Shown: positions 1 to 64,000 of the stretch, piece by piece
Position numbering within the stretch: the stretch's first letter is position 1
Layout: every line of letters begins with the position of its first letter
From: Tetrahymena thermophila SB210
Taxonomy: Eukaryota > Ciliophora > Oligohymenophorea > Hymenostomatida > Tetrahymenidae
Direction: 5' to 3'
Assembly (NCBI RefSeq): GCF_000189635.1
Contig: NW_002476319.1
Coordinates: 62,001 to 126,000, forward strand
DNA length: 64,000 bases
The notes under the pieces: model-generated
Told to the model about the DNA's origin: nothing
Database searches by the model: none
Seen by the model: the letters and a program-made list of their open reading frames with translations, nothing else
Translations under genes and position numbers: made by a program

Positions 1-57
1 ATTTAGGGATTTTAGCTTTATATTATTATCAAGATAGAATAAATAAAATTCATTAAA

Positions 58-1956
58 TCAAGAAAGAATATCATTTATCATATTTTTGATATCAAGTAAT
101 GTTTTCTCTTCTTCGTTCTATTTACTTTACTGATGCTTATCGATTTGTTCTAAAAATTATTTATGATTTGTGCTTTTATTTCTTTTTTCTTTGTTAAACC
201 CACTTTTTAAACGGATGCTTGGAGCATTATTAGGCAATCTTAATTAAAATTCACTTTCTGCATTCGAAAAAGACTGAGGTCTCCATTTTGTTTAAGTTTG
301 ATTTATCTGGAATTTATTATTGCTTTTAAATTCTTTATTGAAAATTTAGCTGTTCTGCACCAATCCATTAGTTATTTTTTAATTCATCACAATTAATTCA
401 CCTTAGTTTATTTTCAATCTAGTTAATGGCATTTATTGATCATCATTATCTATATTTTATATCGGTATATTACTCTTTAAATTAAATTTATGTTTGTTCT
501 ACTAAATATCTTAAAAGTTATCACTACTCTAAAATTATAAATCTTAAAACTCGGGAGGAGCATTAAACTGATTAAAACCTGGTTATTTTTATCCATAATA
601 AGCTTAGTATCCTTCTTCTTAAGCTGTCAAAAAAGGATTTTAAAAATATTAATTTTGAGTTGATTAAAAATTTTCTTGGCTGTTAGCTTAAAGAGGATAA
701 AAGTCGTTAGTATTTTTTTATTTGTACTATGTAGGTTTCTAGAGCTTTTTAACTTCTTTCACAATCGATTTATGTTTAAAAAATCCAGTCGTTATTAGCT
801 TAGAAACTTGTCTTCTAACTTCATTGTCTTAATTTGGGTTCGTGTTAAAAACTAAGTTTTCTTTCCACAAATTTTATCCTTCTTCGAAGTTAATTATGAA
901 TTCAGTTAATAACTACATTTAGCACATCTAATCATTACACATAATTCTTCCCGTACCACTCTCATACAATTCTACATAAACAGGAGAATTACAGCATTTA
1001 CTAAAAGGAACACTTTCCGAGTCTTTTATTAAAAGTGATATTGTTTAAGATCTAAATATTAAAAATTCTATTTACCAGAAAAGAAGATAAGATAATTTTA
1101 TGTAATTTCATGCTAACAAATCAAGATGTTAAACAAAAAGAAATTTAACTCATGAAAAAGCTTTTATATAATTTAATAAATGAGATTCAAACGATAGTCA
1201 TCAGGAGGAAGCGCTTTAATTTACTTTGGAAATTTAACTGGTTTTTTTTTAAAAAATTGTAAGTAAATAGTTTTAATACTTAAAATATATTAAACAAAAT
1301 CAAGTAAAATTATTACTTTCTTTCAGCAAATTTCTCAATGATGCTATTTATATTACAAAATAAGTAAATACCATTTTTATCTACACTTAATTTGATTAAA
1401 ATACATACTTTTGGCATAATATATTCCAGGATATACTTCAGATTCAACTAAATTAAAATCTAAAAAATTTCTTTCTTGATGCTTTGCTGAATTTGTAGTT
1501 GTTGGTCTTCCTATTTAAGTATGCTAATTAGCTTTTTATGTTACGTTATAAGTAGCTGTTCTAGGTTTAAGCTGTTTTGACGAAAGAAATTGTTACATTT
1601 TAAATCAATACAAATTCACTTACTTGATTTTTAACAATAAATTAATTAGAAGTGCTTGTTGTTGTTTGAGGATATTGCAGTCCTCCAGTAGTAATTGGCC
1701 TCGCTCTTTACTGAAATATTTGCTAAAAGAGCATCGCTTCTTAATTCAAAGGTGATAGTGCCTTAGATAAAAAGTTCCCCTTGTAAATTGTTCCCTACTT
1801 ATTCTTTTAAGGGTTAGCAGTTGAAGATCTAATAAGAATAATTAAAAAAATATTTTATTTTAAAATAAAAATTACTTATTAATTTTTTGTTTTATCTAAA
1901 AGAGCTAAAAAATTATTTCTTATATTACCTTGTATCTGAATTATGTGAGTAAACAT
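58..1956 (-). CDS. Gln/Asn-rich protein of unknown function, multi-exon
   Basis: Not recognised. On the minus strand the ciliate code gives a chain of coding blocks joined by GT-AG introns. One block ends at 1624, the next is 1571-1409, and another begins at 1237. The last runs from about 1050 to the TGA at 58-60. The protein has a Thr/Pro-rich N-terminal part (RPITTGGLQYPQTTT), a region with PPDDYRLNLIY, then a Cys-bearing stretch (SKCCNSPVYVELYESGTG followed by MCNDQMC) and a helical VRRQVSKLI segment. The C-terminus is Gln/Asn/Phe-rich (PGFNQFNAPPEF). The paired Cys suggest metal binding, but that is inference. Two points are unresolved. The first exon (ATG at 1956, MFTHIIQIQ) does not join in phase to the next block. 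The splice between about 1110 and 1050 also has no clean consensus solution. The start is therefore uncertain, while the C-terminal half is well supported. Confidence 0.6.
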
Positions 1957-2845
1957 TATGAGAAAGAGGACGTAACTTTTATTTGAATAAATCTTAAGAC
2001 ATTTTTATATATATTTATTTATTAATTAAACTGTCTGTTTACTTAATCCAAAATTCTTGCTTATGATTAATTAATTGATAAATTGATAGAAAGATAGATA
2101 GATTGTTTTTTTTTTTGTTTTGAAAATTAGTTTTTCTATTAAGCTGGAAATTATTAACAAGTTAGTTAATATAAATCTTGATAATTGAGTGTGTATAATA
2201 TTAGTTAGTTTTAAAATCTTTTCTCAGCACCATCACTTTTCTTATTGGCTTTTTTGTTTTATCTAATAATTAGCTTGTTTAAACTTATTATACCAATAAT
2301 AATTTGTAACTTTAACCTAGTTTTAAAATAAATTTTCAAATTAAATTAAGCAAAAAATTATTTTTTATGAAAATAAAAAATGAGTTTTTTTATTTTAATG
2401 TTAAATATTCATACTAAATAAACATTGTGATAGATTTTTAAATAGCAAATTAAAAGGAAAAGTATATTTAATATATTTATATTAATGAATAAACAAATTT
2501 AGATTTATATGATGATAGAGATATTAATAATATAATTAGTATACTATACTGATAAACAGGTTTTGAATTACTGATCACTGTAAATTTCATGAATTGATTT
2601 GGAAATAGAAAAAACAAAGATATTTATGTATCTATTTATATTTATTTGTATTTGATATCTATATAATTCAATAAATAAATAAATATATTTATTTATTGTA
2701 AGAAGAACAATCAAGAAAGCTCTTTTAGAAAATAGAAACAACTAATCAAATAAATAATTAAATAATTTATAAGATTTTAAATAAAAAAATTTAGTTAGAC
2801 CAACAATTTAATTAGTGGAAATAAGTCTATTATAACATAAAGAAG
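1957..2845. other. intergenic, AT-rich
   Basis: Divergent spacer between two genes. It holds homopolymer runs and ATTA/GATA-type simple sequence around 2040-2120 and 2630-2700. I see no open frame, RNA gene or repeat family I can support. Confidence 0.6.
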
Positions 2846-3568
2846 ATGAGTTCACAAGATAGTAGAATAAGTGACGAAGAGTTCGAAAGAAGATTAAATG
2901 CAAAAAGCTATAATACTACTTATAGAGCTCCTGATGAGCAAAATGTATAAAAGGATAAATATATCGATGATTGGTTTAAAAGCTAGAGATAATAAAGTGG
3001 ATAGACTCTTTTAAATGAAATAAAAGAATTTGAAGAATAGAAATAATTGTAGAATTTTACTTAGCAATAAACGGGAGCAACTTAAGCACTACCTCCTAAT
3101 GCTATCAACAGCTAGCAAAGCAAATTCTTTAATGAAACTAAAATTTTATTCCCAAAAGAATTGAAATTTGAAAACTTTTTAAATGATAAATATGCATCGT
3201 TTTATTACTTCTCACATCACCCAAAAACTAGCAATAAATTCGAAATCAGCGACATAGATACCTCTGATAGATTACTCAAATCTAGAAATACTGGATATCT
3301 CACTACATGGCTTTCAATATCACTAGTTTCCTACTATATGACAAAATATCTCAAACACTCCAATATTCCTTGGGGAATTACTTATAAATTTACTTTTATT
3401 GGATTCTTAGCTAAATACTTATTCTTTCCATCAGTAATGTCAAGTACTATTGATAAATATTTATTAGCTGCACCATTTGAAAAAAGACTAGATTAAATAA
3501 TTTAAAAATATTCATTATCATCAGATCCTCTTTTTAGAGAAGTATTTGAATCATAACAAAAGAAATGA
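2846..3568 (+). CDS. small two-span membrane protein, unknown function
   Basis: Single-exon gene of 240 residues, MSSQDSRISDEEFERR to TGA. The first half is hydrophilic and Gln-rich, with many TAA/TAG codons read as Gln. The second half has two hydrophobic helices: one around TTWLSISLVSYYMTKYL (about residues 152-168) and one around KFTFIGFLAKYLFFP (about 179-193). The spacer between them is short, so a hairpin in a membrane with both ends on the same side is likely. The C-terminus is charged (FEKRLD, then YSLSSDPLFREVFES). The start was chosen because it is the first ATG after an A-rich leader and upstream sequence is non-coding. No family was recognised; small organelle or ER proteins can look like this. 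Confidence 0.75.
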
Positions 3569-5347
3569 ACAGCATGCATAAAATGCTTTAATTATTTATT
3601 TTATTTGTTTCATAACCAATTTTATTTGTTGTATTTTTATGCTAATTAAAATTCTTTTAATAATAGTTTAAACTAAGGTTGAAAGAATCAATGATAAGCA
3701 ATTGTTTTACTAAATCAACTTTACAACAAATATGAGTTAAAATTCTATCAAAAAATCAAACAATCATAATTAAATAAATATAAAATATATTATAAAAAAC
3801 ATATTTTACTAATTAATTACTTCCCTTGATTATGAATTAATGCACTTTTTCCCGTTAAAAATTATTGATATTTAATAAATTAAATTAAAATACTAACCTT
3901 ATTCTTCTAAAGTCTTACAAAAATTCTTCTTTATTAATTATAACATATAGTTTGATGTTTCATAATTGCAGGTCCAGAACAGATATTTGCTGGTAAATAA
4001 AAATAATTAATGTTTAGAATACAAATATGATTTTTTTACCCCACCTTAAAATCTAAGAAAAAAAAACAAACGAGATTTTATGGTAAAACAAATCGGCAAA
4101 TAGTTTACAATTTAATTTTATAATTTTGATTATAATTTGAATGAAAGTTTAGCATTTTAAAAAATTAATGATACAGATCCTAATCAATTAAGAATCAGTT
4201 TGAGCCAAAAATTGTTGAGTTAAATTTTTATTATTGACAAAAAAGTAAGCATATTTTTTTCTCAATTCAATAAGTGTCATAAAAAATGTATTTAAAAATA
4301 TGTTTTTCACTTTTAAATCCACCAAGTTGTTATAAGATTATAGCCAATTAAAAATGAATTATTAGAAATTATAATAAAACAAAAAGTTTCTCATTTTAAA
4401 GATAATTATTTTTTTGTTTAAAAATAAATTAAAAACTAAAAAATTAAACTGAAAGTGTTATTGTTGAATATATTTTTTTAAAAATTGAATAAAAACATGA
4501 ATTAATTTTAAAAATAAAATAGATCGATATTAAATTATTTTTATAAACAGCCATTTTTTAATTTTTTTTTGCAAATTTGTTTAAGATAATCAATAACTTT
4601 AAAGAAAGCTTATAAAATGGATTCTACATATTTTTATAATATTTAAATAATTTATCTATAAAACAATAAACAAAAAAGACATTTTCTTACATTTTTAAAC
4701 AATTATAAAATATTAAAATAGTTTATTTGTAAAAAAAAATATTTTTCTTTCCCACTTTTCGTATCCAAATAAATAATTATACTTTAATTAATTTCATCAA
4801 TATTCTCCTCTTTAAATTCCACAAAAATAAGAAATAAAGTAAAATTATTTTATTATTTAATAATATTTCCTTAATTTTTTATGAAATTTTTATGAATGGA
4901 AAAAAGAAATTTTACAAAAACTAAAAAAATTTAAGTAAAATATTTCTAAAAAGTGAGATGAATAATTTGAAAAATTATTACATGTCAGTAATTTTAAAGC
5001 AGAAAATAGCAAACATTTATTAGTCTGTTTAAATTATTTTATTTATTTATTGATTTTTTTTTAATTTTTATATTTGAAAAAAATCCTATTTTTATTTCAA
5101 CATTAAAAATGAAATTGTTAAAAAGTAAAATAGGTTGGAAATAATTTATTAATAATATCAAATAAAGTTTAAAAATTATGATAGAAGAAGAAAGATTTTT
5201 TCTCTTAAGTAAATAGGAAAATATTGTGCAAAATCAATTAATAAATAAATATATATATAATGCAAATTCGTCTACCTTTGAAAATCAAAAAATTAATTAA
5301 ATTAATTAATTAAACATTTTAAATTGTAAAAAGTAAAAAATACCAAT
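3569..5347. other. intergenic, very AT-rich
   Basis: 1.8 kb without a supportable gene on either strand. Mostly A/T homopolymers. The least AT-rich patches (about 3969-3996 and 4035-4050) are short and do not fold into an obvious tRNA. Confidence 0.55.
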
Positions 5348-8300
5348 ATGTAAAAAAGCTAAATAGTGTCGACTTAACCGTAGAAAGATCAACAATAACC
5401 AATAGTTGGGGTAGTTTCTAGTGCTCCTTTAGAGAAAAAACCAAAAAAAGCACTGAAGTTAAAACCAGATGCAAATGGTTAGTTTGAATAGTAAAATAGC
5501 ACCAACAATAATGCTTAACCTCCTCAATAAAATGTAATTATTAACAATGGAACTCCTTATAATAATAACAATATGGATATTAATAATGCAAATAGACCAG
5601 CTAATTTATACCCTTTGAATTTAAATAATGGAAATATTTAATAATTTTAATAAACACCACCATTTATCTAAACATAGCACCCAAACTTTCCAAATTAACC
5701 TTTCATTTAACCCTAATTTGGTTATCCTTAACATAATTAACCGATACAACCATAGTTTCCAAATTAAAACAATAAAATAGCATATAAGTAAAAGATGTAA
5801 TAGTAAACATATCTTACAACTCAAACCAATGCTGCTACACCTTAAAATACTCCTTAAACTCTAAAAAATTAGCAACAAGTATTTTAATACTAGTAACCTG
5901 ATCTTTTTTATTAACTTGGACAATTAGTATAACCAACAGCTGATAATTAGAAACCTTAACATCCTATGTAAAAGAATAATATTTAGCAACCACATAATTC
6001 AACTTATGGTGCATACTAACATAATTATAAATAAGAATAAAGTAGGCCTAACTAAGGATATAAACAAAATATTCAATAAAATAAGCAAGTTGGTAACTTC
6101 AACAACTATGAAAGTTAAGAAATTTAAAATGATTAAGTAGAAGAGGAAATATAGAAACAATATCAAAGAGATTATGAGGCTGAAAACTTAAAAAAATAAG
6201 AAGAACAAGAAGAAAAAGAAAGGTTGAGAAGAGAAGAGGAAGAAAAGTTAAGACTGAAAGAAGAGGAAGATGAAAGATAAAGAAAATTAGAAGAAGAAAG
6301 AATATAAGAGCAAAAAAGGCTTGAGCGATTAGAAGAAGAAAAACGCTTAGCAGAATAAAGAAAAATTTTAGAAGATCAAGAAAGAGAAAGGCAAGCAAAG
6401 TTACTAGAGGAAAGAAAGAGACCAACCTTTGAAAAAATCTCATATTACCTAAATGTACACTTTTAATATTTATCTATCTTGTTTTTCAAATTTAAAAATA
6501 TTCTAGCAATTTAATCATAGATAGATCGATAGTAAATAAATAACTAAACAACTCAATATAAATAAATAATTAGATAATTCTATAGATAAATAAATGCATT
6601 ATTAAGGAATTAAAAATATAATATCTAATTAAATTATTATATTTATTTATTTATTAATACAGGCAATATGTAATAAAACTATTGAGATAACATATGAACA
6701 GGAGGTGGATGATGAGCTTAAAAGTGCAGTAGAATTATTTGAAGAAAGAAAAATAGCTATTGAGAATTCTACGAAGAATGAAAGAACATCAAATGTTCCA
6801 ACTAATATTAGAAAATCTGAATAAAGCACTTCTTCATCTATTAGATCGAATTAGGCATTCCCTATGAATAATAATAGTGCTATCTCTCGCAGAGAAATAG
6901 ATCCTGATGAGGTATATAATTACTTGAAGTTTTATTTAGTTCATAATAGTGATTTAGTTCAATAAATAATAAATTTAATCAACAGTTAGCTCTTAAATAA
7001 TCTGCTGAACGTGATTGGTTGAAACAACAAAACCAAGTTAATGAGGAGTAACAGAAATTAAAAGATATCAAAAGACTTACTAACATTTTAACATACGACA
7101 ATATAGAAAAAGTAAAAGCTGAATTTTTTAAGTATGCATAAGACAACAATCCATGTTTAGAAAACTCCAGCACTATTTGTAAAGAAGTTATTGCAAAAAT
7201 CATGGAAAAAGCTATAACTGAAATGAAATACACTGCTTTGTATGGTCAACTTTGTAAGTATTTGAATGATGAGCTCAAGAAAAATATCGACAGCAAAGAT
7301 AAAAAGAATCCCGATACACAAGACAATGTGTTTAGAAATAATTTCCTTAATCTCATTTAAAGTAAATTTGAGAATATCACTTAAGTTCTTCAATCTAAGA
7401 GTAATTTTTATTAGAATATCTTTCATTATTCCTAACTATTCAAATAAAAGATAAAAAATGAAATTCGTTTATTTTATTATTGTGAAATGAAATAAATTAA
7501 TGATATTAAATGTTCAAGGTTTTATTCAAATAAATAATAAAAATATTTAAAATATACAGAAAAGCTTGTAGATATGACAGAAGAAGAAAGAAAAGATTTC
7601 CATACCCAAAGAAAAAAAAGAATTATTTTATGTAAATATTTTTAATTAATTGATTGATTGAAGAATTGTCAAAATTTATGATTAAAATTAATTTAATTAT
7701 AGTGGTTAAGTTTATTGGTGAGCTATTTATTCTTAATGTTATCAATAAGCATGTCATTAAGATTGTTATTTCTGAGTTCTTACAAAAGCATTTTACATAT
7801 AAGGATATCGAAAAGCTTAAAGAAACTGATGAAAAATACGTCCATTACGATGATTTTATCTAAGGCATCATAGAACTTTACGAAATCAGTATTTATTATT
7901 TATTTATGGATAATTTAATATTTGATCATTGTACTCAATTTTGTTATTATAAATAAAAGCTGGACCTAGTTTAGATAATTTAAAGAAAGATTCTAAGGTA
8001 GAATAAAGAATAATTATTGATGAAATTAAAAAATAAATTACTGATACCAAAACAATAAGCAAAGACTATTTTGCTAAATTTGAGGCAATAGGCTTCCAAG
8101 ATATGATGTCAATGTAAATTATATTATTAATGAAAATTGATGTTGATTTGCTTATTTACTTTCTTTCTTATCACTTTCAATAGCTTAGAAACATATAAAA
8201 ATTGTGGAAATGTTTCCCCTATCATCAAAGCTCTCATTTAGAACTTAATAGAAAGAAGAGATAAAAATTGGTAAGAAAGACTTTTTTAAAAAGAGAAGCC

Positions 8301-9323
8301 TAAAACAAAGTAAGAAATAAAAGAAGAACATGAAAAAGACTTACAACAAAGAGCTGAAGAAGTACAAATATTTTCATAGTAAACTAAAGGAAATTATTCA
8401 TATAGTCAACCAAGAAGTATAAACCAACCTATTGTCAAAAAATAAATGGGAAGGGGTTACGCAAATTTAAGTAAAGAAACTATCGATTAAGATTTTTAAA
8501 TAACATCAAAATTTGTAAAAATAGCTTAAAACAAAAAAGAAGGTGCAGAAATTGATGAAGTTGATGAAGACGAATAAGAATCTTAGAAGAAGAACACCGA
8601 TTAAAACTATAAAGAATTATTCGGAATTATGCCTTCATAGCCTCAGCCATAAGCTAAAGCAGCTGCTAAAGAATTTATTGATTATGAATCTAGAGTAAAG
8701 GAAATTTACTAAAATTTGGAAGACTTGGAATAATCTTAAAAGCATATTGAAGAAATATTATCTGAAGATAAGAAAAAAGTATTAACCTATCTTATCATCT
8801 TATCCTATACTGAAAAGAAAGAATAAAACTTGAAAAGAACTAATTTCTTAAACAGTTTAATCAAGAAAAAACTTTTCACTCCTGACGATGTTATATCCAT
8901 TCTAAATTAAGTTTTTAGCACTGCACAAAAAGAAGCATGTGACTATCCCGATGTTTATAAATGTCTTTCATTAATTATTGAATCACTCATGGATAACTTT
9001 GCTGATTAATTTAACCTTGAAAAAATATAAATCTCATTAACCGGAGATGAAGACGACGATTACGATATCCTTTATTTCTTTGAAGAACTTTTTAGAGAAT
9101 TAGTCAAATCCCTCAAAGAAAGAGTAACTAATTAAATTATTTATTTATTTATTAAATTTTTCATTTATTTATTATTTTAAATTTGAACTTTGAGTAAAAT
9201 TTTAATTTAAAAAAAATCTAGGGTGACAATTTAGACCCTGTAAAGGTATCCATAAAAAATATCTACCAAAATGCTAAATTAGCAGAAAATTAAATTTAGG
9301 AATAGATTTCAAAGTTCTTCTGA
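5348..9323 (+). CDS. eIF4G-like translation initiation scaffold (MIF4G + MA3-like)
   Basis: Seven exons in consistent phase: 5348-6454, 6663-6911, 6986-7631, 7703-7888, 7960-8113, 8184-9123, 9222-9323, giving 1127 residues. eIF4G bridges the cap-binding complex, eIF4A and eIF3. Near the N-terminus KKALKLKPDANGQFE resembles the short basic DPxTG-type segment found near the N-termini of eIF4Gs. A Gln/Asn/Pro-rich low-complexity stretch and a long Glu/Arg charged helix (about 6130-6420) follow. Exons 3-5 form a MIF4G domain; its hallmark VKFIGELFILNVI (compare RFIGELF in the family) is created across the third intron. The C-terminal exon has an MA3-like helical repeat region (SYTEKKEQNLKRTNFLNSLI, YKCLSLIIESLMDNF). 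The length is within the eIF4G range. I saw no canonical YxxxxL-phi eIF4E-binding motif. NOM1/CWC22-type MIF4G proteins are the alternative, but the N-terminal architecture favours eIF4G. Confidence 0.82.
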
Positions 9324-9642
9324 AAACTTTTAAAATTTTTTGAAAGCTTTTCTTTTGAGTAAGAAAGCAGGCATATCATTTATAATCTAAGCAAATGATT
9401 TCATAATTTTAATAAATAGTTAGTTATTTTTATTTATAATTTTATTTTAATTAAATAAAATATTTCAAATATTAATTGAAATTGTAAATTTTATGTAGAA
9501 GTTTACACATGCTTTATAAATCACTTGAGTACACTAAAATATTTGTTTATTCATTTATTTTTAATTTGCTTATGATTTGTTAATTTTGATAAATAATAAT
9601 TTGTTTTTATTGAAATATTGATTATTAAATTATTGCCTTTTT
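9324..9642. other. convergent intergenic spacer
   Basis: AT-rich 3' to 3' spacer between the eIF4G-like gene and the HIT zinc finger gene. No gene is seen. Confidence 0.6.
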
Positions 9643-10177
9643 TCATAAAAATTCGTTATTATTATTGAGCATGTCCATTTCACCTAATAATAACTATGTA
9701 AATTCCATGAAATGCTAATTAGTTTTCATTTCGTTATTTAGTTCCCATAATCTACTTCTAGCGTCATCTATTTTTAATAGTGTTTCTCTCAGCTTGGAAG
9801 ACTGAAGTATTTTTTTAATCTTTATGCTGCTTTCTAATTTTTAAGTTTGTTAAAAAAAATTGTCAATAAATGCAAAATATTACTTAATTGCTCTAATTTG
9901 GCCTTTGGAACTCTTAAATCTTCATCCTCTACATAATTTGATTTGTGTATTGGGTCAGTTTCTTGATTAATTATTTGAGTTTACTGCTTTTCCTGTTTAT
10001 AATCTTCACATTTATGCGTTTTGAAGCAACCTAAACCACAACTTTTTAAATAATTTGATTACTATTTTATAAGTTATCAAAATTATAAATAAATTTTTAC
10101 TATTAAACACTGCATTTAGGGCATTTATACTTATATTTATTCTATGAACATACTAAACACAATTTAGAGTCTTTCAT
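9643..10177 (-). CDS. ZNHIT3: HIT-type zinc finger protein, ZNHIT3/Hit1-like
   Basis: Three exons, 10177-10101, 10041-9884 and 9833-9643, encode 141 residues. Removing the first intron rebuilds an exact zf-HIT finger at residues 7-35: CLVCSQNKYKYKCPKCSVQY joined to CGLGCFKTHKC. It has the interleaved Cys pairs and the final His/Cys. Removing the second (50 nt) joins KLEQL to KSSIKIKKILQSSKLRETLL. The C-terminal half (LRETLLKIDDARSRLWEL, then HFMEFTQLLLGEMDML) matches the helical ZNHIT3/Hit1 C-terminal region. Family knowledge: Hit1 stabilises Rsa1/NUFIP in box C/D snoRNP assembly. Size and a single N-terminal finger fit ZNHIT3 better than ZNHIT1, 2 or 6. Confidence 0.88.
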
Positions 10178-11143
10178 TTTGTTAAATTCTATTTTTATTA
10201 CTCCTATTTAAATATATAAATTTATTGGCTATTAATTTAAATTTACTAAATTTGATTAATTTCTGATATGCTAATAATTATTATAGAGCTATTTGATGCC
10301 TATTTTTGTACTTTAATTAAATATTCGTAATAAATAAAAATCTGCTAATAGAGCATCACTCATTCCAATTTTTATCAGTCTAAAAATGATATTTAAGCCA
10401 CTAATTTTCATCAGAAAGCAATCAAAATAAATATTTCAAATATTTAGCTCTTAATAAAAGTTGAAAATATTTTGATTGAGTAAATTCATAGAAGAAATAT
10501 GTTTGTAAAAATAAATAATAAGCTATTTGAATAGCAATAAATCTACATAATTTATATAAAAGGATAACAAATAAATGCAAAAACTATTTTTTTTTGTTTT
10601 AGCATAAATATATTTAATAAATATTTCGACATAAACTTATTATTCATAATTAATTTTTATTTTAGGTTATTTTATGATTAATTTTTTAGGAATATATTTA
10701 GTAAAATAAATTTTAACTTATTTCATTTAATCTAAGGAATAGAACTAAGTATTTTTCTTCTCTCTTCATTTTTAAATATTATGAAGAAATTTAAAGTCTA
10801 CAAAAAGAAATAATTTATTTGGTTCTTATAATACACTGTTTTCTTTTTGCATTTTTTAAGATTTTGTATTTATTATGTTTTAAAAAATAAATATTTTAAT
10901 GTTTTGTTTAATAAAATTAAATCTAGAGAGTTAGTTGATGCTTTTAGTTTTTATATAGCATAGTATATTTAGTTAAAGTTATTTTACTAATTAATTGAAA
11001 GGAGATAATAGTTATTTTTATTGTACGTTACTTGCTATCTTATCCTCAAATAAAGATAGACTGATTGATTGACTGATTGCTTACTTGTTAATAAAGTAAA
11101 CATAATTTTTATTTTGCTCAAAGCAATAATGTTTGTTACTAGT
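10178..11143. other. intergenic, AT-rich
   Basis: Spacer between two minus-strand genes, holding the 5' region of the HIT-finger gene and the 3' region of the SCAMP-like gene. No supported feature. Confidence 0.6.
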
Positions 11144-11764
11144 TCAGACTTGAAGCTCATTATTTGATTAAAACTTTTCTTAATTGATAGCTTACTAATT
11201 TTGTAGTTTCTTCACTTAGTATATTATATACAATGAGTAGATCGAATTGCATAGATAACTTATAGATTCTGCAAGGGAAAGAATAGCCTAAAACCTAAGG
11301 TTTATGTTGAAAAGATAGCTAGCCTTAATGAAACCATCAAATGCTCCACCTTTCACGATTGAAAAAATAAAATAGCAAATGGCACAGAAGAGCTGTTCCC
11401 ACAGATAATTTTGTATTTATGATTTGTCAGATGTAATTGACTTGTATCCATGATAGAAAACGTATAGAGAAATAGGAGAGAATATTGTAAAGTGAAAAAA
11501 AGAATAAATAATTATCCTTCCCGTATCATCTCCTCCAATTGTACACGCAATAGCATTAGTAAAATTAATAGCAAGAGAGAAGAGAGAAAGATAGAAAGAT
11601 GCACTAATATATTTTACAACTTTTCTTTCTTATTCATCTTTTATTTCGTTCATATTATAATGGAATAAATTTAGATAAGGAGGATAATTAAAGTCCTCCC
11701 AGTCTATTTACAGCTGCTTGATACTCTCTTTAGATAATTGAGGTGAATTTTTACTCTCTGCCAT
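11144..11764 (-). CDS. SCAMP-like secretory carrier membrane protein
   Basis: Intronless, 206 residues, MAESKNSPQLSKESI to TGA at 11144-11146, and noticeably less AT-rich than its surroundings. SCAMPs are four-span proteins of the post-Golgi and endosomal recycling pathways. Visible here is the hallmark entry motif NYPPYLNLFHYNMNEIKDEQ (compare NWPPFFPIIHHDI in animal SCAMPs). Four hydrophobic segments follow, around residues 49-70 (SFYLSLFSLAINFTNAI), 80-105 (IIIYSFFHFTIFSPISLYVF), 120-138 (LFCAICYFIFSIVKG) and 140-175. The cytosolic linker between spans two and three is short, as in the family. The tail is hydrophilic and Gln-rich (VKKLQNQQAINQEKF). An NPF-repeat N-terminus as in animal SCAMPs is missing, giving the short plant/protist form. 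Confidence 0.8.
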
Positions 11765-13264
11765 TGTTAATATGATAGTTCGAGAGTGAAAAAATAGCAA
11801 AGCTTAATGTTCTACGAAGATAAATTATTAATTTATTTTTCAATTTTTTATTAATTCTCTCACAAGGCTTCTTAATTCCAAATAAATCAAAGAACGAATT
11901 AATGCACTTGATTCTTTTTAAAAAATTGTTTGTTATTTTATTTATTTTGTATAATTTCTTTTCTTTGATTTCTTTTGAATATTTAAAGAAAATGAATGAA
12001 TAATGATTAAATTTTTTTGCTTGCTTGCTTTCCTTGATAGATTACAAATAATTTAATTAACTATTATCTGAAATGTAAAATGCATTGAGAAGAAAATCAA
12101 ATGAATATTTATTATTTATTAATTTTTTTGGAGTGACTACATATTATTAATTATTTTCCTTTGGTATATTTTTAGTACTATTTAAGACATCTTTTTCAAA
12201 TACCATAAAATTATAATATTATTAAACACTTTTGTAGAAAATTTTCATCCTCAATTTTGTAATTTTGCTCATTCATTCATTAATCATTTACGACGTTGCT
12301 TAGATATTATCTTTGATAGAAAAATTTAAAAAAATAACTAACTAATGTTTGGAATATAAAATAGCCCAATTCTTAGATAATTAATTAGTAATTAATTTTA
12401 GTAATATTTAAAACACACATTTTAATTTTGCTAATATTATTATTTATTTAATTTTTGCTTTTATCCTTTTAATTCAAAGCATTTTTATTCTTTTAAATAA
12501 TCTTCAATGTAAAATTAAATCACATAATTAAATATTTTTCAATTTTTAAAAAAATTTTATGAGCAACTAGCAAAGCTTGTTCTTTCCTTTCATAACAAAT
12601 TCTTTTTATTATGTTTAAATTATAACACTGTTTTCATGATTAACATTATAAATATTATCATTATGTAAATATTATTCAACAAGAGTTACAATTTCAAATC
12701 AAATTAAATTTATTTTTAGTAATATTTTGTATTCTTACTTTTTCAAAACTAATTTTAACTTTTAATATTTACTTTAATTTGGAAACTTCATCTTATTTTG
12801 ATAGTCAGTTCCAATAGTTTGAATTAAATTAAAGAAATTAAATTATTAATTGAGCATTTAGAAAAACTATATTTTTTGCAAAAATTTATTAAAAAACATT
12901 CTAGCTTACTTAAAAAAATAAAAAAAGATTTATGAACAGTTTTTTTTTTTTTCATTTTTTTGACAATAAATATTTTTCATTTTTACTCTTTAATTTTGTT
13001 TTAATTTTCCATAAATATTTAAATGAAATTAATTTTTAAATAACATTTTCTAAATATTTATGACCAAATATTTTTTTTTAATTTTAATACTAACATGAAA
13101 TATTAATGATAAAAGACTTTCTTTGATTTTATAATTTTTAATTAATTTAATCAATTGTTTATCTTTTCCAATAAATTTTTGTTAAAATTTATGATATTTT
13201 TTTGATATCTTAATTAGTTAAAAAAGACAAATATTTGATATATAACCATAAAATAAAATTTAAC
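11765..13264. other. divergent intergenic region
   Basis: 1.5 kb between the divergent SCAMP-like and EF-hand genes, very AT-rich with long T runs (12940-12960, 13070-13080). I see no coding or RNA feature. Confidence 0.55.
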
Positions 13265-15428
13265 ATGAGCATTATTCACCGCATATTAGATCTTCTTATC
13301 TTTATTGGCGATGAAGAAGAATAAACTGAAATACTTAAATTTGAAGCTTTTCAACAAAAAAATTTCTCAATAGCAGTTGCTTTTATGCGCATAGATTAAC
13401 AATAAAAAGGATTTATTAAAGCTTGTGATTTACAAGATTTTTTATCTTCAAATGGGTATCATAGTAATGGTAATGCATCATTAAAATATGTATCTCATTA
13501 TGATTTCGATGGAGACGAATAACTTACTTTAAAAGAGTAATAAATATTATTATTTATGAAGCATTATTTTTATTTCTCATATTTTCAATGTTAAACTATT
13601 ATTTTTAATTAATCCAAAAAGATTTGAAAGAGCTCTACTTCCTTAATCATCTGCTCTATTAAAGCAAGATATCATCAAACGACCTGGCTACAATGTGATA
13701 AAAAAGCTACCTATCAAACTAGAAGAAAAATTGTTCTTAATAATTAAAAAGTATTGAGAATTTATTATTAAATTTATATAATTTAACAGAATATTATTTG
13801 TCCATACATACATGATTGATTATCTAAAATTTCTTAAATTTAATTTTTAATTTTTTAACGTTAAATAAATTATAGACAAATATAGTTTTACCATAAATTA
13901 CTGACCAAACTATCAATGATATGGCTTGACTTCAAATTAGATTTAGAATAAATTTTTTAGTTTTTGGATGCTAATTAAATGGGATATATAAATGCTTAAG
14001 GACTCTACTAAATATTTTAAGAGTTTGGTTATACTTTGTATAAAGATTAAATATAATTTATCATGCAAAAATTTGATTTAAATTTAAATGGAGTAATCAC
14101 TTAAAAGGATTTTTGTAATTTGCTTTAAATTACTAGCGAAATAGCTGAGGATATGCTTGTCAATTAGCAATCTGTACATGAATTAAAATCTGAAAATAGA
14201 TTTTCTAATAGAAATTAGCGTTCATTAACACAATAAGGAGAAAGTCCTGGTAGTTCTTTGAAATATGAATAAAACTCTCACAATAATTAATTCAATAAAT
14301 ATCAAGAAAAAAGAACAGATTCTTTAAATACCACTAACACTTCAAGAAAAAGAATAATTTCTTTAAATAAGCCAGGAAATAGCTAAATTAATAACTTGTC
14401 AATGTCTTATCAAATTCACTTGAATGATACCTTTTCTTATGCAAGTAATTTCATTTAATTTATCAAACATAAATTATAATTTGCAAAGCAAATATTTAAA
14501 AAACTTCAATTAAAAAAATAAATTAGAAAAAAGATGCATTTCTTCAAATAGAGCATGCCAAAAAAAGACAGATTATTAAAAAATCATCAATAAAGATTTA
14601 ACTCAATTTTTAAAATTTTTGGTTGAATACTCTAAAAGGATATCACATATAGATTAATTAAAAGTACAGCTGCTATCATAGCCAGATATAGATGCAACTG
14701 TTATTTTTTCTTTATTTGATAAACATTAAAGAGGTTTTTTGGGATAAGACGATTTTACAGAAGGGATGTATAATATTGGGCTAATTCCAAATAACATAGA
14801 ATTGATGGTCTTATTCAGAAGATTTAGGCTTGAGTAGGATATGCTATAAATTTCGTTTTCTGAATTTACTCATATCATCTGTCCATCTAACCCTCAATTA
14901 ATTAACAACATATACTAAAAATTTGACTCATACTCCGAATAAAAATATGAATATGTAATTAATTTACTTAGTTAAAATTAATATTTGATAATAGATTTAT
15001 AATAAAATCATAAATAAAGCTATCTTACACAAGCCAAACTCTTTTAAGAGATTACTTTTCTGCTGAAATAGAGAACCAGATGTACAAATATTAATTTACT
15101 TAAAGTATTTAAAACACATAATTCACAGAAAGAGATTTGATATCTACAATAAGTAAAATATCCCCATTACATCAAGGAATAATAACATCTAGAGACGTAT
15201 ATCATTTAAATTAATAATTAAAAAAATAACTAATTGTATGTTAAATTAATTTTATAAAATTAGGTAGAAAAATAATTGAAGTAAAACGGATTAGTTTGTA
15301 GCATAAAATATATACAATAACTATTTGAAATATTGAACCAAAAATAATAAGATAATAGCTAAAAATAACATTAAGTATAAAATTTCATCCAAATATAAAA
15401 TATTGTAGACGAGATACTATATGAGTGA
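13265..15428 (+). CDS. EF-hand calcium-binding protein
   Basis: Six exons in consistent phase (13265-13536, 13622-13750, 13876-14444, 14527-14954, 15020-15235, 15264-15428) give 592 residues. The first EF-hand loop is canonical and interrupted by an intron at its end: DFDGDEQLTLKE, with acidic positions 1, 3, 5 and 12. Further loops are DANQMGYINAQG (degenerate, Gly at position 12), DLNLNGVITQKD (near canonical) and DKHQRGFLGQDD (degenerate). They are arranged as pairs either side of a Ser/Asn/Gln-rich linker (about residues 215-325). The C-terminus is a Gln-rich helix (QQLFEILNQKQQDNSQK). Ciliates have many EF-hand proteins in cilia and cortex; which one this is cannot be told. The mixture of intact and degraded loops suggests one calcium-sensing site per pair. 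Confidence 0.82.
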
Positions 15429-16018
15429 TTAATTATACTAAAAACTACTTTAAGAAAAATCATTTTGTAAATACAACTTTATATTAAATTTATTTCCCTT
15501 TTATCTATCTAATATTAAATGATTGTATTATTTATATAAAATAATAAACTTTACTCACACTTATATCATGTAAATTAGCTTTTACTTTATCAAGGGTTGG
15601 TTTTACCTTTTAAATAAATTCATTTATTTACTATAATTTCTTTTTAAAAGCTTTATGCTAAAAATCAGAAAGAATTTTTGATTTATTTAAAAAAAATAAA
15701 TTTAATTTTTAATCTACTGCTGCTGTTGAAATTAGAGAAAAAAAATAAATTAGATTATTTATAATAATATGCTTTTTGATAAAAAAATAGATCAAAGATA
15801 TTTCGTAAAATATAAATATTTTAAGATAATCTGATAAGCTTAATCAAAAATTCTTTTATTTACAAGTAAATTTTTAATATGAAATCTAATTAATTACTTA
15901 GAAGATAAATAGAAATTTTTAGTCAAAATATAATCAATTAGTTAGTAAAATAAAATACACAAATATAATTGTTTAGTGATATTTAACAAGGTTTTGATTA
16001 ACAAATAAATAAACAAAA
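15429..16018. other. intergenic, AT-rich
   Basis: Tandem-oriented spacer and 5' leader of the CCDC93 gene. Nothing else is seen. Confidence 0.6.
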
Positions 16019-18547
16019 ATGTCAAGTTCAAAGTAATAATAGCAGTAGAAATATCAAATTCACTCACAAGCTGAAGAAAATCCTAAGATGAAAGAGATTT
16101 TCGATGCTCTTTTATAGGCTGGGTACTTCAGAATTCGTATTCCAAGTATTTAAACATTTGATAAGATTTTAGGAAGTTTAACTTGGTGCATTTCGTGTAG
16201 CAATTTTGATATTGATATTGAATATGATGATGAAATGAATTTAGGTTAAAAGATTGCATTGAGTGAAAAAATTTGTGAAGCTTTGTAAAAAATGAAATGT
16301 CCATATGAGCTTCTTCCTTTCCAGATCAAGGGTCTTGATTTTGATAAAATGTATCCTGTTTTCAATTGGTTGATTAAATTTGTTTATGAAACAAGAGAAG
16401 AAAGATGGGATTTTAACACTTCGATGAGTAATTTTCTTGGTAAAAAGGTAAAATAAAATATTATATTTATTTATTTTTATTTTTTGTTGTTGTAAAAATT
16501 ATTGATTTGGAATAAAATATTATTGACTTTAACAATCTTTTTATGCAAATAGACTTACCCAAGCTTCATTGAAAGGTAAAAAAAGGAAGAGAATACTATA
16601 AATGAAACTATTAAAATCATTCAAACAGTTGATAAAAGATAAACAAAGAATGTAAATGCTAAAAACCTTTAGTTAAATGATCCTATTCGTATATATTCAA
16701 CTTTGATCGAATATGGAGATATTACAGCTATCAAAACCTACAACAAATTAAGTGGTGTAGTTTCAGGTAAAATAGACTTAGAAAATGAAATCCAAAAGCA
16801 AACCAAAGTAATTTTAGATAATTTATTATTTATGGAAATTTTTGAGATTATCTAGAAATAAAAACATGTTTTATATCTCTTTTAATTAAATTCATTAATA
16901 TTTAAGCATCTATTTATATACCAAAATAATTATTTTAGGGCAAATCTAAGAGCACAAGAGATACATCTGAACCTGGAAAGAGCAAGAAGGAAAAGAAAGA
17001 AGTAGATTAAAAAATTAATGATATCATTTTTTATGATCAAGCAAGTAGTAAGTCTTAAAAAGTTGAAGTTGATACAGGCAGGATTAATGCATTGATTGCT
17101 TCTTCTTCTTAGTAACCCTAATTTATGTCATTAAATCAAGCAAATGCAGAGATGAATGATAGAATAAAGCCACAAGAAGCTACTTTCAAAAGAGGAAAAT
17201 TAGCTTAAATGACAGCACCATAGTTTGCTCAAGTTTAAATTGGAACAAGCTCCTCTAGTAATGATGGAAGTCTTTAAAGTTAACTTACTTAGGCTTTGAA
17301 TGCTATGAATTAATAATCTGCAACAACTACTGGATCTGCTGGAGCTGATACATAGACTTAAGCTATTTTAGAACCTGAAAATGATGTTGAATTATAGGTA
17401 GAAGGTAACAATAATTTTACTGATATTAGAGCAGGAGGAAGAAGATAATCTGTTGTAGGAGCAAATCTTATGGAATTGATTGCTTAAGGATAGGATGATA
17501 TTAAAGAAGCAATAACAAAAACAGCAGAAGCAGATGAAAGTCCAGAAATTGAATTTGCAAATATTATTAAAACAGAAAAAGAATTCCACGAAAAGTAAGT
17601 GATAGCCCTCAACTAAAAGATTGCTGATTTGTAAAAGAAGCTTTAAGAAGAAAAGGAAGAGCTTATTAAAATAAAAGAGGAGGAAGAAGAGAAAGAAAAT
17701 TACTATGATCAACACACTGGCTTAGATAATGAATTAAAAGAAACAAGATAACTCATTGAAAAGAAGCTTTAGCAAGTAAAATTAACTTTTAATATTTTTC
17801 GAAGATAAATAAAATGAATAAATAAAAAACAAGGCTAAGGTGAAAAGCAAAGAATTAATTGCTGAGGCAGAAATGAATGTTTAAAAAAGAAATGCTTTGA
17901 AAGAGTAAAAAACAAAGCTGAGAAAAGAAATAAAAATATAAATCCAAGAAAGTGAAAAAGAGATGGAAAAAACAAAAAAAGAAGCTGCTATCATGGAAGA
18001 TTAGCAAGATTAAGGTGAAGAATTTTCAGAAGATTACATTAAAAAGAAGGAGAAGTTGAATAAGAAGACAGAAGAACTTTCAAAGTATAATTAAGAAAAT
18101 GCTGTTTTGTAGAGATAATTAGAAAACTTCCCTAGCGCTTCTGAAATAGCTTAATATTAACTTAGATTGTTAGAATTATATGAAAGCATCAGTTCAGAAA
18201 GTGAAAAGGAAAAGGACAATTATATTAGATACAATAATTATTGTGATATTAAGACCTAGTTGGTTTAATTTGTAGAAATTATGAAAGCCTTCAAAGAAAA
18301 TTACCAAGTTCACAAAAAGAGTAAAAGTGGTAGAACTAAATTCATAGGAGACTTAACTGAAGCTTATAAAGGCCTTGAAGAAAATTGCCAAAAAGCTTTA
18401 GAATTACTTACTAAAATTAAAAATCAAAGAGAAAAAAAAATGGAAAATTACAATTAGTTAAAAGTTCAAGAAAGAGATTACTTTAAGTTGCTTAAAGATT
18501 TTCGTTTAGAACTTGAAGTAAACGAAACTTTGTAACAAAGATAGTGA
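16019..18547 (+). CDS. CCDC93: CCDC93 orthologue, Commander (CCC) complex subunit
   Basis: Four exons (16019-16447, 16553-16807, 16939-17775, 17834-18547), 744 residues. CCDC93 pairs with CCDC22 in the Commander/CCC complex, which works with Retriever and WASH in endosomal recycling. Exon 1 holds the N-terminal calponin-homology-like domain with family signatures: LLQAGYFRIRI, FDKILGSLTWCI, FDIDIEY, GQKIALSEKI, MKCPYELLPFQIKGLDF and FNWLIKF. These align block by block with animal CCDC93. After an Asn/Gln/Ser-rich insert (exon 3) a long coiled coil runs to the end (for example LQQKIADLQKKLQEEKEEL is the type of repeat seen near 17600). The protein is somewhat longer than the animal one (about 630 residues) because of the low-complexity insert. 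The last intron (17776-17833) was placed by phase: GTAAAA donor, ACAAG acceptor. Confidence 0.9.
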
Positions 18548-19355
18548 TCTTTTTTTAACATAAATATTTACTATTTTAAGTGAAAATATGTGCTTATCTG
18601 TCATTCTAAATTCTAAAAATAGTTGCATTTAATTTTTAACTCTATTAATTATAAATATTTTTAATAATTTAAATTTAATTATTTTATAAATTAAACAATA
18701 TTTCTAGTATTTAAAAATAAATTGTAGAACTAAATAAATTAATTTTTTTTATTAAAATATAAAATTAAGAATTTTATAAAAGATTTTAACTAAATATTTG
18801 AAGATCTTCATTATTTAAAAAAATCTTGGAAATCATAATTTACCATACTATTGTTTATAATAATGAAAACCAATTATTATCCTCTAATTAGTTAGTCTCC
18901 TCGTATAATAATAATGATTCTTATAAATTCATTATAATTATTTGTATAATTTATCATTTTAGAGTTGTTTTAACAAACCATGCAAGATTATCAAAATTTA
19001 TAAATGATTTTATAAAAAAATTATGACTTTATACTTGTTTACAACATTCAAAAAACTCCAATAATTGAAATTTAATATCAAAACTCAATAACTATATTTA
19101 TAAAATATTTATATTTATTAAATAATTTGAATCCTATATATTAATTAAAAAATACAAAAATACATTATTTTTATTTCAATATTTCAGAATTTAAATTAAT
19201 ATTTTAATAGAGTAGAATTAAATATATTTAATTTAAAGGAATATATAAAAAATAACTTTTATCTAAACAATAGGAATTCCTTATTATCATAAGTTTTAAA
19301 TTAATATTAAAGATTAAGTTTCAGTAATTTTAAAGTAATATGACTTGTATCATTT
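18548..19355. other. convergent spacer, including duplicated 3' flank
   Basis: AT-rich, no gene. From about 19140 onward it resembles the sequence downstream of the two neighbouring gene copies (about 22010-22298 and 25250-25439), so the right part belongs to the tandem duplication unit. Confidence 0.6.
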
Positions 19356-21678
19356 TCAAAGAATAAATTCATTTTGTATTGATTGCAGTATTCTTAAATC
19401 GATCTTATCTAAATTTAATTTATTATTTTCACATTTTTCTAAAAATTTTGAAGAAAATTAGCACTAAAGTTCATCAGATAAAGATATCGCTAACTGTTGT
19501 TCATAGTAGTTTAGATCATCATCTTAATTTTATTGAAAATAATTTATTTAGTAGGATTTTTAAATTAATTACTTACCTTGCTTTTTTATACTTTCAGATA
19601 GTTGATTTAAATCTAACTTAAGAAAATTAGAACTGCATCCCATTAATTATAAGGCTGCTAATTGGTCATGGCTTAGCATAATATACACAGCTTTTTTCAA
19701 AAACAAAATGTCTTTGTAAATTCTAAAAATATCAAGTTCTTTATCAATTTAATTTTCTATTTTTGATAATTATTTTGAACTGAAATTCTATGTAATATTT
19801 TTTGGTTTACAACATCTTTTTAATAAAAATAATTTAAAATTAGAAATAAAAGTATTTTTATAAAAATTAATACCTGCATCCAAATAAAAATTTATCAATT
19901 TTTGTAGAAATACTTGCATTTTTACTCACTTGCAACTATTGAAGAGCTTTTTTAAAATCTTTATTTTATTTATTTTTAATATTTATCATATTTAAAACAT
20001 TTGATTTGTTAGAAGTATTTAAATTATTTTAAATTAAAGGGCTTTTTTTTCTATCATTTTAAAGTTTGTTGAGAAATGAACTATTATTCTTAGATATTTA
20101 CATCTATTTTTTAGGTGATAAAATATGAAGTGTTTACACTTGAGGATCACTAAAATTTAAATTAATTTTCTAAAAACTTTTCTTTTTAGGTTTACTATCT
20201 GTATAGTTGAAAATATTTTAATTAGAATTATTTTTACTATTTTCAAATTATTCTCTCTAGAAAATATTTGATTCGATAACATCGCATTATTATATTTGTT
20301 GCTATTATTAAAGCATATTAAACTAATTACATATACTATTTTGATCTAATGTGCTAATTGATTAATCTTCTGCCTTTAATAATTCTATTTTTGGAGTTTT
20401 AAATTTTTCATCTAATACTCGCTTTTACTAAAAAGGAATAGACGGTAGGTGATTTTTAAATCTTTCTTATTGGTTTTCGATTTCATCTTGAATTTGATTT
20501 TCATCGCATTCTTCTTCGTTGTATTAAACCTGCGAATTTTAATGATGACTTATAATTGTTTACTGAGGTTGCAGGTTTAATTGATCATTTTATTCTATTA
20601 GCTTTATGTCTTTAGAAATTTGCAAATAAATGCCTTAGTAATAGTTCTACAAAAAGAGCATTATAAAATCTTTTTTAATTGTACTTAGAGAGAACTTTCT
20701 AGCTATAAATCCTACTACCATCATCATTGAGAAAAGACTATAAACAAAAGAAAATATTTAAGGCAAAGAAGGGAATTAAATTTCTACAACTTGAAACATT
20801 TCATCAAGCTAAATGTTTACTTACATAAATTGATTAGAATTAGCTAATAAATATGAAGATTGTTTGTCTAGGCTTAGATTTTCTATATTGTATTAGACAG
20901 GTGAACTAAAACTAGATAATGATTAAATAAAAAGTCCTTGCTTAACTTTAGTAATTTACTCTAATATTTTTACTGTTGTTAGTATTTACTGATTGCTTAA
21001 TCCATAAATTGGACTGCTCCTGTAACTTGTTTCTAATTAATTAGAAGTTGTATTATATTAAGAAGTTTTAATTCTAATCTTCAAAGAGGCGAATATACCG
21101 TTAATCAGTTTATTTATATTTTCTTAGCTTGCACAATTATCAGGAATTGTTGTTTTAAAATAGTCCAAATCATAGCAGCCATAAATACTTAGCTAAATCT
21201 AAGATTATATATCATCTTTTACTTTAGAAATTAAAGTATAATTAGATATTTTGGAGTAATCTAAGCAATAATAACCTAGTAAATCAGGAGTAGAACATTT
21301 TATTATATCTAAAGGTATATAGATATAATTGCTACTTTGCAAATATAGCAAGTAGGCCATGTAAACAATGTAAGTTTAATTAGTTTTTTATTGTAATAAA
21401 TCAACGCTAAGATTGTAATCAGATTCGAATCTAAAAGCAATCAGGTCCTCTGATAATTCAAGATCAATAGACCCATCATTAGTGTAATTTTGCACTTTAT
21501 AGTTAGGAGCTATTAGGTTATTAATGTATTAATTCAAGAGATACACAAAATAGTAGGTAGTTAATCCGATTATTATGACTGAAAATAACGAGCCACATAA
21601 TGTTCCTTGTCTTATTTAAGAACTTTTTATATTAAAATAGAATTATTGAGAAAATAAGTCAAAATTTGAAAAATTCAT
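19356..21678 (-). CDS. ciliate-type two-span membrane protein, tandem copy 1
   Basis: Three exons. A first span (GTLCGSLFSVIIIGLTTYYF, about residues 25-45) precedes a roughly 250-residue, Asn/Ser/Tyr-rich, probably lumenal or extracellular domain with paired Cys (IKCSTPDLLGYYC, IYGCYDLDYF, PDNCASQ) and NxT/S sites. A second span (FVYSLFSMMMVVGFIARKF) is followed by a long Gln/Asn-rich cytosolic tail. The tail ends in IYKDILFLKKAVYIMLS and QLAALQLMGCSSNF, a motif set I associate with a family expanded in Tetrahymena relatives; its function is not known to me. Intron 1 has two in-phase GT-AG solutions. 19925-19757 gives 671 residues and includes DKELDIFRIYKD (preferred). 19873-19723 gives 677. 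Intron 2 is 19576-19439. The whole frame was read and is open. Confidence 0.8.
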
Positions 21679-22298
21679 TATTTTTTCTAAGAGTTTAATA
21701 ACTTTTTACTTTTTTATTAAGATTTTGCAATTTTATATTTAATGAAATCAAAAATTAATTGATAAAACCTGTAATTAATTATCCATTAATATAAGTCTAG
21801 ATTAACAAAAATAAAATAGTACAGTACTATTTAGAAACAAGTTTCATAGTTTATTTTACAAAAAATGAAATACTGTAAGTTCTCATTAATTCACCCCAAA
21901 TTATATTAACCCCCAAAATTAAAAAAATTCTTTATGGCCTTAATTAAACCATTTTAAAAATTTTTTAAAAATAACCTTAATATCTGAACCTTTACGGGGT
22001 ATTTATAAAATATTTATATTTTTTAAATAATTGAAATAATCCTATGTAAATAATATTAAAACACATTAATTTTATTTTTATATTTAAAAATTTTAACATA
22101 ATCTCGATTATTTTTAAAATATTTCAGAATTAAAATTGATATAATTTAATAGAGTTGAATTAACCATAATTAATTTAAAGGAAATTATATAAAATATATT
22201 TTATCTAAACAATTAAGAATTCCTTTATTATTACAAGTTTTAAATTAATAATAGAAATAAAATATCAGTGATTTTAAGTAATAAGACTTATTTTATTT
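21679..22298. other. intergenic within the tandem array
   Basis: Holds the 5' flank of copy 1 and the 3' flank of copy 2. Two short C-rich runs (CCCC and CCCCC, about 21893-21916) stand out in the AT-rich DNA but do not repeat. Confidence 0.6.
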
Positions 22299-24622
22299 TC
22301 AAAGAACAAATTCGTTTTGTATTGATTGTAGTATTCTTAAATCAATCTTATCTAAATTGAATTTATTATTTTGACACTTTTCTAAAAATTTTGAGGAAAT
22401 TTAGCACTAAAGTTCATCAGATAAAGAAATCGCTAACTATTGTTCATAGTAGTTTAAGTTTTTATCTAAATTTAATTTTAAATAAATTTAGTAGGATTTT
22501 TAAATTAATTACTTACCTTGCTTTTTTATACTTTCAGATAGTTGGTTTAAATCTAAATCAAGGAAATTTGAACTGCATCCGATTAATTATAAAGCTGCTA
22601 ACTGTTCCTGGCTTAGCATAATATACACAGCTTTTTTCAAAAACAAAATGTCTTTGTAAATTCTAAAAATATCAAGTTCTTTATCAATTTAATTTTCTAT
22701 TTTTTATAATTAATTCGAATTGAAATTTTATGTAATTTTTTTTGGCTTCCAACACCTTTTTATGAAAAATAAATAGTTTAAAATTAGTAATAAAAGTATT
22801 TTTAAAATAATCAATACCTGCAGCCAAATAAAAATTTATCAATTTTTGTAGAAATATTTGTATTTTTACTCACTTGCAACTATAAGAGAGCTTTTCTAAA
22901 ATCTTTATTTTATTCATTATTAATGTTTCTCACATTTAAAATAGTGGGGGTGTTAGATGTATTAAAACTATTTTAAATCAAGGGGGTTTTTTTTCTATCA
23001 TTTTGAATGTTATTGAGAAATTAATTACTATTCTTTGACACTTATATCTATTTTGAAGGTGATAAAATATGTAATGTTTACTCTTGAGGATCACTCAAAT
23101 TTAGATTAGTTTTCTAAATACTTTTCTTTTTCGGTTTGTTATTTATTTAATTGATAATTTTTTAATTAGAATGATTTTTACTATTTTCAAATGATTCTCT
23201 CTAGAAAGTATTTGATTCGATTACATCGCATTATTATATTTGCTGCTATTATTAAAGCATATTATGCTAATTACTTGTATTATTTTGATCTAATGTGCTA
23301 ATTGATTAATTTTCTGCCTTTAAGAATTCTATTTTTCGAGTTTTACATTTTTAATCTAATACTAGCTTTTATTAAAAGGGAATAGATGGAAGGCAATTTT
23401 TAAATAATTCTTATTGGTTTTCGATTTCATCTTGAATTTGATTTTCATCGCATTCTTCTTCGTTGTATTAAACCTGCGAATTTTAATGATGACTTATGAT
23501 TGTTTACTGAGGTTGCAGGTTTAATTGATCATTTTATTCTACTAGCTTTATGTCTTTAGAAATTTGCAAATAAATGCCTTAGTAATAGTTCTACAAAAAG
23601 AGCATTATAAAATCTTTTTTAATAGTACTTAGAGAGAATTTTCTAGCTATAAATCCTACAATCATCATCATTGAGAAAAAACTATAAACATATGAAAATA
23701 TTTAAGGCAAAGAGGGGAATTAAATTTCTACACTTTGAAACATTTCATCTAGCAAAATGTTTACTTACATAAATTGGTAAACACCAGCTAATAAAAATGA
23801 AGATTCTTTATCTAGACTTAGATTTTCTATATTATATTAGACAGGTGAACTAAAACTAGAAGATGATTAAATTAAAATTCCTTGCTTAACTTTAGTTTTT
23901 TATTCTAATATTTTTACTGTTGTTAGTATTTACTGATTACTTAATCCATAAATTAGACTACTCCTGTAACTTGTTTCTAATTAATTAGAGGTTGTATTAT
24001 ATTAAGAAGTTTTAATTCTAATCTTCAAAGAGGCGAATATACCGTTTATTAGTTTATTTATATTTTCTTGGCTTGCACAATTATCAGGAATTGTTGTTTT
24101 ATAATAGTCCAAGTCGTGGCAGCCATAAATATTTAGCTATATCTAAGACAATATGTTATTTTTTACGTTAGAAACTAAAGTATAGTTAGATATTTTTGAG
24201 TAATCTAAGCAATAATAACCTAGTAAATCAGGAGTAGAACATTTTATTATATCTAAAGGTATATAGATATAATTGCTATTTTATAAATATAGTAAGTAGG
24301 CAATGTAAACGATGTAAGTTTAATTGGTTTTTTATTGTAATACATCAACACTAAGATTGTAATCAGATTCGAATCTAAAAGCAATCAGATCCTCCTATAA
24401 TTCAAGATCAATAGACCCATCATTTGTGTAATTTTGCACTTTATAGGTAGGAGCTATTAGATTATTAATGTATTAGTTCAAGAGATACACGAAATAGTAG
24501 GTAGTTAATCCGATTATTAGGACTGAAAATAACGAACCACTTAATGTTCCTTACCTTATTTAAGAACTTTTTATATTAAAATAGAATTGTTGAGAAAATA
24601 AATCAAAATTTGAAAAATTCAT
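22299..24622 (-). CDS. ciliate-type two-span membrane protein, tandem copy 2
   Basis: Same architecture, exon phases and exon lengths as copy 1. The frame was read from MNFSNFDLFSQQFYF through the first intron and exon 3, and no in-frame TGA was found there. Differences from copy 1 are mostly conservative (LSGSLFSVLIIGLTTYYF in span 1, FSMMMIVGFIARKF in span 2). A few are clustered in the tail, where ASNTPTILNVRN-type changes replace copy 1 residues. Exon 3 is 22381-22299 and begins in the same phase. The second intron (22516-22382) and the first intron keep the copy 1 sites. Likely functional; the role is unknown. Confidence 0.8.
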
Positions 24623-25439
24623 TTTTTTCTAAGAGTTTTATACTTTTCTTAAGATTTTGTAATATTATATTTAATTAAATCAAAAGTTAGTTGATAAAAC
24701 CAGTAATTACTTAGCCATAAATATAAGTCGATATAATTAATAAAAAAAAATAGTACAGCAGAAATAAGCTTCATAGTTTATAATATAAAAAAGTGAATAT
24801 ATGTTTTTTATCATTTGTTCACACATTAGTTTTTAATTAGTTGTATAAGAAAAGTAAAAAATTTTTTATTTATTATAATTACAATATAAATATAAACAAC
24901 TACGTTTAAAATTTAAAATTCTTAAAGAGACCTAATTAAGAAATCAATTTTAACTTTTTAAAATGAATATTCAAAATCATTTTCTTTTTGATTTAGTCCT
25001 AATTATCATAATACTTTCTGAATTAAAAACTTTTTTAATAACTCTTTTAAATTAATTTTTTTTGGATTAAATTTCAATCCTAAAATTTAAAATGTAATAT
25101 CAAACAAAGTGAATTAGTATTAAAAATAAAATAGTAAAAATTATAGGTTTAAATATAATTTTATTTTGAGAATTAAAAAGTAAATATTATAAATTTGCTA
25201 AAAAGTCCAAAATAAAAAAAACTCTAAAATAAAAAAATGAAAAAAATTTTAATTTTTTAAATATTTTAGAATTTAAATTAATATTATTTAACAAATTTGA
25301 ATTAATCATATTTAATATAAAGGAAATCACAAAAATAGATTTTATCTTAAAAATTAAAAATTCCTTTATTATTACAAGTTTTAAATTAATAATAAAGACA
25401 AAGTGCCAGTGATTTTAAATAATAAGACTTATTTTATTT
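24623..25439. other. intergenic within the tandem array
   Basis: 5' flank of copy 2 (similar to the flank of copy 1 for about 150 bases), then unique AT-rich sequence, then the 3' flank of copy 3. No gene is seen. Confidence 0.6.
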
Positions 25440-27759
25440 TCAAAGAACAAATTAGTTTTATATTGATTGCATTATCCTTAAATCAATCTTATCTAAATTG
25501 AATTTATTTTTTTAACATTTTTCTATAAATTTGGAGGAAAATTAGCACTAAAGTTCATCAGATAATGATATCGCTAACTATTGTTCATAATAGTTTAGGT
25601 TGTTATCTAAATTTAATTTTAAATAAATATAGTAATTTTAAATTAATTACTTACCTTGCTTATTTATACTTTCAGATAGTTGGTTTAAATCTAAATCAAG
25701 GAAATTAAAACTGCATCCGATTAATTATAAGGCTGCTAATTGTTCCTGGCTTAACATAATATACACAGCTTTTTTCAAAAACAAAATGTCTTTGTAAATT
25801 CTAAAAATATCAAGTTCTTTATCAATTTAATTTTCTATTTTTTATAATTATTTCGTATTGAAATTTTATGTAATTTTTTTTGGCTTCCAACACCTTTTTA
25901 TGAAAAAATAAATAGTTTAAAATTAGAAATAAAAGTATTTATAAAAATTAATACCTGCATCCAAATAAAAATTTATCAATTTTTGTAGAAATACTTGCAT
26001 TTTTACTCACTTGCAACTATTGAAGAGCTTTTCTAAAATCTTTATTTTATTCATTATTAGTATTTATTACATTTTAAGCAGTGGGTGTGTTAGATGTATT
26101 AAAACTATTTTAAATTAAAGGGCTTTTTTTTCTATCATTTTGAATGTTATTGAGAAATTAACTATTATTTATAGATACTTACTCCTATTTTGGAGGTGAT
26201 AATGTATGTAATTTTTACTCATTAGGCTCACTAAATGTAAAATTAAGTTTCTGAGTTCTCTACTTTTTGAGTTTACTAGGTATTTAATTGAAAATTTTAA
26301 AATTCGAATTATTTTTACTATTTTCAAAAGATTCTCTTTAACAAGTATTTGATTCGATTACATCACATTATTATAATTGTTGTTAGTATTAAAGCATATT
26401 ATACTAATTACTTATACTATTTTGATCTAAAGTGCTAATTGATTAATCTTCTGCCTTTAATTATTCTATTTTTGGAGTTTTATATTTTTAATCTAATACT
26501 TACTTTTACTAAAAGGGAATAGATGGCAGGCGATTTTTAAATCTTTCTTATTGGTTTTCGATTTCATCTTGAATTTGATTTTCATCGCATTCTTCATTGT
26601 TGTATTAATCCTGCGAATTTTAATGCTGAGTTATGATTGTTTAAAGAGGTTGAAGGTTTAATTGATCATTTTATTCTACTAGCTTGATGTCTTTAGAAAT
26701 TTGCATATAGATGCCTTAATAATAGTTCTACAAAAAGAGCATTATAAAATCTTTTTTAATTGTACTTAGAGAGAATTTTCTAGCTATGAATCCTGCAAGC
26801 ATCAGCATTGAGAAAACACTATAAACAAATGAAAATATTTAAGGTAAAGAAGGGAATTAAATTTCTACATTTTGAAACATTTCATCAAGCAAAATGTTTA
26901 CCTATATAAATTGATCTAAACCAACTAATTAATATGCAGATTGCTTGTCTAGGCTTTAATTTTCTATGTTATATTATACTGGTGAACTGAAACTAGATGA
27001 TGATTAAATAAAAAGTCCTTACTTAACTTTAGTTATTTATTCTAATATTTTTACTGTTGTTAGTATTTACTGATTGCTTAATCCATAAATTAGACTGCTC
27101 CTGTAACTTGTTTCTATTTACTAAGACGTTGTATTATATTAAGAAGTTTTAATTCTAATCTTCAAAGAGGCGAATACACCATTAATCAGTTTATTTATAT
27201 TGTCTTGACTTGCACAATTATCAGGAATTGTTGTTTTATAATAGTCCAAATCATGGCAGCCATAAAGATTTAACTAAATCTGAGACTAAATGTTATTTCT
27301 TTGATTAGAAACTAAAGTATAGTTAGATATTTTTGAGTAATCTAAGCAATAATAACCTAGTAAATCAGGAGTAGAACATTTTATTATATCTAAAGGTATA
27401 TAGATATAATTGCTATTTTGTAAATATAGGAAGTAGGCCATATAAACAATGTAAGTTTAATTGGTTTTTTATTGTAATACATCAACACTAAGATTGTAAT
27501 CAGATTCGAATCTAAAAGCAATCAGGTCCTCAGATAATTAAAGATCAATAGACCCATCATTAGTGTAATTTTATGCTTTATAGTTAGGAGCTATTAGATT
27601 ATTTATGTATTAGTTCAAGAGATACACAAAATAGTAAGCAGTCAATCCGATTATTAAGACTGACAATAACGAACCGAATAATGTTCCTTGCCTTATTTAA
27701 GAGCTTTTTAAGTTAAAATAGAATTATTGAGAAAATAAGTCTAAATTTGAAAAATTCAT
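25440..27759 (-). CDS. ciliate-type two-span membrane protein, tandem copy 3
   Basis: Third copy. It starts MNFSNLDLFSQQFYFNLKSS and keeps the same exon lengths, with exon 3 at 25522-25440 and intron 2 at 25654-25523. I read exon 1 line by line as far as the second span (SVFSMLMLAGFIARKFS) and it is open. Span 1 is GTLFGSLLSVLIIGLTAYYF: the Cys of copy 1 is Phe here. The lumenal Cys set (KCSTPDLLGYYC, LYGCHDLDYY, PDNCASQ) is kept, which argues for a conserved disulphide-bonded fold. The tail is the most divergent part. Function is unknown. Confidence 0.78.
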
Positions 27760-29020
27760 TTTTTTTTTAAGAGAGAGTTTAATAACTATTTACTTTTTTT
27801 TTTAGATTTTGTAATTTTTTTTTAAATTAAATCAAAAATTAATTCATAAAACCTGTAATTAATTAACCATTAATTATTATATAGTATAACTTGATTAAGA
27901 AATAGAAGTAAAAGTATATTATTTTAAAATGAAATTGCGTATCATTGTTTTAGACACTAATTTTTGAATTAGCTGTACAAAGAAAAGAAAAAAAATTTTT
28001 ATTTATTTTAATAAGAATTTAAATATAAACAAACTACTACTTATAAGCTTAAAATTTTTCCATTAGTTAATAAATATCCCTATCAATAAATTCAATCAAA
28101 CTAAGAAATCAATTTTAACATTTTAAAATGAATATTCCAAATATTTTTGTATTTAATAATAATTGGTTTAATTGTTTCTAAATTTAAAAAATTTTCAAAT
28201 AATTCTTTCAGTTATTTTATTTGAATAAGAAATAGAATCCTAAAATTTAAAATGAAATAATAAAGAAAGAAAATAAATTAGTATTAAGAATAAAAATAGT
28301 AAAAATATAGGTTTAAATAATAATTATTATATTTCTAAAAATTAAAAATATAAGATAATAAACTAAATTTTTAATTCTAAAAATTACCTAATTCAGATAA
28401 ATTCTATTTTTATTTTTTCTTTCCTTTTAATTATTTTATAAGTTTTTTGTATAAATTTATTTTAGATAATTAAAAGAATTTTTAATATTTTATTTGAACC
28501 TAAATGCAAGTAAATAGTAATTTATTCTAAATTTAACTAATAAAATTAATATAGTATAGATTCTTAATAATGAATACCTAAGAAAATTAGCATTCATTTT
28601 GAAAAATTATAAAACCACTCAACACTTTCCTTAAAAAATATAGAGCTGAGTTCAGTTTTTAATAAATGAGGATCTAGAGTAATTAGATATGTGATTGGTT
28701 TATTGGTGTATAATAACTTAATAATATAATAAAATAGCGAATATTTTAACCTATTTTTTGGAGTAAATTTTTCTATGAGTTTAATTATAATATTTATTTA
28801 ATCACTTTTCTATATATTTTATCAATTTTTCTATATATCTCAAATAAATAAAAAATGTTTATAATTATTTACTATGACTACTTTTAACAAATATTTTAAT
28901 GCCACAAAGTTTGCAATTTATGTTATAATTAATTTAGGCAACACATTTTTTTAATTAATGAGTAATTGGTTATCAGGAGTGTGTTTATTAATTGTACTTT
29001 AATTTTGGTTTCTTAATTAT
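27760..29020. other. intergenic, AT-rich
   Basis: 5' flank of the third tandem copy, then 1 kb of A/T-dominated DNA down to the 3' end of the UBC-fold gene. I see no gene. Confidence 0.55.
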
Positions 29021-29587
29021 TCAAAAAAATAAGTCAACAAATACTGAATCAGAGTTAATAGATATAAATTATTTTATAAATCTTTAAAATGCAATAAACT
29101 ACAAAATTTATTATTTTGCTTTTTCTGAGGCAATTTAACTTTTGACATTAAAGTTAAATTACTCTCTGTTAAGTTTATAAAGCTTAGATTATTCTGTGCA
29201 TACCTCTTCTAATTAGGTAAATTATTCAGTATAAAAGCATTATTATATAGATTTTATCTAGCTATAGAAAGTAAATTCATAACTCCAATCTTCCTTGCGG
29301 AGTTACAAATTTTTTGGAGAACAACAATTACATCTTTCAATAATACAAGTGTAATTTGAGTAGTGATATACTTTTTGTAGAGAAGTTATTTTCATAGGTT
29401 TGAAAGGGTAATCTGGTGGAAAGATTAATTTATAGTTAAACTAACCTCCATAATAAGGAGTATCAATAGGTCCTTCGATAGTAAAGTAAAGCTAATAAGG
29501 ATTTGATTCATCAAATTTGACTGAAACTCCTTACATTTAATTTTGTAAATATTAAGTTTTCTCTTTTTATATTCTTTTCAAAGCCAT
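29021..29587 (-). CDS. atypical ubiquitin-conjugating (UBC-fold) protein
   Basis: Intronless, 188 residues. The N-terminus MALKRIQKEKTQYL is the classic E2 helix 1 start (compare MALKRIQKEL in UBE2D). FDESNPYQLYFTIEGPIDTP, YYGGQFNYKLIFPPDYPFKP and PMKITSLQKVYHYSN follow in the right order for the UBC beta sheet. Past this point it departs from the family. The HPN motif is HYS. The active-site region reads YTCIIERCNCCSPKN with several Cys. The tryptophan segment is EDWSYEFTFYSQIKSI instead of WSPALTI. The C-terminal helices are present but Gln-rich. It may be a divergent E2, possibly for another modifier, or a catalytically dead UEV-like variant. Fold assignment is firm; activity is uncertain. 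Confidence 0.8.
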
Positions 29588-30862
29588 TTTTTATATGATT
29601 AATTTGAATAATGTATATTTAATTTTCTAAGATCAAAAAAGTTTTGTTGATTTATTGATTGATAAATTATTTATTTATTAATAATTAATAATCTAATAAA
29701 GTATTTCAATTATTTTCCTATTATTATATTGTTTCTATTTTTCATAATTACTTATTTATTGTAGTTAAAAATATTCAAACTTTGACTTGTGATAAAAACA
29801 TTAATTATTTAATTCTTATAGAAAAAAAAAATGAAGATTAACAATTTACCTAATTATTCTAATCTAAAGATATAATTTCATTTTATATATTTCAGTGTTT
29901 ATTTTCGATATTTATGTTATCAATGAAATTAATTTTATTATCTATAGTTTTTTGATAATTTAAGTTATTTGAGATAATTCTTATCAATAAAATGTCATTT
30001 TAATTGAAGGTTTAAGTTATTTTTAATTATAAGACTTAAATTAAGAAGCAATATCTTTATTACTTTATTTAATTCGATTTTTATTAAGGTAAAAGACCGA
30101 CTAAGATGTTTTTTATGGCAAAGAAATTTGAACTTATCAAAAATAAAAAATAAAAATATGAATAATCAGAGAATTGATTAATGAAAAACTCTTCGAATAT
30201 TTATTGATTTTAACTCTTTAGATTTAAGTTTAAAAGAAAACATAAAAGATATTATATCATAGAAATTAATTATTCATGAATCAAATGGAAAATTAATAAT
30301 ATAAATAAATTTTAAATTAACAACTAAATTTATTTAATGTTATTTCTATTTTAACAAAGAATATTTTTAAGTATTGTAAAAATCTCCCTGTTATATTTTT
30401 TTGTATGTTTAACTTTCTATTTTAATTTATAGATAATCTTTTTTACTTTGAAATGCTTCTATTTCAATTTTCAAATTTTAGCATAAGGCCGATAAAATTT
30501 TTTAACATATGAAATCATTAAAAATAATAAATTTATTAAGTAATATTTTACTTATAATTTTATTAAGATATCTTAAGTCATTTATCAGTACTTTAATTAA
30601 TATCGTTTTATTTTAAAGATACAAAGTATTTCAATAAATTTTGTAAAGGAAACAATTGCTTTTAGAAGACATTTTATCTGATAAAGAATTTTAAGATATA
30701 GATATTTAATATTTAAAAGAATGGCTGAGAAAGTATATTTTTAAATAATCGAAAGAAATTTCAAATAAAGTACTGGATTTTAATTTTATAAAATTTATCA
30801 AAATATAAATTTAAAAAGATTGATTAATATAAATTAAATCAAACTTTGTAAAGATTATATAA
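29588..30862. other. divergent intergenic region
   Basis: 1.3 kb AT-rich spacer between the UBC-fold gene and the EEP gene. Short coding-like scraps (for example around 30610-30740) do not extend in any frame. Confidence 0.55.
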
Positions 30863-31873
30863 ATGGGTTGCTCAAGTTCAACTGAAATTAGTGTTAGAAG
30901 ATCTCAAATATAGCTTTTCGAAGCAGATGGAGAAGAAAAATTAAATGCATCAAATAAAAAAGATGTACTGAATGGAAAAATGAAGCTTAATCCAATTATT
31001 TACAAAGCTATATAGACATAAAAGAAGACAACAAATATGAGTAATTCTTTTGAAGCAAAAGATGTGAAAAAGATAGTAATTAAGAATATGACATTTAATA
31101 TAGCGAATCATGATAGTCATAAAGGTTTTTCGTAATATCGAGCTAAAAATATAGCTAAACATATTGCTGAAGTCAATCCTGATATAGTAGGATTTCAAGA
31201 AATTAGAGAAAATAGCTGCATTAAAAAAAACTAATTAGAAAGAATCTTAATTGAACTTTAAAACATACAGCCAGATTTTAAGTGGTATAGTGTATGGGTA
31301 CCATCTATGATATATAAAAAGGCAGGGATAAGTACATGTGCTGAAGGTTTGGGTTTAATAAGTAGATTTCCCATTAAATCATTCAAATAAGAATTTATTC
31401 CTCTAGAAAAAAATGCAAAAGATAAGAACCAGCGCTCTGTGCTATTTGTTGAATTAGAAGATATTAATTTGTAATATTGTGTTACTCATTTAAGTTATTT
31501 AGATGACGATTAAATTGAATAAACAAAGCAGCTAAGAATAATTATAGACAATTAATATGCAAAAAGCGAAACAAACTTAAAGCAAATAATACTTGGAGAT
31601 TTTAATTATCACGATGAAGAAAAAACAAAGTACTTATTAGAGGATGAAGATATTAGGGGTTTTAAAGATACAGCAGTAGAATTAAATAATTTATAAAACA
31701 CTTGGAAATTATATAGATATGATAGAATTTATTATAGAGGAACTGGGCTTATTCCTGTAAAAATTTATTCTTAAGAAGGATGCTCATGTAATGATAATTA
31801 AAATAGTCACTGTACTAAACATTATTGTAGTGATCATTTTAGTCTAACTTCAGTATTTATGTATGAATTTTGA
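30863..31873 (+). CDS. endonuclease/exonuclease/phosphatase (EEP) family protein with N-terminal acylation signal
   Basis: Intronless, 336 residues. The N-terminus MGCSSSTEI fits N-myristoylation at Gly2 with palmitoylation at Cys3, so membrane attachment is likely. The catalytic domain starts near residue 70 and shows the EEP signatures in order: MTFNIANHD (metal or phosphate Asn), IVGFQEIRE (catalytic Glu), THLSYLDDDQIEQTKQL, IILGDFNYHDEE (GDFN with Asp and Asn) and SDHFSLTSVF (catalytic Asp-His). The family covers nucleases, inositol phosphatases, sphingomyelinases and deadenylases, all using one metal-dependent fold. Membrane anchoring favours a lipid or phosphoinositide substrate over nucleic acid, but this is inference. 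A Cys cluster before the last motif (GCSCNDNQNSHCTKHYC) is unusual and could bind metal. Confidence 0.85.
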
Positions 31874-33089
31874 AAATAAAAATGAGCAATTAATATAAGA
31901 CTTATTTACAATTTTGAGATATTTATTGTTTTAAATTTATAACAAATTTACTAAAAAATATTTCTTCTATATTTTATCTTTTTTTCAAATAATTTAATAT
32001 TAATTTTTGTTTATATTAAAATTCTAAGTTATTTTGAATATATTTAATCAAAATGTTATTAATCAAATTAATTAATTTATTTAATTATAATTTACAAAAA
32101 TTTTATTAAATTTTAAATATTTTTTTATTGTAGTTTTATAAATTATTTTAACATTAAAAAATAAAAAATTATACTTAAGAATAGTTTTTTATTCTTTCCA
32201 TGGTTAAAATTGCGTCAATAAAACCAATATCAAATATTTATTTTTATCATATTAGTTTATTTTAAGAGATTAATGATTTACAATTTAAAAAGTAGAGATT
32301 CTATTCACAGTAATAATTAATTTGAAAATTTTCTTATTGCTTTCAATTTTGATTAAATATTTTTAAAAATAATTTATATTTTAAATTAATTGCTAATTTC
32401 ACACAAGCATTAGAAAAGCTTTAGGATAGCATCTATTTATGCTTAAAGAACATTTAATAAAGAAAAATTTCAAAAAGTAACCAATTAAAAAAAAATAAAT
32501 TATAATCAGGATTGTTCAAATTAGATTTTTGACAAAAAACCTATTTTATTAAAAGGGATTAATTTTGGAGAAAATAAAAGAATTATACATTTAATTTGAG
32601 GTTTATCATTTATTTTTTTGTGAATTATTTTTTATAATTTGTGTTTTCTAATCAATAATTAATTAGTTTTTATTGCTTTCATCAAAAATCCATCTTTTTT
32701 TACCTAATCAAAAAATTTAGATTTGCTTTATTTCTAATTTTATAACAAATGAACGATAGATAGATAATCCTTTTTGAAAAATTAATCTATGTTTATTTTG
32801 ATGAGGAATAAAAATAGGATATTATTTAGAATCCTTTAAACCGATTCACAGTCAATATCTGACTGTGAATAGCTAGCTGAATTTAATGAAAAATTATAAA
32901 TAGCACATTAAAAATTTAGAGTCTGTAAAATTGTAATTACAAAAAAAAAATACGAAAGAAAAAGAAGCAATATTTAATATTTTAGGTAAAGAAATATTAT
33001 AAATCAGAAAAAAATCTAGATTAAAAAGTGTGACTAAACAAATAAATAAATAAACAAACAAACATCAAGGATTAAATTAAAGTAAATAA
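31874..33089. other. intergenic, AT-rich, with one strong hairpin
   Basis: 1.2 kb without a gene. A perfect inverted repeat lies at 32844-32870 (listed separately). Confidence 0.55.
32844..32870. repeat. perfect 11-bp inverted repeat, 5-nt loop
   Basis: ATTCACAGTCA, loop ATATC, then TGACTGTGAAT. The arms contain mixed bases, unlike the surrounding A/T runs, so the palindrome is not just low complexity. It sits about 220 bases upstream of the zinc-finger gene start and could be a transcription-factor site or an RNA hairpin; neither is shown. Confidence 0.6.
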
Positions 33090-34403
33090 ATGAACTATAA
33101 CAATATGAATGGAAATATAGGAATGGGCATGGGAATGCCTCCAAATTAATAGATGTTTTAGCAAAATCAAATGCAAATGCAGTAGCAAGCTAACTCTTTG
33201 AATCATTAGGCTGACAAGAAAGGTCGTCGTACCCGCACCGACCCTAATAATAGGAATTACATTTGCGGCTGTGGTAAAAGTTATCTTTCATACCCAGCTT
33301 TGTACACTCATGTTAAGTAGAAACATGATGGCAAGGTAAAATTTTATCTTTTTTTATTATAATATTTTTTAGTAAAATTAAATTTATTTAATAATAGGCT
33401 CCATCAGATACTAAAAAGCCCGAGAAAAGCAGAGGATAAAGAGGTAGACCCACAACCACAAATTAATAAATTGTAATTTTATGATTGCAGATTTCTTTAA
33501 ATAGGAGTTTAGCCAGCGACATTCTTAGAATATAAGTGACATATATTATAATTAAAATAATAGGAAGGAAACGATACATATGAGCATGAAACTGATAATA
33601 TGTCAAGTGATTCTAACGATGCCTTAAATGTAGTTGAAGAATTAGTCCTTTGTCTCTTTAACTAATTAAATTAAGATACAAGCATCATCCTAAACGAAAA
33701 TTCTTCAAACTCATTGCAAGATCTCAAGGACTCCTTCCCTACAGATGTATGAAATTAAATTTAGTCTAAAAGCTTTATAATAGTTTGATATTTCATAACT
33801 TAATGCATTTTTAGTGATAAATAATTCGTTTTAGTAGACATTTAAAACAAAATAAATTAATAATCATTGTATTAAAAATAGATTTTTGAAAACGCAAGTG
33901 ATTACTAAGTTATTCAAAACCATCTTGAGGAAGTTTTTAACTGCGAGGGTTATATTGATGAACCTGAATCTACTGATGGAATAGTTAAAACAAAGTGCAA
34001 TTTAGTTTTTGGATTATTTATTTATTCAGTTGGAAAGCATTTAAAGGGTTATGCCTTGAAGGAAATTATATTTTATTGTTGTCTATTCAGAAAAGCATTG
34101 AATGAAAAAGGATGGAAAATATTACAAGAATTAGGCATAAACTCTAACTTAGCTGACCAAGACTAAGAATTCTGTGAGAAAAATAGTGCCTAAAATGTCC
34201 TTGAAATATCAAACGAGTTTATAACTGAAATTCTCCCCACTTATCTTGAAAAGTATTCACATTAAATCTAAGACTATAAAATTATCAACCCATAAAGTTT
34301 AGAAAGTACTATAATTAAAATTACTTAGCACTTCTGCAATTGGTTGTACGCAAGAAGATATACTAATTCTATGCTTGAAAGAAATGAAGATGAAACAATG
34401 TGA
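33090..34403 (+). CDS. C2H2-like zinc finger protein with AT-hook-like motif
   Basis: Four exons (33090-33335, 33398-33472, 33564-33746, 33882-34403), 341 residues. After a Met/Gln/Asn-rich start comes a basic KKGRRTRTDPNNRN stretch. A single finger follows, CGCGKSYLSYPALYTHVKQKH, where Cys spacing is one residue instead of the usual two to four and His spacing is four. Exon 2 supplies RGQRGRPTTT, whose GRP core looks like an AT-hook minor-groove binder. The C-terminal half is helical (LVFGLFIYSVGKHLKGYALKE, HFCNWLYARRYTNSML) and resembles no domain I know. DNA binding in the nucleus is the reasonable inference. The codons around RRTRTDPN use C more than the neighbouring DNA, typical of a well-expressed gene. 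Confidence 0.8.
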
Positions 34404-35977
34404 GAAATATGAAATATAGAGAAAATAATAGTCAAAAGTTATAACTCAAACTAAAAATATATTTCTTCTTTTATGATAAATAAAAAATGAACGAATTTAT
34501 ACTAACTAACATTTAATAAATCATTTACAATTTTAATAAAATAATTAAAATTTTAAACTCTATTTACAATCAAATTACTTAATTTTAGTCTATATCTAAT
34601 TATACTTACATAAATACATGTTTCTTATTATAAATTGCATTATATTTTTAAAAAATTTTTATCATACATCTAATATAAAATAAAATTTTTCTTTTCTCTG
34701 TATTGTAAAATTTTACTTAAAATTTAATTTGCTAAATTTTCTAATATTTTGCTTTTATAATCTATTAATTAAATTATTTAAAAATAAAAACATTTTTATC
34801 TAAAAAGTATAAAAGAAACATTAAATTCATAATATTATTAATTATAAGTGTCTGAATTATTACTATTTTTATTTTTGTATATATTTGATGATTAACAAAC
34901 AAGGAATATGATAAGTGTAGAATTTGGTCGAAATTGTCAAGTTATAAATTTTAGAAAATAATTCTTTACGATTCATAGCCTGACTTTGATGGTAAATGTC
35001 TGCATACCTGTGTCATTTTTGATTAGAGACTAAAATATAAAATATATAAGTTTACTTGATTTTAATAACTCAAATATTGGAATCTATATTGAGGTATGCT
35101 CAGATAAATTTTGAGTACTAAGGAATGGGCACAAGTTTATTTTAAGTAAAAATCCTCCCATAATCCTAAATTCTACAATGGTTATACTTTAATTTTAAAA
35201 ATATTTATTTTGCTTGACTAATTTTATTTCTTATTGACATAAAGCTATTTTCAATTTAAAATATTGGCTATCATTACTTAAAGGTGATAAGATAATTATT
35301 TATATGATATTATATTTAAAAATATTTATCTTAATGAATTTTAAATTCTGATAAACTCAAATAAATTAAAAATAGTGAGTTTCTCATATAAACATTAATA
35401 CATTTTTAAGTAAAATTTAAAAACTTTACCCCAGATTTTAACTTAAAAATTTTACGATTTTACTTTTAAAATAAAAATTTTTGTTTTAATTTTAATTTCT
35501 AATGTTTAATTTGGAATAAAAATTCTTATTCAAATGCTAATTTCAAATATTTATTTTGGAATAAAAATTCTTATTTCATTTTTATTTAATAATTTAGATT
35601 AAATTTAGAAAAATGAAAAAATTTTAATTGTATGAGTGGAGTGCAAATTATTTAGAACAAAATGCATTTTAAAAAAATAATTCAAATGATTGATTTTATT
35701 TATTTTTGACATAAATTATTATTAAAAAATATATAAGAAACTAAATAGAATTTAATCCTAAATCTAAAGTAATTTAGTATTTGATTTAACTTGTATATCT
35801 GTTTTCAAGGTTATATTTGAATTATTAATAATTAATCTGATATTAGTTGAATTTTCGATAATTTATATATGTTAAAAATTGCTAGTGCCTATTACTTAAA
35901 GCAAATTTAAAATAGATCGTTTACAAATAATAATAATTCTATTTATTAGGTTATTTTATGTTTAAATATTTTTAAAA
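34404..35977. other. intergenic, with a possible gene remnant
   Basis: 1.6 kb convergent spacer. Apart from the coding-like patch at 34908-35190 it is A/T homopolymer sequence. Confidence 0.5.
34908..35190 (+). pseudogene. possible remnant of a host gene
   Basis: An ATG-initiated frame of 68 residues (NCQVINFRKQFFTIH, then NIGIYIEVCSDKF) stops at TGA 35112-35114. In the adjacent frame, starting a few bases before that stop, coding-like sequence continues as LSTKEWAQVYFKQKSSHNPKF and then fades out near 35190. Base composition is richer than in the flanks. This looks like a short fragment of a once longer gene, disrupted by at least one frame change, but a small unrecognised exon pair is also possible. 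No family was assigned. Confidence 0.35.
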
Positions 35978-36844
35978 TCAGTTTTAAGCACTGCTTTCAG
36001 CTTTTTTTTCAACTTTTTTAGGAGCTTCAAGACTATCAATTTATGTGTATCTGTTAAAATTTACAGGATTTGTAAAGTCATTTAATTTAATAATTTTAAT
36101 AATATCTTCCTTTTCTATTCTAGGTGTGTGTACTGAGACATATGGCTTAAGCTTAAATATTTTTAAAAATTATTATAAAATTTATTCTATACATTAATTC
36201 AAAAATTTAAGAAAAAGCAAATATATCTATCTACTTCTTCTTTACTAAGATCTAAAATAATTTAGTTAAACTTTAAATGTTTATATTTTACATCGAAATC
36301 AGTTAAATCAGGAATATCTAAGAAAGGAACTCTTTAACTATCAAACAAGAACTTACCTAATTAGTTTTAAAAACATTTTACATACCATTTTATATTTGTT
36401 ATTGAATAGATTTCAAAAAACATAAATTTTTAAATAGAAGGAGATGTAAAAATCAATACTTCTAGCTGAGAATTGACCGAATAATCTGTCAGAATCTCTT
36501 TCCATGCGATAGATTTTATATCTTCCTTAAACTCCTTACTTTAATATTAAAAGAATAATTAAAGCTCTTTCCCATTCACATGATAATTTAATTATGCTTA
36601 AAAAACTTTTTTAACCAAGCTTATCCAAAAATGGTTGTATTAATTGAACATTCTAAATTTTTGCATATATTCATGATTTTTAAATTGATTTTACCTTTTT
36701 TAATTCTTCCTTTGTACGCAAATCGATCAAACCAGGTTTTTTATGATATTGGCTATGCTTCATACGATAGCTGTAAACACCTAATCTTTTTCTGAAAGAA
36801 TTTTGACCTTGCTTTCTAGCAAATTGCATAAAGATATTTTCCAT
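35978..36844 (-). CDS. unidentified spliced gene
   Basis: Not recognised. Exon 1 (36844-36695) encodes MENIFMQFARKQGQNSFRKR with LGVYSYRMKHSQYHKKPG and ends at a GTAAAA donor. The middle block reads KEFKEDIKSIAWKEILTDYS, SQLEVLIFTSPSIQKFMFFEIYS, GKFLFDSQRVPFLDIPDLTD and ends at a GTAGAT donor (36234). The last exon (36151-35978) reads LKPYVSVHTPRIEKEDII and closes with an Ala/Lys/Glu tail before TGA. The joint between exon 1 and the middle block is not solved. After the first acceptor the frame NVQLIQPFLDKLGQKSF is open, but a second small intron or shift is needed before the middle block. The basic N-terminus could be an organelle targeting or RNA-contact segment. Roughly 250 residues. Confidence 0.55.
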
Positions 36845-38454
36845 TTTCTTTCTTTTTTCTTCTTGTTTACCTTTATTTAATAAATTTGTTTATCCAGTTT
36901 CTAGTGAATATTATTAATCAATGAAACATTAAAAATATAATGTGAATTAATTAAATTGTATATATTTAGGCCTTAATTAATTAATTCATTCACTTCTTTC
37001 TTTATTCTTTATACTTAAAAACTAATTTAAACTATTTCAAAAAATTTTTTTTTCTCTTTAATAATGATAAATATTTTTTTTTATTTTAGAAATACTACTT
37101 GATAAATAAATAGAATTTAAACAAAAACTTTAGTAGTTTGGATTAATAAAAACAATCAACAGCTATTTCAAAAAATCTAGTAAAATAGCCACAAAGATAC
37201 TCAAATAATTTTTATTTTAGTTCTTTAAATTTTAAATGAAACCTATATAATATGCTTAAACTACATAGCCTTTATTATTGTTTAATCAACACTTTTTATA
37301 TTTTAAAATGGTTGAAAATAATTAAATTCTTTATATTACAAATTCTAAATGCTATTTTACACATAAAAATATTAAATCTAAAATCAAAATTATTGTTAAT
37401 GAAATTAATTGTTCTATAAATAAAATTATAAATAAGAAGTATTTATTTCTTAAAAAATCTCAAAACTAAAAAATTTATAGATTTAATTTTATAATAATCA
37501 AATAAAATGGAGTAACTTATATGGAATACAATTATTCATTCATTTTATATAAGAAATTAATCTTCTATAATTTATAATAATTTTCTTTCATGTAATTTCG
37601 AGGGTTTATTTTTAATTGATTTAATCTGATAATTAATAAACAAAAAATTTAATCATAAGAGCTTGTATTTAAACTGATTCTCTCTTTAATTAATTTTAAA
37701 AATATTTTTTTAATGATAAATTTTATAATTTTTTACATAAAAAGCTAAATTTTTTGTTTTGAATCTTCTTTTTTTTGTCTATTCAAACTTTTAAACTTAA
37801 TTTTCTTGACAACAAAAAATAAAATTTTATTATCTGGATTTTGAATTTATTGAGGTGGAACCACTAAAATTATTAATTATTTCATCATTAAAAAATAGCT
37901 TCTTTTTAGAATTACATGAAGCTAAAATATAATAATTTTACATACTATATTTTTGAGTGAGATATAAGATATAATTTATATTTTTTTAGCTCTAATTTCT
38001 TAAAAATACCAAATTCTTGACATTTAATTTCTGTCTTTAGCTGGCAATATTAAATATTAGAACTTATTTTTTTACCAAGGCTACTTATTTGTTATTATTA
38101 AATCGTTTATTTTTTTAATACATTTGAGAAAGTTTAATTTATTTAAGATAGTAAAATGTTTTAAATTTTTAAAAGAAAAAATAATCGAAACTATGAGCTA
38201 AAGTCTTAGATAAAGATAGATAGTTAGAGAAAATTTTTGGCATAATTAAAGAATATAGCTAAAAAAGTTAATTAGATAAAATAAAGAGCTCATAGTATTT
38301 GATACTTAGTGAAAGTAGAAAGAATTTCACAAATCAAAGAAATATTTGCAAAATTTAAAGATATTACTCAATTAAAATTCAATACCAAAAAATTATAGAT
38401 TTAAAGATTTGTGCTTATAGAGATAGAAGACAGAGTTCAAAATAAAAATAGCAA
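36845..38454. other. divergent intergenic region
   Basis: 1.6 kb, AT-rich. A 48-codon frame at 38156-38302 is the only ATG-started stretch of note and has no recognisable content. Confidence 0.55.
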
Positions 38455-41400
38455 ATGAGAAGGATTATGAACAGCCAAGAAGTGTTAGAAATTTACAAAA
38501 ATATCATCGAAAATAGCAACTTACTAGCAAATGGATAGGAATATTTAGAAAAGATAATTGGGCAAGTGTCTAATTTTTGTACATAGTCAATCTTTCTGAT
38601 TTCTGATTTAAGCATAGACATTAAAACAAGAAACTATATCTCATCGATAATCAAAAATATTCTTTATCATAATTGGGATAGCAATAATTTAATCGCTTAG
38701 GAAAAAAATGTACAATTTCAAATAATAAATTTAACAATAATTTAAATGAAGGTTATTTATTTTTAAAAATTTAGGCCATCAGACAAGAATGCTTAGCAGG
38801 AGTTTAAAAATCAATAGATGATGCCACAATTTAACAAAACTTAGTAAGAATTAAATACAATTTTTATTAAATCAAAGTTATTATTTAATGTCAATGCTTA
38901 TAAATCATGAAAATAATGATATACTTAATTAATAGGGAGATTTGATTTGCTCTTTCATTATCAAAGATGGAATATAAGACTGGAAAGAGCCTTTAAAGCT
39001 GCTAATTCAATTAACTTTAAGCGAAAAAACTCTTGACTTCTACTGTTTAATATTTTCAAAAGTTGATAACAGAATCAATTAGATTGTTCCCATCCTCTTT
39101 GAGCATTTGCTTGCTATTCTTCTTCGATCAGTATACTTATTAAGAATTATTAAATAATATACAAAATATTTAATTAAAACAATCACTCATGATTTACTGT
39201 AGAGCTATACTTATAAATAGCTTTGTTTTATCTTTCCTTATTAAACATTATTTAAATTAACAAAAAGGAATGTATAATCACTCGCCAAAAATGCCTTATT
39301 TTATATTATCTAGCGATATAAACTTTTTCATTTGCTGAAGATGTCGATGATGATTTGATGAGAGAATGCCTTGATAAAACATATTGCGAGTATATCAACT
39401 TCTTCATTCAAATACTTCACGCAGACGAAAGAAAATTTTATCCTAATTAACTAATGGTCTTAAAGGTATTTGGATTGATTTATAACTTTAAAATTAAAGC
39501 AAAAGTGACCAATTATATTTAAATAGAATTCATATCCAATCGATAAAACAATAAAAACCAAAAATAAATACATAGATTTGCAAATTCAAACAAATTTTTC
39601 GCGTAAAAATTTATTAATTTTAAATAAAAAGAAAGGATTCTTTCTAAAAATAAGAAATAAATAAATCAATCAATCTAATAAAATAACTTCTAAATTTATT
39701 AACTTTAATCAAAACAAAAATAAATATTTTTTTTTATTACATTAGATATTCAATTCTCTTTTTAAGGAATTCCCTAACTACACAGAAAATACCTTTTAAT
39801 AGAAAATTATTTACTTGCTGAAATACTTAAAAAAGATTATCGAAATTAACTATGAATTTAATTTACGTCAAACTCCCTCAGTTAGTTTTTTCGTTACAGA
39901 TTAAGAAAAAAATTAAATTGAAGAACTTTTTGAAAAATATCTTTCTCATGAAATTGACATAGAATACGACAATGATATTTAATTGTTTGTTAATGAGTGC
40001 ATTAACTTTGTCGATGTTATCATGAATTATACATATGCTGAAAACATCTATACAATATTAGCTTTTCCATTTATAAACATAATCTCTAATTTAATATTTG
40101 TGGGAAAGCAATAGGAAAATTTAATTGCTGATGATCCAAATTTATTTGCTGCATCAGAACGTGATAATGAAGATGAAGTTAATAATATTAGAATCAAAAC
40201 AATAAAATGCATAGAAAAATTATTAGATAATGATGCATTAAAATAAATAGTAATAACTTCCATCATCTAAATATCTGAGTCTATGTTTTGTAATAGATCT
40301 GAATAACCTCTATAAATTATTTATCAAGAATTGTAAACCTAAAATAACTTAATTCAATTATAGTAACTGGTAGATAACTGTGATGCTAACTTGTACAATG
40401 AATTCATTATTTTCAGCAGCTTACATAAACAAAAGGAATTACCTGAGTGGAAAGGAAAAGAAATTTCCCTTTTCTTACTGGGAAGCTTTTAAAAGTAAAT
40501 AACTAGCTTTTATCACTAGAATACTGGATACACATTCTAATTTATTAAAAACTTAATATAAGAATTTTCTACCAAATACTTAGAAAATGTCTAAAACTAA
40601 TTTTTGATGTGCCGCTATTATTAATGCTTCAGCTAATTTGCAAATATAATTTGTTAGTGCACTGAATATGTTGATATTGTAATGAAATCTTTGATATACA
40701 CCTTTTCTAATGAAAGTAGCCAAGCATTAAAAATCATAGCATTAGCTTGCTTAGCTTCGTCTTGCTAACATCTTAAATAGGAAATAAATAATTTTTAAAT
40801 TTTCGATAGCAATAACTGCATGTAGATAGTAAAAAGTATTTTATAAGTTATTTAAGAATCATCTGAAGATATTTTGCCTCATATATTGAACAGCTTAGTT
40901 CCTATTTTTTCAAACCTATCATAAGTATCAAATATGTTCACTGAGAATGGAATGTAAATAATTATGAAACTAATTAATCACTTTGAAGGAAAAGCAGATA
41001 TATAAAAAAAAGTTATAGATTTTATTCATGTTTTAGCTAAATATCCTGTTAGCTACTCCATTTTATTCCGTGAATTTGAGTAACAAATTTTGAACTGCTT
41101 TTAAACACTAGATAACTTCATTAAATCTCATAATGACATGACAAAAATAAAATAATAAGATATCAATGTGATCTAAGTAAATAACTCTTAATTTCTATTA
41201 TTAAAAAATAAACTGCAAAATCTCATTTTGAATATTAATTTAAGATTGGAATAATTTTTTTTCTTATTCAGCTTAAATATTAAATTAAAGAAAAAATAAA
41301 ATTATTTAAAATAAATTTAAGTAACATTTGCAGTATTTATTAATATTAATAATTTAATTAAATATTAAATTAATTTTTAATTTTTGATAAATAATTAGAA

Positions 41401-42502
41401 TAGAATTTAGATTCTTAAAGTTCTCATTTAGTTTAAAACTACAAACGAAATTATATTTAAAGACTGTTAAAATGTTTTACTTAAGTTATTATATATAAAC
41501 GATGATTTTACTTTGCAATAAGAAGCTACTTTATGTCTAAAGCAAATTATAATATCTTAACCACAAAGTTTAATGTAAATTTTTAAATTAGTTAACTAAT
41601 AAAAAATTAATTTTAAACAATTTTAATAGTGAAAATAAATAAGATTTGCAAATGCTTCTTTTAAAGTTGGTTTAGAATCTTACTATTTACTAAGAAGCCT
41701 TTTCCTAGTTTTTACCTAATCTTATAATTGTTTCATATGATAAAGTAACAAAAAATAATCTAAAAATATATTAATACTAATAAATTTTATTTAGTTATTA
41801 GAAATAAATAGAGAAATTACTGAAAGTATTTTAGTTCAACTGTCACAATGCAAGTCTTACTTTATAATTATTACTTTTCTAGTCTTTTTTACTCGTCTGA
41901 TAGAAAAAAATCCTAAAGAAACTCTTCAATTTTTAATAAACTTTAGGACTGCAGATAATCAATCTGGTTTAGAAATCTTTTTTTGTAAATTGAATGAAAA
42001 TTATTGGTACATCAATAAAGATTTAATAAAAAATTCTATATATTTACCTCTTGCAAAATTGCTTATTATCGAAGAAAATTTACTTCAATAATTTAAATTT
42101 GGAAATTAAGAATTAGAGTCTGGATTCTAGTTTTTCTGTTTCCTCTCCAGAGCTTTGGAAATTGAAATGTCTCCTGATCAGTATGAAAATCATTAAGAAT
42201 CTGAAAACTTATAATCTCATTAAGAACTTTAGTAATGTCTAATAGATGATATATGCTAAATCGGAGAAAATAAATTGTTAACTACTACAAAAGTATTCAT
42301 TCGAATTAAGATAATTTATAGTTTTTGTAATTTATTTTTTTTAAACAAAAAGGATTTATTAATTGAATTTTTCTAAACAATGTATACAAATGAGAACACA
42401 AAAGGAGCATTTTAAAAATTTGTTAGCTAGATGGATTTTGACGAGAAGATAGCAATAGAAAATGTTATTAACCAAGTATAAAACAAGATCAATCCTATTT
42501 GA
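38455..42502 (+). CDS. IPO9: importin-9-like karyopherin beta
   Basis: Nine exons in consistent phase (38455-38709, 38775-38843, 38936-39130, 39205-39465, 39746-41176, 41399-41574, 41630-41744, 41795-42292, 42353-42502) give 1049 residues, close to animal importin-9 (1041). Importin-9 carries histones H2A-H2B, ribosomal proteins and actin into the nucleus. The N-terminus shows the importin-beta helical repeat start (SDLSIDIKTRNYISSIIKN, then AIRQECLAG). An acidic loop with DDPNLFAASERDNEDEVNN lies where importin-9 has NPQQFVEDEDDDT. The C-terminal run LQFLINFRTADNQSGLEIFF, NENYWYINKDLIKNSIYL, PLAKLLI aligns with the importin-9 segment LLEFLCSLPGPTGKPALEF and its continuation. No RanGEF, kinase or other extra domain is seen. 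The 280-nt intron 39466-39745 is open in frame, but its composition is intronic. Confidence 0.87.
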
Positions 42503-43933
42503 AAACATTGATACGAAATAGATAATTTAATCAATGAAGTTAACTGCTTAAAATAATAAATAAAAACAACAATCTTATTTCAATTTAATATCTTAGATAT
42601 TTAATCTCAATCTTTAACAATTAAGCAAATAATTATTCCCACTATTTGTGGCAAAAATAAATTTATTATAAAAAACTTTCAAGATTTCTAAACAATCTAA
42701 AATTCATTTTATACATGTAAAATGTTTTCTAATTTATAATGATAGGATATCTATCTATTTATTTATATGATTGTTTATTTTTTTTATTGTTAATCTCTAT
42801 TATGATATTTTTATGTAAAAATCTAATTTGTTTAACTGTATAGCAGGCGAAATAATAATTAACAATTTTTAAATTTTATTTTAAAAAATATTCTTAATTC
42901 ATCAATGCCGTATTTTATACTATCACATTTCATGCATAAAATACAATTTTTATTAATAAAAAAATATTTCCTTTTATATTTATTAGCTATTGAATAAAAT
43001 AATAAATATATGTATATTGCTCAAATTTAAAAGTGTAGAAATTTTATAAAAAGTTAGTCAGATTTTACTAAATCAATAAATTTAATAATAATTTAGTTCC
43101 TTCATAATTAAAATCAACTCAACAATTAATTTTTTATGATTATTTGGTATTAATTTTTAAAGTGAGTTTTTATATTTTAATTAAATGGATTATAATTAAT
43201 CAGAATGTATCTATAGTATTTAATCTCTAATTACTAATTTTGAAAAAACAAAAATTTTTACTAAATAAATATTTTGATTTTAAAATCACATCATAAATCA
43301 GGCATCGTAAAACATTTATAATTTGATGGAGAATATAGTCAAGCTCGTATTTTAATTATGCTTGTTGCTATTAATAAGTTAACAAATTTAAATGCAATTT
43401 GTGTAAAATTAATTTAAAATGTCTTTTGATTCAATTAAATATTCTTAATTTATTTTATTTAATATTCTGAAATGTATGATTATGTCTATGTTTTTCTCTT
43501 GAAACTTAAAAATAAAAATTGAAACAGATTTTTAAAACTTAATCAAAAATTTAAAATAATTTATTAAACTTTTTTTTTATCTCTGCCAAAACAGGTACAA
43601 ACCACAAAACATTAAAATTTTTTTTGAGTTTGAATTTATCTTAATATATCTTAATAATTTTGTAAATTTTTAAAACTCAAAAAAACTTGATCCCATATAG
43701 AATGAATAATCAAATATTTTTTGGGATTAAATTATGTTCTGATTGTGTGGAAAAAAATTACTACACTGACAATATATTTTTTCATCTTTCTAAAAAAATT
43801 ATTAAGATTTATATTATGAATTTTGTTGAAAGATAATTTTGAGATTATAACTTAGTAATAATTTTTAATGAAAATACTTATATAAATAAATATAAACATT
43901 ATTTTGTTAATTATTTTAAAATATTTTTATTTA
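42503..43933. other. convergent intergenic region
   Basis: 1.4 kb between the 3' ends of the importin-9-like and Mtr4 genes. Very AT-rich, nothing supported. Confidence 0.55.
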
Positions 43934-46900
43934 TCAAACATATAAAGAAGCAGCAAAAATAATGCCTCTTTTGAGATTCTTAGAGGCTTCTTTAAATTTC
44001 TCTCCAAGAATTTCATTACCCATAACTTTGCAAGCACTTTCCATCTATTTTAACAATTCATCAAGTCTTCTCATACATCTAATAATTGATCCTTCATAGC
44101 AATTAGTTAATTTACAGATATCAGCAAAGGAGCTTCCCTAGCACCACTTGTAAACAACTTCCATCAATTAGGGCTTTAAGGTTCCAAGATAATCTTTCTG
44201 TTTAATTAGTTAAAAAATTATTAAGATAAATATTGTTAATTAAAAAAATAGTTTTTACTTCTTCAATTTACATCTTTGATTCTTACATAACAGTGTATAT
44301 ACCTTTAGCTATTTCTACTACCTTCTCAAAATATAAAGCCAAATCTTAATCTTGAATTTATTGGTTTTCTTATGAGTTATTTTCATCGTGGACAAGGCAT
44401 GAAAGGAGGGCAGCAATATGGTTTGGACTCATTTCATTAAAGAAATTTGAGAGTAATAACTAAGTGGCTAATATTTCATCACATGCAGAAACTTCACAAG
44501 CGACTTTACCAGGTAATTGGACAATTTAATCTTTACTTATGAATCCCAATCTTCTCATAACTCTCTTCATACAAGCTAAATCATCCTAAAATATTAAATT
44601 TAATTCACTAAACATATAAAATAAATTAATGATTATACTTGTAAAACCATTTTCTAGCTCTTTTCTATTTCTTCTTTGAGTCTTAAGATAGAGATGTGGA
44701 GTTTTTATTTTTACTCGTATTATTCAATTTACTATTACAAATTTGGAATTTCTGATTTTTACATCTCCTTTTCCATAGATTCTTTAAGCTTTTCTTTCTT
44801 ATCTAAAACTCTAATTAACTCATCATTCAAGATTTTCATATCCTTGATTGGGTGAATTTTTGGAACTTCAGGGAATTACTTTCTAATCTTTATTTATTAG
44901 TTTTTAAAATAAATATTTTTTTTTGTTGAAATTTTGTTAAAAAAAGTACCTCCTTCAAGGTTTCTTTAATGAGTAGCTTATTTTCAAGTGTGTCTAATCT
45001 GCTTGGCAAGTCTAGCTTTATGCTACTAATTTCGGTAATTGTGGAGAGATTCATAGGGATAACCTCAAGTTCACCTTCTTCAGTAATTAAGGCAGGTTTA
45101 GGTTCTTCATTGTTTTGTCTGGGTTTTATATGACACATGATGTCTACAATGATAATATCTTCAGGCTCATCTTCATTAGATTTCTTCTTCTTTTTTTACT
45201 ATACTTTCTTTTAATGGAAGTTGATTGAAATTCCCCAACCCCAATCTTAGTTTTTATATTGAACTCTAATAAGTCTTCCTATGTGAAGATATGGCAAAAC
45301 ATACTTTTCTTATATAACAATTCTTCTTTCCTTTTCTTCATAAATCTTAATTTATTCTCTGAATTTGCAAATTTCAGCAATTTAGCTTTCATTTTAAATG
45401 CTAAGGCTTTCTTTCTTTTAAACTAATTCATTGTACTACATTAATTAAACATTAAGTTAACTTAGTTACGAAAATAGTATTAAAAATGTTTACCTTTTCT
45501 TTCATTTATGGTAATTGTTTGTCATTCTAGAATTAATGTAAGGAACGTCTGATAATATACTCAGGATCGTTATCTTCTAAACGCATAGAATTTATAAGCA
45601 TATTATAACACAAATGGAAAGAAGAATTCAAAGGATCAGCTTAACCCTTAAGCATACCCTTAGCAACTTCGGGTTCCATCTTCTAATCAACCATCAAAAT
45701 AGTAAAACCTTTGTCATCTTTGCCTCTTCTACCAGCTCTACCTGACATTTAAATATATTCACCACCTTATATCCATCTAAAATCTTCACCATCGAACTTA
45801 CGAACTGAAGTAAAGACGACAGTACGAGCAGGCATATTAAGACCCATAGAAAATGTTTCAGTTGAGAATAAAATCTTCAACCAACCCTACTAGAACAAAA
45901 TTTCAATAATTTCTTTTACGATAGGCAACAAACCACCATGATGCATACCAATACCTCTTTTCAAAATGGGAAGAATCTAAGTAATCTGAATATTTATAAA
46001 AATATTTTAATAAACAAAAAGATCAAATCTTTTATTTATTTACTTAAGGTAACTTTTAATCTTCTTCTGCAAGCTATGAAATAGCACTCTAAAAAACGCT
46101 ATCAATTTTTTCTTTTTCATCTTAAGTGGTAAGATCCATATTATTCATTGCTTTAGCGTAACTTTCAACATCTCTCTTAGAGAAAGAGAAAACAATAGCA
46201 GGTTCAAGATTCTTTGTAGATATTAACTTCAATATTTTATTTAATTCAGCTCCTTCTGTGGGTTTCTTTCTCTTTTTCTTATCTGTATTTGTTAAATCTA
46301 TATTATCTCCCATTACACTTAATGCCTTCTAAAAATTGTCTTCTCTAAATGTGCCCTTTTAAAATGTTTGATTAGTCTCTCAGCTCAAAAGTTAATTGAA
46401 ATCTTCTAATTTTACCTTATGATCTACTATCAAGTAAATACCTTCACCTCCAGTAGGGAAAATAAAATGCTAGAGAGGAACAGGTCTGTAATCAGTGTAA
46501 ACTACATGACAAGGCTACTTCTTGATACGGCAAATCCACTCTGCAAATTCAGCTGCATTTGGAATAGTAGCAGAAAGGAAAACATATCTAACCTATAAAT
46601 AAGTTTTTAAATTATTGGATGAGAAAACTTTAAAAATAAATTACATTTTAATTTAAAAGAATCATTGTTTCTTCCCAAACAACACCTCTTTCCTTATCTC
46701 TCATATAATGCACTTCATCGAAAATAACCCAAGCAACTTCTCTTGTGATTTCAGAACCTCTATAAAGCATAGATCTAAGAATTTCAGTAGTCATAACTAA
46801 GCAACTAGCAGTTTAATTAATACTAACATCACCAGTGACTAAACCTACATCTTTAAATTCCTTTTATAATTCTCTGTACTTTTAATTTGATAATGCCTTA

Positions 46901-47663
46901 ATGGGAGATGTATAAATGACTTTTTGTTTGTCTCTAAGAGATTGGGCAATAGCATATTCAGCAACAGCGGTTTTACCTGCTGAAGTGTGGGCTGCTACTA
47001 AAACTGATTCATTACACTCTATGCAATTTACTGCCTTTCTCTAGAAATGATCCAACTTAAAAGGATACTCTTTGGCAGCTGGCCTCTTTGGTTTGGCTAA
47101 TTTTTTGAAATGGAATAATTATATCTACTTAATCTTATTATATTTTTAAATGATTACGCTTAAACTCATATCCTTCTGGATAAAACACTTCGTGCCAGCA
47201 ATTTTCAATCTTTCCCTTGTCATTTTTTATCTCAAAATGTTCAACATTGTACATTTTTTGTTTTTCGTCATTTGCTTCATCTGCGCTATTTTATATGTTT
47301 GAGATTATAAAATGAATGTTGGTACATACAAAAAAATGAAACTTATGATTAAATTAAGTTAATTACTCTAAATTTGGATCTACTTCTTCAACAAATGTAT
47401 CTGGATAAATCTTTTCATCAATATTTTCACTAATAAATTATAAAAATAGTTCAATTTTTATGTTTTTTTTATATATTCTATCTATTGATAAATGTCTACT
47501 CAGTATCTTTCTTTTGTTTTTTAGAGATTTCTTCATACTATTCTTCTGAATTGCCATTTTCCTAAGATTCAACTAACTTTCTTTTGGCATTCAAATCTAC
47601 TTAAACTGACTATTCAGTTACTTCTTCTTCGAAGGCTCCAAAGAGCTCATCTATATCGCCCAT
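43934..47663 (-). CDS. MTR4: Mtr4-type DExH RNA helicase of the nuclear exosome
   Basis: Multi-exon. Early exons are 47663-47500, 47429-47367, 47285-47158, and one from 47096. Mtr4 is the 3'-5' helicase that feeds RNA to the nuclear exosome (TRAMP and NEXT-type complexes). In order: a short acidic start [29 protein letters not shown]; Walker [50 protein letters not shown]; the DExH box [17 protein letters not shown] (around 46700-46740); [46 protein letters not shown]; and [15 protein letters not shown]. The insertion region that forms the arch/KOW follows (about 44600-45500). The C-terminal helical bundle ends with [20 protein letters not shown] and [10 protein letters not shown]. Ski2 is the paralogue alternative; the short N-terminus and the C-terminus fit Mtr4. 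Confidence 0.92.
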
Positions 47664-48584
47664 GTTTTTTATTCGATATGTAGTTTATATATCTTTTAAT
47701 ATAATATAATTTAGCGGAATATTTCTAATAGCTAATCTATACAAATTTAATTTTATTCTTTATCTATCTATTTACTGCTACTAAACAAATCTATTCATAT
47801 TTCTAATTAATTCTTAGTACACAATAAGCATTTATAACGATGATATTTTGCATTTCAAAAAAAAATTTAAAATTTGTATTTATAATTAATAAGTAAATTT
47901 ATTATAAAAATAAAAATATTAATAAAATCTATTTTTAAAATATAAATTGATGAGTAATTAATTAAATGATTTACCAAACCAATTAATTTATAAGAAAATT
48001 TGGTAGCCATTTAACTCAAAATCATAAAGCAAATAAAAAAAATTTATTAATATTAATAATCAATTATCTAAAAGAAATAAATATATTTTAAATACATAAA
48101 ATGACTCACTAAACTTTGATTAAATATAATGTTTAATAAACTTAACTTTAGTGATATCTTTATCAATATTTTATTAATAATTATCATATTTAATTTTACT
48201 AAATTTGGGAGATTCTTTTAATAATTTATTTTATTTTATATAAATTTATTAAAATAAATAATAGAATTCAAAAACATTATATGTATTTTTTTCAAACATA
48301 TGATACCTACTTTAAAATTGATAAAATAAAATGAGAAGCTTAAAATTGCTAATGATATCTTTAATTACATTAAAGAAGAGATTTCCATACACTATTTCCT
48401 AGAAAATAAAATAAAATATTTTTATTAAAAGTCTTTTATTTAAAATATTCATAGTTTTGTAAAATTTATCTCATAAAAAAGTAAATTTTACTTTATTATG
48501 ATATTAAAAAATTAAATAGTATCTATTAATTGAAGTAATTAATATATTGTGTTAATTTCAGATCAAAAAACAATAATCTTTGAA
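47664..48584. other. divergent intergenic region between MTR4 and Dicer
   Basis: 0.9 kb, AT-rich, containing the 5' regions of both genes. A TTTCAG just before 48561 could be the acceptor of a 5'-UTR intron for the Dicer gene; no upstream coding exon is visible. Confidence 0.55.
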
Positions 48585-51500
48585 ATGAAAAACCTAAAAA
48601 AAGCATTAGCCAAAAAGCACGAAGAATAAAGCTTGAAAAACAGTCAATAAGATTCTGTTATTTTTGCTAAAAATACAGAAAACTTCTTAAAGAGTGACTC
48701 AAGCAGTAGTGACTAAGATGAAGAATTTGAAGAAAAACAACTTCCTGTTATCAAGAAATAATATGGATTTAATGGAATACCAAATAGTTATGCTTTCAAA
48801 ATAAACGATGAGTCAAGCGATGAAGATGATGAAGAAATTTTTAAAGATTAGGTATCTCCTAAAATAAATGAACAAGGCAAAAATACGATTTACGAAATTA
48901 GAAACTATTAAAAGGAGTTGTTTAAAAATTCTTATAGCAAAAATAGTATCATTTATCTTGAAACAGGTGCTGGAAAGACTATGATTGCCACAATGCTTAT
49001 AAATTACTTTTTCTAAAAACAAAAAAAGGCTCCATAAAAAAAGAAAATTATTTTTTTAGCCAACACTGTATAGCTTGTAAAACAATAGTACGCAGAAATA
49101 AAGAATAATTTACAAAGAATTTCAGAGATGATGGAAAACGATAAAGAAATCAGCTAGATATTAAAATTTTAAGAAGGCATTAATTACAGAAGAATATTTG
49201 AAAAAGAAAATCATATTGTGAAGTGTCATGGTAGTTATAAGCAAAAGGATAATTTATAAATAGAAACTTTTACTAAATAAAAATGGGACTACTTACTTGA
49301 AAATTATGAAATATTCGTTATGATTGGTTAGGTATTGTTAAATGGTTTACGTAGAGGTAATTAATTAATTAGTCATTAGTAGATATATCTTTTATATATC
49401 TTAATTTAGAATAAAAAGATATATTTCATATTAATTATTAGAATTTTTAAGTATTTGATCAAAGAAAATAACTTTTCTTAAATTATTGTTATTAATTAGG
49501 ATACATTCGCATTGAAGATATTGAGGTTATTATTTATGATGAATGTCACCATACGAGATAAGATCATCCTTATTGCTTAATATAATATGAGTTCTATCAC
49601 TTTCACAAAAGACGTAACGAATAGGTTTAATTGCCAAAGATTTATGGATTAACTGCCTCTCCAGTTTTGGATATAGAAGTAAAATCTGATTCAAATATCA
49701 TGAAGAAAAAAATCTCAGAACTCTGCACAAATTTAGATGCAAATTTTGTAAAGTATAATATCGAGGAATCTAAAAAATATATCAAAGAAGCTACAATTTG
49801 TGTTGAAGAATATGGTGAAGAAAAGAATATTTAAGAAAGAGTAATTTTATAAAAAATATATTTAATTTAATATAAAATTTGTAAATAAAGGCAAATTAGT
49901 TCTTATAAGAATAAATTATTGGAGAGAAGTGGATTTCTGACATAGAAGATAAACAGAATGAGGAAATGAGATACACTGAGATTTTAAATTTCTATATTAA
50001 ATTTTAATAATTTAAGAACTCATATTTTAGCAATTTAAGTCCAATGAATAAGTAGATATTGCTAGATATAGAAAAAATTATCTGCTTATATAGCATGCAA
50101 GTTGATGCTCAGTTAGGAAAATATTCTGTCAGTTTATTTTTGAAAGATGTTAATGATGAACTATAAAAACTTGGCCAATTTTAGCACAATAATGAAGAAA
50201 TGTAGGAATTAAAAAAACTATTCAAAGCTTAAACAGAAAAATTTATAGAATCAGTAGATAAAAGTGAAAAAAATATTTCTAAAAAATTCATGTTTTTGTA
50301 TAATAAATTAAAATAAACAATGATACATGATAAAGAAGAATTTGAGTGCTATAAAGTCAAAAATAAATACTACGAATAAGAATTTCACTAACATGAGAAA
50401 ATAACTAAAGTGTAAAAATACATTAAGGATAATTAATCGATGATTTTAGTTTTTGTTGAAGAAAAAATTATCATTAAATACTTGCAGAAGCTTCTTTAAA
50501 TTTGGATGGATGATGAAGATAGAGATAAAGATGAAGATGAAATTATTTTTAGATATAAAAAAATTGTTTGCTTAACAGGCTAATCAAACTTCTAGGATCG
50601 AAAGAAGAAAAATTTAAATAAAAATTAATATTAAAACTCTGAATTCACATAAAATGATAATTTTGAATTTGCTGAAGAAGAGGTATTATTATTTATTTTC
50701 TTTTCTTTTTTTTAATTTATTTTATCAATTGATAAATAGTATAGGCAGTAGCAAATGAAATAGGAAAGCTTAATCAGCAGTTAAATAAACAAAGAAGAGG
50801 ATATAGACTCCTTGAAAGAAAAAATTAATGATCACTAAAAATCTGCTTAAAGATGTGTTCTTGTTAATCTTGATTTTGAAGTCAGCAAATAATCTGAAAA
50901 CATTGAGGCGTAAATTATTTTACAAAATAGAAAATATTTATTTATATCAATATAAAATTAATTCTTAAAGATTCAGAAAAAAAGAGTTGTAAATAATTCT
51001 CTCAACTAGTGTAACTGAAGAAGGTTTCGATATACCTTCCTGTAATTTGGTTATTTCGTTTAATAAAATATCTAACTTGAAGTCGTTCGTTCAAATTAAA
51101 GGAAGGTAATAGATAAATACTTTAAGATAAAAATTTAAACTTTTAAATTGAAATATTTTAGAGCGAGGAAAGAAAATTCGAAGTTTATAATCATGGCAAA
51201 GGACAAATATCAAAAATAAGATTATGAAACAGATATTGAATCTTACAAAGATTTAATTTAATAAATTAAGGAAATAGCTCCAAAAGTTGAGAAATAAGAA
51301 ATTGAAATCAGACCTAATTATAAATATAAGATTGTCAAAGTAAATAATAATTTTTTGTTTTTTTTATTTTAGCTAACTTTCAATAAAAATTAGGAAACTG
51401 GGGCTATTTTAAATACAAATTGGTCTGTAAATCTGTTTCATACTTATGCTAACTAGCTTCTTTATAGCTATGATTCGAATATCAAGGGACCTTTTTACTA

Positions 51501-54500
51501 TTATATTGAGATTACAAATGTTGGCTTTATTTGCTAAATAATTGTTCCCTCCTAATCTGGATTAAAAACATTTTGCAGCAATCCTTAGGCTTAAAAAGAG
51601 GATGCAAAAAAAGATGCATGCTTTTAGGCTGTTATCATTCTTTACAGATAATATAAAATTTTTGACTAGGTATTATTATCAAATAAAATTTCAAAACTTT
51701 GTTAAATTAATTTATTTTTAATAAAAAAGTATCTGAGAAACATATCTTAGAAGATACAAAATTCATAAAGTGAAAAATCAGAATCTTTATTTGAAGACGA
51801 AAAAGATGAAAAACTCACTAAAATACTATAAAAATATTGTAAATCTTATGTAGATGTAAAACAAAAATGTAAAATGTACTACTTTTAGTCTGTTATGGGA
51901 GAGTGCTTTAAATAAAGTTTTTTTAAATCTATTTTAGATATTTAGTAATAAAAAAGTTATACATTTTAATTGTACTTGATAAAGTTCAATGATTAAGGGA
52001 AGAAACTCCCTTCTTCTGGTTTTATAAAAAACTAAGATTCTGAATTAGGTATCATACACAGCACTTAAATTCCTATAAAAGATACAATTAAATACTATCT
52101 TTAAATGCATGAAAATGAAGTTTATGCGAATATGATATATTAGTAAGAAATTTAGATAAGTCAATAATAATATGACAAGCTAATGTTGATTAATAGATTT
52201 TTAAATTCTGTTGCCCTAAATAAAGATATTGAGTTCTATGCAGAATATACAGGAGAAGTTGTAAATGGCAAAGGGAAATTATTTAAAGATCATGGTAAAA
52301 ATGCTAGCAAGAACTTATAATATAAATTTGATAACTCAGAAGGATTCAGTGCACTACTCACTGTTATTAGGCCATCCAATAACAATACAAATCTTTATGA
52401 AATCAATTTTGATCATATTGAAATATTAGAAAAGTACATTAATTACATGAGTGGTAATAAATTATTTTAAAAATTCTTACAAAATTTAAAAAAAATATAG
52501 CATAATAACTTAGTTTTGAATTGCAACAAATAAATCGTTACAAATAGAAAAAAAACTTTAAGAGAAAAAATCTTTTTTTTATTTAAAAATCTTAATAGAA
52601 AGCAGTTAATTTTTTAAGAGTAATCTGATTTTATTAATAATTTTAATTGGTTAAAAACTAAATAACTAAATATTTCCTCAATTTTTGTTATTTTAATGTT
52701 AAAATATTCTTCAGATATTAAAAAAGAATCAAAATTATTTAATTTTTGGAAAAATATGACTAATAATTTTTTTTAGGAGTTTATAAAGTTAGAAACAAGA
52801 CTAAACTAAATGAAGAAGAGAAAGCAGCTAGGTTTTAAAGTAGAAAATTAAAATAAGATGATCCATTTGCTGATTATAAAGTCAAACCTTATTATGACTG
52901 TGTAAACTTTTTTGATTGTACTAAGTAGCTAGATCCAAATATTTATTAAGATTCAAGAAAAAAATTGGTGTTACAAAGCATCATGTCTGGAAGACATCTT
53001 AATCGTTTTATATTTTATGGGTGCAAAAGCTATGAAGAAATCTAAAAGGAGTATTAATAGGTTCCCACGGGAAAAGATCCTTTTAAGTAAATAAAATAGT
53101 TAAAGGCTTAAGTTGAGTTGGAGGAAGTCTCATTTACTTCAAATGAGAATCATATGGTATTATAGGTTTAGCTTTTTACTAAGCATTTGAGAAGTTAAAC
53201 CAACTTATATCTTAAAAGAGTTGGCGTCCTGACAGAAAATTTTAAGGGTGATTATAAATATTCCCCTCACTAGTTCACTATATTTCCTTTAAATGTTAGT
53301 CTTCTTATGAAACTTAATATTTTGCATAAAACATTCCTTTACTAAATCAGAGACACATTTGGAGTGCATCACTTTTAATAAATCCGTCTTCCTAAATTTT
53401 TTGATAAGGCTTATTAGAGAATCAAAAATAATAATAAAACGAGTTGCTCCTATAACCTTGATTAAATTGAATAACCTCACTTTTTAGTAGAAAATTATTA
53501 AGGAGTTTTAGATGTTATGAGCAAAAGTGAAAAATATAATTAATTTTGTAAGAAGTACAATAACCACCAACTAATGGAGGGATACAATCAGATAAGCATT
53601 AGAAAATTTGATTAAAAATATATAAAACATAATCCTATATTTGAATCATATTAAGTATATAAGAAAAACATCTTTGAATTGTAGATTAGCGAGTTAATGA
53701 AGTCTTTGACCTCTCTAGAATATGCTGTTAACAATAAGGAATCATCACTAGAAAGATATGAATTTCTTGGTGATACAGTTTTGAAATGTTTATCTAGTAC
53801 ACAAATCTATTTTGAACACCCTAAAAGCATGGAAGATCATCTCCATGTTCATAGAACTATAATTATACAGAATAGAAACTTGGCATAAATTGCTGTAAAA
53901 AAGAAAATATTTAAGTAAAATAAATTTTTAGAATATGACTCATTTTAATATTTTTTTTTTTAGATATATTTTATCTTCTAAGATTGAAACGCTTTCTCCC
54001 ATAGGAATAAAATATGAAATAGCAGTAGACGATGATGAATAAAATTAATTCTAGAAAGAAAAGGAGCCAGATGAGTACGATAAAGCTGACTAAAGGAATA
54101 AAAATAAGAAAGGCAATGAAGAAGATGGAGATGCAGAAAATGAAGAAATTGAAGAATAATAATAATAAAATGACATTCCTAATTTATTGCGTTTAGAACC
54201 AACATATCGCCACATTAAAGGAAAAACTTTAGCTGATACTTTGGAAAGTATAATCGGTGTATTTTTTTAACAGAAAAAGGATTTAAATCTTTGCTAATAT
54301 CTTTTGTTCTCATTGTAAGTTCTCAATAAGCCAGATTTAACTTTTAACCATAGCTATGATAGAAGCCTGCAGTAAAGTTAGCTGTAAAACCCTATTTATG
54401 TCCAATTGAAGGAGATAGAAAGTATTTTAGGCTATACATTTTAAAATATAAACCTCCTATTTTAAGCCTTCACACTTCCAAGCATTGAAAGTCTTTGTAT

Positions 54501-55477
54501 TTAAATCCCCAGTTTAAAAAATACAAACTTAAATAAATTGCATCAAATAAATAATGCTATTTAAAAAAAAGAAAATTAAGGAACATTTGAAAAAATTGAT
54601 TAAATTAGCAAAGAAAATCAAAATAAAATTTACTAAAAAGATTCTAATGAATGGGAAAATTTGAAAAATTATAATCTGTGCAATCAAAGATTAGAATTTT
54701 TAGGAGATGCAGTCCTTGATTTAATTATCGTCGAGTATTTATTCAACAAGTAAATTTTAATTTTTTTTCTTTCAAACTAAATATTTTTACTTTAAATGAA
54801 AATATTAACATCAACAATTTCATAAATTAGATTTCCTAACTCTGATCCTGGTGAGTTGACATAAATGAAAACTTCATTGGTACAAAACAAAACCCTCTGT
54901 TTAATCAACTTAATGAAGGGATTTTATAAATTTATCATTGGAAGCATTTAACATAATAAAGAAGAAATAGAATTATTGCTCAATAATGTTGAAATGTTTA
55001 TGGGAGATACTTCTTTAATGTACGATACAACTTATAATTAATCATTAATTAAGACATTAGGTGACGTAATTGAAAGTTTAGTTGGAGCGATATTTATTGA
55101 TAATAATTTAGACTATGAAATTACCAAAAAAATTGTCATGGAAACACTTTTTGCAGAAATATTGCAATATTTTACTGGCTAAGAACATAGACTTAAAAAT
55201 TTACAATTGTATATTGAGAAAGTAAAAACAATAATTTATATAAAAATTAATATTAATATGAATAAATAAAATATTGAAATAGGTTCTTAAGAAAGAGTTT
55301 GGCAAAGTCAGTCTAATAGAAGATGAGACAGATATAAAGGAAGGCAAAAAGAGATTTTTTATTTAATCTGAAGATAATAATAAGGAAGTTTCCTTCGAAG
55401 TTTATGCATATGACTAAATAGATGCTATAGACTAAATCTATATTGAAATAAACTAAAAAAAGCGTTAGAAAAAATGA
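48585..55477 (+). CDS. Dicer ribonuclease with helicase and two RNase III domains
   Basis: Large multi-exon gene. Dicer cuts double-stranded RNA into small RNAs. Exon 1 (48585-49356) has an acidic start and a helicase core entry [18 protein letters not shown] with Walker A TGAGKT (residues 127-132). Exon 2 (from 49500) carries the DECH box (271-274) and [10 protein letters not shown]. The second helicase lobe shows [17 protein letters not shown] and [18 protein letters not shown] Dicer dimerisation-like dsRNA-binding fold follows (about 51380-51650), then a poorly conserved PAZ-position region (about 51780-52480). RNase IIIa has [14 protein letters not shown] and [15 protein letters not shown]. 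RNase IIIb has [14 protein letters not shown] and [14 protein letters not shown]. The acidic catalytic residues are present in both, so it looks active. A short dsRBD-like tail ends at TGA 55475-55477. Tetrahymena has helicase-containing Dicers (Dcr1, Dcr2) and a Dicer-like Dcl1; which orthologue this is cannot be settled here. Confidence 0.92.
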
Positions 55478-56235
55478 TGAAAGAAAAATAAACTTTAATA
55501 TTAATTTTGTAATTAAAATATTATCTTTTCAACACACAATCTATCATTTTTATTGTAAATTTTAGGTTTTATTTTTTCTCACTAAAATTAGCATTTCATT
55601 TAAGCTTTGATTAATACTTAAGGGTCAGTAATAGTTTGTTAGTCAATTATTTATTAATAATTATAATTTTTAGTGAAAGAGTGAATGTAGAAATTTATAA
55701 ATAATATTCTATTTTATTACTTCAATTTATTAGCAAAATCTTATTTTATTTTAAATTATTTTAAAAAACTAGCTTATTGGTTTATTTAAATAGAATTGCA
55801 ATAATTCTGAGTAATATTGATTTTAAACCAAAAATATCAAACAAATAAAATTTATTCTCTTTCAGACATTTATGGAAGAGAAAAATTTAATTTTAAAAAT
55901 TCAATATTTGAAAAGAAAATAATCAGAATATATAAAAAATATTGGAAGTGTTAATTTTGATTATGCAAACATACATACTATAATACTATTTTTATAGATT
56001 AATTGCTATTTCACTAATAAAATATCATTCCAGCTTTTAATAAAAATTCTCTAAATAAGTAATACCAAAAATTTAAATTTTTTGCTTTTGATGAATATAA
56101 AAAATATCCAGTATATTTGAATTATTTAAAAGATATAATCGAATCTAATTTTTAATTCATTATTATTAATTATTTCACATTCTATAAATTAATTTTTTGG
56201 TTTATTTAATTAAGTAAGCAAACAAACAATAGAGT
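55478..56235. other. intergenic, AT-rich
   Basis: Tandem-oriented spacer holding the 3' end of the Dicer gene and the 5' region of the GTPase/SecA-like gene. Nothing else is seen. Confidence 0.6.
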
Positions 56236-59200
56236 ATGGGTTGTGTTTGTGCAAAACCAAAACCACAAAGCAATAAAAGCATAAAAAAAGAGGAGAATCA
56301 GGGTAATATCCATTAAACTTAATAGCTTTAATTCTAATGAATAATTTAATTGAATTGAGTAGGCATAAAAGCAAATAGGTCCGATTCACCAAGTTAAGAA
56401 AAGAATAATGCAAAGGAAGAGTTGCATACAAATAAAGAAGAAACTTAGATGGATCTTTTATAAAAGAAAGAAATTTATATAGATGAGTACGAGGAAGAAG
56501 AAGTAAATAGGTACGAAGAATTTGAATAAAAAGATAGAGCACTTTTAGCTAAATACTCATAAGTTATGGATAGAGGCAAAAAGGTTAAACTTGAGATTGA
56601 AAATCAAAAAGAAAAGCCAAAACTCAATTAAGGCTCAGAGAAGAGATTCAAAGAGCTTTTGAATTTAACTTAGATGATTGAATCTAATTTAGAATAATCA
56701 GAGCTCATTCAAGGTAAAGATATTGTGATAGTCCTAGGTGCTACAGGAGTAGGAAAATCTACTACTATTAACTACTTGCTCGGAAAGAAGATGATTTGGT
56801 CTAAGATTTAAAACTAAACAAAAAGCTATGTTTATGAAGTAGAAGGAATTACTGTGGCTAAAGGAGAGCAAGAGGCTGCTAAAATAGGAACTAAACCAAT
56901 GGAATCTTAAACTAAAACTATTAACGTTTACAATGTTTAGCATCCAAAAGATGAAAGAGAGCTTGTACTTTGTGATACTCCAGGTCTTTTAGACTCTTAG
57001 GGATCCATAGTAGATATAGCAAACCAAGTTGGAATAGTAAAATCTTTATAGTATGCCAAATCTATTAGAGTTTTGTTGCTTATCGGATACAAGAATCTTG
57101 TTTCTGTTGAAGGCAAGGGTAAGCTCATAAAAGAAGTTATTGATTTATATAGCAAGCTAATTAAGGACTATGAAGAGTCTTAAGAAAGCGTGTTGATTGG
57201 TTTCACCCATTTAAATAGCGATACTACTCTTTAGCAGATCAATAATTCTTTAAAAGCAATGACTGATTCTGTAAGCGATGATGATAAGGTTTCCCAATTT
57301 CTTCATATATCAATACAAAGCATAGAAAAGAAAAACAAACTCTTTACACTTATAAAGCCACTAATAAGCGATAAGAGATAGAATTTAATCGACTCTCTTT
57401 TTAACATATAAGAAATTCCTTAGGAAAGAGTTAATTAGTATTTTACATATGCTCTTGCATAAAATACAAAAAACGAATTTGAACTTATCCTTCAAAGTTA
57501 TTAAAAAGATATTTCAAATTTATTTTAGAGGGAAGAATATGATCAAATTACTAACAGATTAAGTGTTCTCAAAAAACTAAACGAGCAATTGGAATTTACA
57601 ATTGTCAAGAAATGTTATGCTGAAAGCGTGCAAGCAGTGATCAATCTAGACTTAGTCAAGTAGACTTAATCACTTTTGCAGAGAATAACTTCCTTATAGC
57701 AAGAAATGGTGCAAATCCTTTTATAAAATATTGTTAAAGTTTCTAATTATCTGTGCTGGACAGATTAAATTAGACACGAATACTAAGAAATAAATGATTG
57801 CATAATTTCTTATAATGATTTTATAGACATTCTTTCTAGCGCGCTAGAGGAATGCCTTTAATCTATTGAAAAAACAGAAAATTACAAAGTTACAATTTAA
57901 GATTTGTTAAAGCTTTATTATGTTTACTACTGTAGTGAAATAGAAGATACATTCAAGGCCAATGCTAAGACACTCCGTATTTTCCATAAAGGTTAGGTTA
58001 AAATAAAGAGTATTTACACAAATAACTTTTATACTGCTGCTTGCTTTTCTATAAGCAAAAGAGTTATAACTCTCTTGGAATAGATGGATGAGTTAGTTAA
58101 ATCTAATGAAGAAGTCAATGTTAACGATTTAGAATCAAACTTATCTAAGCTTAAAGATTTGCATGAATAATAAGTAGGAGATCACCTCTAGTTAAATTCT
58201 TAGCTGATTTATCAAGAGCAAGTAAAAAAATGGTGTGATTTCATTTAGCAAAAGAAGACAGTTTTTGAAATAGATTATAACAAATACGATTAAGTGTTAA
58301 AAAATATAGATCAAATGAAGATAGCTTATCACTTTTTAGCTTAAATTAGCGGATCATAGAGACTAATGAATGATCATTTCCCATAATTTAAAACAGCTTA
58401 AAAAGACACTACACAAAAATTAGTATAGCAAGCAATCATGCTTTTTAATAAAGCAATTACTCAAAAAAAACTAGGACATATGGAAAAACCAATTTAATGT
58501 GCCATGGAAATAATGAATATTAGCGACGATATAAGAAATAAATTGCAAGAAGCCTCTCAAGCACTCTTTGTTCATTTAGGATCAATTGTTTAAAAGTTCG
58601 ACATGAAATTCAGCAGCTGCTCTTCATAGATAAAAAATTGTTTGATCCCAAAATACGAAACAGCTAATAAGGACTTATTTAAAAGCACAACAGAAGATGA
58701 ATTCTAAATTGTGAAGAAAAAAATTAATTCAATCCAAAAAATCTTTAAAAAGATCACTATGAAGTATTACTAATCATTCAAATTCTTTTAGAACTCAGTG
58801 ACAAAGAGCAAAATCGCATTGGAGATTTTTATTGAAGAAGTTATGAAGTTCACACAAGACCAAGTTAATGAATTCAGAAATCCTACAGGAATTTTAAATG
58901 GCTTATTCACTTTAAAGCAGTCTTCTATACTCTTAAAAGACTACACTAATAAAAAATTTGACGAAATAGCATTTTAGGAAATGATTTCTCTTATTTGCAA
59001 CAATATAAACACAAAATTTTCTTTAATAACTAAAATGGTAAACAGCATTCAAATCCCTAATAACATTGATGATACTTACAGAAATATTGAGGAACAAATC
59101 AAGAATATCAGCCATTTACTCTAATTCATTTAAAACCTTTCAAATTATATTTTAAATTTTGAAGATAAAAATCAAAACACAATTGAGTCTCTTATTCAAA

Positions 59201-62200
59201 TGGTTACTAATTGCTAGAATGGATTTGCTTAATAATTATTCAACAAGCTTAAATCTAATATGTATGATTTCGAACATTAAAAGCTACCATCTGATGCTAT
59301 GAGATAAAAGATCATTCTCGATTAACTATAAAAACTTAAAGAATACAATTACAGCTATTCTCTACTTAAAGTTGATCTATACGAACATGTCTTAGAAAAA
59401 TCTATTTCTGAGTAATCTAGACTTATTAAGGAAATCAGTGACTATTTGTCAGACAATCCATCTTTACCTGATGATTTTAATTAAGAAAGTGCTTAGAAAA
59501 ATCTTACTTTGATTAGATAAGCCGGAGTACTTTATCTAACCCATTTCATTGGAAGACTAGATAATCCTGCTGATACTCTTCAAAGTGAATTGACTATGAA
59601 ATAAAAAGGATTGGATAAAAAAGTCAAAAGCATGGTTAAGCAATCTGATTATGACCAAATATTAGAGTACATGAGAACCATGAGTGAGGATAACGAATCT
59701 TATAAATCAATAAAGAAGATTTTAAAGGAGAAGGTTAATATGCTCTTCGATTAAATAATTAAATCCTTCACCAAAAGAAATATTTTGGATGACATTTATA
59801 TTAATAAAATTAAACAAGACATAAGAAATTTAGAATAATCTAAATAGAAGCTGTCACAAATTAAATTCAAAAATTTTAGCATTGAAAAATTCTTCCCTCA
59901 AATAACTCATCACTTGACTGCCTTTTTATAGAAATAAGTAAAGAGATTTGAAGAAAAAATAGCTACTTAAAAAGTAGAGAAGGCCAGCCGTTGCTTGATG
60001 GTTGTTTGTAGAGTTGTGTAGAATTTTTAGAGCTATATTAGACCCGAGGATAACTAACTACCTGATAAAATGATCAACCAAATGAAGCTCTGTCTGCGCT
60101 AAATAGAAAACTAAATTGACATTAAAAACAAACAACAAACAACTTCCATTCTCCAAGTTCTTTAGGTACTAGTACAGAACTAACACCAATACAAGGATGA
60201 ATATAATTTAATCTTATAAAAAGTGAATAAATAAATTTTGGAACAAGCAGCAGTGTTCGTAAACACAAAGATAGATTCATAAAACGAAGAAATAAGCGTC
60301 CAAGCTATAGCTGAAACTCTTAAGGGTGAATATTAGTATTTACTTATGTACACTTTAGATAACTATAACTAGCATTATCTAGCTTTCTTCTAGCCCATAT
60401 TGAAGAGAATTTAAGATGAAATGTTAGATGTGAGAAATATGTTTACTCAACGTAAGATTACAAACATCCTCAATTTAATTAATGGATCTAAAAGTTCAAT
60501 AGTTTAAAAAGAGGTCTGTAATTAATACAATAATCTCTGTGATACTTTCTTTGATTTACTCCAAAATAGAAATTATAATGGCACTTAAGAACTTCTCAAA
60601 TTCCTCTCATAAATTGCTGACGGTATTCGTTCTTTCTCCTACAACTCCTTGAAACAGAAATATTTTGAATTGTAAGTTTGCATAGAGTAAGAATTTAATA
60701 GGTTACAAACTTCAACTGTACAAAGTCTAAACTAAATTGTTTTTGAGAGAGAATCTGAAGGAATTTATGATGTTGTTTAATTTTATTAATTCAACTCCTT
60801 AATGGCTTAATTTAACTTTTAATATGTCAAACATGAATAATTCAATACATAATCTTGCCAAGTCTTCGATAAAATATAAAAATAATTAAAACAGTCTGTA
60901 TCTCTTTTGCAGCACACTGTCTTTAACAATACAGTAAAACTAATTGATTTCATTGAATAGACAAGGGTAAGTTTGAATGATTAACAAATTAATGTAATCT
61001 AAATCTACAAGAAATATTTATCTGATATGCAATCAACTCATTCACATGTTAGCAGCTTCAACGATCTCAATAAATTAGTGAATGATGGATGCTGGACTAT
61101 CTAATAAGTTATATCTGATTTACTTAATGCAAAGAAAAATGAAATTGTTAATGGAATCAATTCGTTACTTATACAAAAAAATTACAAGGAAACTTCAAGA
61201 ATTTTAAGGTAAGTAGAGGAGTTCTCAAAGAAAATTTAAGAGAGCTCTGTTAATATGAACACTTCAGACATCATGAAGGTAGTATTTAGAAAATACGAAG
61301 AGAAAGCAATAGAAGCTCAAAGAAGATCAAAGGATAAGTATGATTCTAAGCTATTTGCATTGATAGAAGATTTATCTGAAATAGAAAAATATTTTAAGGA
61401 AATCATAGTTCAAATCTCCAACTATAATGCATCAGAAGAAATAATCAACTAAATTAAATTATCTATAGCCCAATTAACTAAACAAATTTATTCCTAAAAT
61501 TTCGAGGATGAATCAGACGTGAGAGAGTTTGTTGCATCTATTATTAATATCAGATAAATAGCATTCGAAATAGGACAAGTCCATGAATTCACTCTTGAAT
61601 AAATAAGTGAGCTTATCACAACTAAATTTTAATAATTTACACCTCAATTCATTTCAGATGTTTCATCTAAGTTGAGATAAGATAAACTTGGTTTATTGAT
61701 AATCTAGGAAAATAGTAAAAACTTCGAAGGTCTTCTTAACAAGATGATTGAGGAACTTTCCAAGAATTAATTCAGCTTGGAATATGTAAACAATAATATT
61801 AAAGGTGAAAAATTCATTGCAAGTGAGTTTTCAATCCAATATAAATATTATGAAGAGTGCTGGAAAAACCTCCTAAGCAAGTGGCACTAAGGAGATCTCA
61901 AAGCAGAAACTATTTTATAAAAGACAAAGTCTTTGTTTAAAAAATTCTGCTCATCCTACTAAGTCGATTACTTGAATCAAAAGTAAATCACTTGGTCAGC
62001 ATCATAGAAGTAAGATCTTTCTATCATGCTAGCTCACTTGAGTACTTTCTGGTCTATAGTAAACTGCCAAAGAAGAGAAGACAGTTTCAGAAAATTGCAT
62101 CCTGTAAATAAATATTAAATTAAATAAAATTTTTAACAACATTTACTTTAATTAATTAAGTTTCTGTTGATTTTAATCTAATTCCATTTTCATTAATTTA

Positions 62201-64000
62201 AAGGTTTAAGTTTCAACTGTAATGAGATTGCTCTCAATAGATACAACAACTACTTAGATGCCTATTGAAAACCATCTAGTTTAGGTAAAGACAGGTGAAG
62301 GTAAATCTATCATTTTGGGAATTACTTCTTGCTTCTTAGGCTTACTAGGATTCTATGTAGATTGCTGCTGCTACAGTAATTATCTAAGTTAGCGTGATTT
62401 TTAGAGCTTCAGTCATATTTTCTAGCAATTAGAAATTGATAATGTAATTAAATATAACACTTTTGAGAAATAATTCGAAGATATAATTAATGATCCAGAA
62501 GATATGAGATAAGTCGGTTTAGATTTACTTGATAATAAGTTACATAAAAAGGTACAGATATAAAGATAAGGGTCTTTGGGCAGTTAACCAAAGAGAAGAA
62601 TTCTTCTTATTGATGAAGTAGATTTCTTTTTCGGTGAAGATTTCATTGGTCGTACTTACCCTGTTGCACTCTATTACAATAATCAAGATGTTATTGATAT
62701 TTTGAAATATATCTGGTAGAATAGAGCTGTTCATATCGATAAGTTTAAGTAAACACAAGTATATAAAAAGCTATTTTAGAACAATCCAAATTTAGTTCCT
62801 TGGTAAGCATTTATTGATGAACGTATAAAAATGATGTACGAAGATGTAAATAATCTTGAAGGCCACAGATATTTGACATATACTCCTTCTGGAAAAAGCA
62901 AAACAATTATTTGCTATAAATCTCTTGATGGCATTTCCTTCAATACAGTCAAAGGATACAAAACAGCTTTTGCTTATATCTAAGAGTGGGAAAAGAAGAA
63001 TATAACAGAAGATGTTATGAATGAAAACCTTTCATTTATAATTAATGTAGGCTGCTTCTCATTCGCTTAGATACCTTAGGAATATCAACTGGTATTGGGA
63101 GTCAGTGGTACTTTAGAAGATATGAGTGATTATCAGAAAAATTTAACTAGAAATCTCTTCAACATAAGAAAATTAACAATCTCCCCATCAATTTATGGGT
63201 AGTCTAAATTTTCTTTTAAAAAAGAAAAGGACGTAGTTGTAAAAGAGAATAAGTTCCTTTATCATTTAGAAATATAATCTCAAATAGAAAACGTTATGAA
63301 GTAAAATAGATCAGTAATAGTATTCTTTGAGTCGAAGAGGGCATTAGACATTTTTAAAAATGAGTTTAAAACATAATACGATTATTAAGTTCTTTCTGAA
63401 GAAACTAATTTCAAAGGACACACAATAGTTAAAGCAGGTTCTATGAGCATGATAACACTCGCAACAAAGCCTTTTGGTAGAGGCTGTGATTATATCAGCA
63501 CAGATCCTGAGCTGGATAAGAATGGTGGTATTCATATTATCTAAACCTTCCTCTCTGAAGATCTAGCAGAAGAGACTCAAATAAAAGGTAGAACTGCAAG
63601 ACAAGCTTAATGTGGTAGCTACAGTTTAGTAGTCAACAGAGAAGATCTTGTACTAAACTTTAATCTAAATGCTAGTGTTAAAAATTTCTCTTATGAATTC
63701 TTACACCAATTGAGATAAACCACCTAAAAAAACAAAGAAAAATCTTTATCAATAAAGCTTGAAGAAACAAGCTAATCTCACAAGGAATCTATGCGTCTAA
63801 AGCAAATTTTGCTAAATTATTCTCCTAATAACAATGAAGAAATACAAGAAATATTAATCAAATTTAACAGGGTCACAGACAGAACTGAGAATAAAACAAA
63901 TATGTATAATTTCTATAGTGATTTAGCAGGTAAAATTGGTATCTATGAAAATAATTTCGAGTACGACGAGTATAACAATCCTAAAAATGTTGGTTTGGGT
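56236..64000 (+). CDS. giant acylated GTPase fused to a SecA-like motor, truncated by window edge
   Basis: Exons 56236-56302, 56363-62103 and 62204 onward, still open at 64000: at least 2535 residues. The start MGCVCAKPKPQSNKS is a myristoyl plus double-palmitoyl signal. A P-loop GATGVGKST (148-156) with NYLLGKK and a switch motif DTPGLLDS (227-234) define a GTPase resembling AIG1/dynamin-superfamily proteins; I cannot place a clear NKxD. About 1600 residues of Gln-rich helical sequence follow. Exon 3 opens with VMRLLSIDTTTTQMPIENHL and VKTGEGKS (Walker A, 1966-1971), then LLIDEVDFFFGEDFIGR (DEVD 2073-2076), GVSGTLEDM, ATKPFGRGCDY, GGIHIIQTF and QIKGRTARQAQCGSY (GRTARQ 2398-2403). This is the motif order of bacterial SecA (MKTGEGKT, DEVD, MTGTA, GRGTDI, GGLHVI, GRSGRQ). 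It is presumably cytosolic and membrane-anchored. The C-terminus lies outside the window. Confidence 0.88.
62104..62203 (+). other. intron separating the GTPase/stalk exon from the SecA-like exon
   Basis: GTAAAT donor, TTTAAAG acceptor, 100 nt, phase 0 on both sides. It falls immediately before the SecA-like region, so domain boundary and exon boundary coincide. That is consistent with, but no proof of, joining of two ancestral modules. Confidence 0.8.

What the first reader, a model, noticed from the sequence alone, without database searches (positions are those of the whole stretch)
56236..64000. Membrane-anchored GTPase fused to a SecA-type translocation motor in a ciliate
One continuous gene model carries a dual-acylation N-terminus, a P-loop GTPase (GATGVGKST, DTPG), roughly 1600 residues of Gln-rich helical linker, and the full motif order of bacterial SecA in correct sequence (VKTGEGKS, DEVD, GVSGTL, FGRGCD, GGIHII, GRTARQ). 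SecA is otherwise bacterial or plastid, and ciliates have no plastid. The seen facts are the motifs and the open frame. The inference is that a captured SecA-like ATPase has been tethered to a membrane and put under GTPase control. It could act as a protein-threading or unfolding machine, or in defence against ingested or intracellular bacteria.
Basis: partly seen in the sequence, partly recalled or inferred. Interest (0 to 1): 0.85.

Follow-up and report, generated by a model that had tools for sequence, protein, structure and literature searches.

The report
Giant GTPase–SecA-like motor in a ciliate
A ciliate gene makes one huge protein that joins a GTP-switch domain to an ATP-driven motor of the bacterial SecA kind, and the same unusual combination turns up in a few bacteria, so the whole machine appears to have moved between bacteria and a protist.

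Summary
In ciliate code 6, three exons (56236-56302, 56363-62103, 62204-64000, open at the window end) give 2535 aa without a stop. The C-terminal motor is of the SecA superfamily: Pfam SecA_DEAD 2.6e-9; a family profile finds 24 SecA sequences in the PDB before anything else; the model (pLDDT 81) has SecA at Foldseek ranks 1-36. The N-terminal domain is a TRAFAC GTPase of uncertain subfamily. The fusion is real: six intronless bacterial ORFs (Chlamydiota, gammaproteobacteria, another phylum) carry the same order GTPase - long linker - SecA-like motor. Profiles built without the window find its motor (375 bits) and G domain (107 bits), and a bacterial pre-motor profile picks the end of exon 2, tying it to exon 3. 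The motors form one clade (100/100) apart from canonical and 'secondary' SecA. So a SecA was not tethered anew in a ciliate: a GTPase-linker-motor protein is shared with bacteria, presumably by transfer, direction undecided; the MGCVCA leader looks ciliate-specific. Function is inferred: a membrane-tethered, GTPase-gated polypeptide-handling ATPase. No eukaryote collection could be searched.

The parts
56236..56302 (+). Exon 1: leader MGCVCAKPKPQSNKSIKKEENQ, N-myristoyl/palmitoyl type
   Evidence: Spliced open frame; GC 0.358 against at most 0.284 in 690 upstream 67-nt stretches. Acylation reading is by eye from a recalled consensus, no tool.
56303..56362 (+). Intron 1, 60 nt, GT..AG, with an in-frame TGA
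   Evidence: GC 0.20
56363..62103 (+). Exon 2: GTPase, long linker, start of the motor
   Evidence: Open frame in code 6
56713..57390 (+). G domain (about aa 140-365); G1 GATGVGKST 56737-56763, G3 DTPG 56974-56985, G4-like FTHLNSD
   Evidence: MMR_HSR1 2.5e-9; bacterial G-domain profile built without the window 106.7 bits, 5.3e-32; model pLDDT 74, Foldseek best GIMAP2 5.4e-6 in a mixed GTPase list
57544..61836 (+). Linker ('stalk'), about 1430 residues, low Pro and Gly
   Evidence: no sequence similarity to the bacterial linkers found
61837..62103 (+). Pre-motor segment with LAHLSTFWS and KLHP, end of exon 2
   Evidence: Profile of 10 bacterial pre-motor segments: 16.8 bits at aa 1848-1929, best of 500 shuffles 8.1; motif pattern in 0 of 5000 shuffles
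62104..62203 (+). Intron 2, 100 nt, GT..AG
   Evidence: Joins KLHP to VQV and so restores the H..Q that stands before the motor in 9 of 10 bacterial relatives; GC 0.13
62204..64000 (+). Exon 3: SecA-like motor, open at window end; TGEGKS 62291-62308, DEVD 62612-62623, SGTL 63104-63115, GRGCD 63476-63490, GGIHII 63524-63541, GRTARQ 63587-63604
   Evidence: SecA_DEAD and P-loop_SecA over cut-off; 375 bits to a bacterial profile built without the window; model pLDDT 81.2, pTM 0.78, Foldseek ranks 1-36 SecA

Best explanation
Shown: the gene encodes a giant protein with a TRAFAC-class GTPase, a very long linker and a SecA-superfamily ATPase, and it belongs to a family of such proteins seen here otherwise only in bacteria, four of them Chlamydiota (no eukaryote collection was searched). 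Inferred from the tree and the shared order of parts: the whole GTPase-linker-motor gene passed between bacteria and a protist lineage (direction undecided); in the ciliate it has introns, ciliate codons and a leader exon whose MGCVCA start should be myristoylated and palmitoylated. Inferred mechanism: the protein sits on the cytosolic face of a membrane; GTP binding or oligomerisation by the G domain assembles or switches it; the long linker acts as a reach or stalk; and the two-lobed motor, with its Walker A, DEVD, RGxD and double-Arg motif VI intact and an insert at the place of SecA's preprotein clamp, hydrolyses ATP to grip and remodel or pull a polypeptide. The likeliest substrates are proteins at a phagosomal or symbiont-facing membrane.
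For: Motor identity: (one profile alignment runs through NBD1, clamp region and NBD2 of a SecA of known structure). Fusion: six bacterial ORFs with both domains (L006, L007, L048, L081, L082, L083); the G-domain profile built without the window and before L081-L083 were fetched finds the G domain in all three of those (47-61 bits). Clade: core of 11 motors 100/100; the window with L083, L082, L006, L081 at 97/91. Exon 2 to exon 3 linkage. Eukaryotic setting: code 6, introns, Dicer-like neighbour. Host-associated carriers: 4 of 232 Chlamydiota genomes; intracellular life of that phylum is general knowledge.
Against: No activity, localisation, expression or substrate is shown. The clamp insert is not recognised by Pfam SecA_PP_bind. 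The window's linker has no detectable similarity to bacterial linkers. The GTPase's subfamily is open: phmmer puts Toc34 first (0.0011), but a profile of the family G domains puts Der first (2.8e-5), then ABC-F and a DEAH helicase P-loop, Toc33-type at 0.00024, septins 0.001, GIMAP4 0.0024, and the fold list is mixed. One core relative, L083, departs in the motor motifs (SGQGKS, DELD, RRGMD, KRTQRQ), and the motor of L077 is broken, so not every member need be an active ATPase. No eukaryote genomes could be searched, so the gene may be old in eukaryotes and may have gone to bacteria from them. Identity to the nearest bacterial motor is only 33% in the tree alignment (35-36% in a three-row alignment).
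Confidence: 0.5

Rival explanations
1. A eukaryotic (protist) family that bacteria living in protists picked up: the ciliate protein is of the ancestral kind and the Chlamydiota and gammaproteobacterial copies are host-derived effectors or host mimics.
For: Bacterial carriers are scattered (4 of 232 Chlamydiota; 2 of 74 in the phylum of G002; 3 core among the 4 hits in 369 gammaproteobacteria; 1 core of 343 Rickettsiales). L048 has N-terminal stretches with leucine-rich and SidM_N-like matches, all below Pfam's cut-offs. A paper lists a L. fallonii SecA DEAD-like protein in a table in its section on horizontally transferred eukaryotic proteins (PMC4256840, one passage seen), and another names GIMAP-type GTPase and SecA-like domains among Amoebophilus effectors (PMC3482391, passages seen).
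Against: In the data held the window is one branch inside bacterial diversity, and L077, without GTPase, branches first in the core (root at midpoint only). In the collections searched, SecA-like motors are bacterial.
Confidence: 0.35
2. A nucleic-acid helicase or translocase that uses a SecA-like core, tied to a GTPase, with no role in handling polypeptides.
For: SecA shares its fold with SF2 helicases; Helicase_C matches weakly (0.0048, below cut-off); the neighbour is a Dicer-like gene; a weak DinG match (0.0013).
Against: 24 SecA sequences lead the PDB profile search, the next is a DEAD-box helicase at 0.0036; Foldseek ranks 1-36 are SecA, next 5.9e-7; an insert lies at the clamp position and aligns colinearly.
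Confidence: 0.1
3. Two adjacent genes, a GTPase and a SecA-like motor, wrongly joined across 62104-62203.
For: The reading frame changes there, no transcript was available, and splicing adds only about 3 bits to the motor match (377.5 against 374.4).
Against: Six bacterial relatives carry both parts in one ORF; the bacterial pre-motor profile hits the last 80 residues of exon 2 and reaches half that score at best in 500 shuffles; the junction restores H..Q before Walker A.
Confidence: 0.03
4. A degenerate or non-catalytic scaffold that kept the fold only.
For: Motif letters differ a little from canonical SecA as recalled (SGTL for TGTA, GRGCD for GRGTD); core relative L083 has SGQGKS, DELD, RRGMD and KRTQRQ.
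Against: In the window TGEGKS, DEVD, RGxD and both motif VI arginines are kept; TGEGKS and DEVD are also in 8 of 10 core bacterial motors (L077 has TGQGKS and DEVD, L083 neither). The frame is open over 2535 codons.
Confidence: 0.05

Closest known systems
SecA, preprotein translocase ATPase (Pfam PF07517, PF21090; NCBIfam TIGR00963)
   Same: Two-lobed motor, motif order, insert at the clamp place, long helix after the second lobe
   Different: Embedded at the end of a GTPase giant; outside the canonical clade (core branch 100/100); 37.6 bits against the TIGR00963 cut-off of 800; no SecA_SW or SecA_PP_bind match
'Secondary SecA_DEAD domain proteins' of Planctomycetes and others (Kamneva et al. 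2015, PMC4452313; abstract start and passages seen)
   Same: Non-canonical SecA_DEAD proteins; the paper also reports a second spirochaete SecA copy with TPR repeats and a NACHT domain, a precedent for SecA joined to another NTPase
   Different: The ten planctomycete and plasmid loci that I take for this kind have open frames of about 570-720 aa and form their own clade at 98/92; the word 'GTPase' does not occur in the main text
SecA-like giant proteins of Rickettsiales and Legionellales (e.g. Candidatus Megaera polyxenophila plasmid CP113870, Legionella geestiana plasmid NZ_CP041715)
   Same: SecA-like motor inside very large proteins of bacteria, some known to live with protists
   Different: No GTPase found (HEAT repeats over cut-off in L. 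geestiana, only sub-threshold repeats in the larger Megaera protein); those in the tree lie in other clades
GIMAP/IAN and Toc34 GTPases (paraseptin group, name recalled)
   Same: Among the best weak sequence and fold neighbours of the G domain
   Different: Pfam calls only MMR_HSR1 over cut-off, AIG1 not listed; a family profile puts Der and other P-loop NTPases ahead of GIMAP; fused to a motor
Amoebophilus effectors (PMC3482391, passages seen)
   Same: The text lists GIMAP-type GTPase domains and SecA-like domains among effector modules of a symbiont
   Different: No GTPase-SecA fusion is described in the passages seen
Giant actinobacterial secreted toxins with SecA-like ATPase domains (PMC8195603, passage seen)
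   Same: SecA-like ATPase within a giant multidomain protein
   Different: Combined with HTH, toxin and transporter domains according to the passage; no GTPase named there

Membership tests
Canonical SecA | NBD1 and NBD2 with Walker A, DEVD, RGxD, motif VI arginines | tested here: met
Canonical SecA | Preprotein cross-linking (clamp) domain between DEVD and motif III | tested here: inconclusive
   About 160 residues lie between the two motifs and align colinearly in the profile alignment, but PF01043 does not match
Canonical SecA | Helical scaffold and wing domains | tested here: inconclusive
   Helix 497-537 of exon 3 predicted; no SecA_SW match; the window ends 138 residues after motif VI, and L007 and L048 end 108 and 96 residues after it
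Canonical SecA | Falls in the canonical SecA clade or passes an NCBIfam SecA cut-off | tested here: not met
   Tree; best NF006630 67.0 bits against 862, TIGR00963 37.6 against 800
Canonical SecA | Works with SecYEG | not testable with these tools
   No partner data
Secondary SecA_DEAD of PVC bacteria | Groups with them in the motor tree | tested here: not met
   Separate clades, 98/92 and 100/100
GIMAP/AIG1 GTPases | AIG1 Pfam match | tested here: not met
   Not in the list up to E = 1, HMMER's speed filters on
GIMAP/AIG1 GTPases | Fold and profile nearest to GIMAP/Toc34 | tested here: inconclusive
   GIMAP2 5.4e-6 first by Foldseek, but other GTPases incl. Der, IRG and mitofusin within two orders of magnitude; profile search puts Der first
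GTPase-linker-SecA-like giants (family proposed here) | G domain of the family before the motor | tested here: met
   106.7 bits with a profile built without the window
GTPase-linker-SecA-like giants (family proposed here) | Pre-motor segment and H..Q | tested here: met
   spliced junction KLHP-VQ
GTPase-linker-SecA-like giants (family proposed here) | Motor in the core clade | tested here: met
   100/100, 11 motors
GTPase-linker-SecA-like giants (family proposed here) | Linker homologous to that of other members | tested here: not met
   Similar in length and low Pro/Gly only; no similarity in sequence
GTPase-linker-SecA-like giants (family proposed here) | C-terminal DATGSM (VWA-like) part of the subgroup L006, L081, L082 | not testable with these tools
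   The window ends about where it would begin; Pfam VWA only sub-threshold in L006

The most novel reading that the evidence does not exclude
A eukaryote has domesticated a bacterial giant GTPase-SecA-like machine and turned it, by adding an acylation exon, into a membrane-anchored polypeptide motor of cell-autonomous immunity or symbiont control: a eukaryotic relative of the SecA translocase working outside plastids and outside SecY, in the same two-sided traffic of genes between protists and their intracellular bacteria that supplied bacterial effectors.
Probability: 0.22. Interest if true: 0.92.

Novelty: new variant of a known kind. Interest (0 to 1): 0.72.

Why it matters
SecA is taken as the hallmark ATPase of bacterial and plastid export. 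A nuclear gene of a ciliate with a SecA-superfamily motor, covalently joined to a GTPase and shared as a whole with Chlamydiota and gammaproteobacteria, would show a separate branch of SecA-like machines that works outside the canonical setting, and a whole-machine gene transfer between protists and bacteria. It makes a testable question of whether SecA-type motors handle polypeptides without SecY.

Tried and rejected
Rejected: wrong joining of two genes. Rejected: generic helicase. Rejected: bacterial contamination of the window (code 6, introns, Dicer-like neighbour). Rejected: all bacterial copies being protist contamination (standard-code intronless ORFs; L048 lies on a 1,123,457-base contig; L077 on one of 1,355,351 bases). 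Genes beside L006 and L007 look like ruvB, ligA and thiC by eye only.

Led nowhere: viral contigs, 4 scans: two IMG/VR contigs with a SecA-like giant that groups with Rickettsiales copies (L032, L033), none of this family. Plasmids and phages with the window motor: 21 and 7 records, only partial SecA or SecA-like matches. Plasmids with the L081 and L048 motors at 1e-8: 0 and 2 records. Linker homology of the window to bacteria: none. PADLOC: one weak DinG match. NCBIfam on the G domain: FlhF 22.5 bits against a cut-off of 174. First pre-motor test, 7 segments and 200 shuffles: 11.5 against 6.5 bits; the later one, 10 segments and 500 shuffles, is the one cited; in it the L007 segment was cut short of H..Q by my regular expression and L049 is short because its contig ends. 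Trees: the first (59 rows) put the window next to L006 at 98/77; in the second (61 rows, L039 dropped as a long branch, three gamma rows added) it is the first branch of a group of five at 97/91; L083 is a long branch there. Dropped before the trees (script): 18 locus ids, duplicates or near-copies of kept rows except the partial canonical SecA L034; also the second piece of L077. The larger Megaera protein (about 5225 aa) was not reported by the motor profile at all and so is in no tree.
Full report
What is in the window. The 64-kb window is 23.2% GC. With ciliate code 6 the stretch 56236-64000 reads as three exons, 2535 codons without a stop, running off the window end; 150 of its 229 glutamines are TAA or TAG. 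Under the bacterial code only one ORF of 100 aa or more overlaps 55000-64000. Intron 1 (60 nt) and intron 2 (100 nt) have GT..AG ends and 20% and 13% GC, against 29-36% in the exons. The gene follows a Dicer-like gene (Dicer_dimer 4.8e-12, Ribonuclease_3 6.1e-10 and 5.3e-22), so this is a eukaryotic nuclear locus. No genome was held for the window and the species was not identified.

The motor. Pfam puts SecA_DEAD (2.6e-9) and P-loop_SecA (5.8e-7) over their cut-offs on exon 3. In the PDB all 24 sequences found with the single protein at E up to 1 are SecA. A profile of six family motors finds 24 SecA sequences first, then two DEAD-box entries at 0.0036, and the best alignment runs as one stretch from Walker A through the clamp region to motif VI. 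The AlphaFold model (35 rows, pLDDT 81.2, pTM 0.78; residues 116-128, 241-248 and 558-599 below 50) gives SecA at Foldseek ranks 1-36 (best 2.2e-18) before a DEAD-box helicase at 5.9e-7. TM-scores are moderate (0.40-0.54 by query length) with rmsd of 5.5-12.8, which I put down to flexible lobes. Helix 497-537 lies where SecA has its long scaffold helix (position recalled). SecA_PP_bind and SecA_SW do not match, and no NCBIfam SecA model comes near its cut-off. A second, independent structural aligner was not available.

The GTPase. MMR_HSR1 2.5e-9. phmmer against the PDB gives Toc34 (0.0011) first and GIMAPs at 0.12 and 0.16, with Der between. A profile of the six family G domains puts Der first (2.8e-5), then an ABC-F protein, DHR1, Toc33-type proteins (0.00024), septins (0.001) and GIMAP4 (0.0024), mostly by the P-loop alone. 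The model (six rows, pLDDT 74) has GIMAP2 first in Foldseek (5.4e-6), with many other TRAFAC GTPases close behind. I call it a TRAFAC GTPase, perhaps of GIMAP-like leaning, not a GIMAP.

Bacterial relatives with the same plan. The one scan of 84,980 prokaryote genomes gave 26 loci; two stood far out: L006, a Chlamydiae MAG (8e-73), and L007, a MAG labelled Actinomycetota (3e-68). Both are single standard-code ORFs, of 3006 and 2675 aa, with a P-loop GTPase, a long linker and the SecA-like motor. Wider searches with the motor profile found more: Chlamydiota 7 of 232 genomes at 1e-20, four of them at 375 bits or more and three at 80 bits or less; the phylum of G002 2 of 74 at 1e-45; Rickettsiales 6 of 343 at 1e-25, of which one is core (G326); Legionellales 12 of 143 at 1e-25, none core by the tree (10 of the 12 were in it, the other two being near-copies of L060); Planctomycetota 0 of 199 at 1e-45; gammaproteobacteria (the class of a Legionellaceae MAG) 4 of 369 at 1e-45, three of them core; alphaproteobacteria 0 of 385 at 1e-45. 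Some genomes recur between calls, and in the larger calls only part of the candidates was scored, so these are lower bounds. Of 10 core bacterial loci, six have GTPase and motor in one ORF (L006, L007, L048, L081, L082, L083). Two cut contigs (L050, L076) begin inside the G domain and still match it (61 and 65 bits; they were not in that profile). One (L049) is cut before it. One (L077) has no P-loop GTPase, and its motor is split over two frames.

Motifs in the relatives. TGEGKS and DEVD stand in 8 of the 10 core bacterial motors; L077 has TGQGKS, and L083 has SGQGKS, DELD, RRGMD and KRTQRQ. So L083 may be a weakened or altered motor.

Independence. Profiles built without the window find the window motor at 375 bits (1.5e-113) and its G domain at 106.7 bits (5.3e-32), and at E up to 10 no other code-6 ORF of the window. 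That G-domain profile was built before L081-L083 were fetched, and finds them at 47-61 bits.

Exon 2 and exon 3 belong together. In 9 of 10 bacterial relatives the motor is preceded by a W[TS] and, further on, an H..Q (L076 lacks both). A profile of ten such segments picks the last 80 residues of exon 2 at 16.8 bits; the best of 500 shuffles reaches 8.1. The pattern L[AG][HN][ILF][SF]..W[TS] occurs once in exon 2 (aa 1912) and in 0 of 5000 shuffles; by the same strict pattern it is in 4 of the 10 bacterial proteins. The splice joins KLHP to VQ, restoring H..Q. The gain in motor score from splicing is small (377.5 against 374.4 bits). Transcripts were not available.

Phylogeny. In the tree of 61 motors the core of 11 is one side of a 100/100 branch; canonical SecA (97/88) and the secondary SecA of PVC bacteria (98/92) are elsewhere, as are the Rickettsiales and Legionellales giants. 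The window is in a group with L083, L082, L006 and L081 (97/91). This group has 1739-2013 residues between G3 and Walker A, against 1005-1227 in the other where it can be measured, so the window's length also fits. Within each group bacterial linkers are similar to each other (e.g. L006-L082 1e-32, L007-L048 4e-11), but the window's is not detectably similar to any. The window row has a skewed composition and a long branch. The highest identity is 33% in this alignment. No eukaryotic sequence other than the window is in the tree, so it shows kinship, not the direction or date of transfer.

How it may work. Shown: intact ATPase and GTPase motifs and the order of parts. Inferred: the leader MGCVCAKP would be myristoylated at G2 and palmitoylated at C3 and C5 (recalled consensus). 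The core bacterial ORFs read whole start otherwise, so this anchor looks like a ciliate addition. Together this suggests a membrane-tethered motor whose assembly is set by a GTPase and which grips polypeptides. A role at phagosomes or against intracellular bacteria rests only on who carries the relatives, and on two published lists: SecA-like and GIMAP-type domains among effectors of Amoebophilus (PMC3482391, passages) and a SecA DEAD-like protein of Legionella fallonii in a table in a section on horizontally transferred eukaryotic proteins (PMC4256840, one passage).

In print. Eight searches of the open-licence PMC library showed, in the rows listed (several lists were capped, e.g. 20 of 47, 20 of 57, 20 of 65, 15 of 74), nothing on a ciliate SecA or on a GTPase-SecA fusion. 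I saw the listings, and passages of PMC8195603, PMC4256840, PMC5037449, PMC11521996, PMC4452313 and PMC3482391. Against a claim that such motors are absent from eukaryotes: a Daphnia contig is labelled 'SecA DEAD-like domain' (PMC5037449). A precedent for SecA joined to another NTPase: a spirochaete SecA copy with TPR and NACHT (PMC4452313). Subscription journals, preprints and protein databases were not searched, and ciliate or animal SecA-like proteins may well be annotated there.

Verdict. The motor is SecA-like, not a member of canonical SecA.

Noticed in passing
window 51019-55323 (+): Dicer-like gene in pieces of frame: Dicer dimerisation domain and two ribonuclease III matches, directly upstream.
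   Followed up: partly
L005 5400-21077 (-) and 609-5378 (-), Candidatus Megaera polyxenophila plasmid CP113870.1: Euplotes symbiont plasmid with two neighbouring SecA-like giants, about 5225 and 1589 aa; in the larger SecA_PP_bind is over its cut-off, while HEAT/ARM repeats and a RickCE-like catalytic match are below theirs.
   Followed up: partly
L002 249-9092 (+), Legionella geestiana plasmid NZ_CP041715.1: A 13.8-kb plasmid of which about two thirds is one 2947-aa ORF with HEAT repeats and a SecA-like motor.
   Followed up: partly
L032, L033 (IMG/VR contigs), open frames of 3557 and 3555 aa: Contigs in a viral collection with a SecA-like giant; L032 groups with Rickettsiales copies: perhaps plasmid or prophage sequence.
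   Followed up: no
L006, L081 and L082, C-terminal 370-470 residues: DATGSM motif, VWA/MIDAS-like by eye, after the motor in three core relatives; Pfam only sub-threshold in L006 (VWA_2 0.066), none in the other two.
   Followed up: partly
L048 4427-8998 (+): N-terminal 1500 residues with leucine-rich and SidM_N/nucleotidyltransferase-like matches, all below cut-off, which would fit a host-directed protein.
   Followed up: no
L077 7078-14000 (+): Rickettsiales relative without GTPase whose motor is split over two frames, followed by a 792-aa frame (cut by the fetched end) with glycine-rich repeats.
   Followed up: no
G001 contigs 24 and 52 (L035, L036, L039): The Chlamydiota genome of L006 carries a full-length SecA_DEAD match and two more SecA_DEAD proteins besides the giant.
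   Followed up: no
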